Shown here: positions 1-64,000 of the stretch, one piece after another
Numbering within the stretch: position 1 is the stretch's first letter
Layout of the letters: each line of letters begins with the position of its first letter
Made by a program: the position numbers and the translations under genes
Assembly (NCBI RefSeq): GCF_026210795.1
Contig: NC_089445.1
Location: 2,666,001 to 2,730,000 of the forward strand
Source: Rhizophagus irregularis
Lineage: Eukaryota > Glomeromycota > Glomeromycetes > Glomerales > Glomeraceae
DNA: 64,000 nucleotides
Direction: 5' to 3'
The notes under the pieces: model-generated
The model's database searches: none
Told to the model about the DNA's origin: nothing
Seen by the model: only the letters and a program-made list of their open reading frames with translations

Positions 1-1393
1 ACGTAAACGGTTCGTCAATACATCTTAAAAATGTAATCAAAAATAACAATATAAATAATAAAATTTTTATGATTGAAAAATTTCTGGATATAATATATTT
101 ACTATTATATGGCATAGGATTTCAAGTTACACAATTCAAATTATTTATGCGGAAACGTCAGAAAAAATTTACTTTAGATTTAATTATAAAATTATTAATA
201 TTGTTATGTATCTATATAATTAAAAGCAATCTCACTAAAAAAAAATTCGTCAACTCAAATTTATTAGTCAGAAATAATATTGAAAAAAACAATCTCAATA
301 AACAAAAAAAGTTCTCACTAAATCAAAAAAATTCTCACAAAAAAGATCTCACCAACATAGTTCTAATCTGATTATAGTCTTGACCCAAACCAAAAAAAGA
401 ACAATTTAAAAAAAATCCCCTAAAAAAAATCAAATAAAAATAAAAAAAAAAATTATTATTATAAAAATGGTTAGTCGTGGTAATACAATAACCAATCTTT
501 AAACTAATACATTTCCGGTTAATTAAAATTTAACTATTCTGATGGATTAAAAAAAAGTAAATACGACCGCAAGGATATCACATAACATAATTCAAATTAT
601 TTATTCGGGGTAATCTAAATATGGATTTTTTATTAAAATGAAAATACAATAAAATTATTCATTATATTACGTCACAAAATCTGGCCGGGAATGAAAGGAT
701 CTGTACAGAATTTCCTTTTTTGAAATCTCGCATAACTGTATTTTCTTTTCTCTCACTTCTTTTTTACTTTTTTTTGGACTATTATTTTAAAATACTTTTT
801 TTCTTTGAAAAAATTTTAAAATACCTTTCTCTCTTTTCTAGGGACTCTTGAGAGTATTATATTTTTTCTTTAGAAGCATTTCGTTTGTGGAGTTCTTAGC
901 ACTTTAACTTTTGTGTAATATTAGTTGTTTTTAATTTTTCTTATTATTAAATATTAATCTTTTTCAACATTTCTTTTTTTCTTTTATTTTTAAAGAAAAC
1001 TTAATTTAGAACGTTTTATTAGTTGTTTTATAAGTAGAATTTTGGTTTTTAGTATAATTGTAATTTACACAAAAGGAAATAATCGTTATAATAAACCTTT
1101 TTTAATTCGCAAAATTTAAATTTTATTGTATACTTAATTAAATATATTAATAGACTTTTTGATACCCTTAAATATATGGATCATTATTGGCATAAGTGGT
1201 TTTTTTACTAAATATTATTGTAGGATAAAGTGTCCATTAAAAAAAACGGGGGAAAAAAATGTGATCTATCATGGAATATTACTGTAAATACATAATTATC
1301 CCGATTAAGTTGTAAAATATTTATTTTATTGATATTTTAGAAAAAAGAATTAACAAGACAAAGAAATTACACGTCTTTTTAAAATATATTTAT
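1..1393. other. AT-rich intergenic, no gene seen
   Basis: Very AT-rich, with poly-A and poly-T runs. A roughly 100-codon open frame near 69-371 is Lys/Asn/Ile/Leu-rich in a way AT bias alone predicts, and it has no recognisable domain. A short motif around ACACAATTCAAATTATTTAT near 130-150 recurs in altered form near 590-605. Nothing else is supported. Confidence 0.5.
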
Positions 1394-3791
1394 TCATAGC
1401 AGTTTACCATTGAACCAATTAAAATAGATGTATTCCAGAGTTTTCGCGTATGGGTGAAGTTCTTCCTGGCGATGGTTAGAGGGAAATACTTTAGTCCACA
1501 AACGAATTGGTGCAAATACTAGATCCATCAAAGCTTGTGATTGTGGACAATCATCATAACATGAACATAAGACATTGTTGGCAATCACGGTGCCAGCACG
1601 TGTAAAGAAACTGATGTATCCGGTGTCTTTTTCCTAATTTTGAAAGGTAAATTGAAATTGAAAACATGAAAGTTGCATCGAAACAAAAAAGACTAATGAA
1701 ACAATCATACAATTATCAAATTATCGACAACAACAGGAATAAGTTCATTTGTTTCGTTCAAAACTAAAATCTTTGTCTCCCCAGGTATTGCATCTTGAGC
1801 ATATAAGACTGATAGATCCTCGCGGAAAATGCAATGTGTAGACGTTGTACGAATTTGGCCTAATCAAAAAATATAGTATTGCCATTAAGTTGTAAAAGAA
1901 ATTTAAAAATTTAATTCACAGTAACGAAATATAGAATACCTTTTCGTCCATCTGAACTTGTGAATTCAATTTTAATCATTGTTAGAAATTGATCATAATG
2001 ACCAAGGTGAGAAATCAAGTAAACTTCAGAAAATTCCAACTCTCCATTTCTGACATTACTGCAAATGCGATCGCCAACTTGAAGTTCTGCCATCTCTACG
2101 AATTTACCACTTTCAAGTTGTACCTTTGTATCAAGAGAAAAACAATCTGTTCTTTTTTTTTTTTTGAGTTCTTCAATTTCTTGTTGACTTAACGCGTTCT
2201 TTTTTTCAAATCTTCAATTTGTTTCGCAAAGTCTAAATTTGCTTTTTTTTCACGATCTTGTAATTCCTTCATTAATCTTGTAGTTTCATTATTTTCTCGA
2301 TTTTTAAGGTTCTTTTCTACTTCCTCAATTCTACTTCTATAGTCTTCTTCAGCTTGTTTTCGCTCTTCTCGTCTAGCTTCCTCATCTCGCTCACGTCTTC
2401 GTTCTTCTTCTTGAATCCTTTGATTTAGCATTGTTTCAGCTCTTTCCTGCTGCTCTTTGTGATCCTGTCGCATCATTTCAAGTGACTTCATATGTCGTTC
2501 TTCGGCTGCTTCTCGCTCTTTTCTTCTTAAATCTTCATCTTGTTCCCGTTGCATTCTATTCTCTGTTTGAATCGACTCAATCGATTTTCTAAACTGTTCA
2601 TCGGCATCTTCTTTTTCTTTTCTCCTTAATTTCTCTTCTTCCTCTTGCTTCGCCCTAAATTCCTTTCTAAGATCTTCAATCTTCTGGTTGTAGGCTTTTT
2701 CAGACTCTTTTTTTGCAGTTTCTTTTAGTTTCTCTTCGTATTCCTGCTTTATCTTTTTTTCCTCCTCTTCTCCTTGACGTCGAATTTCTTCTTGTTCTTT
2801 CCTAGACTTTTCAAGTTGATCAGTAGTATAAACACCTCTCATACCACTAATGAATGCCATGATCTCCCCTAATCGTGCTTTATGAACTGGATCGTCTGGT
2901 GGAAAATAATCAGAGTTCGGAGCGATACCCCAACGATTATCTATGTCCTGAATAAATGAACGAACAGGAGAATTCCAAGCTTGTCGCATAACGTTTCTAT
3001 CCCGAATCTGCGTTTTAGTTGCATGGGAAAATACAGCAATTATGTAATTGATTGCTTCTTCTCCAAGAAATCTCCTTATTCCCTCCAAAACATTTTTCTG
3101 TTCATCAGTAAACCGTCTTGCTTCTGTGAACCAATGATAAAGTTTAATTCGAAATGCAAATTTAAGGTACAAGATATATCTTATAATGCCATTACAAACC
3201 AAAAACAAAGAGGATAGCTTTAACTCCATAAGCACATTTCTTGACGGCATTGGCGATTTCTTTAAGCACATCATCTGTAACTTTTTGAGTGTCGAAGATT
3301 CCGGGTGTATCGACGATGTTATACTTAATACCATCGATTGACATAGCTGCTGTACCACATACTTGCGTGACAGATTCCTATTTCGTTATGTTTTTCTTCC
3401 TGAATTTCAAAATAATAAAATGTATTTCAAAATGAATGTAAACCATATACACCTACCATATCCGCTGAAACGTAGAAAGGTCCTTCATCATGCGGTTGCG
3501 TAAGCAGCAAGTTACCCAGAGTACTTTTTCCCGCACCTATTAGTTAACCATTTAATTAATATGGAAAAGAATAAAGCGCAAAAAAAAGAAAGAATTAATC
3601 AGAACACTTTCCTGTTTTTCCTACTAAGAGAATAACCGGATTGCCAACATCCATTCGAACACCTTCAGTAAATCTGATGTTGCTTTGTTCTTCCCCATTA
3701 TCAAAAGTTCTAAATATTATTAAAAAAATTTAAAAAGAAAGTTTATAATAAAAATAATTATTTTATAATATTTATTACTAAACTGGCTCAT
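1394..3791 (-). CDS. GIN1-like: AIG1-like GTPase / coiled coil / Hedgehog-type Hint fusion, copy A (GIN1-like, probably broken)
   Basis: Seven coding exons can be placed by comparison with the plus-strand paralogue: 3784-3791, 3612-3709, 3457-3536, 3200-3377, 1940-3123, 1711-1859 and 1394-1633. The first exon is only ATGAGCCA. The product begins with a P-loop (GKTGAGKS) and a G3 motif (DTPG) of an AIG1/GIMAP-type GTPase. A long Glu/Arg/Lys/Gln coiled coil follows. It ends with a Hint/Hog domain: catalytic Cys in DCFSLDT (codon 2142-2144), TSTH box, and VLCSCY block. Two lesions are visible. The donor after the P-loop exon reads GA instead of GT (3610-3611). The coiled-coil frame stops at about 2189 while the Hint frame is one base off, which fits a lost base in the A7 run at 2200-2206; exon 5 is 1184 nt where 1185 would keep frame. 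It could be a pseudogene, or assembly error could explain the homopolymer lesion. Family assignment is firm; functionality is doubtful. In metazoan Hedgehog the Hint domain cleaves itself and esterifies cholesterol; that chemistry is only inferred here. Confidence 0.75.
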
Positions 3792-4509
3792 TTTGATAGA
3801 AAATTTTTTTTTTTTTTCCACAATATTCAGACGTAGCCTATTTATAAATCCATCTGATCAAATCTTATATGTATGAATTTTATTTTAAAAAGAGAATAAC
3901 GAAAAAATGATGCAGATCATATCATAATCTCCAATATTGGAATAATAAGAATCAAAAATAAAAATTAAATGTTTTTAGATAAGGAACAAAGTTTAGTGAA
4001 TGATATATTATTGGAAGATTAATCGATAAGGTTTTAAACGTGCTAGGTTGACTTTTATGATTTTTCTTTTCTTTTTTTAAGTTTAAAATGATTTTTAGCT
4101 ATGATTATCGAAAAAGATTTTGTAATCCACTAATCCGATATGGTAAAAATTGGGTTCGATTTTTATTGATAAGGAAACTTTCACTATTGATCCAATCTGT
4201 CTATAGCAGTGATGTGCTCTTGGAATATTGGAAGCACTATTGGAAGCACCTTTGGAAAGATTGGAAAGATTGGAAGCATAATTTTCTAATAAATCCATGC
4301 TTCTAACCAAATTTTTATGTTATTGGAAGTACAAACGTTTGCCATTACTATGCAATGAGTCATATCTGTTTTGTGATCATAATTATACAGATATTTAATA
4401 TTCAACCAATAAATTTCATAAATTTTTTTCATCGTTCTTTAAATAGGTAACATCTTGGATACTCTTTCAATGAGTTTCAAAGAAAAAAAAGTATTTTCTT
4501 GATATCAAT
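3792..4509. promoter_or_regulatory. Spacer between the divergent GIN1-like genes
   Basis: This spacer separates the two start codons of the head-to-head pair and must hold both 5' regions. The half next to copy A (to about 4200) is repeated in the same orientation at about 7400-7690, downstream of copy B, so it travelled with a duplicated gene. A TTGGAAGA/TTGGAAAGA-type short repeat lies at about 4235-4275. Open frames of about 70 codons on both strands at 4088-4310 overlap this low-complexity stretch and are not convincing. No clear TATA box was identified. Confidence 0.4.
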
Positions 4510-6886
4510 ATGAGCCAGTTAAGTATATTTATGAAATAAATCGATAAAAAAATTTTCTTTTAATACTTTTTTTCAACATTTAGAACCATTAACGATGTTT
4601 CCTATCCGGTTATTTTGTTAGTAGGAAAAACAGGTATAATGTTTGGTTAATATTTTTTTTTTCCTCCTTCACTCTTAATTATGAAAATTTTAGGAGCGGG
4701 AAAAAGTACTCTGGGTAACATGCTCCTTAAGCAACCACACGATGATGGGCATTTCCAAGTTTCAGCGGATATGGCAAGTGGTTTATATTTCATATTCATT
4801 TGAAATTTATCTCATTATTTTAAGAAGGTAATTGATAAATTTATAGGAGTCTGTCACGCAAGAATGTTCCACAGCTATAATTTCAATCGATGGTATAACG
4901 TATAATATTATCGATACACCTGGGATTTTTGATACTCAGCTAGTCACGGACAAGATACTTGAAGAAATCGCTAAAACCATTAAGAAATGCAAATATGGGA
5001 TCAAGGCTATCCTTTTTGTTTTTGGTTTGTAATAATTATTGGAATTTATAATTTATACTCGTAATTAATTTGAATGGTTTAATAGAAGCAAAACGGTTTA
5101 GTGCTGAACAAAGAGGTGTTTTGGAAGGAATAAGAAACTTTTTTGGAGAAGGCGCAACGAATTATATAATTGCTATATTTTCTCATGCAACCAAAGCACA
5201 GATTTATGATAGAGATATAATGCGAAAAGCGTGGAATAAACCTGTTTGTTCCTTTATTGAGGATATAGAAAATCGTTGGGGTATCTCTCCAAACTCTGAT
5301 TATTTTCCACCAGATGATCCAACTCATCAGGCACGATTAGGTGAAATAAAGGCATTCATTAGCAGTATGCGGGGAGTTTATACCACTGAACAACTTGAAG
5401 AGTCTCTACAAGAACAAGAGGAAGCTCGTCGTCAAAAAGAAGAAGAGGAAGAAAGAAAAAAACAGGAACACGAAGAGAAATTAAAAGAGATTGCAAGAAA
5501 AGAAGCCGAAGAGGCCCACAAACGTAAGGTTGAGCAAATAGAACGAGAGCGAAAGGCAAAACAAGAGTATGAAGAAAATTTAAAGAGGAAACAACAACAA
5601 GAAGCTGAAGAAAAGCATAGGCAAATGGTTGAGAAAATGAAACAAGAGGAAAGAGAAAGAAAGATACAAGAAGAAAATTTAAGGAAGAAACAACAACAAG
5701 AAGAAGAAGAACGATATAGACGAAAGCTTGAGCAAATGCGACAAGAGAAAGAACGAGAAGAGGAATTGAGAAGACAACGAGAGCGAGAATGGGAATTAAA
5801 AAGACAACGAGAGAAAGAAGAAGAATTAAGAAGACAACGAGCAAGAGAAGAGGAACTAAAAAAACAACGAGAACGGGAAGAGAATTTAAGGAGGGAACGA
5901 GAAAAACAAGAGCAACAAAGACTTCAAGAAATGTATAGAAGGCAACGTGAAGAAGCAGAACGAGAACGTGTGAGAATGATGGAAGAATTACAAAGAGAAC
6001 AGGAGAGACAACGAAGACTCCAAGAGGAGAGGAGACGCGAAGAGGAGAGGAGACATCATCATCATGATGGATGTTTTTCTCTTGATACAAAGGTGCAACT
6101 TTCTAGTGGTAAATTCATAGAAATGGCGAAACTTCAAGTTGGCGATTGCATTTGCAGTAATGTTAAAAATGGGGAGAAGGAATTTTCTGAAGTTTATCTG
6201 ATTTCTCACCTTGGCCATTTTGATCATTCTCTATCAATGACGAAGATTGAATTCACAAGATCAGATGGACAAAAAGGTATTTTATATTCCATTACTTTAA
6301 ATTAAATTTTTTTTTTATTTTTAAATTACAACTTAATGATAATATTACGATTTTTAACAAGGCCAAATTCGCACAACACCATCGCATTGCATTTTCCACG
6401 AGGATCTGTCGATTTTGTATGCTAAAGATGTGGTACCTGGTGTAACAAAAATCTTAGTTTTGAACGAAACAAATGAGCTTGTTCCTGTTGTAGTCGATAA
6501 TTTGATAACTGTATGATTGTTCCACTGATCTCTTATGTTTAATGCGTCTTTTGTGTTCTTAATTTCAGTTTATATTTCAAAATTAGGAAGGAGACACCGG
6601 TTACATCAGTTTCTACACACGTGCTGGCACCGTGATTGCCAATAACGTCTTGTGTTCATGTTATGATGATTGTCCACAATCACAAACTTTGATGGATCTA
6701 GTATTTGCACCAATTCGTTTGTGGACAAAAGTATTTCCCTCTAACCATCGCCAGAAAGACCTTCATCCGTACGTAAAAATTCTGGAGATCGCCTATCATG
6801 ATTGGCGTAATGCATCGAAAATTAGCAATTATCCAATTGTAATTTTATTTATAATAATAATTATTTTGTTTTTTACATTTTTTTAA
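4510..6886 (+). CDS. GIN1-like: AIG1-like GTPase / coiled coil / Hedgehog-type Hint fusion, copy B (GIN1-like, intact)
   Basis: Seven exons (4510-4517, 4584-4633, 4694-4773, 4847-5024, 5086-6276, 6362-6510, 6587-6886) join in frame to 651 residues. The start is supported because the same 8-nt exon, ATGAGCCA, occurs in the divergent paralogue. The P-loop GKTGAGKS is at 17-24 and the G3 DTPG at 69-72. The position usually holding the G4 Asp reads HATKAQ, so guanine specificity may differ. A charged coiled coil runs about 225-430. A Hint/Hog domain starts at Cys435 in DGCFSLDT, preceded by four His. It has TPSH at 508-511 and VLCSCY at 573-578, matching the Hedgehog autoprocessing Cys, TxxH and SCY blocks. 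The last ~20 residues are strongly hydrophobic, like a tail anchor. The intron after 4773 starts with GCAAGT (a GC-AG intron). Self-cleavage at Gly434/Cys435 is an inference. The architecture resembles GmGIN1 as I remember it; the cellular role is unknown. Confidence 0.88.
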
Positions 6887-7282
6887 CATTAATCAGTGCT
6901 TCGATAGCCTATATATATGTTAGAAGATAAATAAAGAAATATTTATCGTAATTTCATTTACATATCAGTATATAACTATTATTATATCATTTACTATGTA
7001 ATCCGAACATCAATTTTAATATCTCAATTCTACTTTATGTTCTTCGGTGTCATGATATGAAAATTTATAAAAATTATTCCAGGACCACATCTTCAATTTG
7101 TACAACACATAATTTGATTTAGATAAAAAAATTACGGTAGTTAAGATATTAGTTAGGATGAGATTTCTTCTGTCTTAGAAAAACACATATTTATCTGTCG
7201 GTATTCTCTCAAAGTAAAGTAAGCCATTCATCGTAAGATTTTTGGAATAATTTATTTCATGAAATCAAGTATATTATTTGCT

Positions 7283-7690
7283 AATCTTCTCCACCATCAA
7301 AAGTTCTAAATATTATTAAAAAAATCAAAAAGAAAGTTTATAAATTATAATATTTCATAAAATTTATTACTCAATTAGCTCATTTTGATAAAAATGAATT
7401 TTTTTTTATATTCAGACGTAACTTATTTTATGAGTATTTTGATCAAATCTTCATATGCATGAATTTTATTTTTCCCACGATAAAGAATTAAGTTTAGTGA
7501 ATTATATATTCTTGGATGATTTCAATGAAGTTTTAAACGTGCTAGTTTGACTTTTATGTGATTTTTCTTTTTTTTTTGTTTATGATTTTTAATTATGAGG
7601 CTATAAAGGATTTTGACATCCGTTAATCCGATATGGTTCAGGTTCTATTTATAGGAAACAATGGTCATAAAGTTAACCACACATGTCAAA
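7283..7690 (-). pseudogene. 5' remnant of a third GIN1-like gene with its upstream region
   Basis: This block is clearly similar to about 3690-4200, which holds the 5' part of copy A. Read on the minus strand it contains ATGAGCTA at 7383 downward, matching the 8-nt first coding exon ATGAGCCA of the other two genes. It then has an intron and the acceptor plus exon start TTTAG/AACTTTTGATGG. Similarity ends about 20 nt into that exon, so the GTPase, coiled coil and Hint parts are missing. The first-exon donor is also lost (CAGTTT became TAATTG). It is a truncated duplicate, not a gene. Confidence 0.65.
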
Positions 7691-8700
7691 TTTTTTTGTG
7701 CCATCATATCCTGGAATGCATTAGATAATCTGTTAATTTGACAATCATATTTTAAGCATTTTTATAGATTAGTTCGGATTAGATTGTGCATTTAATTTAA
7801 CCATAAATCCAATTTGGATGAAAAAGTCTCGGATAATTTAATATATACTGTACGTTTAGTCGTTTAGTATAGCAAAGCTAACGTTTTTTTTAGATTTTTT
7901 TTTTTTGATTGAAAAGGAAATAACTTACCATTTTTGATTTACTTTTTTCTCTTTTCGTAAAAAACATTTTTTTTTCGTTGAAGAAAAATCAAAGAAAAAA
8001 AAAATATATATATATATAAAATTAAAAAGTTCCATTTTTGATCTACTTTTTCTCTTTTTTTAAAAAAAGGAAAAATCAAAAAGAAAATTTATAAAAATAA
8101 AAAAGGAATAAACTTTCTATTTTTGATTTACCTTTCCTCTTTCCTCTTTTCGTAATTTATTATTTATTTATTTATCTTTATATCCAAAATTTTTATCAAA
8201 AAATCCATAAAAAATTTAAAAAAAGGAAAAATGACTTTATTATTTATAAATTCTTTCATATTATATTGTACCTTTATTAATAATAAAATTACAAAAAAAA
8301 ATATTGGTTAATAATATTATTAAGCTAAAAGCAAGTATAACAGATATCTCAATTTCAAATACAATCTTTTTTTAGCAATTATTTATATAATCAAATCATA
8401 AAAAATAGATAAATAGAAGATAAAAAAATTTTTTTGATTTTATCTTAAAAATTAAAAAAAAACATTTCACATATAGGATCTCAATATTTAATATAAATAA
8501 ATAAATACAGACATGTCTTACGAACAGTCTATTGAATTTTCCAAATAAATGCACCAACAGGGGTTGTGGCAAAAAACATTCGGTGAAATTGAACGCAGTT
8601 ACCGTAATTGTATAAAAAATGAGTAACTGTAACTACTAACTATTATAAAAATTATAATCCCTGCACTAGAGAGCTTTAATCGAAATGAAATAAAATACCT

Positions 8701-8802
8701 GTTATTTCATGGATATCTAATAAAATCTCTATATACACCGCCCTTCGGGGTCTCAAGGCATTGGTGAATATTTTAGTTATTCATTAATATCCATGGAATA
8801 AC
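8701..8802. repeat. Fold-back inverted repeat
   Basis: GTTATTTCATGGATAT at 8701-8716 pairs with ATATCCATGGAATAAC at 8787-8802, 15 of 16 positions. The loop contains a GC-richer segment (CCGCCCTTCGGGG). It could be a miniature inverted-repeat element or a structured transcript. No target-site duplication was identified. Confidence 0.5.
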
Positions 8803-9039
8803 AAGTATGTATGACGTACTATATACCGAATGGCATCGGTGTATACATAAATTCAAACAAAATGTGGATTTATACCTTGATAAAACTGTTTAGGAAATGG
8901 AAGTTCAATTTAGTACATACTGTTGAATAACGTGAAATTTCCATTAATGGGTTATAAATATGATATGTTTTCCTATCATTATTTACCTTTAACTGAAAAT
9001 AGCAAAAGGGCGTAACTAATTTATTTCATAATTCATTAT

Positions 9040-9166
9040 GTCACGTATCAAGTACCCAATCAATATGAACGGTCATCAATTGCTTGTTCTCAAATTATTC
9101 TATGATGCGTTGTTTAATGGATCGGGTTACTTGAATTGAAATATTAAAGAGATAGGATTACGTGAC
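9040..9166. repeat. Imperfect fold-back repeat
   Basis: GTCACGTA at 9040-9047 is the exact inverse of TACGTGAC at 9159-9166. The adjacent TCAAGTACCCAATC pairs with GATCGGGTTACTTGA at 9120-9134 with one bulge and one mismatch. The nested arrangement suggests a decayed inverted-repeat element. Confidence 0.4.
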
Positions 9167-10039
9167 GTAGAGTTTGTATTTTTTTTGTTGTATAGTAAGT
9201 CAACTTCATATTATAAGCACTTTTGACATCCAAAGCTTCCTTGCATATACTTATTGTAAGTTTAGTAAGTAACTTGAGAAAGAAGTAACGTTAATGATGA
9301 TTTTTTTTAAAAGTTTGATTTTGGTTATTTTTGATTTTTATTAAAATGTAGGACGTGGACTCGCGTTCTAATCAAATAATGATTGATTCTGACCACGTGA
9401 TTAAAAGCGCTGGTGTAAAAACTCGTGATTCCTGCCAGTACTTCTTAATGTCCGGCGAACTTTTGACTCGCACTCTGACTCTCAAATCAAAAAAAAAATC
9501 CTAATTGTTATTACATACTTACATTAAATTTGATCGCTATTAATTAAAGACGGATATAAATATTAACATCAATGGTTACTCTTTTTAGAGAAATAAAATT
9601 TGATCTCATTCGTACAAAAATTTATCCAAAAATAATAGAATCTGACCAATTGATCCAATTGATGTAATAATAGTTTGTAAAGTTCTATTATTGTAAATTT
9701 TTTATTTTATTTACTCCAATTCATCTTTGTAAACTTAAGGAATGATAAATAATATGTCGAAGAAATTCGAGGTTTTTTTTTTTATAATATGCGCATGCAA
9801 TTCCTGATTCTATATCCGATATATAGAAATCCTTTTTTTTTGTGTACCATATCATGTAATTGAAATATAACTGATTGGCTAATTATTTATTTATTACAAA
9901 TTTTTTAACGTTACTTAAATAATTACAAATTTATAATTTACGGAGATACAAACAACTTCAAAGTATCAAAATCTTTATTTATTGTTATATAAAAGAATCA
10001 TAAAAGTAATATTAATATTAGCAAAATTACAATTCAATA

Positions 10040-10210
10040 ATAAGGAACACTGCGAAAATACTGATAAAGAAAGTACTGCAAAAAATGAAGTCACAAGAAA
10101 ATATCGGGAAAATAATATACGAAAATAATGAAAAAAGTATCGCGAAAGTTAGTGAAGAAAAATACTGCGAAAATAATGAAGAAAGTTCCACAAAAATAAT
10201 GACCATGAAA
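10040..10210. repeat. Degenerate tandem repeat (unit about 25-30 bp)
   Basis: Phrases such as TACTGCGAAAATAATGAAGA recur with changes (AATACTGATAAAGAAAGTACTGC, AATAATGAAAAAAGTATCGCG, AATACTGCGAAAATAATG). The unit is diverged and no coding frame is kept. Confidence 0.4.
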
Positions 10211-10421
10211 TAATAAAAGCAACGAGAAAAAACTAGCGTTAGTGTTATTATTTCAAAACAAAATAAAACAAAAAAACATACTGTATAAGAAAAAAAAATA
10301 CTTTGACAAGTTTTAATTTTAGCAAATACCCCATATAGTACATATAGCTTATTAAAAAATTATAACTTAGTTTTTTTAAAGAAAAGAAAAATTAAACAAA
10401 ATAATAAATATTATTTAACTA

Positions 10422-10505
10422 CTAACTTCCACGTTGTGGTATTGCAACCATTAGGGCAGAAATGGTGATGAACACTAAAATTGTAAAGAAAGCTTTGAAC
10501 TTCAT
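10422..10505 (-). CDS. Candidate 27-residue secreted micropeptide
   Basis: On the minus strand an ATG at 10505 opens 27 codons ending in tandem stop codons (TAG TAG). The start MKFKAFF gives a positive n-region. A hydrophobic core (TILVFITISALMV) follows, then a small-residue site (MVA) before a short tail IPQRGS. This is a textbook signal-peptide shape with almost nothing after it. A TATATAA box sits about 55 bp upstream of the ATG. The tail could instead be the end of a first exon, since GTTAGT at the end of the frame resembles a splice donor. If so, the mature protein would be longer, but I could not find a convincing second exon. No family is recognised. AT-rich DNA can produce hydrophobic frames by chance, so this stays a candidate. 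Confidence 0.4.
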   Translation of the reverse strand: MKFKAFFTILVFITISALMVAIPQRGS

Positions 10506-10556
10506 TTTTTCAATTATTTTTTAAAAAGTTTTTAGATGTTATATTTCAATTTATTC

Positions 10557-10563
10557 TTATATA
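10557..10563 (-). promoter_or_regulatory. TATA-box-like TATATAA upstream of the micropeptide frame
   Basis: TATATAA on the minus strand lies 52-58 bp upstream of the ATG at 10505, a plausible distance for a TATA box with a short leader. TATA-like strings are common in DNA this AT-rich. Confidence 0.3.
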
Positions 10564-12030
10564 AATTAACATCAAGTAATTATAAATTTTCAACGAATAT
10601 TGTGGCGATGTACTTGACAAGCCACATTTATTTGGCTTTACATTATTTGTATACGACTATACGTGGCTTACTAATACGCTTTAAATCTCAGCCTTTTTGA
10701 CCACGTTGGCCACCGCCAGTTGCATAAAACTAAGCCATTCGCAATTTTTTATGATCCTTAAAAACAACCAGATTAATCAGTCTTCGAGTTTATACGAGCA
10801 ATATAGTATAATCTATTTGAGGTCTATTAACTTTCTTTTATACCCTGCAAACACGAGGAATATATTTAATATGACAATATTGGCCTTATTTTTATGTTGT
10901 TAATTAGTTTATCATCAATATATATATGTATATTTTTATATACAATGAGGCGACTGATATAGTAAAAAAAACTCTATTTAAAAATTAATCTTGAGGAACA
11001 ATAATCATAACATTAGAAAAAGTTTCAGATAATTAAAAGATTATGAGTAAGAAATTCAATAGAAATTTTAATCTTTCAAAGATAGTTAAATTTCAGTACG
11101 TCTATACACAAAAATCCTTAAACACTAAGCCTTAACAATTAACAAAGCCGCATTCAAAACCGGAAATAATAACGTGGAAATATTTAATACAATTATACAA
11201 ATAAAATCAATCACCTTGCGTATTGATACTTGGTGATATATTATGGGTTATTTTATAATAATTTATCACATGCCGAAAGAAAAATGAAAAATGTAACTCA
11301 TGGGGCTTTGGAATATATTTTCAAGTCGAAATGGTAAGAATTAATAATATATGTTGAGGATTAAAGCTTGGACTTGAATTAAAACGAGACATTTTCGTCA
11401 AAAATTTTTTGAATTAAAATAGAATCAACCAGCACGTATTATGTGAACCAGAATCTTGCTAATTAATGACAATGTACGGTACGATTGGTACGTAATTGCT
11501 ACATGTAAACTTCCAAGTTTTTACTTTAGATTTAAAACTTTCTAACTGTTTATGGTTTCTCTCAAATCTCAACACGCATCATTCCTCAAGTATTATGATA
11601 TTTGAAATTTATACAGTACGTATTCAAATTTCTACTTTAAATGATCATGTAGTGGTTTTATAAAATTCTTTGTATACAATGGTATGAATCAGATCAATCA
11701 TGATTTAAAAATGAATCTTGAATTCAGTTTCAAATTAGACATATTTCTTTCTACGAATTTTGAACTTTACGTATCATTACTATTTTATTCAAGCTAAAAT
11801 GGACAATTAAAGATATCAACCCTGAAAAAATAATGATCATCTAAGATTTTTCTATACGATTTTATGTTTTACGTAATTTATTATCATTTAATTTATTATT
11901 TATTAATATAATGTAATATATAGCAAGTCTCATTTAACAATTTATTTCAGTATGTTCGTCATCAATTACAATAAAGAACGTTTATTGAACGAACTACTAA
12001 TTAGACTCTTACAGTGAATTAATAATTAGA

Positions 12031-12063
12031 TGTACTGTACGGTCAGCTAAACCGTACTGTACA
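12031..12063. repeat. 33-bp near-palindrome
   Basis: TGTACTGTACGGT and ACCGTACTGTACA flank a 7-nt loop (CAGCTAA); 12 of 13 arm positions pair. GTACGGTACG-like strings also occur near 11475, so this may be the end of a small repeat family. Confidence 0.4.
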
Positions 12064-13205
12064 CAATCATAACTCATCAGTCATTGTACAGTATATTTTT
12101 ATATTTACCAATGTTATCACTTTCGTACATTACAGTTTATCAATTATTCGTGAATGATTTTTGTATTACATTTGAAGATGACATGCATCAAAAAATATCA
12201 GTATTATAAAAAAGGTATATTTGGAAATCTATTTTCTGAACAAAAATACAAAATTTTAAAAAGAAATAAGTTCTATACGAATATAATTCCTTCTTAAAAC
12301 TTTAGTTCCTTCTTTATTAAAAAAAAAATAGCCGAAAAATTTCTCCAAAAACAATTGATTTGATAAATTAAATTGTCAAATCGTGACTAACCTTTTTAAT
12401 GATGAGAATTAATAATCAGACAACAACGAATATACAAATTTTAAACCGAAACCTCATAATTTTGTTCAGCTCCAGTTTTGCCATGCGAGATCTTTAGGGA
12501 CAGTTCATTATCAAAAATGTAGTTTATTCGGAAATTTGAACCAGAAAAGGTTTAACATAATATTTTTACAAAATCATTCATTGTTATACTCACCCACTAT
12601 ATATAAATTAATTAATTAAATTAATAGGTAATATTTTTTTTTTTACTCTTCAATATTTTATAATAAAATTTGATAATTGTAATTTTCTTTTACATGATTT
12701 TTTAAAATTAAAAAATAATTATTCTCCTATGATTTATTATTATTTATTTAGTTATAATGGGATCAATCATCATTTTCGCAATTTTAAGAATATCATTTTC
12801 TTTTAAAATACAATTGAATTTGTTTTATCCATTCTTTGGATGAATATTTCCATCATGTTTTGAAAGTTACATTTTTTTTTAAAAAAAAAACAAAAGTTAT
12901 GGATGGTAAAAGAAATAACAGATAATCAAATGGCACGATATCGCAACTTGAGCAAGCTTCACCTTGATCGATAATATAATAACCATAATGGATTTTATAT
13001 AATTGTGGAATAGTGTTTGAATTTTGATACTCTGATTTACTTGTCATCCGTACATGTGACTGGCGCAAGAGTATCTCAGCTTTGTCTGATGCCTATTTGT
13101 CACATCCGCGTTAAAAAAATCGCGCCCACGAAAAAGGGTGTCGTCAAAAATTTCAAATTTTCACGTGATCGGGTGAATAATTATAAAATAATTTTTATCA
13201 TATAG

Positions 13206-13320
13206 ATTGGTTCGTGGCAGCGGCATTGTCTTCTGTTCACAGACCGCTTCGGATTACCTGTTCGAAGAGGTGGGTGTGCAGGGTTTACCTGGTGCATGCC
13301 GTTTAAAGTCTAATTTTTAG
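13206..13320 (+). other. GC-richer island of unknown nature, possibly tRNA-derived
   Basis: This segment is much less AT-rich than its surroundings. It contains TGGCAGCGGC, loosely like a Pol III A box, and CTGTTCGAAGAGG, loosely like a B box (GGTTCGANNCC), about 45 nt apart. I could not fold it into a tRNA cloverleaf. It might be a tRNA-derived SINE or simply a transposon fragment. Confidence 0.2.
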
Positions 13321-13831
13321 TTATAGGCTTTTAGATTAAGCTTTAGCTTTTCTTTTTTTTATGTACTAGACTACGTAACTTCTCTTCACATTAAAATAAA
13401 TAAATAAATAAATTTATGAAAAAAATTAAAAATTCAATAAAATATCAATTGTTTTGCTTTATGATGCTAAAAACTTCTAGAAGAAATGTTGCTTCTTTTC
13501 CACTAAGAATTTAGATTCGAATTTCAAACATGTGAAACAGAAAGTTATTCTATGGCGAATATTACAATAGAACTTTCATGCAAACTTTACTATTGAGAAT
13601 GTTCTTACAGAACTTCAATCCTTTTATTTTAATAAATCCGGTCAAAAATATGGATTTATTTGCTGATCAGTTCTTTAAAAGGACAAAAGTTAAAAAGTAC
13701 TTAATTGTAAATGTTGTACAAATAATCCCTGACTCCTGGAATCCTCCATGTGATCTACTGTACTACAAGCAGTCTACAAATATATAATAAGTGTGGACGG
13801 GTGGTTTTTTTTAGAATCATTTTTAAAAATT

Positions 13832-16312
13832 ATGGATCAATCAATTAACTCAAATAACACACCTTTAAGTCATCCACTAATTGACTTATCGAATTATACT
13901 TACCCACCAATCGATTTATCAAATGACCCATCTTTAAGTTATTCATCAATTGACTTATCAAATTATACATCCTTAAGCTATCCACCAATCGATTTATCAA
14001 ATGACCCATCTTTAAGTTATTCATCAATTGACTTATCAAATTATACATCCTTAAGCTATCCACCAATCGATTTATCAAATGACCCATCTTTAAGTTATTC
14101 ATCGATCGAATCATCAAATTATACATCCTTGAGTTACCCACCAATTGACTTATCAAATGACCCATCTTTAAGTTATTCATCAATTGAATCATCAAATTAT
14201 GCATCTTTGAGTTATCTACCAATTGATTTATCAAATAATACATCTACGAATTATGACTCACCGAATAATATATCCTTGAGTCATTCAACAATTGACACAT
14301 CTCTAAATCATTCACAAATTGACTTATCGAATAACACATCTTTGAGTCGTACCCCAATTAATTTATTAGATAACACATGGGATTTGAGCCCAGTTTGCAA
14401 AAAGGTACAAGTTCAGGAATCAACATCCTTAAGTTATCCAACACGGGGCACGCTTAAACTAAAAGCTAAGAGATGTAAAGGATGCAAGAAAAAAAGAAAA
14501 CTTGTGAATGAAATTCATCAAATTTGTCATCTATGTTATAAAGCAAAAACAGGCAAACTGAGTGGAAATAAAGTTATTGATGATTTTATAAAAAGCACAT
14601 TAAGTAATTGTGACTCAAGAGCGAAATTAGAATTTGTTCCTTATGATAGATTTAAGGATATAGAATTTGTTGCTGAAGGGGGATTCAGTAAAATTTATAA
14701 AGCTACTTGGATTGATGGTCCAATGTCTGATAATAAATGGGATGAAGAAAAGCAAGAATTTGAACGCCTTGGTGAAATGATAGTTGCTCTTAAGGAACTT
14801 AATAATTCTAATAACATTGATCCTAAAGAGTTAAATGAGGTATGGTATCTTTATGCTATTTACAAATACTAAATAATTGACTTAACTAACAAACTTTTTA
14901 TTTTAGCTTAAAATATTTTATAATTTCATCATAAAAGGAACAACCTCTAGTGATAAGCACAGTTATATTAATCGATATTTGGGAATCACCCAAAATCCAA
15001 TTACCCAAAATTTTATAATAATTACAAATTATTATAAATCAGGAAGTCTAAACCATTATATTTCAAATGATTTTTTTAATATTAGCTGGGAAATTAAATT
15101 AAAAAAGTTGCTTTACATGGGTAATGGTCTTAGAGATTTACACAATTCAAATATTATCCATCAAGATTACCACAGTGGAAATATTTTTAGTAAAGAATCA
15201 AAAGGTACATCTGCTGCAATAACGGGTGATTTTGGAATAAGTAAATCTGCAATTGAATCATCAGATGATGAGGTTTATGGAATCATTCCTTATGTTGCTC
15301 CAGAGGTTTTTCAAGGACAAAAATATACTAAAGCTTCAGATATATATAGTTTTGGTATGATTATGTGGGAATTAATGACAGGTAGAAGGCCATTTTGGGA
15401 TAAAAGTCATGATACAGATCTTATTATTGAAATATGTGATGGTCTTCGTCCTCCAATTGTCACAAATGCACCTGAAGGTTATATTGAATTAATGCAAAAT
15501 TGTTGGCATTCCGATCCAAATAAAAGACCAACTGCCGATGATATTTGGATGAAATTTTGTTATGTTACTAGTAAATTGTATTATGGGAAGGAACGTTACA
15601 ATCAAACTAAAATTATAAATTCACCGGATATCGGGCCTATAACAAATAATCCAGGTGCTATATATAAAAGTAGACCTTTAAGTACAATGATAAAATCTGT
15701 AAAACTTACAAAAAGCTTAAAAATCCAAAGTACTATCCAAGAACTTGGTAAGTATTTATTTTATTCGTATTTGTTTGTTCTACCGAATTTACAGATTTAA
15801 GAAGAACAATCATTAACTATTATTAAAATTTTCATTCATTTTTTCTTAAAGGCAAAAGAAAATTTAACAATAATCTGATTGAAAATGATAATGAAGGTAT
15901 TATAAACTCTCTTTCTTTATAACTAATTTTTATCAAAATATCAATTTGATAACTTTGTTAGAACAAACAATTAATTTTATTATTTTTTTTTTGAAAATAA
16001 AATGTTATTTTAGATAATAGTGTTAAAAAATTTAAATTATGTGAAGATAAACGCGATGGTATGTAATATAATATTCTTTATGATTTTTTAACTTTTTATA
16101 ATCCATTTAAGATTTATGGTTTTTTTCTTTTAGATTACTTATCAAAAGAACTTAAATTTGATATTAACGATAATATAAATTCTAATAAACCTAACATTAA
16201 TAATAGTAAGTAAATAATTAGTATTATAAATCATATATTTTGATAAACTAATTATTTTATTTATTATATACATATAGGTTATACTTCTAAGGAACTTAAT
16301 TTTGATATTTAA
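13832..16312 (+). CDS. TKL-type protein kinase with N-terminal 26-residue repeats
   Basis: Six exons (13832-14839, 14907-15747, 15852-15896, 16014-16058, 16134-16205, 16278-16312) join in frame to 681 residues. Residues about 24-135 are a tandem repeat of YPPIDLSNDPSLSYSSIDLS-like units. A small Cys motif follows (CKGC at 215-218, CHLC at 232-235) in a Lys-rich context, possibly metal-binding. The kinase domain starts at about 275: Gly loop EGGFSKIYK, catalytic Lys321 in VALK, IIHQD with Asp423 and Asn428, GDFG at 443-446, and APE at 467-469. HRD is changed to HQD, so the activation-loop phosphate-binding Arg is missing. The C-terminal tail is spread over exons of 45, 45, 72 and 35 nt and ends ELNFDI. 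Catalytic residues are otherwise present, so it is probably active. Expanded TKL kinases of this form are typical of Rhizophagus; the substrate is unknown. The ATG is chosen because the upstream frame lacks a Met and the repeats begin soon after. Confidence 0.85.
13901..14236 (+). repeat. 78-bp coding tandem repeat
   Basis: About four copies of a 78-bp unit lie in frame within the first exon of the kinase and encode 26 residues each. The first copies are nearly identical at DNA level; the last ones diverge (DLS to ESS, PPI to LPI). Such repeats expand and contract easily, so length variation among strains is expected. Confidence 0.85.
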
Positions 16313-17364
16313 TTTCTTCAAACATAAATTTCAAAGTTAATAGAAGTTTAATACTGCTACTAAATTCACTATCTGATTTAATTTTTAATTTTTATATTTA
16401 CATCTTTATGATTAATAAATATTATGACTATTAATATTAAATGTACTCTCCGCAAAATAAATATTAATCGACGCTAACTTATAAAGTCATATAAATGACA
16501 TGATCTCAGTATATGCCCAAAAAAATGACTAATTATTTGGTAATTAAGAAAGGGGTCTATAAGTTCTTTTTTTTTACATAACTACACAATATTTAAAAGC
16601 GGGCAAAATGGTTTTGTTATATTGTAACTGCTGTAAGCAAGGTCGTTAAATAACTTAGTTATGGATATCAAAAAAAAAGCACACAATTATGATTGCTTGT
16701 ATAATAAATACTGAATGCTTAAAAAAACCACGAACTATTAAACGCTAGTAAGAAGCGATAATTGTGTGATCGATAATCAATCGATAAAAAAAACAAAATT
16801 TTGGATTTCATTCTTGAGTAAAATAAATTCTTAGTAACATGATTTTATAATTCTCAGTATCACGGAAAATTTGTATTTTCTCAACTTAAGTCGGTGTTGC
16901 TTTAGCCTAAATTGAACCGCTTAACCCGCTTTAACGATAATGCCGGCCAGCATTACGAGTTAGGTCTATCGCTTAAAGAATTCAGAATCTTCCATACATT
17001 GTAAATTTCGTTAAACGAATAATAATAAATTACTTTTTATACTTTAAAAAATATGTTTAAAATACATTTTTTTTTTCTTTGTCATATGAATATAATGTAG
17101 GCTAAAATTATAGTGCTGACCAACATTACTCTCAACCAAAAGTTCGGCTATAATCGGTTTAAGACCCGACTGGTTAACCGGGTTAACAATTTACCTGAAG
17201 TTGTACTACAATTTACAAATTACAGTACATGGCGATTTTATTGACTAATTGACATCCAACCTCACTTGTCAACCAAATTGAGTGAATTGACTCATCTATC
17301 CCGAGATACAGTATATATTGACCAAATCAGGAATTTACAAATTTAAGTCATCCAATGTCAAAAC
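16313..17364. other. Intergenic with a CCGGTTAA-type repeat fragment
   Basis: The first 550 bp are plain AT-rich DNA. About 16890-17190 carries GC-richer phrases (CCGCTTAACCCGCTTTAACG, GCCGGCCAGCATTACGAG, CTGGTTAACCGGGTTAAC) that resemble those at 19820-20185, 3' of the second kinase. This suggests related repeat copies or an old duplication including both kinases' downstream regions. The end holds the first copy of the tandem duplication described at 17204-17760. Confidence 0.4.
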
Positions 17365-17455
17365 ATGTCTAAACTGAAAGTTGAAAAATGTAATGAATGC
17401 AAGAAAAAAAGAAATTTCGTGAATGAAATTCACCGAATTTGTCACCAGTGTTACT
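17365..17455 (+). pseudogene. Truncated duplicate of the kinase first exon
   Basis: This fragment encodes MSKLKVEKCNECKKKRN and the second Cys pair (CHQC), then runs straight into leader sequence of the next copy and a stop. It lacks the whole kinase domain. It differs from the intact copy at several codons (for example VEK against VKK, NFV against NFM), so it is not a recent assembly duplicate. Confidence 0.7.
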
Positions 17456-17489
17456 ACAAATTACAGTACATGTCAATTTTATTTACTAA

Positions 17490-17570
17490 GGGGATGGCCA
17501 GAAATGACGTCATTTCCTAAGGGGGCCAAAAATCCCTAAAATTTAAATTACGTCATTTCCGGCCATCCCC
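17490..17570. mobile_element. 81-bp MITE, PIF/Harbinger-like (TAA target duplication)
   Basis: Terminal inverted repeats run about 21 bp (GGGGATGGCC(A/G)GAAATGACGT at both ends, one mismatch). TAA flanks both sides (17487-17489 and 17571-17573). The neighbouring duplicate at 17246-17248 has a single TAA and no insert, so the pre-insertion site is visible in the same window. A 3-bp TWA target duplication and G-rich ends are typical of PIF/Harbinger miniature elements. It is too short to encode a transposase. Confidence 0.8.
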
Positions 17571-17672
17571 TAATTGACGTCCAACCTCACTTGTCAACTA
17601 AATTGAGAGATACAGTATATATATATTGACTAAATCAGGAATTTACAAATTTAAATCATCCAACGTCAAAAC

Positions 17673-19529
17673 ATGTCTAAACTGAAAGTTAAGAAATGTA
17701 ATGAATGCAAGAAAAAAAGAAATTTCATGAATGAAATTCATCGGATTTGTCACCAATGTTACAAAGCAAAATCAGCTGTATTAAGTGGAAATAAAGTTAT
17801 TGATGATTTTATAAAGAGCACATTAGTAATCACGATTATAATTATAGAAAAGCGAAATTAGAATTTGTCCCTTATGGTAGATTCAAGGATATAGAATTTA
17901 TTGCTGAAGGAGGATTTAGTAAGATTTATAAAGCTACTTGGATTGATGGTCCAATATCTAATAAATGGAATGAAGAAAAACAGGAATTTGATCGTTGTGG
18001 TAGAATGATAGTAGTACTCAAGGAGCTTAATAATTCTAATAATATTGATTCTAAGGAATTAAATGAGGTATTGCATCTTTTGACCACAAATATTAATATA
18101 CAGTACAATGAATTAACTAACTAACAACTTTTATTTTAGCTTAAAATATTTTATAATTTCATCTTAAAAAATATGACCACTAATGATGATTACAATTTTA
18201 TTAATAAATATTTTGGAATTACTCAAAATTCCGTTAACCAAAATTTTATGATAATTACAAATTATTATGAATCAGGAGATTTAACACATTTTATTACAAA
18301 GAACTTTTTTAATATTAGTTGGAAAATTAAATTAAAGAAATTGTTTGACATGATCGGGGGTCTTAAAGATTTACACAATTCAAATATTATTCATCAAGAT
18401 TACCACAGCGGAAATATTTTTAGTAAAGAAACAAAAGGTAAGTATAAGACATCTGCAATAACGGGTGATTTTGGGATAAGTAAATCTGCAATTGAGTCAT
18501 CAGATGATGATAATGAAGTTTATGGAATCATTCCTTACGTTGCTCCAGAGATTTTTCAAGGACAAAAATATACTAAAGCTTCAGATATATATAGTTATGG
18601 TATGATTATGTGGGAATTGATGACAGGTAGAAGACCATTTTGGGATAAAAGTCATGATACAAATCTTATTATTGAAATATGTGATGGTTTACGACCACCA
18701 ATTGTTACAAATGCACCTGAAGGTTATATCGAATTAATGCAAGAATGTTGGCACTCTGATCCAAATAAAAGACCAAATGCTCACGAGATTTGTGATATAT
18801 TTACTCGTTATGGTAGTAAATTGTATTATCAGAATGAAAGTTATAATCAAACTAAAATTATAAATTCACCGGATATTGGACCCATAACAACAAATAATCC
18901 AGGAGACATTTATAAAAGTCGACCTTTAAGTACAATGATAAAATCTGTAAAATTTACCAAAAGCTTAAAAAGCCAAAGTATTATTCCAGAATTTGGTAAG
19001 AAATTTGTTTTATTCATACAGTATCTATTTTTTGATTAGCCCGTATTTGCAAAAATTATTATAATTTTGTATATCTATTGTTTTTTTAAAAAATAGGCAA
19101 AAGGAAATTTAACAATAATCTGATTGAAAATAATAATGAAGGTACTAATTTTTCAAAAGTTAAGTTGAAAAGTTTGTTAAAACAATTATAATTTCAACGT
19201 TATTTAGATAATGTTAAAAAATCTAAATTATATGAAAATAAAAATGATGGTACGCCGGGTACGTCTAAAAAACATCCAGAAAATGTTCATATATATTCTT
19301 TATGATATTAATATTTACATTTTTTTTTCTCCTAGATTCCTTAACAAAAGAACTCATATTTGATATTAAATTTGATATTAATGATATCATAAATTCCGAT
19401 AAATCAAACAATAATAGTAGTAAGTGATATTATTAATAACAATATTTCTGTTAAATTGATAAATCCAAACTAATTAATTCCGTTTATTATATAGATTACA
19501 CTACCGAGGAACTTAATTTTGATATTTAA
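17673..19529 (+). CDS. TKL-type protein kinase, paralogue with one-base frameshift
   Basis: Exons are 17673-18067, 18140-18995, 19097-19141, 19208-19249, 19336-19419 and 19495-19529. They match the upstream kinase exon for exon except that the repeat-rich N-terminus is absent; the protein starts just before the Cys motif (CNEC, CHQC). In the first exon TTAAGTAAT of the paralogue is TTAGTAAT here (about 17825), shifting the frame and giving a stop shortly after. The first exon is 395 nt where 396 would keep frame. Downstream, the kinase frame is open and well preserved: EGGFSKIYK, VVLK, IIHQD...N, GDFG, APE, and tail ending ELNFDI. Preservation after the lesion suggests a recent inactivation or a sequencing error. 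Without correction only about 60 residues would be made. HQD replaces HRD as in the paralogue. Confidence 0.75.
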
Positions 19530-19824
19530 TTTCTTAAAAATTAAATTTCAAAATTTGATGCTACACTAAGGCGCTATCGTCGATTAATTCACTCAATTCA
19601 CTTTAAATTTATTTATTAATTTTGGCTCATGAAATTTTTATTTTTATTTTTATTTTATCTTTTATATACTTGATACTATTTTAAAACATTAAATGCAACC
19701 TTTAACATAATTAATTGCCGTAAAAATATCAACCTTGTCGATTACATATATACGTTATATATATATGTGATAATATGATACAGTATAAAAAAAAAGATAT
19801 TTAATAATCTAGAGGATGGAAAAG

Positions 19825-20185
19825 TCTTAACCGGTTAAAACTCAATCCTAGTCAGCATTAAAATTCGGCCAGGATTAGCATCATATATATTTTTAATCCC
19901 GGCCAAAATTAGGCCAGATCAAAACTCTAACTAATCGAAACGAAACTCTGGCCGAAAGTCGAAATTCAGGCCGAAATTGTCTGGCCGGCACTATGAATTT
20001 CGGCCCACATTATGAATTACCTGATGGCTAAACTTTTATCCGAAGTCCCGTGATTTATAATTCTGGCGGGCACTGTAAATTTTGCCAGAATTACAAAATA
20101 TTTTCGGCATTTTAACCTGTTAATAAATGTCTTAACCTGTTAATAAATGTCTTAACCGGTTAACCATTTTAACCGGTTCCAACCT
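19825..20185. mobile_element. CCGGTTAA-flanked repeat element of unknown class
   Basis: TTAACCGGTTAAAACTC at the left faces TTAACCATTTTAACCGGTTC at the right. The inside is GC-richer, with many GGCCGAAA/CGGCC(A/C) phrases (TCTGGCCGAAAG, AGGCCGAAATT, TGGCCGGCAC). A short direct repeat of TTAACCTGTTAATAAATGTC occurs twice near 20113-20155. Similar wording appears at 16890-17190. No transposase frame is visible. Confidence 0.45.
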
Positions 20186-20188
20186 CTA

Positions 20189-20237
20189 GTATATTTATAT
20201 GAAGAGATTATTAAATAATCTCTCCATATAAATATAC
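20189..20237. repeat. Near-perfect 24-bp-arm palindrome (cruciform-prone)
   Basis: Two 24-nt arms, GTATATTTATATGAAGAG... and its inverse, match at 23 of 24 positions around a single central base. Such a structure can extrude as a cruciform or fold as an RNA hairpin. It lies directly against the right end of the CCGGTTAA element. Confidence 0.75.
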
Positions 20238-20956
20238 AATCCCGGCTAATCACATTCTACTGAGTATTGTCATCGGCCATATTGAAAGTTTGATGATCAA
20301 TAGAAGATACGTAATTTTAATTTTCAAAAAAAAAAAAATTCATAATAGCCAATGCCTCTGAAATTATAAATTAAAGTTACTGATTTTAGTTCTAAAAATA
20401 AATTTTGTCATTAACAAAGTAAATTAAGTTTTGCTCATTTAGCATTTCATGAGCTAAGAAATTGAAAAGACCACTCATTGCAACGATAGAAGCATCAATT
20501 TACCTGATTTTTTTTTTAAAAAAAATTGATATAAAGTAAAAGTTTACTCTTAGAGTTAAAACCAGTAGTAATTAATCCTATAATTCATCAATTTATTCGA
20601 AAATCTAACCCCTACCATGAAGAAATTTCTAATTTCATAAATAAAAAGGAGATACAATATATCAAAAATGAATTCTAAAAATCATAAACTTTGACAAAAG
20701 AAAATTAGTCAAACATATTATAAATAGGGATAATGGAAAATATAAATAAACATTATTATTTCGTTCAAATTTCTAAATACACAGGAAACCGTTCCATTGG
20801 GAAATTCTGATATATTGAAAATAAATTTATATATTGTACCATGCATAGTAATCCATTCCAGACCCAACTCCAAGGCTCCGGTTTATTGAAGATCCGGTTT
20901 ATCGAGACTGCTTGTGTAATCCGTTAATTATAAGCAAAGTTTAAAAATAACAAATA

Positions 20957-21142
20957 CAGTCAGACCTCTATAATTGCACTCTCCATAATTGCACCCACTA
21001 TATATACCCTCTTTAAATGCACTTTCTGGTTCAGTCCCAAGCTTATAAAATATATATATAAATGCAGTATAAATGCACACCCCCTCTAAATGCACCATTT
21101 TGAAAATTATGCATATGGTCCCAAGGGGTGTAGGTCAGACTG
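20957..21142. mobile_element. 186-bp MITE, Tc1/mariner-pogo-like
   Basis: The ends are CAGTCAGACCTCTATAATTG and the inverse of CCCTTGGGGTGTAGGTCAGACTG-type sequence, giving an 11-bp terminal inverted repeat (CAGTCAGACCT). TA flanks both ends (20955-20956 and 21143-21144). Inside are several AATTGCAC / AAATGCAC subterminal repeats. CAG-starting ends with TA target sites and ACCTCTATAATTGCAC wording recall pogo/Tigger elements. No transposase frame. Confidence 0.75.
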
Positions 21143-22638
21143 TAAATTCTTTTCTCTCAATAATAAAAATATTTTTTCTTGAACTTTTTAAATAGATAAG
21201 ACCGAGGTTAGTCATCATTGCGTAACGGTAACTGAGGTCATAACCGGTGAGAATATTCGAGAGTGATCGAGACCGATAAAAACGGCAGTTACTCATCGTT
21301 GCGTAACTGCGGCCTTGGTGAAAATATCGAATATTTTATTAATTATTTATATAATTTCGAGAAGTAACAAAGAAAAAAGACTAAACAATTTGGCATGAAT
21401 CGTCGTGTGACTATATTTGTCGTATTTTTTGGAAAGTTTAAATTTAATTAATATATAAAAAGCTAATTTATTTAATTTTTTAACTAAAATAATGTTTATG
21501 TATTACTGAATATATATATTGTATTATTAATTATCACGATTAATGATCGGGAAATTCTGAAAAAAAATAATTTTTTTTTTAATCCTAAATTCCGTTTTTG
21601 TACACATCAAAATAAATCATAAATTAGCCAAATACGTCATAATCAATCATCGGCTTATTATAGATAATTAACCGGTCCGGTGAAGACCGTCCATTAATCA
21701 TTTGTGCTACTTGTACAACAAATTCTGATCCAAATAGTCATGTTCTTTTTTTTTTATTCAAACTACCAAATTTAGCTGTATCCATTCCTCAGTAAATTTC
21801 CGTAACCAGTTCTTAAATTCTAGATACTTAGAATATCGCTTCGAAAAGTACAAATGGGATGTAACACAGAGCGAGATCTACTTTATTCTTTGCAGATGAT
21901 GAATTGGATGATTTTTAAACTTAGGTATTCAAATTTGATTATTTGTTTAGAACTAATTTTTTTTTACCTTGAAATAAATAGTTTAGTTTGTTCTTTTTCA
22001 ATTTTTTTTTTAATTAGAATTGACTGTGACGTTAAAACGTGAGTATGCGAATAGTAAAGAAAAATGTCAAGCAATCTTTATAAACTGAATATAAAGAGGA
22101 TTTTTTGGGAGGTGCAAAATTGAAACAATAATTAACTTAAAAATTGTATAATGTTACTCAAAGGAATTGATCGAACCCATTCAAAGATTTGTGTGGATGA
22201 GAGAAAGATTACGCTGATTATTAAGGTTATTAGGGACCGGTATTGCCGGGACCAATAAAATCAAAATTTAACACCTCAAATTTCATATGACATTAACGAG
22301 AGCTAACGTTTTTTACGTTTGTCACAATTTTTTCGGATGTAAGATATATAACAAGGTAGTTATGATTTTCATGGCGCAATTCTGATTTCTACTATTAAGG
22401 AAGATTGTCAAAAGATCTGTGAACATTTTGTGAACATTATAATATTATTATCAAAGCATTAAATTATCCAACAAAATTTGATGCATATTTCGGATAAATT
22501 AATTCCGAGTGATATTTTACTGTTACTCTCAGACTCGCAGCAACAGGTGACAAAATTTAAAACGATTGTTTTTTGGCAAGTTTTCATTTTATGAAGATTA
22601 TAATAGTTTATTGCAGTTCTTTATTTTGGTTCTTATTA

Positions 22639-22890
22639 AGGTCATTTCAAATTAATTTTTAGTTTAACGTCCTCCCCTCCTCTATTTTTGGAAATTTTAA
22701 AATAATTTAAACACATATGTTCACATATGTTTAAAGTACCCCCTCTCTCTTTTCTGAAATTGGGTGTACCGAATATTTCCGATTTACCAAAAACTTCCGA
22801 AAATTTTAATTTGTTTAAATATCATGTTTGTTTAAATTATTCCCTCAAATTTTTCAGCCAGAAAGGACGTTAAACTAATTGGAATGTCCA
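22639..22890. mobile_element. About 252-bp inverted-repeat element (probable MITE)
   Basis: AGGTCATTTCAAATTA...TAGTTTAACGTCCT at the left faces the inverse AGGACGTTAAACTAATTGGA at the right. The inner 14 bp (TAGTTTAACGTCCT) match perfectly and the outer part imperfectly. TA lies on both sides. The inside is C/T-rich at one end. The size, ends and TA flanks suit a decayed Tc1/mariner-type MITE. Confidence 0.6.
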
Positions 22891-23408
22891 TATTTAACGA
22901 TAATACAATACATAATATTTAATGAAAGATTGACAATCTGATTAAATGATATTACAATTATGGTAAGAAATTAATTAGTTCCGGCAAAACTACGATAATT
23001 TTCCGGCTATTAAATTTACGGAAATATTTCTTCAATATGCCGAGCTGACAAATAAAAAAATTAAGTTTTTATAATCCTGCCGGTTAAATGTTTAAGCATA
23101 AAAAAAAAAGTGATGAAAAATTCGCGATTGTTTAAAAAAAATATATAAAGAGATGTCGAAATAGATTTTCAAAAGACAAAAAAAATTTTTTTTTTTAAAA
23201 AAAAAAAAAGATAAAAGGATATAAAAAGTTTCTTTTTTTTAGAAAAAATAAAAAAAAAACAGATATATCTTTTTTCAATTATTTTTTTTTTTTAAAAAAA
23301 AAGAAGAAAAGAAAAATCTTTTTTTTATATACCAAAATTATAAGAAAAACTCAAACATAATTAAAGAGAATTAATTAAAGAATTACAATCAATAATAAAT
23401 TAAAAAAC

Positions 23409-25868
23409 ATGTCATCAGAAAAAACTACAACACCAGATACAACTTCGACGGATTCAAACACTGTGGAGGAAATAAAAAACGTCAATGATAATAAAGTTGA
23501 GACAAACAATGATTTAGAAGCCCAAACAACAGTTGGTGGCGATAATAATGCAACGCCAAGAAATGGACAACCCCTAGTACAATTAGGGAGGCTCCAATTA
23601 TTTCTAGTGATGTTTGGGTATGTGATAACCTAATCAAATTAATGTTTATCCCGAAATTATCAGCAATTAACGATAAAATTTTTTTTTTTTAAAAAAAAAA
23701 GGTTGGCATTTGGTGTTTTGTTAGCTGCATTGGATCAAACTATCGTTGCGACGGCATTACCAGCGATTGCTTCAGACTTTAAAGCATTGGATAAAATTGC
23801 ATGGGTTGCCACTGCTTATTTACTGACAATGGTAAATTTTTGTCACGTGCTCATTCTTTACTGCGCTTTCTCTTTACACACATGTATTTAAAAAAATCTC
23901 TTTTACATGTTCTTAGACGGCTTTCCAACCAACTTATGGAAAATTTTCCGATATTTTCGGCAGAAAAGCAACGTTCTTATTTGCAGTTATAACGTTCGAA
24001 ATAGGAAGTTTACTATGCGGTTTAGCTCCAAATATGGTACTTACTTGACTAATAAAAATTTTTGTCTTATTGGTAATTTGTTTTTTTTAATTCTAATTTT
24101 CGTAATTTTCGTGATTTTTAGACCACAATGATTATTTTCCGTGCCATAGCCGGTGTAGGAGGTGGTGGTATTCTCAGTTTGGTTATGATTATAATATCAG
24201 ATATCGTTTCGCTTCAAGATCGTGGAAAATATCAAGGAATGATTGGTGGTGTTTATGGTGTCTCTTCCGTGATAGGTCCATTGCTCGGTGGAGCTTTTAC
24301 AGGTAAATAAATTCAAAATGCAAATAAAAAAAAAAAGGCCAATTTCAAATAAAGATACTAATCAATTATAATTTTTTTCATTTTTAAACTTAATTTAGAT
24401 CACGTAACTTGGAGGTAAATATATTGATAACAATTTATCAACTCTTCAATCATGTAACTGTTATTAATCCTTTTTTTTTTTTTTTTATATTTATTAGATG
24501 GTCATTTTATATTAACCTTCCGTTGGGAGCAATAACAGTTATTGTAGCAATATTCTTACTCCGTATACCACGTCCAAAAGGTTCATTATTGCAAAAACTT
24601 AAACGAATAGATTATATCGGAACAATAGTTGTAGTTGGATCTACTATAGCACTTTTATTACCATTGAATTGGGGAGGAAATGAATACCCGTGGAGTTCTC
24701 CCGTAATTATCGTATTATTAGTTGTTGGATTCGTTGGATATATAATATTTGGTCTCGTTGAAACCAAATTAGCAATCGAACCCGTTGCTCCTCGTAAGTT
24801 CGTTTGCTATTTAATCGAGAAAATTTGTACATCAGTAAAACTAATATAATATATTTTATTATTATAGCACATTTGTTTAAACGATTGCATGTCGTTGGAT
24901 GCTTTACTACAAATTTCTTTCAAGGAATGGCATTCTTTTCGTTGGTTTATTACGTTCCACTTTATTTCCAAGTCGTAAAAGGTGATTCTGGTAAGTATCT
25001 TTCTTTTTGAGAAAACCTCTTACTAAATATAATCTTTATAAACTTACGCCATCAATTTTGTTTTTCTTTCCTTAGCCACCACATCAGGTTTAGAGTTAAT
25101 TCCATTAATTCTTGGTGTAGTAATTGCCTCAGTATCTTCAGGACAAGCCGTATCACGAACCGACAAATTCGCTTATCGTACATTAAGTATGACAGGAGCA
25201 GCATTGATCGCAATTGGATCAGGATTGATAACTTTATGGGACGAAAATAGTGGAAGAGCACCTCAAATTTGTTATATGATTATTGCCGGCTTAGGAATAG
25301 GGCGTAAGTTATTTTTACATATAGCTGTTGGGGGGAAATATTTTTTTGAAAACTTTTTATTGACATTATTATGACTCTTTATTTTTTAAAGTTATAATGC
25401 AGACCACATTGCTTTGCGGACAAGGAATTGTCGAATATAAAGATGTTGCATCTGTTACTGCTCTTTTAATGTTCTTTAGATTAAGTAAGTACCAAAATTA
25501 ATTTTTTTTAAAAAAAAATGATGAAATTCAATAATATTAATAATTTATTTTTTTCATTAATTATTATAGTTGGTGCCGTATTTGGTGTTGCAATAGTTGG
25601 CACAATATTCTCAAATGTTCTTACTAATAATATTGAGAATATTGCAATTCCACCTGAACTCGCTGGCGCGGTAAAAGCTTCCGCTACTGTAGTTAATCAA
25701 TTACCAATAGAAATAAGGGGTCCAGTTATTTCCGCTTATGTTGGTGCTTTAAGAACTGCTTTCACAGCAGATATACCAATAGGTATATTATGTTTCCTTG
25801 CTTCACTCTTTATGGGAAATCATAAACCTAGTTTAAGAACTACTGATACAGTAGTCGCTTTTGAGTAA
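23409..25868 (+). CDS. MFS transporter, DHA2 (14-TM drug:H+ antiporter) type
   Basis: Ten exons (23409-23617, 23702-23831, 23917-24036, 24122-24302, 24399-24414, 24498-24793, 24868-24990, 25076-25303, 25392-25484, 25570-25868) join in frame to 564 residues, the usual size for this family. A hydrophilic Asp/Thr/Asn-rich N-tail of about 60 residues precedes the first membrane segment. LDQTIVATALPAIASDF is the DHA2 signature of TM1. GKFSDIFGRK at about 121-130 is motif A. GVSSVIGPLLGG at 199-210 is antiporter motif C. WRWSFYINLP follows. Exon 5 is a 16-nt microexon encoding DHVTW plus part of Arg. The transporter probably sits in the plasma or vacuolar membrane and exports small molecules against protons; the substrate is not predictable. 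No frameshift was found and all ten junctions keep phase. Confidence 0.9.
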
Positions 25869-26055
25869 ATAGAATTGCATATTCACATACATAAAAACTG
25901 TAATTTAATAATTTGTATAATACATTATTAGAAAAAAAAAACTCTATATAATTTTATTTATTTGTATGTAATCCTTAATTGTGTTTAGATAAATAAAAAA
26001 TTCATTGAAAAAAAAATATATGGCTGATTTTTCACGTGATATTTTTAATCCGAAG

Positions 26056-26137
26056 AATCGGATATAATTAATCCGTAAAGTATCGGATATAATTAATCCG
26101 TAAGTATAACTTTTAAGAATCGGATATAATTAATCCG
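26056..26137. repeat. Three copies of a 20-bp hairpin-forming unit
   Basis: ATCGGATATAATTAATCCG occurs at 26057-26075, 26082-26100 and 26119-26137, followed by a degraded fourth copy (ATACCGATTATAAC). Each copy is itself an interrupted palindrome (CGGAT...ATCCG). They lie about 190 bp after the transporter stop codon, so they may be in its 3' region. Confidence 0.7.
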
Positions 26138-26589
26138 AATACCGATTATAACTTTTGGTTAACTAAACATTATTAATTCGTCTGTAGTATTATGCATTTG
26201 TGTGACAGATGAGAACCAATGAATAAATTATTATAAGGATTATAAAGAAAATTCAATTCTTTAATTCCTTCAACTAATTTAATTACCTTATAAATTGTAA
26301 AACATTAAATACTTTAGATTTGAAGAATTGATTTGCGGATGATTCAAATTTAATGATTGCGTGCTTCTATAAAGTTTATCAATAATAACAAACAAAACGT
26401 AATTCAAAAAAAAACTTCAATTAAAAGTTTCTATCGGATGTAATAATATTATAAGTTTACAATTATATAACAAAGTGTTCATCCTTTCATAATAATCTTA
26501 TCGGATGTTAAATATTGCTAATATAGATAACAAAGTTATGTAGTGTGATGTTCAACTAGAATATTAGAAGCAACGTTGAACTTTTTTTT

Positions 26590-26815
26590 TTTTCTTTCAA
26601 TTCTTCCAATTCCAATATTCCAAATCTTCCAATTCCAATTCCAATTCCTTCAATTCCAAAATTCCAAAAATTCCGATAAAATTATTGGAAGGTTCAAATA
26701 AGATTGGATGTACTTTGCATAAATGGCATAAATATTATTTACAATAAAAAAAAAAAATTATTTGGAACATTGGAACATTGGAAGGATATTGGAATTGGAA
26801 GGTCCCAATTCCAAT
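26590..26815. repeat. TTCCAA / TTGGAA low-complexity pair
   Basis: The left part is dense in TTCCAATTCCAATATTCC-like strings. The right part (26760-26810) is dense in the complementary GGAACATTGGAATTGGAAGG type. The two halves could pair into a long imperfect hairpin. A TTGGAAGA stretch of the same wording occurs near 4235-4275. Confidence 0.45.
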
Positions 26816-28659
26816 GAAAAAAAAAATAAAAAATAAAAAATAAAATGTTTATTGAAAAAATATTAAAAATATTTTTATTAAAATTATTTTTTTATCGGTT
26901 TTAAAAAAATCAAAAAAAAAAACTTTTTTTCAATTTTTGTTCGGAAAAAATATATTCCTAAATATAAAAAAAAATTACAAAAAAAAAAAGAATTTTTTTT
27001 TAAAAAAAAAATTGTTGTAAAAACCGATACTTTTTTTTTAATCATTTTATTAAATATTGATTTTTACCATTTTTATATTTATAAATATTTATAAATAAAA
27101 GTTAAAAATTTTTTTAAAAAAAGAAAGTCGCTAAATTTACTTTTTTTTTATTTTATTTTATTTTTTTTTTTTTTCATCGATTATCAAAAATTTCTATGTT
27201 AAAATTTAAATAATTCTGACCAGCATTATGATTTATTCTGAAGAAACTGATGAATAAATCACGTGATATTTGGGAGAAAGGTATATTGGATTTTTTTTTT
27301 ATTTTTAATTTTGAGAATAATTTGAATAATTTCCAAAACTTTTTATTATATCCTTGATTAATAAAGATTTATTTTGCTTTCAGCGATCATATTATACGCA
27401 GAAAGAAAAACACATAACACACGAAAAAAAATATTACATTGTATGCGAGACACTAAGTGACGGACTAAATGGTCAGATTTTTTTTTTAAAATGAGGGGAT
27501 TGGTCTAAAACCTAAGTTCTTTTAGTGTTTTTTCCGTTAATGATAAACCTGAACCTTTTGTGTTTAAGTACTGTAATGCAATAATACGTGACGAACTGAC
27601 GATATTGTCGTTATTTAAAAAATAATTAAATACGCCGGGTCTAAATGTTAGTACTAGAAAAATTTAACATATGAATAATTTAAATTTAATTTATTATAAT
27701 TTTTGAATCTGATGATTTTTAGGAAATTAAATAAATCCACTTATTACATATTTGATATATTGAGACGAGTATTTTATATGGGCGGACGCAAAAGAGGGGT
27801 CTTTTAATCAGTGTTATACGGTATATATGCTATACGGTATATATATTATTATCATTGAAGACAGTTATTGAGATTTGAATAATCTTTTTTAGAAAAGAAA
27901 GGCATTATAACGAAAGGGAACAATAATTCAGAATATTTTTGCAGAATTTGGAAAGAGATTTATCAAATTTTGTACGAATACTCTCGAATACTCCATAACA
28001 AGAATTTAGAGTTGTGACTTGTGAAGGTATGAGAATGAGTCCATTTTTAATAAGAATAACGTATTACAGTTCAATGTTTGAATATTTGATTTAATTAGTC
28101 CATCCCCAGCGCAACGCGTTAGATTCAACTTTCTGTATAGCATTTGGTACTCATATTGTATTTTGGTAGCATTGATACTCATATTGGTACTTTGGTAATA
28201 AAATTATATACAATAGGTAATCTAATAAATCTCGCTTTTAGAATAGACTTTAAAAAAGAAGGAAAAAATGGTAAAGAAATTTATGAAAATTATAATTATT
28301 GATTAAAATTTAACAAATCAGGGTATCAGACCATCTTTAATATTAACTGAAATAACGTTATGAAATATATAATAAATTCACTTTTTTCTCATGCTTATTT
28401 ATAATAATTTTTTTAATAAAAGAAAGCGTTTTATTGTTACTATCTCTATTATTATCTTTACCACCTTTACCATCAAACGTTCTACATAGGTGTTCTACAT
28501 AAATGTTTTAAAACAATATTCTACGTACCTTTTTGAAAAAATGTACGAAATGATCAATAATTTAGATAAAAGACAATCAAATGATTTTAATAATTAAATT
28601 TTTGGATGTGTTTTAAGAAAAAATTAATATTTAACTTAAACAATTTCTCTCGTTGCGCT

Positions 28660-28963
28660 TTATAGATCAACACCTTTATGTATTGATCCAATATCTGGCG
28701 ACTTTAGTATTCGATTTGGAACTTTATGTATATTATATTGTTCCCACAGTACAAACAAATTTTTATTGACTCCTAATGCATAACAACCTTTGGGTGCGCA
28801 ATCATCACGCTATTTTAGATATTAGTTCTATAGTCGGTGTTGAATCATCAAGTTTCTTGGTAGCAACAATCATATGTTCACATTCTTGGGGATAGTACCC
28901 TAGTTTTAAGTTTTATGTAAATTCACAAAATTCTACGTGAATCTTTTGTTCAGCCAGAATATT
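28660..28963 (-). pseudogene. Decayed coding remnant, family not recognised
   Basis: On the minus strand a protein-like reading runs through NILAEQKIHVEFCEFT, a TAA, NLKLGYYPQECEHMIVATKK, LDDSTPTIELISKI, a frame change, then DDCAPKGCYALGVNKNLFVL and WEQYNIHKVPNRILKSPDIG to a stop. Residue composition is far from AT-driven noise, with His, Cys, Pro and Trp well represented. At least one in-frame stop and one frameshift break it. SPDIGSI loosely recalls the SPDIGPI near the end of the kinase tails in this window, but the rest does not match them. No start or flanking exons were found. Confidence 0.5.
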
Positions 28964-30116
28964 AAATTAACTACTTCAACAGTTTAATTACTTTAACGGT
29001 TAATTACTTCAATTACTTCAATAGTTCGGCCAAACAATCAAACAACCAGTACGAACACGAACACCCTAAGAAATAAACAATTGGTTTACCAAATCAATAT
29101 TTTTATTCGATAAAAAAAATAATGTTTCACATTTTTAAATAAATCGATGAAATTTATTAAAATAATTATCTTTTTTTGTCTTTATTCATTTTTGATCTCT
29201 GAATTTCGTACGTATCACAAAATTTCAACAAGTAGCAACAAGTTATCAAGTTCTGATTGATCCATAAAAAAAAAGGAAATGCGCAGAAAAAAAAAAAAAA
29301 AAAAAGACTGCGCTTTCTTTTTCTGTAAGATTCTTTTTTCTGAAAATAGTTTTCTAAAGAAAAAGCATGCTTCGCCTTTTCGGAAAGGTCCGCCTTCCTT
29401 TTTCGAACAAACGCTAAAAAAAAAAAAAATCATGTGATAGTTTACTAATCACCAATTGAAATAAAAAAAAAGAACTTTCCTCTTCTTCCCCTTTATATTA
29501 AATAATTTATGGAATCATTGTGGGAGTATAATTTCATGGGGTTAATGTACAAGTACAATGTAATAAAAAAGTTATATTCTCGGAAGTCTCCATTAAAAGT
29601 TATAAAAAGAAGTCTTAGAATCAAAAGATTGTAATAGTCACTAAAAAGGGAATGTTTCAATGATTTTGGTGTGACCAGTGTCATGGTTCTTTTTTTTTGG
29701 TGTGACAAGACGCATGTTATGACTTATGACTCAGTCCTCATTAGTTCACGTGATTCATTTTTTTTCGCCACATTTTTATTGCTTAATAATTCATTTATTA
29801 ATTGGTGGCAAACATTGCTATTGTTTAATAAAAAAAAAATAAGGGATAAAGTAAAAGGGATAAAGTAAAGGGGTTAAAGTAAAAAGATTGTTAAAAAAAA
29901 AACTAAAATGGCATAAATTGATGAGCCACTTAGATTTAGAGGGATGAACTTCTCTAACACCTAATATGCGCTATGAAAGTTTAAAATGTGTTTCATTCAA
30001 TTTTTTTTTTTTGTCCCGTTCCAAACACAATACTTACAATACTTGTAACGAATTTAGCGAATAAGAAATTAATTTATTAATTATTAATTTTTTATTAATT
30101 AGTTTATAAGGTTCAA

Positions 30117-30151
<35 letters not shown>

Positions 30152-32149
30152 GATATTTATTATTACTACATACAGTATATATTAATTCAATTAATTTTTT
30201 AGGTTCAGCACGTGCCATGGATCAACCTTTGTCCGAAAATATATTAAAAAATTATAAAATTAATTATAATAATTAATTTTTAATATATATTAATATAAAG
30301 ATAAACTCTATATATTTCCTTTTATATGAGAAGTAGTCAAACGATAAATGAATGAAATTAACCATATCAAGAAATTGTTATGGGCCCTACACTATGCAGG
30401 TATGACAAAAAAAGGGTAATGCGCAGTTTGAGAATTTTTTTTTTTAAAAAAAAAAAAAAATATTTTTTTCTTTGCAAAATAAAATGTAAAAGAAAAAATT
30501 CGAAACCAACAATAATAAAGCAATTTCATTCAATTATTGTGTTTTTTTTTTTGAGGGTTTTTTTTTTGTTTAATATTTTTTTTTTTTTTTGCATCAGGAT
30601 AATTAAAATATTAAATAGGAAACATCATACCATAAAAAAGTAATTTATTTACGCAGCCTTTTGTTAAGGGTTTACCGAAACCAATATTTTAATGAATAAA
30701 CAAAATAAACCAAAATAAAAAAAAAAAAACAAAAAATATTATTTGAAAATTAATTATTGGAAAATTATTGGGAATGTTTATCAAAGATTCCTATTATATT
30801 ATTGGAAGTAAGTTATCGTACTATATCAAAATCACCCTGACCACCCCATGAATACTATATATGGATCCATTTTTTAAAAAAGATTTCATACAAGGATTAC
30901 GTTAACATGTTAATCTGAAATAAGGGTTGAAAGTTAACATTAATTATCTGTAATATTCTTTTATATTATTGGCGCGTAATCAACCCTTGAAAATATCGGG
31001 TTTAGTTGAGAATTAAGGTGGTGAGAATTTTTTTTTTTAACGGAATCTTCGAAATTTTTTCAAATAATATGATTTCTTTTGTTTTTATTTTATTTGGCGT
31101 ATTATTATTATTCGTATTATTCCCAACTAAATTATTCCTATCCAAAAATTGTTCCAATTATTCCTATTTAAAAAAAATTTATTCTTATTAAGTACCCGAA
31201 TTTTTTTTTTTCAAATGTTTATTAATTCAAAAGCAAGTTACAGATGACTTTTACGACCCTTATCGCCATAATCACCCCTTCACCTTATGATAGTCACAAC
31301 TATATTTGGCTCAAAAGAAATTCCAACTTCGTGTAACCGCATAACTTTTAAACTTGTCTTAGTTCCTGTTATTTTCCTTACTTTTTTTTTTAAACGCATA
31401 TTACAAAAAAAAAAAAAAAAAAAATGATTTCAAAGAATGGAAAATTAAATGAATGTGTCATGTCAAGCATACTGCATGCAAAGGTATTACATTATTATAA
31501 AATTTCCAAAAATGTTTTTTTAAAAGAAAGAAATATTCATAATGATACTTTAATGAATGGACAAACAAATAAAAAACGAATAAAGAATAAATATGTATAT
31601 ATGAAATAAAACAATACTTGTAAAAAAAATGCGTACCCGTTAAAGTCAATTTAGTTATCCGATAAAATGAATTATTCGGTAAAAGTTCAATTATTTCTTA
31701 TCGTGAAAAAAAAATTTTTTTTATTTTTATTTTTTTTATTTTTATTTTATTTTTATTTATTTATTTGTCTTATTTGTTCTTTATTTTTATTTTTATTTTT
31801 ATTTTTATACATAAATTACATAAATAAAAAAAAATACTTTTTTTTCCCAAATTAAACTTGTTATTTTTTTCATTTTTTTTTAACCAATTCAAATACTCCG
31901 AAATTCCCAGCAGGAGAAAAAAAAATAAAAGATATTTTATTTTTTTGAAATTATCGCGTGCCATTTTTAATAAAGAATTTAGTAAATTTAAATTTTATTT
32001 TTTTTTATTTATAAAATAACAATTAATAATTAATAACCTAAAAATTTACCTAATTATGGTATATCAACAATTGTTTTGCGTAATTTTATGTCATATGTCA
32101 TTAAAGTACATTAATCATTTTAGATTGGTTCAATAAAAATTGATGATTT

Positions 32150-32460
32150 TTTTAATAATAATAATAAAATAATTAAAATAATTATAATTATAATTATAAC
32201 AATTATAATTATATAAACTAATAATAATAACTGATAACTAATAATAATAACAGATAAACAATAATAATAATAAATAGATAGAATAATAATAAAATAGAAT
32301 AGAATAATAATAAATAGATAGATAAATAGATAAATAGATAAACAATTAGATAAATAGATAAATAAATACGATAAATAAATAAATAAAAAAATAATAATAA
32401 TAATAATAATAAAAATAATAAAAAAATAATTAATAATAACCAACAATAATAATAATTTTT
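32150..32460. repeat. Compound AT microsatellite (TAA, ATAG, AATA)
   Basis: Runs of AATAAT, ATAGATAAATAG and AATAAATA follow one another. The apparent open frame across this block on the minus strand is Ile/Tyr/Leu-only and is produced by the repeats. Confidence 0.8.
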
Positions 32461-33149
32461 TTTTCACGGTTTAAAAAATTTAAAAATAATTTTTTTTAAA
32501 TAAAAAAAAAAAATCGCGCTTCAAACCAAGTTTTTTTTTTTAAAAACCAAAAGGGCACAAAAAAACATAGGGCACCGGTTTAGTGGTTCAACCGGTTTGG
32601 GTTCCTTTTGAAAGCCATTTCAGAAGTAGATTATCAATCAAATCTATGCATCATTTGTCTACCATTTTGCATAAAATATAATAAATAATTTATCCTAATA
32701 AAGTCTAAGTTCAAATAAAAAGGTTTCACTACCGATTTTATGCTATTGTATGTTTTTGTTTATAAATTATATAATCACTTGCATTATTTTAATGTTATAA
32801 TAAAAAAGTTTAGTGTAATAACTTTAATAAATCAATGGGACTCTTTAAAAAAAACGTGATTTATTTATTTTTTTTTTAGCGCTTGTCGATCTTGTATTCT
32901 TGTCACACGAAAATTATCATTAGGGTAAAGTATTTACGTTAGGTTAAATGCTGTTATTAATTACGTTAGGTTAAAATATTCAAAAAAAATACTTTTAATC
33001 TTTTTAATCCCGACCTAATTAATATTACTTCATTACTTCATAAAAATGGGTTAGTTTTTTCCAAAATAAATATATTAATAATGATCTTTGATTAAATTTT
33101 AAAAATTGATTAAAAACATCAATTAACGCCAATCGTACATCTATGATAA

Positions 33150-33850
33150 TTTATGATAATTTATAATAATGGGTTAAGATCCTTTTTATGATTTTCCCAA
33201 ATAAATATATGTTAATATAAGTTAGTATATGATTTTTCAAGAAAACGCAAATAATTATACTATTTTTCCGAATAAATAAATAAATATACAAGTTAGTATA
33301 ATAATTATACGATTTTGCCAAATAATTATACGATTTTTCCAAATAATTATACGATTTTACCAAATAAATATATGATTTTATGAATTTTCCAAGTTAAAAA
33401 TATTTTTCCAAGTTAGTATATGATTTTCAAAATATATATTACGATTTTTCCAAAATAAATCTAGGGATTTCAAATAAATACATGATTTTTCCAAGTTAAT
33501 CCAATTTGGTATATGATTTAATTATACGGGTTTCAAATAAATATACGATTTTTCCAAATAAATATATGGGTTTTCAACTAAATATATGATTTTTTCCAAG
33601 TTAATATATGATTTTTCCAAGTAAGTATATGATTTTCCAAATAATTATACGATTTTTCCAAATAAATATATGATTTTTTAAATAAATGTATGATTTTTCC
33701 AAATATATTTTTCAAAGTAAATATATGATTTTTCCAAATAAATATATGATAAATATACGATTTTTCCAAATTAATATACGATTTTTTCCAAATAAATATA
33801 CGATTATAATTTATGATTTTACAATGAATTTTCCAAATAAATATAAAAAC
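33150..33850. repeat. Degenerate 20-22-bp tandem repeat array
   Basis: Dozens of copies of AAATAAATATATGATTTTTCC with variants (AATTATACGATTTTTCC, AGTTAATATATGATTTTTCC). The array gives repetitive Trp/Lys/Tyr/Ile frames on the minus strand that are shadows of the repeat. Confidence 0.8.
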
Positions 33851-34450
33851 GCGTATAATGAATAAGTTTCCATCCATGTGCAAAAACTCATGTATTACCT
33901 TTATTTTAGTTTTACCTTTTTTTTTAAAAAAATAAAATATTTTTCATGCGCTTATTTCATTTTAATTGTGCGTTAGCTAGAATGGTACTTGCACATTTAA
34001 AACAGTGGAAATAGTGGATGATACATATTAATTTAAAAGGAAAACATAAATAGATTCCATTATACCTATATATTGGCATCTCATGAAATCAAACCGGCCC
34101 ATAATCCCCTTTGATATCATGATTCTCAAAATTTACGTGATCAACATAGTTTCATGTTGTCATTACTAAAAAAAACCAGTAGATCTACTGATCTCCTTAG
34201 TCAACTGATTTATATATTTTTTCAATGAAAAAGCGATCCGGATGAATCCGGATATTTTAATAATATGACGGATAAAATTTTTGAATAATATGATAGAAAA
34301 ATTTTTAAATAATATGATAAATTGATAATGTTATCTGAATGGAATTATTTTTTTTTTTATTCCGGATGAACCGAAACTTATCTGCAACTTGTCATTCGTT
34401 CAAATTCTGTACGGATATTCCGATAATCCACCAAAACATGACATGACATG

Positions 34451-34790
34451 ACATGAAATTGGATTATATATGGTGATTAAACCGATTATATACGGGGATT
34501 AAACAAATTATATATGGGTAATATCAAATTAAACAGATTATATTGTAATATCAATTGTATATGGGCAATATTAAAATATATGGATAAACAAATTATATAT
34601 ATCTGAAATGAAATAAAATATGGGCAATGTCAAATACATACGAATTATATATGGATAATATTAAACAGATTAAAACAGATTATATTATACTTAAACAGAT
34701 TATATTATACTTAAACAGATTATATACTTAAAAACAGATTATATATTTAAACAGATTATATACTTAAAACAGATTATATTATCTTATATT
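34451..34790. repeat. Degenerate TTAAACAGATTATAT repeat array
   Basis: The core AAACAGATTATAT recurs with spacers of TATACTT, ACTTA or TATTT; earlier copies read AAACCGATTATA and AAACAAATTATATATGGG. Most regular at 34660-34780. Confidence 0.75.
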
Positions 34791-37700
34791 ATATATTTAG
34801 AAATTTTTATAAAAAAAAAAAATTTTTATAAAAATTTATTAAAAAAATTTATTAAAATTATTTTTTTAAAAAAAAATCCAAATCCATAAATCCTTTAACT
34901 TAAAATGGGTTCGATTCGAAAAATCCTTGGATCATAAGAATAATTTGATCAACTTCTTTTTATGGAATGTCCGATTAAATCCGTTTTTTTTTTAAAAAAA
35001 AAATAATAATAATAATTTAAATCCGTTTTTTTTTAAAAAAAAAAAAATAATAATAATGAAATCATAAGAATAATTTGATCAACTTCTTTTTATGGAATTT
35101 CCGATTAAATCCGTTTTTTTTTTAAAAGAATAATAATAATAATTTTTTTTAATTAATTATTAAAATTATTTTTATGTTTTCCACCTTTATTTTTTCTTCT
35201 TCTTAATATGTACTGTATTAATATTCTTGTTTTTACAGTATGTTGTTTTTACAATATGTTGTTTTTTTACAATATGATTAAAAAAAACGCGTCCCCCCCC
35301 CCCCGAATATGTAAAATATGTAATATATGACGATCTTTATTTGCGAACCCTGCGCAAATACTGCGGCAACGGGATGCAGTGCCCGAAGGAACCAGTAAAA
35401 CCTTGATTTGGATGTACAAATAAAAAATCAGGATATCCAATCGGGAAAGGTAAATTAAAGGGGGATCCGTTTCTGACATCGGCGCAGTTCATCAATAAAG
35501 AAAAGATCAACATTTGTAAGTTACACGTGTAGCATGATCCTTTCCTAAATGATGAGTTCAGTTGAAATTATGAGTACAGGCTAAAATGATTGATTAACTT
35601 TATTAAGTTAAAATAAGAATTGCGTTATGATATAATATGGCATAGTTCAAAGCTTAAGTAATATCTTTACCAGAATTGGAAAAAAGTTGAATATGCCCTT
35701 GAACGCCCAATTTATTTTACAAAAAAGATTAAAACAAAAAAAAGGCTAAAAAAAAAATTTTTTTTTTTATTCTATAAGAAATTAAAAAGAAAAGAAAAAA
35801 AAAAAATTTTTTTCTTTCCTATTATTCAAAGTTCCCAAACATAAAAGAAACACAGGATGAGGGAATTTTTTGACGAAAAGGTTTTCGAGGTAACCAAATA
35901 AAGTAATTTGATTAACATTTAAGGATAAAAAGAACCTTTTTGTTGTTATTTGTGTTCCTGCGTCACTTTGCAGATGCATCAGATCAATAATACATTTGAA
36001 ATGGTTACAAAAAAATAATATATATATATATTTTTATAATATTCGCGTTTCATATTAAGACATTATACATTATACATTATACATTATTATTATTATACGT
36101 AACATTATATGTACGATACTCTCTTTGTTTGGTTGATTTGATTTTTGGCTAAGTAACTGGCGTAATAAATAAAAAAGAAACCTTTTATGTAATAATATTC
36201 TTGATAAAAATGATAAACAATTTTGAAACGTCATATAATAAGAAATGTGTCATTTTTTATAATCATGATATAAATATTATATATTATTTATTCTAATAAT
36301 TTTGAATAATATTTTGCATATAATACATATAATACAATGAATAAACGCGAAAATGTATCATTTACGAATAATATAATATATTATCTTTTGAATCATCACG
36401 TGATTTTAAATTTAAAACTTTTTTGGAAAATAAGGTTAAATGTTATTTATATGCGTTTTATGCGTAAAAAAGGCTAAACATGTTTCATAATATAAACCTG
36501 AGTTTGAATATTTAGTTATACCCTGGTAACAAACGTAAGTCTCCATTGTCTCAATAAAAAAATTGTTTGACCCTTTTCAATAGTAAAAAAAATTCGGGTG
36601 ACCTTTTTTTGGGACTTAAAAACAACTTCATGCTTTGGTTATCAGGTTGTCAGTTTAAATGAAGCACAAAAAAAAAAATCGAATGATGTCTTGGAAAAGA
36701 AAATTTAAGCTTTAGGTTCCAACATTCCATTGCAGAATATTTGTAACACTCAAATTAATTTATTCATTGGATCATCCTCATAGAAATTTCATTTCAATTG
36801 TATAATATTTCTTAATTTACTTTTTTCTTCCCACAAGAATGATCATTAAATGGCAATCAATATAACTTTCTATAACAATAGTCTAGCTAAAAAAAATTAC
36901 CAAAAGAAAAAATTTATTATAAACAAAGAAAAATTTTTTTTTTTTAGTAGTCAAAATTAGTTAATTAATTAATTTTCTCTTCTTTACATATTAGGTATGT
37001 GATGTTTACTCGATTGTATCATGTCCTGTTATGTTTCGATGTTCATCACAATTCATATCACCAAATTCGATCGGATGAATCGGAAGATCCGACCTCAACC
37101 TCGGCAAATTCACGTGAACACGGAGTTTTCGGTAATATTATATTATATATATGTTAATAAAAAAAACAATGTCGGTATATTCCGATAATGAGATATTATA
37201 ATGAAATTTCTTTTGGAATATTCCGATATTTTTTTTTTTTTCTTAGCGTGACATTTTTAATTATATTCTTTTTTCTTATAATTCGTTCAAGAAAAAAACT
37301 TTTTAAAATTTTTTTTATTATCTATTATACGATTTAGGAAAATCATTCGATGAATGAAAATAAAATCCATTTATATTTTAATGATTTGTTTGTAAGACAT
37401 TTTTATTATTTTTTACGAAATTTTCTTTTCTTTGTAGAAATACGTAGAAATACTTAGAAATACTTAGAAATACGTGATAAAGGTGGGAAAAAACGGAAAA
37501 AGGTGGATAAAATCTGAGAATTCTTGGCAAATATGTATCAGAAAAATAATATATCGTATCAGATACGAACTATTCAATAAAAAGCAATCACGTAGATCAT
37601 TTGAATCATTAGTTGATTTTCTAATGATTGTCTCATGATAAATAAATTCATTGGGTGTGATATTCTCTTAAATGAATTAAAATTTTTTAAACGCGCAATA

Positions 37701-40366
37701 ACGTTTACGTATCAAAATTATAACGTATTGCATAATAAAGTTTTATTTGTATGTTATATGATGTATTATTAGTCATCACGTACGCACGTACGATCTTTTT
37801 TTGTATAAGATATTATAAGATATTTAAGATATTTGGTATGAGTATATGAGTATTTATTTTATTATGGTATAAGATATTTATTTTATTATGGTATGAGCTT
37901 TTTTTTTTTAGGAAACCTTTCACCTAGTAACAAATTTTTTCCTTCGAATTCAAATGTTAATTAAGGGGTTTTATTTATTTAATTTATTTACACAATTTTT
38001 TATTACACAACTTACTTTTTTTATGAATAAAAAATTCCGGTTCAAATAGATATTATTATTGGAAAAAAATTTTATTGCATGATATTTTTTTTTTTTTAAA
38101 AAAAAGAACCCTTTTTTTTATTATTTTAATTTCTATTTTTATTTCTATTATTATTATTATTATTATTATTATATTATTATTATTATTATTATTATTTAAA
38201 GAAAAAAAAAAAGATTAATTCCCAAAAAATCATTTTCGTTCTGATATAGACAAATAATTATTTATTTGTTTACATTTGATTATTTATTTATAACCAATCA
38301 TTTACACACAAAAATGGTATAAATGGTTTTTAATATGAACATTAAAGAACATCAAAGAACATTAAAGAAACATTAAAGAAAAAAATCATGACCCATTTTT
38401 ACAAAACAATTTTTACAAAAACATTTTACAAAAAAAACATTTTACAAAACATTTTTACTAAAACGCGATTTTGATTTTCCGCAGCGAAATTTTTTTTAAA
38501 TTAATATATATATATATATATATAATATATTATATATAGAATATTGATATTATAGATACTGATATATATTTATTACCAAATTGTCCAAATTGTCCAAATT
38601 ATTCCAAATTGTACAAAATTGTACAAAATTGTAACAAATTTGTATCACAAAAGCTTATTAACCGTTTTTCTTTCATAATTTTCATTAATTACAAATTTAT
38701 ATTTTTAGACTCTAAATAAACTTTTTTTTTTTGCCAAAATTTTAACCAAATATAATAAATTTAATCTTTAATCTTTTTAATCTAATACAAATCTTTTTTT
38801 TTTCATAAAAAAAAAACTGCAAAAAAAGTTTCTTTTTGTTATGGTCCTATAAAAGATTACGCCATAATTCTATCATAATAAAAAGATCATCAAACCAAAT
38901 ATCACCACACAAATAAGCCAAATAAGCCAGATGGACACAAAAATGAACGCCACAAATGAAAAAATCATGTGGGTTCAGCTATCATGGTCATGTGGCACAG
39001 TAACAATTAGGGCATCCCACATTTTCCCCCTTAATTAAATAAAATAAAATAAAAAAAAATAATTCTTTTGTTTAAAATAAAAAAATAAAATAAAATAAAA
39101 TAAAAATAAATAATCATAATTTAAAGAATTTTTTTTGATTATTAATTTCAAAATTTTAAAAATTTATCAAGAAAACGCGTTAATAGAATGTTTTCTACCG
39201 AATTTTTGGCTTGATAACGTGCATTTCACGTGATTTGACTTTTTTTTTTAAAAACTTTTTAAACTTTTTGAAAAAATAATTTTTGTTTTTATTATAATCA
39301 TTTTTTGAAAAAAAAATTTACAAAATAACAAATTACAAAAAAAAAAAATTTTTTAAAGTCGACAGAAAAAAAAAACAATCAGCACAAATAAGTTAAAACT
39401 TGAAAGTTCGGAGTCATCTTTCTTAAACTTTCTTAATACGTTTTATTATAAAACCTTTTTTAGTACAAAAAGAGTAAAATATAATATTATAATAATCGCG
39501 AGTTCGCGACTTTATTAAACCAAATTAGAGTTTATTTAAATCACGTGATGCTCTTTAAAATAATAATGCTAACCTTTTAAGAAGCATTTGACCTTTTTCT
39601 CTTTCAAGATTTTTATTTTAAAAAAATCGAATAAAAAATTATATAGATACATATATGTATTTCAATTACATAAACTTATTTAATTTATTATACATGAATA
39701 TAACGTACGCATACGCACATGAATTGCATGAAATTACATATTAACTTATAATTAACCTCATTTTTTTTTAATAAGACCATAAATGATAAATTAAATTAAA
39801 TTAAATTAAATAATAATACCGATTTAATAATAAATTTTAGTTATCGTCTAAACTCATACACGAACGATTATAATATAAAATATAATATAATAATATATAT
39901 ATATAAAATGTATATGTATATATATATTATTTGTTTAATCTCTTATTTAAAAAAATTGTTCAGATAAAAAGATAAAATTAAAACGGGATATTTCTTTTAA
40001 AGAATAAATTAATTTATTTTGACATAAATAAAAAAAAAATTTTTTTTTTTTAATTTACACATGAATAAAAAAGATAATATCAATTACGCAGTTTTAACTT
40101 TGAATTTTATGTGTATACAAGAATCCATAATTGGTTACTTGATTCTGGGAAGATCTGGAATCTACTAATCAATCGTCACAAGCCCACAAGCCGCGAATTA
40201 CAAACGAAACCCTAAATTTTTTTTTTTTTCTTTATCTATTTTAGTTACCTTTTTTATATACTTTTTAGTTAACCCTTTTTGAAATAATTTTATCCTAATA
40301 AAAACAAGAACATAAATAAATAAATAAATAAATAATAAAAATATATTTATAATATATTAAAAATAC

Positions 40367-40416
<50 letters not shown>

Positions 40417-43395
40417 TTTTTATAAAAATATATTAATTATTTTTTAAAAATGCTTTCATCATATCAAATGGTTCCTGACTTCCCGTACTAAAAAATAAAA
40501 CTCGTGATTTAAAAAGACGTGTCCAATAATTAATAATAATTATATCAAAAGGAAGCTTTTCTGTGTTTACTCTTCTTTTGATTTAAACTAAATTTAGTTA
40601 TCTTGTCTATTTTTGGATTTTTGGAATGTTCAAAGAAAGAAAGAAAAACGTTTTGTTTGAATATTGGGCTTGTGTTGATGCATAAAGGTATCTTTTTTTT
40701 CAAAATTAAATCAATTGTGTAACGATCTTTTTTTTTTTTTAATTTATATTATAATAATTAATATTATAATAATAATTAAATTATACGATATTTCTTGTCA
40801 CATTCTGACTCATAACTTGTAAGAAAAAAAAGAAAACTTGGCAAAAAAAAAAGAAATTATTTTTAAAAACTTACATGAACGTTAATACATTTTTTTTTTA
40901 ATTTTTTTTTTTTTGGCCAAGTTTTATTTTATTTTTATCTTTTTCAATTTTATATATATATACATATATATACATATATATATATTTATTTTTATTTTAT
41001 TTTATTTTATTTTATTTGTTAGGTAAATTATAAACGCGTTTTTTACATTCTTTACGTTTTTTTAATAATAAAAAAATACACCTAATAATAATTTTTTTTT
41101 TTATTTACGTACGCAAAAATAATATCACAAAAAAAGGGAGCTCGCCGGCTCATCATTGATTTTTTTTTTTTTTACCCATAAAATTCCCCTGATTGTTTCT
41201 TGATAATAATTGGTCCAAATCTTAAATTTTTTATTTATATGTAAAAGAAAATATTATTTATTTGAAAGGTGTAAAAAATATTGTAAAAAAAAATAAAAAT
41301 AAAAAATAGAATAATAAAAAGTAATTATATTATAAAATGATACGTTACACAGCTATTATAAACATTTCAATGTTGCATAAATATTTGATTCAATTTCTCA
41401 CGCTAAAAAAAAAAAAAAAATTTATGAAAGTGATACTGCGCCTTATGGAGAATGAGTTTCCGGACAATCATTTTTTTATTACAAACAAAAGAAAGGAATA
41501 TCATCAAAGAACATTAAAGAAGAAAAAGAAAATGACAAAACAATGGAAATAACTACATGTAATAAATAATACGGTATTATATTTCCGATCATAGTAATGA
41601 TGACTTCATGACTTTTTTTTTTTTCAAAAAAAAGTCCCTCTTTTTTTTTAAAAGGAAAAATAAGAAAAATATATTTTTAAAAATAATTAAAGAGGAAAAT
41701 TTCCGTATTTCCGTAGTGGAATATCAATTACTTTATTCGTTGTTGACCTTTTGTCACTGCGGAATGATTCTTACTTGTTTTGTTTTATTTATTTAATTTA
41801 TCATATGGAATTACGAAAGTATTCGTGCACAAAAAAAAATGTCGTGATTACATGCGTATAAATGAATGACAATATACAGGCATTTCATTGTAATTATTTT
41901 ATAGTATATCCTTTATTATCTTTATTTTATTTTTTTTTCGCGAATAAGATTTGTAAATTTACGCACAATATTAAATAACAACAAAAAATAACAAAAGAAT
42001 ATAATATTATTATCATTATTATGAACATGAAAAAAATTCACGAAGAAATAAAACGAAACGAAAAAAATTCAGAATTAATGAATGTGATATTAAGAAAGAA
42101 ACGAAAAAAAAATTTTTTAATCGACAATCGACAATATAAATTTTTTTTTTATATTGTTAAAATTATTTTATCACGTCATTATTTCTTTGAAAAAAAAAAT
42201 TTTATTTATTTTTTTTTTTCACGTTCAAACATCTCGCGATATAAAAATATTATTTTTTTCACGTAATGATTTATTTCAAGAAGGGAAAATAATATCGTGC
42301 CAAAATAAAAAAATATTATTAAAATTTTACTAAAAATAAATTATTTTAATACATAAACATTTTTTTTAAAACGAATAAAACGCCTTATACCAAGTTGAAG
42401 TCTTATGATGGTGAAACAGGGTAATTTGGTTTACTAAAGTAGTTTTAAGGAAAGAAAAACAACACTTTGTGTGATTCTATAATAGGTAATATAAAATGAA
42501 CGTAAAGTAATAACGATCTTCAAAGATTATTCGCCTTTAAAAACTTTCCCAGAAAAAAAAAAGGAAGAAATTTTTTATTTTTTAATTTTTTTTTTTTTTT
42601 CGAATTTTTTTTTCCTTTTACGAGAATTTTTTTTTTTTTACATCAAAAAAAAATTTTTTTTTTATTGTAGGAGGCGCGGTATACAATCATGTAAAAAAAA
42701 AAGTATACAAGATATTTTATCAAGAACAAAAGCTTGTTTGTTTTTTCTAAAATAAATTATTTTTATTATCATTTCTTTTTCCCATTTTTTTTTTTTTTTT
42801 TTCTCAAACACTTTTTTCTTTATTTGAAAGCATATTTGTTAATTTACATAATAGGCAAAGTTTAAAAATATTTGGATTTCAAGTTTTAAGATCCCCAAAT
42901 ATTTTTAATAATTTTGATTATAATATAAAAAAAAAAAAATTATATATAATACAGCCTATTATACAGCCTCATTATTATATAGATTTTTGATGTACCCCAT
43001 TTTTTTATATTTAAGTAAGGTAAATTCGGCGTACATGCAACTCTTACCCAAAATTTTTTTCAACTCATTTTTTATTTTATTTTATTTTTTTTTAAACTAT
43101 TAAAAAAAAAAACAAATACCAAAAATCGTATTATTAAATTTTTTATATATAAAGACCCATTTAACCCTTTGCTCTCAAAAAATATTTTTTTATAAAAAAA
43201 ATTTTTTTTTCGTTATATATATTATTATTTATTATTTTTTTTCTTTCATTTTTTTTTCTTTGAACAGCAAAGAAATATTTTTTTTTTTTTTTTAAGAATA
43301 CACTTTTTTTTTCGTTCCCTTTTTGTTTTTAAAAACTCTTTTTTTTTATATAAAAAAAAACCCCCAAAAACAAAAAAAAAAAAATATTAACAAAA

Positions 43396-43958
43396 ATGTC
43401 TCGTGGTAACCATAACGAAAGTGATTACAATTTTACTTATCCTTTAACAAAATTAGATACTCTTCTTTTATCTCAAGATCAAAAATTTTATTTTCCAAAT
43501 CAAGAGAAAAATATTCAAACATCACGACCATATACTTATTATCCTTCTGTCACAAATTTTTCATCACGTTATCCTAATTCCGAGCTGGCTTCATCTGACC
43601 AACAATATCTCGGAATGGATGATGAAACAAGAAAAAATACTTTATCTTTATCTTTACAACAACAAAATTCTTTTTCTCCTCCTTCTATCACCAATGACGA
43701 TAGTACTTCGTCATGTTGTTCTATTTCCGAGCTGGCTTTATCCGACCATCATTACCTCGGAGCAGAAGATCATGATACCGCAAGTGATCAGTCACCTGAT
43801 TCACCAAAGACACCTACCAATGGTCCATTCAATGTTAATAATAATGTAAATATTTCTTATCCTTGGTCTTTATCAACAGTATATGAATTATCCCCACCCC
43901 CTGTATCACAAAAAATTTATCATACCCCTTCAATATTTAATTTCAATCAAAATGATTT

Positions 43959-43989
<31 letters not shown>

Positions 43990-44856
43990 AACAAACAAAA
44001 TCAACAAGATTTATCACAGGATATCATTTCACCTTTACAATCATCACCTTCCCTTTCAACATCTTCTTGTTTAGATTATTCAGATGTGAATGATAAAGTT
44101 GAACCAGAACAATCAATTCTTTATGATAATAATAATAATAATATCAACACTTGTGAAGAATCTTCAAAAAAAGGTTATCAAAGAAAATCAAAAGAAGAAA
44201 TTTTCTTAAAATTTAAATTACCAAAAAATGGTATCGCAACTCGTACTAGAAGTAAGAAATCGATACCAAATCAAGACCCTCCTTCAATGATAAAGAAAAA
44301 ACATCATTTATCAGAAGAAGAAAAAACTTTACAAAAATATTCTTTTAAAGTTGCTGATATTCCTCCATTTTCAAGAAAAGTTACTCTTCCTTCAAAAAAT
44401 TCTCAAGTAATTAATAATTTATCAAAGAAAAATTCAAATTATCCTATACCGAAGACGAGATCACAGATTTTATCAAATTGGACTTATTATGATCAGAAAA
44501 AATTTTTATCATTTTATTTATCTGAAGGAAAAAATTTCGGTCAACTCGCTAAATCTTTAAACAAATCAACAAAAGAAGTTGTTGAATTTTATTATTATTT
44601 TAAAATGTCTAAGGAATTTAGAACCGCAAAATCCATTAAGAAAGAATTAGTGAATTATTCTTCTAAACTTGAACAGATTAATGATTCTATAATTAAATTA
44701 AAACATTTATCAAATGTCGAAAAATCTATTTCATCGCCTACTACAAGAGTAGCTCCAACAAGAGTAACATTTGCACCTAGTGCTATAAGTAAAAAGAGAA
44801 GGGGAAGACCAAAAAAGAGTTCTCATGTGCGAGGCGGAATACATTATTATTATTAA
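43396..44856 (+). CDS. SANT-domain / AT-hook chromatin protein
   Basis: A single-exon gene of 486 residues with no intron, unlike its neighbours. The first ~250 residues are low complexity: Ser/Pro/Asn-rich, a Gln10 run near 189-198 and an Asn run near 245-249. Two internal copies of a short motif occur (SELASSDQQYLG at about 62-73, SELALSDHHYLG at about 111-122). A SANT (Myb-like) domain lies at about 361-412, with the pattern SNWTYYDQKKFL...GKNFGQLAKSL...EVVEFYYYFK. This is the form seen in RCOR/MIER/NCoR-type corepressor subunits, which bind histone tails and histone-modifying enzymes. Near the C-terminus KKRRGRPKK (about 466-474) is an AT-hook, which binds the minor groove of AT-rich DNA. 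It is probably a nuclear transcriptional regulator. No ELM2 domain was seen. The start is the first ATG after a long A-rich leader. Confidence 0.85.
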
Positions 44857-45088
44857 ATATCATTATTATTAAATATATATATATATTAAATTTTTTTTTC
44901 AATGTAAATTTTTTTTTTTTTTTTTTTACAACATAAACTTAGGGTTATCGCGATTAGCGCGATTAACGCAATTAAAGCAATTAACAATTTTAGCAATTTT
45001 TGCGCATTTACTCTCGTTTTTGAAGAAAAAAAATTTTTTTTAAATAAAAAATTTGTAAATAAAAAAGAATTTTTTTTATTGTATTAAA

Positions 45089-46545
45089 AATATCTTGTCG
45101 TGTTAATGTTGTGATTTAGATGATCTAATTGATTTATTTTGCATTTAAACGATTTTTACTTTGCATTTAGTCTTGTCGTGTAAAGTTGTGATGTAGATGA
45201 TTTAATTGATTTATTTTGCATTTAAACGATTTTACTTTGCATTTATTTAGTCTTGTCGTGTAAAGTTGTGATGTAGATGATTTAATTGATTTATTTTGCA
45301 TTTAAACGATTTTACTTTGCATTTATTTAGTCTTGTCGTGTAAAGTTGTGATGTAGATGATTTAATTGATTTATTTTGCATTTAAACGATTTTACTTTGC
45401 ATTTATTTAGTCTTGTCGTGTAAAGTTGTGATGTAGATGATTTAATTGATTTATTTTGCATTTAAACGATTTTACTTTGCATTTATTTAGTCTTGTCGTG
45501 TAAATTGTGATGTAGATGATTTAATTGATTTATTTTGCATTTAAACGATTTTACTTTGCATTTATTTAGTCTTGTCGTGTAAAGTTGTGATGTAGATGAT
45601 TTAATTGATTTATTTGCATTTAGGCGATTGCCTATTTTACTTTATTTAGTCTTGTCGTGTAAAGTTGTGATGTAGATGATTTAATTGATTTATTTGCATT
45701 TAGGTGATTGCCTATTTTACTTTATTTAGTCTTGTCGTGTAAAGTTGCGATTTAGATGAATTAATTGATTTATCTTGCATTTAAACGATTTTACTTTGCA
45801 TTTTTTTGCATTTGAGACGATTTAATAATTGATTTAGATTGCATTTAATTTAGGCAATTTAATAATTGATTTAAACGTTTTACCTTGCATTTAAACGATT
45901 TTACTTTGCATTTAGACGATTTAATAATTGATTTAGACGTTTTACCTTGTATTTAAACGATTTTATTTGCATTTAGACGATTTAATAATCGATTTAGATT
46001 GCATTTAATTTAATTTAAACGATTTAATAATTGATTTAGACGTTTTACCTTGTATTTAAACGATTTTATTTGCATTTAGACGATTTAATAATCGATTTAG
46101 ATTGCATTTAATTTAATTTAAACGATTTAATAATTGATTTAGACGTTTTACCTTGTATTTAAACGATTTTATTTGCATTGAGACGATTTAATAATCGATT
46201 TAATCGTTTTAACTTGTATTTAAACGATTTTATTTGCATTTAGACGATTTAATAGTCGATTTTGACGTTTTACCTTGCATTTAAACGATTTTACTTTGTT
46301 TTGGACGATTTAATAATCGATTTAGACGTCTTTACCTTGCATTTAAAACGATAGACGATTACCTTGCATTTAAAACGATAGACGTTTGCCTTGCATTTAA
46401 AATAATAGATGTTTACCTTGCATTTAAAATAATAGATGTTTACTTTGCATTTAGACTATTTAATTATTTAGACATTTTACTTTGCTTTTAGAGCGACTTA
46501 ATTGATTTACTTTGCATTTAGACGATTTAGCGGTCAATTACTTGC
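45089..46545. repeat. 1.45-kb minisatellite (80-bp unit, then about 60-bp units)
   Basis: From 45089 to about 45780 there are nine copies of an 80-bp unit beginning TCTTGTCGTGTAAAGTTGTG and ending TTTGCATTTATTTAG. Copies starting at 45171-45411 are nearly identical. From about 45780 the unit changes to a roughly 60-bp form (GACGATTTAATAATTGATTT...CCTTGTATTTAAACG) that decays to the right. All share the TTTGCATTTA-ACGATTT core. It starts about 230 bp after the SANT gene's stop codon. Confidence 0.9.
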
Positions 46546-47372
46546 GGAAATTTAAATCCGCTAATCGTAAATCCACTTTAATTCCGCCAATTCCGATATC
46601 GGAATTTATGTTCCATGTATAATGAGTTGTTAAATTCTTATTTGTTAATACTTTTATTACGTTCCGTATTACGTTCCGATACAAACAACCACACACAAAC
46701 TACATACAAATAACGTCCACAACATCACATATCACATGTGATTTGATAAAACTTTCCTGATTTATAGCATAATAACATAATAACCAGATTAATAACCGGA
46801 TTTATGATCGGAGTATTGACGCCTATTGTGACGTTTTCCCCTTTTTTCTATTTCTCCCTTGTTCTTGTTTCTTTTTTTTTCTTTCAACATTCTATAATTT
46901 TATTCGTTTTTGTTGTTTTTATTCAATAATGATTGTCTATATTAAATTGTCAATAAAGACATTAAAAATATTTATAAATTGTACAACCATTAAAATGTTG
47001 TAACCATCTTTTGATGGTATTTATTTGACTATACTTTTTTAACTTCTAATTGACATTTAGATTTTTTGTACAAATTTTTTTTTTTAAAGTTTCAACCAAT
47101 AATTATCAAAAAAGTTTTTAAAAATTATACGGATGTTCCTATGTACTTGATATAGACATAAAATTATAATTTATAAAAAAACGCGTTTATATTATAATCC
47201 ATTCACGTTAATAAAAAAAAAATAATAATTTACCTAAAAAGTCCTTTTATAAAAAATTTATTTTCATCCTTATTTTGGTAGGTTATTTTACTTTTAATGG
47301 CGTAAATTTCGCCAGCCAAAAAAAAAAATTTTTTATTTTATTTTATTTTATTTTATTTTTTAAAATTTTTTA

Positions 47373-47411
<39 letters not shown>

Positions 47412-49664
47412 TTATTTTTTATTTATTTTTATTTTATTTTTTTTTCTTTTAATAATAATAATTATTTTTTTTATTTTTTTTATTTTTTTTTATATGAAGG
47501 GAAACAAGTTTTTTATTTCAATTAGTTATCATAATTAGTAATTATTTTGTAGACAAGCTTTTTTTTTCGATTTGTTTATTATAAATAACGTAATTTTTTT
47601 TTTTTGGTTCAATAAAAATGAGTTACACAATTTCTTTTTTTTCTTTATTAAAAAAAAAAATCTCTTATGCATAAGCACAAGCCAATACCTCAAATTTTTC
47701 AAATGAAAGAAAAAAAAATTTATTTTTCTTTCTTCTATTCTTTAAACTATTCCAAGAATCCACAGAAAGATTTCAATAACTTAATATAGTATAGCGCATA
47801 AATAAAAAATTTATCATCTTTACATCCAAAAAAAATAAAATAAAATAAAATAAAATAAAATAATTTTAAATTTCGTAATCTTTAAAAAATCACGCATTTT
47901 AATCATTTGATGTGAATTTTTTTTTTCATACGTAGTTTTTTGTAGTTTTTTTTGTTTTAGGAAAAAAAATTACGGAGTCAAATAAAATTACGGAGTTCAA
48001 AAAAAAAATTTTTTTTTTTTTATGGTAAAATAAAAGTTTCCGGAATTTCCTTTTTTGATAACATAAAATTCAAAGGGTTGATTAAAACATTAAACCAAAA
48101 GGCGATTCCCGGACTTAATGATAACTGAAAGACATGTTTGAAATAAAAATTTAGGGTTTAGTCAAATGAAAAAAAATCGCGGGCTTGTGATAATGAATGA
48201 CCAGTTCCCAGATCTTACCAAATAAAAGTTAACTAATTATAGAAAATTCTTGTGTTTCATCGATTTTAAAACGTTTAAATTGTTGGTGACCTTTTTTTTT
48301 TACGATTTTTTGTATAGAAAAAAAAATAATAAATAATAGAATAAGATATAGAAATAAATTACTTAAATATTCAAGTTTAATATTAAAAAGGTGACCATCC
48401 ATATATTACCTCATTCATATGTAAATTAAAATACAATAAAAAAAAATTATTTATTTATATTAAAAAAAAAAAAATTTAACATAAAATTAAATTTTATTTT
48501 TAAAAAAGGTCATTTTAATCAAAGAGGTTTAGGTTACATTGTAATACTTAAAAAGGTAAGAAATGATTTATATTAAAAAAAAACTTGGGTTTTCTTGGCG
48601 AATTATTAAAATTTTTTATCTTATTTTAATTTACTAATTTGTCTTGTAATGATTGATATACACAAAAAAGAAAATAATATATATGTGATATACATTACTA
48701 TTATATATTTGTAAAATATTTGAACTCGTTTTATTTGAATTAAAATGAATTATATAAATTTATATGTTATAGTAAGTTTTATGTTTGATGTTTCAATCAT
48801 ATTGTTAGGAAAACTCGGAAACATTTCCGTCCTCTTTTAAAGATAAAAAACTTTTTTTCTTATTTTGGAAGTTGTTATCTTTATTTTTCGTGATTGTATG
48901 TTTTGATATAAATAATTTTACTTACTAAAAATATTTGATTGTTTTTATATATTTAGAAAATTAAATCGCGATTTTTTTATCGTCAAAAGCACGGGATTAA
49001 AATATTTATCATAAATAAAATCAAAAGAAGTAATTTGAATAAATGCGCCCTATTTTTTTTTCTCACACCATTTTTTTTTTTAAAAAAAAAAAAGTAATTG
49101 TTTTACAAAAATAATATAAACATTTTTTAAAAAAATAAAAACAAAAAGAAAAACAAATAAAAGAGAAAAAAAGGAAAGGTATTTATTTAAACAAGGAGTT
49201 ATATTTTTTTTTTTCGTTCAAATGGAATCACGTGATTTTCGCGAAACCACCAATGACCAATCAAAAAAAGGAAACCAAATGATTTTTTTTCTTTCGTTCA
49301 TTTTTTTCTTTCGTACTTTTATATTATTTATATTATGTATGTCATTTACATCATTTACATCATTTACATCTTTTATATCATTTATATCATTTATATCACA
49401 ACGCGTTTTAATCGTTTTATATATTGTAAGTCGATAAATTATAAAACTTTATTAATAAATATGTTGTTACGATAAATTGACAATTATGTAATTCTGCCAT
49501 ACCATACACACAAGGTTTCAAGATTCTTATCTTAGACTCAAAGAATTTGAATAATAGAATCGATTTTCACATTTAATTTACCGTTAAGTATTCATTAATT
49601 AATAATTGTTTTGCATTTAAGTATTTATTCATAACAGTTAATTAATTGTTCTCTTTTCAGTAAT
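46546..49664. other. AT-rich intergenic, microsatellites only
   Basis: Plain AT-rich DNA with a TTTTA-type repeat (47335-47360), an ATT microsatellite (about 47376-47412), AAAAT runs (47830-47865) and a CATTTACAT/CATTTATAT repeat (49335-49400). The last one lies inside a 71-codon frame at 49222-49437 that I do not accept as a gene. Confidence 0.5.
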
Positions 49665-49763
49665 TTAATTGTTCAACATATTTTCAAGTATTCGACAAAT
49701 GTAAGCAGTTATAGCTGCAGCTATTCCAAGATATATTATAAAAATAATTTGTTTGTTAGACAT
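49665..49763 (-). CDS. Candidate 32-residue single-pass membrane peptide
   Basis: The minus-strand frame starts MSNKQIIF, has a hydrophobic helix with small residues (IIYLGIAAAITAYIC) and ends RILENMLNN. A short polar start, one membrane helix and a polar tail are the shape of micro-subunits of ER or mitochondrial membrane complexes (for example Ost4- or Tom-type small subunits), but I cannot match it to one. GCAGCTGC-type codons give Ala-Ala-Ala in otherwise AT-rich DNA, which argues mildly for selection. No intron or promoter was identified. Could be chance. Confidence 0.35.
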   Translation of the reverse strand: MSNKQIIFIIYLGIAAAITAYICRILENMLNN

Positions 49764-50125
49764 TCGAAAATTTCGAAAATTCGAAATGAATAAATAAATA
49801 AATAAAATTTATTTTATTTTTTTAAAAAAAAGTAAAAAATAATCTTTTTCTTTTTTTCTTTCTTTCTTTTCTTTCTTTCTTTCTATTTATTATTTATTTA
49901 TTATTTATTTATTTTATTATCGTTCATCGAGTTGGTTGGTTGTTCTATCAAATTTTTCTTTGTTATTTTCCTTGTTATCGTTCTGGTAAATATTTATGAA
50001 AGTTATAAAATAAATCATTTAAATTTATACCTGTTATACATATTTATTCTCATTTATGCTTGGAAGACTTCTTCATGACAAGACTTAATTTGTTTTTGCT
50101 TTATTCAACTATGCAAAAAACTGGA

Positions 50126-50198
50126 GTTAGTCGACACAAGTTTTAGTCGACACAATTTTAGTCGGCGCAAATTTTAGTCGACTCAAGTTTTAGCCGAA
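50126..50198. repeat. Four to five copies of a 17-bp TTTTAGTCGACACAAG repeat
   Basis: GTTAGTCGACACAAG, TTTTAGTCGACACAA, TTTTAGTCGGCGCAAA, TTTTAGTCGACTCAAG, TTTTAGCCGAAAG follow directly. The unit contains a SalI-type palindrome (GTCGAC), unusual in this AT-rich setting. Confidence 0.7.
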
Positions 50199-50399
50199 AG
50201 ATACTTAAGAATACAAACTTGTGACAAAATCAGGTGGGGTTAATTTTTTTTTAAAAAAAAAATATACGATCATATCACTCATCTTGACTCGATATATATT
50301 CAAATAAAAATTGTTTTATATACGAAGTTCGTACAACGATTATATGCCTTGAAGCGACATTTACATTTTGCATCAAGTTTATATTTTTTTTTATTTTAT

Positions 50400-50565
50400 T
50401 TTTTTCTTTCTTAAAGAAAAATTTTTTCTCTTCCTTAAAAAAAATCTTTTTTTTTTCTTAAAAAAAAAATCTTTTCTCTTTCTTAAAAAAAAAATTTTCT
50501 CTCTTTCTTAAAAAAAAATCTTTTCTCTTTCTTAAAAAAAAAAAATTTTTTCTCTTTAACGTAAA
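50400..50565. repeat. Tandem poly-A/pyrimidine repeat, about 30 bp
   Basis: Repeats of TTTCTTAAAAAAAAAATCTTTTCTC with varying A-run length, about five copies. Confidence 0.65.
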
Positions 50566-50879
50566 TAGCAACTATAATAAAAATTATTTTTTTTTAATTC
50601 AATTAGGAATTATTAATGGACCTTAAAGACTGATATTGGGATCTTTATTGTGACTAATTCGGTAAAATAAATGAATTCATAATGATTGAATTATAATAAA
50701 TTTATTGAATCGGAGAAATATCCGATATTTTGTTCCATTTAATGACTATTTAACATTGTTTTAGCTGAAGTAGTTATTTCTTTACAGAAAAAAAAAACTA
50801 GCATTAATGATGTTGTCATTCAACTTTAAGGAAGATAAAAAAAAGTCACGTGTTTCATTCTGGAAAAAAATCACTTTGA

Positions 50880-51181
50880 ACCGAGGTTGACCAATCATTT
50901 AATTTTAACCAGGAGAAGAGAGTGGTAGAAATTTCTATTTTCGAAGAAACCGAGAATGAGAATACAACAGAAACTGAGGAGATAATTGATGAAAGAGAAA
51001 TGGATATATATTTATGGAAAGACAGAGACGGGACATGAAATAAAAAGAAAAAATTTATTTAGAAAGAAATCATAAGAAAGGTTACCCGAGGGAATTCATG
51101 AAGGGATGTCGTAAAATTATAAGAAATTCAAAGAAATTGAAAGTAGAAAATTGGAATTCATATCGACAATTCGAAAATTGA
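50880..51181 (+). pseudogene. Decayed coding fragments, family not recognised
   Basis: Two protein-like stretches in different frames lie close together. The first (to a TGA at 51036-51038) reads QEKRVVEISIFEETENENTT and then EIIDEREMDIYLWKDRDGT. The second (to a TGA at 51179-51181) reads RNHKKGYPREFMKGCRKI then IRNSKKLKVENWNSYRQF. The charged, varied composition differs from surrounding noise. No start codon, splice sites or domain ties them together. They may be a broken gene or an old transposon piece. Confidence 0.35.
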
Positions 51182-51289
51182 TAAATAGTTTAAGAATATT
51201 ATGATTAACTGAATTTGGAAGGGGGGAGTTATTAAGTTTATATTTACCAAACAAAAAAGTCAATCAGTCGATGTATACAGTAAACTATC

Positions 51290-51760
51290 TAAAGAAGCAA
51301 GAGTGTCATTATCGCTATCAGGTAAAAAGGAATTTGATTGTCGGGCTTGTTCCCGCTTGTTTAATCGAGAAATGATTAATTTTATATAAGCCTTCTTTTT
51401 AAGATGTAAGTGTGTCAATGTAATTATTATCGCTATCAGGTAAAAAAGGAATTTGATTGCCTTTGATTATTGCTTCCAGTTAGGCTTGGTTAATCGATAA
51501 ATGATTAATTTTATATAAGCTTTCTTTTTGTCTGAATGAATTAAGTGTGTCAATGTAATTATTATCGCTATCAGGTAAAAAAGGAATTTAATTGCCTTTG
51601 ATTATTGCTTCCTGTTGGGCTTGGTTAATCGATAAATGATTAATTTTATATAAGATTTCATTTTGTCTTAATGAATTAAGTGTGTCAATGTAATTATTAT
51701 CGCTATCAGGTAAAAAGGAATTTGATTGCCTTTGATTATTGCTTCCTGCTGGACATAAAA
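51290..51760 (+). repeat. About 130-bp tandem repeat, four copies
   Basis: Copies begin near 51300 (partial), 51408, 51542 and 51670 and share GTGTCAATGTAATTATTATC, GCTATCAGGTAAAAAAGG, TTGCCTTTGATTATTGCTTCC and GATAAATGATTAATTTTATA. The last copy leaves the pattern after GCTTCCTGCTGGAC and leads into the Pro/Gly/Ala-rich exon. Each unit holds CAG/GTAAAA, which looks like an exon end with donor, so the repeat may be a multiplied exon-intron piece. Confidence 0.8.
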
Positions 51761-51792
51761 CTAACGAAATCCTTGGCCTTTTTTCTTACAAG

Positions 51793-51980
51793 GTACCTTA
51801 CCACCTGGAACTTTACCTGGTCCAGCAGGTGGAGTAGCACCACCACCCGGTGGAGCAGCATCTGGAGGACCACCTGGAGCACCACCCGGTGGAGCAGCAT
51901 CTGGAGGATCACCTGGAGCACCACCTGGTGGAGCAGCATCTGGAGCAGCATCTGGAGCAGCACCTGGAGCACCACCTTGA
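51793..51980 (+). CDS. Terminal exon encoding a Pro/Gly/Ala-rich tail
   Basis: After an acceptor-like TTTTTTCTTACAAG the plus frame (first two bases finishing a codon) encodes 61 residues made almost only of Pro, Gly, Ala and Ser, such as TLPPGTLPGPAGGVAPPPGG and repeated APPGGAASGG units, then TGA. The third-base pattern and sudden high GC in an AT-rich region indicate real coding, but no ATG lies upstream in frame. The upstream exon is not identified; the four-copy repeat just before may have disrupted or produced it. The tail is low-complexity and flexible, somewhat collagen-like without a strict G-x-y register. Function unknown. The opposite strand gives a Leu/Val-only shadow. Confidence 0.4.
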
Positions 51981-52710
51981 GATTACCATGCATATTTATA
52001 AAGATCTAGGAGGTTCGGTATAAGCCGAACGACGCATCCATTATCAGATGAAACTATTACACCCCAAAATAACAACTACTTAACAAGTACTTAAAGGTTC
52101 TATATACGCTTCCGCACCCCTCTCCATTCCATGACTCTATTTCATAATCCAAATATGAATATAGGCCTTTCTTCGTCATATTACAATAATATATGAAGTG
52201 TAGGATACATATTCCATCCGTAATTCTTGGTTAAAAATTAACGCAGCTGATAAAAATTCAAGTTAGCTTTTTATAAATCTCAATTTTTTTCACTTTAAAA
52301 ATTAAGAATTTTGAAATAACACTAGAAAAAATAACGATTTTTTTTGAAAATAAGATTTTTTATTTTTAATTTTTTTTCTTCCTTCAAGAATTTTCATCAT
52401 CTAGAATTTTCACCCAATGAATGAGAATATAATGATACTTGAAGGGATAATACTTCAACTACCATCCCCTTTATATTTAAAAAAAAAAGAAAAATTATTG
52501 TGATAAAAAAAGGTAAGAATATTTTTTATATATGTAATTATAATGCCAAATGTAGCTTATAAATGTTAATGATAATTTAGTTAATATACATTTTATACAA
52601 ATCAAAAAAAAATAAAATAAATAAATAAAATATTAATAAATAAAAAAATAATTTAATCTAAACATTCTAACATTTTTATCTATTCTTTCTCGTTTTACGA
52701 AACTCTTCCA
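51981..52710. other. Intergenic, 3' side of the C2-kinase gene
   Basis: AT-rich spacer holding the converging 3' ends of the Pro/Gly/Ala exon and the C2-kinase gene. Nothing else recognised. Confidence 0.5.
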
Positions 52711-55700
52711 TTACCTTTCATCATTATCACTACTACTACCGTTACTACCGTTACTACCATTTAAACTTTCACTTTTAACACTATCACGAGAATTCCTGGA
52801 TAGATTATCGCTTTTAATGCTATCATGTGAATTCCTAGAATTTATACTATGATTCCTTTCAATATTAGATTTAAAATATCTGTCATCCAAAACTTCTTCA
52901 ATGGTAGGTCTCCCATTTGGCTTCTTATTAACACATTTTAATATCAAATCAGCGGCCCTATCATCTTCAATGTCTTTCCTAATTTTATATTCAAATCCTT
53001 TCTCCAATGAAAAACTTTCTTCCAGATCTTCCAATGTATTATATAAAGCTTTATTATTATTATAAAGAAAATATAATATACAACCCAAACTAAAAATATC
53101 TTGGTTTAAATGAGCGGGAACCTCTATTACATTATTTGAATCCTTTTCATCATCATCACAACATAATAATAATTCGGGACATGTATATCCCAAGGTAAAT
53201 TGTGTAAATTGTGTAAATTGTGATTGTGGATAAGCTTGATGAGAATAATGTGTACCAGAAGAATATTGTTGATGGTGATCATATGATTGCATCGATTGCG
53301 TATCATCAGATGGTACGGGTGGAAATACTTGAATTATATCTCCAAATTGCCGTGATGTTTCAAAATCACATATTTTGATTTTGTGATTATCTTTTCCTTC
53401 TTTACAAATAATATTCGTAGGGTTCAAGTCGAGATGCTAATAATGGTTAAACAAAATAATTAAATTATAATAAATATAATGATTAATAACATACACGCAT
53501 ATGATATATATTCTATTACTTACCACAACATCATTGCTATGAATCCAATTTACGGCAGTACAAATATTTTTAAAAACTTGCTTGATTTTTCCCACATTAA
53601 ATTTACGAGCTTCCAATTGTAAAGCTCTACCGTAATATTCAGTGATAGAATAAAATTCTCCTGTACTCGGATCTGATTCCATATCAACCCATTTAACTAT
53701 ATGTCGAGAACTAAGATCCTTCAAATAAGCAGTTTCAGACTCATATGATAATTGTGAGCTGAACTCCTTGATTATGACATCTTGCTTGGTAAATATATGA
53801 TGACCTTTGTATAGCTTATTTTGTGGATATAGAGGAACTTCTTCTCTTCTTCCACGCATATTACTCAGACGCAATGGATTAACTATTACAAAACGTTGAC
53901 AAATAATTCTGGGTGAAGATACACTATTGGACTGTTTTGGATATGGAGGTGGAGGTGGTGAGATTCGATGATGTTTACTTGATGAATTCATATCAGGATT
54001 AGGATTCTTATATTGAGGGGGAATATTTGATTCATTGAAATTATTGAAATTTGGGTTAGAAATATCACGTGCATCATTTTCATAATGATGTACATTGATC
54101 ATACGTTCAGATGAGGGTGGAGAATTATTAACACGAATATGTTCTGAATCAGTTTCTTCTTCAACAGTGGCTTGTCGTCTAGGATGCTTAGGAGGTACAG
54201 GAATTGAATTCGCCATATTATTATTATTAATAATATTTCTTAATTGTGAACTATCTGCAGGTCTGGGTTTAACAATTTGTCTAGTATTAGCGATATTCTG
54301 AATTTGTTGGGGTATATTAGTAGAATCACCAATGCCATTAGGTATCGGGGGTAATTGAGGTGATATATGAGGCGATCTAGGAATATAATGAACTTTTTGT
54401 GCGACGGCAATCGTATAATTTTGTTCAGGGTTTATGCTTTGTTCAGGAATAACACTTGAACGTCCCATCGTTCCAATCGTATTTATTGATCCTGGAGTAT
54501 AACTTATCGTATGTGCACGCGCAAGAGTGGTAGTGGTAGTAATATTATTATTGAAATTATTATTGACAGGTGCACTGCGTATTTCTTCATTGATGATTTG
54601 ATTAGTGTCGACAAAAGGTGATTCCTGTCTTCCTTCATCTGGATAGAATAAAGTTTTTGAAGTAACAATTTTGTGACAGGATATTGTAAATTCAATCCTT
54701 GCAGAATCATATTCATTATCGTGTAAAGAAAACTCTCCAGCTTTAAAGGGACCATTCATCAAATTTTTCCAAATATGTTCGTGAATCCCATTCGGACCTA
54801 AACAAATTCTTGTTGAAGCACGTTCATGTTCGGTATATCGACATTGAATTATTAAATCCAAATTAGGATTTGTAAATACTGTAAGAGCTATCGGATATCT
54901 CCATTCCTTCATTGTCGTATTCCAATAACCTTCAGTAGAATGAGACTCATCTCTTAATTTTACTTCTAATGTACCCCTTCTTCCAGCTAGATTTTTAAAT
55001 TTAACATTATTAATTAACAACAACCCAACTTTCTTTTTGTGATCGTTATTTGTACGATCGCTAACCATTTCCATCATACTCCTTGGAGGATCCTTTGATA
55101 ACAATTGAACATGGAAAAATACTTCTCCAATCTTTTCTTCACCTTGTTTTAATAAATCTAAAGAAACCCTGTTTTCTTCTATTTTAAATTTTTGAACATT
55201 TTTAAAATTTTCAGTTGCTTCACCTAATCTTCCATCAGGACCGCTAATAGCAGTATTGTAAACACTAACAGAAAATTCTGGCGATACATCCGATAATAAT
55301 TCAAAATAAATTTGTTCATTCCAATTTGCTCTCTTCTTAGTTTTATCGTTATTCAATACGCTAAAAAAAAAAAGAATGAAAATGTAAATAGTCAGATAAA
55401 ATATTAATACGGAAATTAACAACGAAAGAACTAGGACTTTTTTTTACATACATTTCAGACTTTGTTGTAAATTTTTGTTTTTTATTATAAGAAAATACCA
55501 GTTGAACTTTGGTTTTACCAAATAACTTCTTACCAATCTGTTCAGGGTTTAAATAACTTTTTAAGAAAAAAGAAATTTCATAAAAAAGTTTAGTGAGAAT
55601 TTCTTTTCTTTTTCAACATTACGTATTTAGTTTAGTTTGAAAAAAATTATTACCATCGAATTTTTGAAAATACTACACCACCAAGAACCGAAGAAGGATT

Positions 55701-55781
55701 AACGATCGATGACGACATCGTATTTGTTCTTGTAGAATTTTCCCTAAGTATACCTTGGTGGTTCGTTCGTTCAGTATTCAT
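52711..55781 (-). CDS. C2-domain protein with C-terminal divergent protein kinase domain
   Basis: Four exons (55654-55781, 55452-55556, 53524-55360, 52711-53436) join in frame to 931 residues. The acceptor at 55556 is chosen because the nearer AG at 55538 would create a stop. Residues about 48-125 form a C2 domain (GKTKVQLVF, NDKTKKRANWNEQIYFEL, GRLGEATENF), which usually binds phospholipid, often with calcium. A second beta-rich region follows (VGLLLINNVKFKN...), then a long Asn/Pro/Ser-rich linker. The kinase domain begins near 595: Lys609 in VIIKEF, HLDLNPTN with Asp693 and Asn698, then CDFE at 713-716 where DFG is expected, and CPE instead of APE. No glycine-rich loop is visible. The tail has NSRNSHDS/NSRDSVKS repeats and a Gly/Asn/Ser end. 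The changed DFG and missing Gly loop suggest a weak kinase or pseudokinase, perhaps a membrane-recruited scaffold. Confidence 0.8.
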
Positions 55782-57283
55782 TTTTTTTTATTTTTGACTT
55801 TGTTCAAGAATATTTAATATTTATATTTAGAAACCGGTTTTATTATTACACATGTATATATATATGTATATATATATATATACATATAAAGTAAATGTAA
55901 TGTATCGTGTAAAATCGATATAAAAATTTTTTTTTGCAGAAATAAAAAAAAAATAATTTTTTTTCGTGACCGTTATTATTTAATTTTTTTGGTGGTGAGT
56001 GTTACCAAGTTTAAATATGTATAAAAAAGAAGCAAATTAAAACCTGAAATGAGAAGATTCTATAAGTGCACATGATCAACTATTATTTGGTAGGTAATAC
56101 GACACATAAAAAAAAATTTTTTTTTTATTAAAAAAAAAACAAAAATGTTGAAAGAAAAAGCATACTACGATAATCGTTAGAATTCCATTACATTTTTACT
56201 TTTATGTAAATTAGATGAAACAAAATAAATATGTGAAACTTGTTACAATGCAGTTTTTAATATTTCATGGGCGGTAAATAGTATGCAATATGCAAACTAT
56301 TACACAATTTTTTTTTTTTGCATTAGCTCAATTCAATAATTACAAAGCCCAAAATTACGGCAACCACTATATTTTATCCGAATTTGGTCGAATCATTTAA
56401 TGTAAAAAAAGACAATATTGGCGTTATTGTAATTGGTGGCTCGGATTTTTTTTTTTTATTATTGAGTGTTTACAAATAATCGGTTAATAATCAAAAAAAA
56501 AGGACTATTTGATTTAGTACTTAATAGAAATTATAATAAAAAATCATTCTTAAACTCAAAATATATTTATTCATGTATATAATAATAACAATATTGCAAC
56601 TCCGAAACTATCATTATTAAGAGGATACTCAATAATTGGTGTCTGGCTGAAAATATTCCTAACGGTTATTATTGTTATTGAGGTTTTGGCTTCAATCTTT
56701 GTATCACAAAAATCCTGTTTAATGTTTGAAATTGAAATTTAAAAAATAAATTTCTTTGAAAAATTTGAGAAACCAATTAAAAGTCAGATGTTTATTATAT
56801 TTGATTTCCTGATGATCATCTCGACTGGGTAAGTCCAATCTCAGCATAGCATTGAATGAATTTATTTAATTCATACGAGATCCCTGCATAATAATCATAT
56901 GATTATGAAACAATGATTTTACATTAAGTAAAACTGTCCTATTATTTTCTTTTTTAAAGAAATTAAGTCTTTTTTCTGTTAGAGATATTTGAAGATTATC
57001 CTATTTACCATATGCAGAGTAAATGAAATTAGGAATTTGATAGTTATAAATATTAAAAAATAATTTCATTCAGATCTACATTACAGTTATATAAAATATA
57101 CTACAGAAGTTAAAGTTTTTGTACAAAGTTCGAAGTTATTTTATTATATCTGCGTTATCTGTGTGTATATCCTTAGCCAATCATACTTATCCGATCATAT
57201 TAATTAGAATTTAACTTAAAAATGTAACGAAGAACTAATTTAAAAAGCTTATATAATGCCAATTGTACCTTATTCAAAATTTC
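55782..57283. other. AT-rich intergenic
   Basis: Holds a TATATGTATATATA tract (55850-55885) and homopolymers. It contains the 5' region of the C2-kinase gene. No gene seen. Confidence 0.5.
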
Positions 57284-57529
57284 CTAGTTTCTTTGCTCAT
57301 AATCCCACAAATTTACAACAATGCTAAACGCTAATGGTATTATTGAAAGACATTGATTGAGAATATTTGGTATAACTATAATAATAGCTAAAAATAAAGT
57401 TAGATTCAAAACTTTAAATCCATCAATAAGATGTAAATTTAAAAAATTTAAACTAGCATAAATGAAGGAAATAATAAAGATGAAACGACAAAATTGTTCT
57501 TTATATAACAAACAAACACTTGACAACAT
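57284..57529 (-). CDS. Hypothetical small membrane protein, 81 residues
   Basis: The minus-strand frame encodes a hydrophobic protein with probably two or three membrane segments: FCRFIFIISFIYASLNFL, LNLTLFLAIIIVIPNIL and LSIIPLAFSIVVNL. It ends with the polar WDYEQRN. Cys, Pro, Trp and His are spread through it and codons vary, which is better than most AT-driven frames here. I do not recognise a family and see no promoter. An AG just before the ATG (ATTATAAGAGGAATG) could be an acceptor, so an upstream exon is possible. It may also be noise. Confidence 0.3.
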   Translation of the reverse strand: MLSSVCLLYKEQFCRFIFIISFIYASLNFLNLHLIDGFKVLNLTLFLAIIIVIPNILNQCLSIIPLAFSIVVNLWDYEQRN

Positions 57530-59541
57530 TCCTCTTATAATTGTATAATTTGGGTTAGATTTAGAAATTTAGAAAAATTAGAAACAGCAGATCACATGAC
57601 ACGAATATTCAATAATATATTATTGCCTAGTTGCACCAAAGTGATCTACAATTTCCCTAATTCCTTATTAAATTAAATTAAAAAAAATTTCATACTCATC
57701 GTATAATTAGAGATTTTAATTAACATACCAAATTTATCGAACATGATGTTTAATTTGGAAACGACATTCATGGAAACAATCCATTCATTAAAATAAACGA
57801 AGCACCACAATTCAAAATTCTTTTTCTACGTACCTCGGACTCTCGGTAGAATAATATAGATTTTCTCTTCATTCAATAAATCAAAAAAAAAAATTTGATT
57901 GTGAGAATGTGAATAATAATTTTTAATTTGCTATCTTACGACTACAAACTTTCCTAAAATCAAACAAAATTAATTGTAAGATCAAATAAATTATAAAATT
58001 TAAGTATTATAAAGGAAATTATTTGAAAGTGGTTTGGATTATATGACATATAATCGTTAGAATATCTTAACTTAAAAAGGTCTTTTTTGCGATTCGGATT
58101 TATATTGAAGTCCGAATTTAGTAAGACGTTATATTTATTTCTTTTCTTTGAAGATTTTCGGATGAATCATTGCAAATTAATTCACCTATCATACCTTTTC
58201 TTAATGTAGTGTGTGTATCCATGGATAATATGTATCCCTGATATAAATTGAAGTCGGATACAAATAATTCATGCCGTGCTATCTACGATAATTAATTAAT
58301 ATTATATTACGAATCAAATGTATTTCAAATAACAAATCATATGTAACGTTCGTACAAAATTTCGATATTTCAAATTTTTCACTTTTTTCTCAAATAAAAA
58401 TTTATTACATCTTCTTTAAAAATTTAAATGAATGAAATTTTACCGTAAAATAAATGGAAATAACATAAACGTCAATATGTCCTTTTTTTATTAAGATATT
58501 CCGATTATCCGTACAAATGTTTAAGTAATATCCGAGAGCCGTCATCCATACGGATACACGAAATAAACATATTTAAAGTTAGTGCAGTTGTTGCTATAGT
58601 GGGTAATAGCTTTAAGAGTATTATATTTTATATATTTTTATTCTATGCAGGCCAAAAGTTTAATTAGTTTCTAGTTTAAATTATTTTTTATTTAATATTA
58701 TAAATAATTATAATGGGCCGTTTTATTATGATTAATATTTATTGGAAAGATTTAAAAGATTATTAAACTGGGTAATCAATCTTATTAGTAAATTCTCGAA
58801 ATTCTTTTTCAATTAAAAATTTTTAAAAGTTATAATCCAAAGTATGTCGATTTTGAAATCGAACAAAAATTTTGTTTACAATTATACTTTTTTACTTTAA
58901 TAAAATTAGCCCATGGAACATTGAGCAGGTTTTCAAAATTATGGTACTTTCTAAATTAATGAACATCATGCGCGGGAACTGGGAAGTGGTCATTATTACT
59001 TATTAATGTATTCAAATAAAGAGAATAGATAAAACTTTAGATTTTATTAAACGAAGACGAATTCCAGTTGGTTTTTGTGGTAATCGATCTTTTTTCTGAT
59101 AATTTAAATCATTTATAATCTATCCTATTATTTGTGATAACCTATAAAAATCATGTGCTAAAACAGCTCATTATTGTTGATCGTTTCCAAAAAGCTGTTC
59201 CTTAGTGAAACTAAGTTAATTTGCAATCAGAAAAAGAAACAGTGAAAATGTCTAGGATTTTAAACTTGTAATTTCTTCCTTCCCTTCGGGCTTCGCTTCC
59301 TTCGGTCGTCGGATAGAAAGAGAGCTAGGATAGAGGGGTATCGTTCGAAAAAATAATCATGTATAATAATAGCATAGTCTTCATGTATCGCGGGCTATGT
59401 CCCGAATATTTGTATTTATTTTTCATGTATAAATAAAAAAAAAATTGAATTTTTCGGGTATATATGATAAGCGAAAAAATATATAGTCATGGAACCGCCA
59501 TTCCAAGGCTATAAACAAATTCATCTGTATCTAATAACATT
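57530..59541. other. Intergenic, little structure
   Basis: AT-rich. A pyrimidine/GC-richer patch at 59272-59340 (CCCTTCGGGCTTCGCTTCC) stands out; CCCTTCGGGG also occurs at 8741-8750, so it may be repeat-derived. No gene recognised. Confidence 0.45.
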
Positions 59542-60048
59542 TTAATAAAACATTCGTGCTAGAGCTAGTATATGTCCTGGCCCTAAAACATTCGTCTTGG
59601 TGAATGCATCGTATAATGCGTTCGGTTTATATTTTAAAAGCACTAAATCCGGATGATGGAGGAATTTCATGAGCGTGTCATTCATCTCTTCTTGCTCCCA
59701 AGTTATTCCTATTAACGTAGTCAAGTTATCAATGGAATAGTTCATTTGGATTAGATTCTGGAGTGAAGATCGTTTATTTTTTTCTAGAGTAAATAGACTC
59801 ACTCCTCCCATAACAGCAGATTCTACACTAATAGGAATCTTTTTACGAATATCTGATCTATTAGCTAGGATAGATAAAGGTGGAATTAGAGCCGGATAGT
59901 AGAAGTCAGCTAAGGGATCTAATTCGAATTCACAGACGTATGCGTTCCCAATATCTTCTAAATAATCCGAAAGTCTACGAATCAACTTCTGGAATAACTT
60001 AGGTCGATCCATCGGCCGGTTATGTAGCACGAGGCAACTGTGTAACAT
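59542..60048 (-). CDS. Hypothetical protein, 168 residues
   Basis: One open exon from ATG at 60048 to a TAA. The start is chosen because a stop lies three codons upstream of the preceding GTG. The sequence has globular, balanced composition (for example RPKLFQKLIRRLSDYLEDIG, FELDPLADFYYPALIPPL, LGPGHILALARMFY) and GC content above its surroundings, so it is probably real. No signal peptide, membrane helix or known domain is recognised. It is divergently arranged with the zinc-finger gene, only 79 bp between start codons. A missed 5' exon cannot be excluded. Confidence 0.6.
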   Translation of the reverse strand: MLHSCLVLHNRPMDRPKLFQKLIRRLSDYLEDIGNAYVCEFELDPLADFYYPALIPPLSILANRSDIRKKIPISVESAVMGGVSLFTLEKNKRSSLQNLIQMNYSIDNLTTLIGITWEQEEMNDTLMKFLHHPDLVLLKYKPNALYDAFTKTNVLGPGHILALARMFY

Positions 60049-60127
60049 ATCAACCACTCAAAATATTTTTTCTTCATAACATTTTCGCCTTGTTTTGTTT
60101 ATATCGGATATAATCTACCATACTACC
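60049..60127. promoter_or_regulatory. 79-bp bidirectional promoter region
   Basis: The two start codons at 60048 (minus) and 60128 (plus) are only 79 bp apart, so one short region must serve both genes, or one leader extends into the other gene. GTTTATATCGGATATAATC contains TATAT on each strand. No other element is recognisable. Confidence 0.4.
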
Positions 60128-61253
60128 ATGACTGAAAGTGCTAATCTGATGCCATTCGTCTGTAAGTGGTTATATTCTCATTCAAAACCACAACATTTCG
60201 AAACCCAGGAGAAACTTAGAAAGCACATCGACGAACACGACATCAATTCTTGCAACAGAGCATCTATAGGAGATCCAATTTATATATGTCCGTGGGAAGG
60301 TTGCAATAAGCATCAAAGTAGTATTACTAAATTAGAAGGTATAGAAAAATATGTCAAGTACTTTTGACTTTACTAGTTCCGCTGATGTGTTATATTTGCA
60401 GAACATTTACATAGACACTCTCGTCAAAGACCATTCAAGGTAATTTCAAACAAATATCTACCTTATAATAGTGTTATTAATTGGCGTGGTTTGTTTCGCG
60501 ATAAGAGTTGCTGCGATGTTATACCAATAGTTTATTTGCGCTGTTTAACAACACTACCTGATACTTTTTTTGTGTGACTTTTTTATATTAGTGTCCAATT
60601 TGCACTGGCTCGCGATTTTGTTCTCTTGATGCGCTAAACCGACATTTGATTATCAACCATAATGATAGTGTAGTGGACTCTGACACCGATAATGATACAT
60701 TATGTGATGAAAATGAAAAATTGAATTTAGGTAGGTTGCTACAATTATCTGTATTGTATTAAATAGCTTTTTGGATTGTTATTATATTATGATGAATTAT
60801 ATTTCCACTTGTCCTTCTGAAGACACATGTTCTTTTCTTGTTGAAAGGAAAACTGAAGATAAAAATGATGTTCGTGTGGAGAAAAAGTCTAGCAAAGATG
60901 AAGCTACCATTTCTATTAAAGGAAAAGACAAAAAAAACGAGTTTATACCAACGAATAATAACACAAAGTTATCTTACCGTGATGTTCTTGTAAATGGACG
61001 TAATAAACATGATCAGACCGTGCAAGAATTACTTTATATGGCAATGGAAGCTATCTCATCATTACCAAGGCCAGTCGAATATGATTTGGATAATGAAAAC
61101 TATGATGATTTACCTGACGCGCCACAAGGAGAAATATTGTCTGAGGATCAACAGGACGAACTTATGTGGGAGGCATTTCGTAAAGCCTACGAAGGTTCAA
61201 AAGCTGTCGAATATTTTAGTAAAGCCTTTTCATTAATGGAAGGAGGACCTTGA
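60128..61253 (+). CDS. C2H2 zinc-finger protein
   Basis: Four exons (60128-60338, 60402-60439, 60592-60730, 60823-61253) join in frame to 272 residues. Finger 1 is C54-x4-C59-x12-H72-x3-H76 (CPWEGC...HLHRH). Finger 2 is C84-x2-C87-x13-H101-x4-H106 (CPIC...HLIINH). An upstream Cys/His-containing segment (FVCKWLYSHSK, KHIDEH) may be a degenerate third finger. The linker HSRQRPFK between fingers resembles the classic TGEKP-type linker. The rest is acidic and Lys-rich, ending in an alpha-helical region rich in Glu/Asp (EDQQDELMWEAFRKAYEG). The last intron's acceptor at 60821-60822 was chosen because an earlier AG would bring in a stop. Probably a DNA-binding nuclear protein; targets unknown. It shares a 79-bp promoter region with the hypothetical gene on the other strand. 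Confidence 0.75.
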
Positions 61254-61493
61254 GCACAGATTCCGCTACTAGTTACAACATTCTCTTTATACATATAGTT
61301 AACAGTATTGTGCGAAGCAGATGCAAAACACCCAAGCAGCTTTGTCCCCTTAATTTTTTCCTTACGATCAATTATTTATAATTTTAACGAAGAATAAGAA
61401 TAAACAAAAATGTTAAAGAATCGCACGAAATTAATCGTTCAATAAAATAGTCGTATATCAAATGTATATTTATTAGAAAATAAAAACTAAAGT
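61254..61493. other. Spacer between convergent genes
   Basis: Short 3' spacer between the zinc-finger gene and the minus-strand pseudogene. Nothing notable. Confidence 0.5.
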
Positions 61494-62167
61494 TTAACTA
61501 CTTCTATACACCCATTTTGCGCATTTTTCAAATGCTATCGGAAAATCCGATGGCTGATCAGTTACTAATTGCAATAGTTCGAGAGCGTTTTGCAATTGCT
61601 GAGAAAGTACTGGTTCAGTTTTACCCTTTTCTAGGGACTTTTTGTGAACAGTACGGTTTCGTTTGAATTTATACCCAAATAATGATCTCACTTCATCCCA
61701 TAATGATCTTTAGCTAAAGCATAAACTCTCCCCTCAACACTTTTGTTTTTAGTCATTTCCTCATACAACTCACCAAAGTTCTTGAATTTTTTATTATATG
61801 GTAAGTGGGTATTGTAGGTTTTTAATAAGAGATTGTACCACATTCCAATTATGTTGCAAATATCATTTCTCGTATCGATCATTTTTTCGCCGGAACATTT
61901 ATCTAGCAATAATTAAGTTTGAGTTTAACATGGTTAAGCATTTGTATTAGATCAAGATACACGTACTTTTTTATCCTTATCAATGATTAGCAAGGCGTCC
62001 GTTTTAGCAATCACTTCATTCCACTTCTCGTCTGAAATATCGGAACGTTTTCACGGTTTTTCTTCTTTAATATACGTGATCCACGTGATAATATCTTCAG
62101 GGTCAACCTGCTGCACACCATTTTTTTTCTCTATGCAGCCTCCGTTCTTCTCGTAGAATGTTGCCAT
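61494..62167 (-). pseudogene. Degenerate gene of unknown family
   Basis: Read on the minus strand from ATG at 62167, a good protein begins MATFYEKNGGCIEKKNGVQQ and DPEDIITWITYIKEEKP. It is then cut by a TGA and continues KRSDISDEKWNEVIAKTDAL. A possible intron (GTACGT...TTGCTAG, about 61917-61965) leads to CSGEKMIDTRNDICNIIGMW, GRVYALAKDHY. There a one-base slip near 61690 moves the frame to WDEVRSLFGYKFKRN, and it finishes AFEKCAKWVYRSS. At least two lesions (stop and frameshift) and a doubtful splice phase make it non-functional as written. Lys/Glu-rich soluble protein; no domain is recognised. It could be a decayed member of a repeated family. Confidence 0.6.
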
Positions 62168-64000
62168 CTCGTATTACTAATTTTTGAAGACAAACTTGAT
62201 TTCATGATTATTATTATTAATGCATTATTATGTTAATACGAATGAAATTTTCCAAATGACATTATAGATGTGATCCGTTGATCTCTTTCCAAATGTTTTG
62301 TGACTTTTTATCTGTCTTGTATAAATCGAGATCTATTTTTATGGCGTAATTATATTACATAATGTAGATGTTGTTGCGTCAGATTTGTTTGCATAGCACA
62401 AGTAGCGTAATTTTTAATATGCTCATTAATTGTGTTACAAAAGAAACGTGACAAAATCATATGTTTAGATAATTAATAGCCAATCATTTTTGTTCAATAT
62501 TTTTTGAGAATACTGAAAAATTTAATTCTTAACGATAATTGATTAATATCTACATACCACATAGTATTACAAAGAAATGTAAAAAGAATCGTTTCCTTAA
62601 GTGAAATACTTAATTCTTTGTGCCCATGTACAACATTTTTGTATTAACAATACTAACTCGTTTTACTTATTCCGTATCAAAATTCAAAATAGAAATATTA
62701 CACTATAAACTTTCTTTGTAAGCATGGTCCTGATTCGCCAGAAGGTACATGACACTCTAAACCCAGGAACCCAGGTTCCTACCTGAAAGGTACGAAGTAG
62801 AACCTCCTGTAATGAGCGTGGTTGAGCGGCAAGAGCCCTTGGCTCCTTGGCTGCCACGGTCAGTTCAGAGTATCATGTGACGAGATAGCACGTGTCTTTT
62901 AGTTTAGTTATTAACCAACGGCAAAACTATATTCCGAATACCGTGAATAAAAGCCCACTATCCGAGTCACGTGATTTTCCATGTGGATTTTCTAGTCACA
63001 GAGAGAACGAGTTTCGAAAAAAAAAGAGAATGTGTTACTTTTTTTAGTCCATCAATCAGCAATAAATAATGTAGGCTACAACTACGAAATGGCTTTAGCC
63101 ACTAATTGTTAACCATAATATGCCACCGTAGTTACTGACACATCTTTCTCACTGTTTGCGTACAAATTTATATTAGATAATAGATTAACGGCACACACAA
63201 AAAAAGTAGATATCTTGATATCTCCTTGTGCAACCTTTCTTGTAATTGATATTACCTCACCCCTAGATATTACCCGAGTTTCTTTTCTGCAGACAATAGG
63301 TTGTTTAAAAAGAACTCTGGTCAACATTATGAACAATATGACGGCTCACCATTTTAACAACGTTAATATAAACAGTTATTTTGCAGAAATGTACGCTACA
63401 AATACGCCACAACACATCTAAATATCAATTATTAGCGGAATATCAACAACAATTATTGAAAATTATAATTTCATTGACCTTTTAAAATACTTTCCAAAAT
63501 TGTTGTCGTTATGATCGAAGGATTACAAAAAGTAGTAAGTTAGCATTATATGTTTGGGCTACCGTTGAAGTAATTTTCGATTATATAAATGATTAGACTT
63601 ATTATTAACGTTCAAACATTTTTTGACAAACTACTGCTAATCAAATCTGTTACAAGAGCTGACCTACTTTGATATCCTGCTGTTTTAACATCTATATATT
63701 CAAGCAAAAAGATGATTAAGTATTAGCGAGGGAACTCCTTGAATATATTCTTGCGATATTCGGTCCATTATAATGAATTTTTTTTCAAAAATGCATTTAC
63801 GAATGGATTTTGAATATTTAGAAGATGATGGCCAGTCATATGATGCATATGCCAGGCGAATTTGAAAATAAATTAAGTAGTAAGTCTAGTTTAATTATTA
63901 ATACTGAGTGGTGATAAATGTAACTTGTTTATTATACTAAAGATATACATTATACATGTAAAATTTAAGAGTGGATCAGAAGGATGGAAAGCTAAGTAAG
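62168..64000. other. Intergenic to window end
   Basis: Contains the GC-rich fold-back block (62746-62879). The interval 63109-63421 has overlapping open frames on both strands, neither convincing. Near 63835-63890 a short frame MASHMMHMPGEFENKLS ends at a strong GTAAGT donor and may be a first exon of a gene running past the right edge. No continuation could be confirmed. Confidence 0.4.
62746..62879 (+). ncRNA. Candidate structured RNA or fold-back element, 134 nt
   Basis: This block is far more GC-rich than its surroundings. CATGACACTCTAAAC (62748-62762) pairs with GTTCAGAGTATCATG (62863-62877) at 13 of 15 positions, closing the whole block. Inside are three more stems: AGGAAC/GTTCCT (62765-62780), TACCT/AGGTA (62780-62792), and a long hairpin (62817-62858) built of CGTGG/CCACG, AGC/GCT, CAA/TTG and GAGCC/GGCTC. 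TGGTTGAGCGG (62819-62829) matches a Pol III A box at 10 of 11 positions, a weak B-box-like GTTCAGAG lies at 62863, and TTTT follows at about 62896. It could be a Pol III transcript, a tRNA-derived SINE or a MITE. It is not a canonical tRNA. Confidence 0.4.

Follow-up and report, generated by a model that had tools for sequence, protein, structure and literature searches.

The two genes that lie between positions 1394 and 6886 of the window (the whole 64,000-nucleotide stretch of Rhizophagus irregularis DNA analyzed) raise the question of whether a GIMAP-like GTPase could be cut from, and modified by, a Hedgehog-type Hint domain at its own C terminus. The genes, here called A and B, were originally predicted to be a head-to-head pair of such fusions, each with a long coiled coil between the two domains.

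Domain Structure of Gene B

Gene B (4510–6886, forward strand) has a spliced model of seven exons (4510–4517, 4584–4633, 4694–4773, 4847–5024, 5086–6276, 6362–6510, and 6587–6886) encoding 651 amino acids, with 0 predicted stops and 0 frameshifts, and with a GC-AG third intron. The predicted protein consists of an AIG1 GTPase, a charged helical linker, and a Hog domain (Hint plus adduct recognition region), and all of the expected motifs (GKTGAGKS, DTPG, the Cys-Phe start, TxxH, and VLCSCY) were found in it. Pfam profile searches of the spliced proteins, the check suggested with the original prediction, gave significant matches for gene B (AIG1 1.1e-33, 116.8 bits against a curated cut-off of 27, residues 13–221; Hint 4.4e-17), for A′, a paralogue of gene A just beyond the window edge (AIG1 1.5e-31; Hint 3.1e-21), and for the Hint part of gene A alone (2e-20), with all of these domain calls being far beyond chance.

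The GTPase part of gene B (4510–5432, forward strand, introns included) contains the AIG1 match and, in comparison with solved structures, GIMAP5, 4, 7, 1, and 2 rank first (6.2e-16 to 4.1e-11; 6z3e at 6.2e-16 and 3lxx at 9.5e-16). The residues HKED of mammalian GIMAP5 are HATK in gene B, and we know of no mammalian GIMAP that carries a Hint domain.

The GTPase is followed by the charged helical linker (5433–6071, forward strand, with the start approximate; E/D fraction 0.32, K/R 0.34). The periodicity of the linker is strong for i,i+4 salt bridges (z = 5.5) and weak for heptads (z = 1.3), so that the expected coiled coil is unproven for gene B, where a charged single helix would fit the sequence equally well; the corresponding values for the A′ linker are 5.7 and 2.9. 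The codons for Gly and Cys at the predicted cleavage site (6069–6074, forward strand) lead into the Hog domain (6072–6886, forward strand, three exons), with Cys1, a His in the Asp303 column, TPSH, SCY, FAPIR, and HPY. A hydrophobic C-terminal tail was considered as a conserved membrane anchor and dropped, as gene B alone has one and it is absent from the other 12 of the 13 natural tails read; similar tails in other gene models are artefact exons drawn by the aligner from AT-rich flanks.

Catalytic Residues of the Hog Domain

A total of 37 Hint matches were found, with 33 inside modeled genes or remnants and four having no model. Of these four, C7:1917105 scores 31.1 bits but has no gene model with a score of at least 150, and C6:3668303, C10:2946776, and C17:3893279 have E-values of 0.19–0.50. 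The residue counts given below refer to 16 Hint rows, from which two degenerate C6 remnants are excluded (both have His in the Asp303 column); the rows include the frameshifted models of A, C2c, and C2f, the C2a model, in which SCY falls in a gap, and the C2e model, which fuses two adjoining genes.

Cys1, Thr326, and His329 (TxxH) are kept in 16/16 rows, and Cys400, the Hog-specific residue of motif J, in 15/16, the exception being the gap in C2a. The invariance of Cys1, Thr, and His makes self-cleavage plausible, and a transfer of sterol or another lipid may plausibly accompany it. The domain is of the Hedgehog type, with profile homology to the Drosophila Hedgehog Hog domain (1at0, 6td6; 2.3e-21 for 6td6) and shared Cys1, TxxH, and SCY; the inteins reach just 0.53 and 0.58, and the NCBIfam intein_Nterm match (0.083, 13.9 bits) is below its cut-off of 24.5.

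The column of Asp303, the general base of the animal Hedgehog cholesterol transferase, is occupied by His in all 16 rows in three alignment modes. This is the residue of the engineered D303H Hedgehog (6tyy), which scores 74.9 bits in the profile search compared with 70.1 for wild type 1at0. The His was not retained as a feature unique to the family, as the Pfam Hint profile scores it much like Asp (180.1 bits for the His form, 180 for the wild-type Hedgehog Hint). The D303H Hedgehog is reported to be active with a wider sterol tolerance, and several D303 mutations are reported to raise the efficiency of DTT-driven cleavage (PMC9163320). Consequently, the proposal that the Hog domain of this family works like that of Hedgehog stands despite the replacement of Asp303.

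Cys1 is preceded by Gly in only 8/16 rows and elsewhere by Asp, Glu, Gln, Ser, Asn, Ala, or Thr, which counts against the proposed chemistry in that other residues may slow or alter the reaction. It could also be taken to mean that the Hint no longer cleaves and has become a folded binding or regulatory domain on an uncut GTPase, in keeping with the decaying copies in the family (A, C2c, C2f, and the two C6 remnants). However, the invariance of Cys1, Thr, and His and the Hint dN/dS of 0.12–0.31 in nine pairs with finite dS (ten tried) make this reading improbable, and the latter values reveal that the Hint is under purifying selection.

Adduct Recognition Region

The motifs of the recognition region are only partly Hedgehog-like. 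In the HPR motif, whose His is called conserved in SHH (PMC7906309), His is present in 1/16 rows, Pro in 13/16, and Arg in 13/16 with Lys in the remaining 3/16 (Arg or Lys 16/16). With the His so rarely kept, a different molecule, or water, may serve as acceptor. The HWY motif has His in 14/16, Trp in 0/16 (Pro in 16/16), and Tyr in 16/16, giving HPY in 14/16. Owing to the His at the general base position, the near absence of the HPR His, and the change of HWY to HPY, cholesterol transfer by the family is uncertain as judged from these sequences.

A self-hydrolyzing Hint, acting as a release switch that frees the GTPase and a Hog fragment with no lipid adduct, would suit the partial sterol-recognition motifs, the limited occurrence of Gly before Cys1, and the reported help that D303 mutations give to DTT-driven cleavage. 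Plain hydrolysis would nevertheless make superfluous the Pro, the Arg/Lys, and the hinge Tyr that persist here, and both the invariant His in the general base column and the kept SCY speak against it; we consider it unlikely, if less so than a Hint that no longer cleaves.

For the preferred lipid transfer, the location of the reaction is relevant. Hedgehog acts in the secretory pathway. According to Burglin, GmGIN1, an arbuscular mycorrhizal protein of the same architecture, has no signal peptide, and thus cytosolic access to sterols is unproven. The main sterols reported for R. irregularis are 24-methyl- and 24-ethylcholesterol (PMC7151148).

Gene A Is Broken as Assembled

Gene A (1394–3791, reverse strand) starts with an ATG at 3791, ends with a TGA at 1396–1394, and contains the same parts as gene B. 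Its Hog domain (1394–2144, reverse strand; Asp before Cys1) is in a different frame (ORF 1911–2213) from the linker (ORF 2189–3385), and comparison with A′ shows a gap of one base shortly before the linker ends, adjoining a run of A and ∼60 bases upstream of the Hint Cys. In addition, intron 2 starts with GA in gene A; the corresponding intron is of the GC-AG type in A′ and of the GT-AG type in B. The prediction that both members of the pair are GTPase-Hint fusions thus holds for gene B, which is intact, but not for gene A as assembled.

That these breaks are assembly errors in an intact and working gene is doubtful. Each defect involves only one base, the gap lies beside a homopolymer, and the Hint dN/dS of gene A is still 0.23 against both A′ and B; against this, there are two independent defects in the same gene, and the GC-to-GA change cannot be a homopolymer error. 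Gene A may instead be an A′-type copy that was recently damaged. A further, decayed partial copy of its 5′ end and upstream region was found by self-BLAST at 7285–7637, where 7285–7472 is 82% like 3689–3886 and 7479–7637 is 80% like 3978–4144.

Head-to-head Pairing

The coordinates and orientation of A and B confirm their head-to-head arrangement, with 718 bases (3792–4509) separating the two start codons as a putative shared promoter region. A′ belongs to a second such pair just beyond the window edge and, in total, five pairs are present in the two clusters read. In each of the three C6 pairs the Hint is carried by both partners, and the models of all six members are free of stops or frameshifts up to the HPY motif. 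The arrangement had been put forward as unexplored; it is real and recurrent, and no published description of it was met in a literature search that was not directed at gene pairing.

Inverted tandem duplication and subsequent decay could have left the pairing as a functionless by-product, with A a pseudogene and the gene order having no role. The broken state of gene A is in line with this, as is g1, a close paralogue of gene B for which the stretch read contains no partner in head-to-head order. In the trees, the two C6 clades neighbor each other (GTPase tree 93/89, Hint tree 99/96), as do, with weak support, the clades of A and B (GTPase tree 84/78), which would suit separate local inverted duplications. 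Set against these points are the six C6 members unbroken up to HPY and the fivefold occurrence of the arrangement across two clusters, and we put the by-product explanation at only slightly less than an even chance.

Hint-less Paralogues and Apparent Module Exchange

The close gene B paralogues g1 and B′ end before any Hint. In a sliding comparison, gene B switches abruptly from resembling g1 to resembling A, the g1-like part ending ∼15 bases upstream of the Gly-Cys site. Synonymous divergence gives dS values for B-A and B-A′ of 0.35 and 0.43 in the Hint and 0.67 and 0.62 in the GTPase, but the bootstrap ranges overlap and so it is not conclusive by itself as proof of a Hint transfer from an A-type gene to B. 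The case for such a transfer comes from the introns, from the paralogues that lack a Hint, and from how abruptly the sliding comparison changes. The GTPase and Hint parts have different histories, and the Hint seems, from these alignments, to have been swapped between neighboring genes close to the predicted cut site.

Relationship to Known AIG1-Hint Proteins

AIG1 and Hog occur together in one predicted protein in the spliced models of B, A′, C6p1, and C6m1. This is the architecture of GmGIN1 from Glomus mosseae, to which the original prediction had likened the pair. GmGIN1 is described as an AIG1/IAN-type GTPase that continues into a bona fide Hog domain, in which motifs J and K and an L-like region were recognized (PMC2362128), and the likeness to gene B is drawn from that description and not residue by residue. 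The same two Pfam domains define an AIG1+Hint set (MEROPS C46) that is expanded in Glomeromycotina and, among the fungi analyzed there, found nowhere else (PMC8778642); unlike the present work, the available part of that report has no analysis of catalytic residues, gene order, or Hint loss.

Outside fungi, AIG1-Hint is found in coral and CARD-AIG1-Hint in lancelet (PMC3723955, PMC12373286), with the lancelet paper placing CARD+AIG1+HINT elsewhere only in a few multicellular fungi. By description, and not by residues, these proteins resemble gene B in joining AIG1 to a C-terminal Hint, but they are animal proteins. The suggested signaling design outside animals is not new, as the fusion type is already known in fungi (PMC2362128 and PMC8778642) and also occurs in corals and lancelets. 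What is added here is the His in 16/16 rows, the Hint-less paralogues with the module junction, and the repeated pairing; the accounts of GmGIN1 consulted mention neither pairing nor paralogues lacking the Hint nor any swapping of modules. Scans with the Hint profile gave 216 pattern matches in GTDB genome contigs and 85 in IMG/VR, with 0 confirmed in either, so that neither set hints at a relative in bacteria or viruses.

Proposed Mechanism

We propose, with about even confidence, that gene B encodes a GmGIN1-type precursor of a GIMAP-like GTPase whose Hog domain would cleave itself off and attach a C-terminal adduct for membrane anchoring, with Hint-less paralogues as partners and with gene A a damaged copy. 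In the folded precursor, the Hint Cys would attack the preceding peptide bond to form a thioester. The thioester would then be resolved by a hydroxyl molecule that the C-terminal recognition region holds and that the His in place of Asp303 activates, which would release the GTPase and helical linker with a C-terminal adduct, most likely a fungal sterol, that could anchor the GTPase to a membrane. The cargo would thus be a GTPase, where that of Hedgehog is the Hedge domain.

Several animal GIMAPs have hydrophobic C termini for membrane anchoring, and B′ and g1 could act as soluble partners from neighboring genes; both roles are suggested by analogy only. The presence of a Hint in both partners of the three C6 pairs counts against soluble partners. 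A broader form of the proposal is distinctly unlikely as a whole, although somewhat less so than a non-cleaving Hint: cytosolic Hedgehog-type lipidation with a natural His base would join the C terminus of GIMAP-like GTPases to the fungus's own C24-alkylated sterols or to a related hydroxyl lipid, each divergent pair would yield one anchored GTPase and one that is soluble or anchored in another way, and exchange of the Hog by recombination at the cleavage junction would turn soluble forms into lipid-anchored ones.

Should these domains prove functional, fungi reported to have 24-alkylated cholesterols as their main sterols would possess protein-lipid ligases of the Hedgehog style outside animals, with GTPases instead of morphogens as substrates. 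Their His at the general base position, being natural, offers a ready means of testing the engineered D303H chemistry, and paralogues with and without the Hog module, lying side by side, would allow anchored and free forms to be compared.

Gene B Joins an AIG1 GTPase to a Hint Domain

Gene B (plus strand, 4510–6886 of the window, which is C17:2666001–2730000) is comprised of seven exons encoding 651 residues, in a spliced model without a stop or frameshift. The profile search originally proposed found both domains in its product, with Pfam AIG1 at residues 13–221 (1.1e-33) and Hint, the C-terminal Hedgehog-type (Hog) domain, at residues 430–618 (4.4e-17). The closest solved structures to the GTPase domain are GIMAP5, 4, 7, 1 and 2. 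The guanine-specificity motif of such domains includes an acidic residue. In the alignment, HATK (residues 139–142, window 5184–5195) stands opposite HKED of GIMAP5; the acidic residue thus appears to be absent from B, and its nucleotide preference may differ.

The linker between the two domains is highly charged (E/D 0.32, K/R 0.34). For this linker, originally predicted to be a coiled coil, charged single helix is as fitting a name, its heptad periodicity being weak (z 1.3) against that of i,i+4 salt bridges (z 5.5). The corresponding values for A', a paralogue of gene A from a second head-to-head pair just outside the window, are 2.9 and 5.7. By the same measure, the linkers of the contig C6 genes span 28–64 residues.

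Gene A, the partner of B, runs on the minus strand from an ATG at 3791 to a stop at 1396–1394, and is broken as assembled, with linker and Hint in different frames. A' (minus strand, ATG at C17:2662572 down to ∼2660170) gives a spliced model without a stop or frameshift, and relative to it gene A is one base short ∼60 bases upstream of the Hint Cys. Intron 2 begins with GA in A, GC in A' (a GC-AG intron) and GT in B, and the residue preceding Cys1 of Hint is Asp in A and Gly in A' and B. Gene A either is a young pseudogene or carries two assembly errors. Of the two fusion genes predicted head to head, the order and the B fusion therefore stand, whereas the frame of A is broken and its intron 2 begins with GA. 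GC-AG introns occur in several family members, including intron 3 of B (window 4774–4846) and of B', the partner of A', and intron 2 of A' (C17:2662320–2662394).

A decayed additional copy of the gene A 5' end and upstream region lies downstream of B (window 7285–7637), pointing to a lost further copy. Elsewhere in the window, two protein-kinase-like ORFs (14907–15800 and 18140–19039) are near repeats of each other when their translations are compared by eye, and an ORF at 24394–24849 has, also by eye, hydrophobic segments of a transporter-like kind.

Catalytic Residues of the Hint Domains

AIG1 and Hint matches were taken across the whole genome (146.7 Mb, 32 contigs) and 18 stretches retrieved from them; loci on contigs C17, C6, C2 and C24 were modelled with a custom spliced aligner, so that the family gene models are alignment-based. 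Of 37 Hint matches, 33 fall inside modelled genes or remnants and four have no model. At C2:5883001–5892000, two adjoining AIG1 genes, the second with Hint, were merged by the aligner into one 13-exon model.

Residues were tabulated for 16 Hint rows with Drosophila Hedgehog as the reference. Cys1, Thr326 and His329 are conserved in all 16 and Cys400 in 15. In Hedgehog, Asp303 is the general base activating cholesterol; this column is His in every row, unchanged across three MAFFT modes. A seven-domain family profile matched Hedgehog 6td6 at 2.3e-21 and scored higher against 6tyy, which has His at the Asp303 place, than against wild-type 1at0 (74.9 versus 70.1 bits); neither alignment has a gap at this column. 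With B alone as the query, a gap fell at this column against wild type and none against 6tyy. The D303H form of Hedgehog is described as keeping structure, pKa and catalytic efficiency while its sterol use is widened, >200-fold for coprostanol (PMC9163320; briefly also PMC8529194). Under the Pfam Hint profile, the Asp form reaches 180 bits and the His form 180.1, and His at this column is therefore probably shared by other natural Hogs rather than unique to the family. No discussion of natural His Hogs was found in the portions read of PMC8529194, PMC9599816, PMC9163320 and PMC7906309, the subscription literature lying mostly outside the search. Hint dN/dS was 0.12 to 0.31 (Nei-Gojobori) in the nine of 10 computed pairs with finite dS, the tenth being saturated. 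The domains have evolved under constraint.

In Sonic hedgehog, the first helix of the recognition region bears a conserved HPR motif, and the hinge reads HWY (PMC7906309). Both are only partly kept in the family: the first HPR column is D in 10, N in five and H in one of the 16 rows, the second P in 13 and S in three, the third R in 13 and K in three, and the hinge reads HPY in 14 rows, RPY in one and YPY in one. Gly precedes Cys1 in 8/16 rows. With the core residues retained, the Hint chemistry is likely kept and the acceptor may be other than cholesterol. The main sterols of R. irregularis are given as 24-methyl- and 24-ethylcholesterol (PMC7151148, citing others). Most likely, the precursor would cut itself just before Cys1, and GTPase and linker would be joined to an acceptor with a hydroxyl group. 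This acceptor would probably be a sterol, serving as a tether to membranes. We put cleavage with an adduct at about an even chance; cleavage by hydrolysis only is a good deal less probable, and a non-cleaving domain is the least probable of the three, a small remainder being reserved for readings not listed.

Separate Histories of the GTPase and Hint Modules

The C17 cluster contains five genes: g1 (a further B-like paralogue), A', B', A and B. Both g1 and B' have a B-like GTPase and linker, ending in RRHDDDCRIL and RRNECRIF, respectively, and share a 3' flank; neither has a match among the genome-wide Hint matches. Sliding comparison in 100-base windows gave an identity of B to g1 of 0.93–0.99 over 4900–5999, 0.84 at window 6000 and 0.36–0.48 over 6100–6699. 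Identity of B to A and A' was 0.68–0.86 across the GTPase part (4500–5499), 0.41–0.49 at 5800–5999 and 0.79–0.95 over 6100–6799. The match between B and g1 ends ∼15 bases upstream of the codon for the Gly before Cys1, next to a run of CAT/GAT. The introns show the same pattern: their identity is 0.57–0.65 in the GTPase part and 0.76–0.79 in the Hint part for B versus A, and 0.58–0.65 and 0.73–0.76 for B versus A'.

A and A' are split as well: dS between them is 0.046 for the GTPase (bootstrap 0.01–0.09) and 0.312 for Hint (0.20–0.46); between B and A or A' it is 0.62–0.67 and 0.35–0.43, with overlapping ranges. In the GTPase tree, the A-type genes fall into one clade and B, B' and g1 into another, whereas the branching among the Hints of A, A' and B is unresolved in the Hint tree. 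Most simply, recombination at the border between the modules would have given B the Hint of an A-type gene. Alternatively, an ancestor common to B' and g1 may have lost Hint, followed by conversion of the 5' portion of B.

Head-to-Head Gene Pairs

Two head-to-head pairs lie on C17, A/B (718 bases ATG to ATG) and A'/B' (1349 bases), and three on C6, with 418, 248 and 1043 bases between first modelled residues. No such pair was found for g1 or the C2 and C24 genes within stretches of 5–10 kb. On C6, both trees place the three minus-strand members together in one clade and the three plus-strand members in a second, and the two clades are neighbours. Inverted duplication thus probably produced the pairs independently in each cluster, with later copying of whole pairs. 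Degenerate AIG1/Hint remnants lie between the C6 pairs at 526.9–527.7 kb, combining features from both clades, and at 537.2–538.2 kb.

Relation to Known Fusions

The resemblance to GmGIN1 noted originally is borne out by its description as an AIG1/IAN-like GTPase with a bona fide Hog and without a signal peptide (PMC2362128). AIG1-Hint fusions are also known from coral and lancelet (PMC3723955, PMC12373286), and the combination (C46) is expanded in Glomeromycotina and, among the fungi analysed, is reported only there (PMC8778642). The fusion type is thus already known. In R. irregularis, three transcripts with AIG1 and hedgehog similarity share one co-expression module (PMC6956056), and a gene named only as Aig1 is up under coinoculation in three host genotypes (PMC7490403). 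The present analysis contributes the residue pattern, the paralogues that lack Hint, the head-to-head pairs and a putative module swap.
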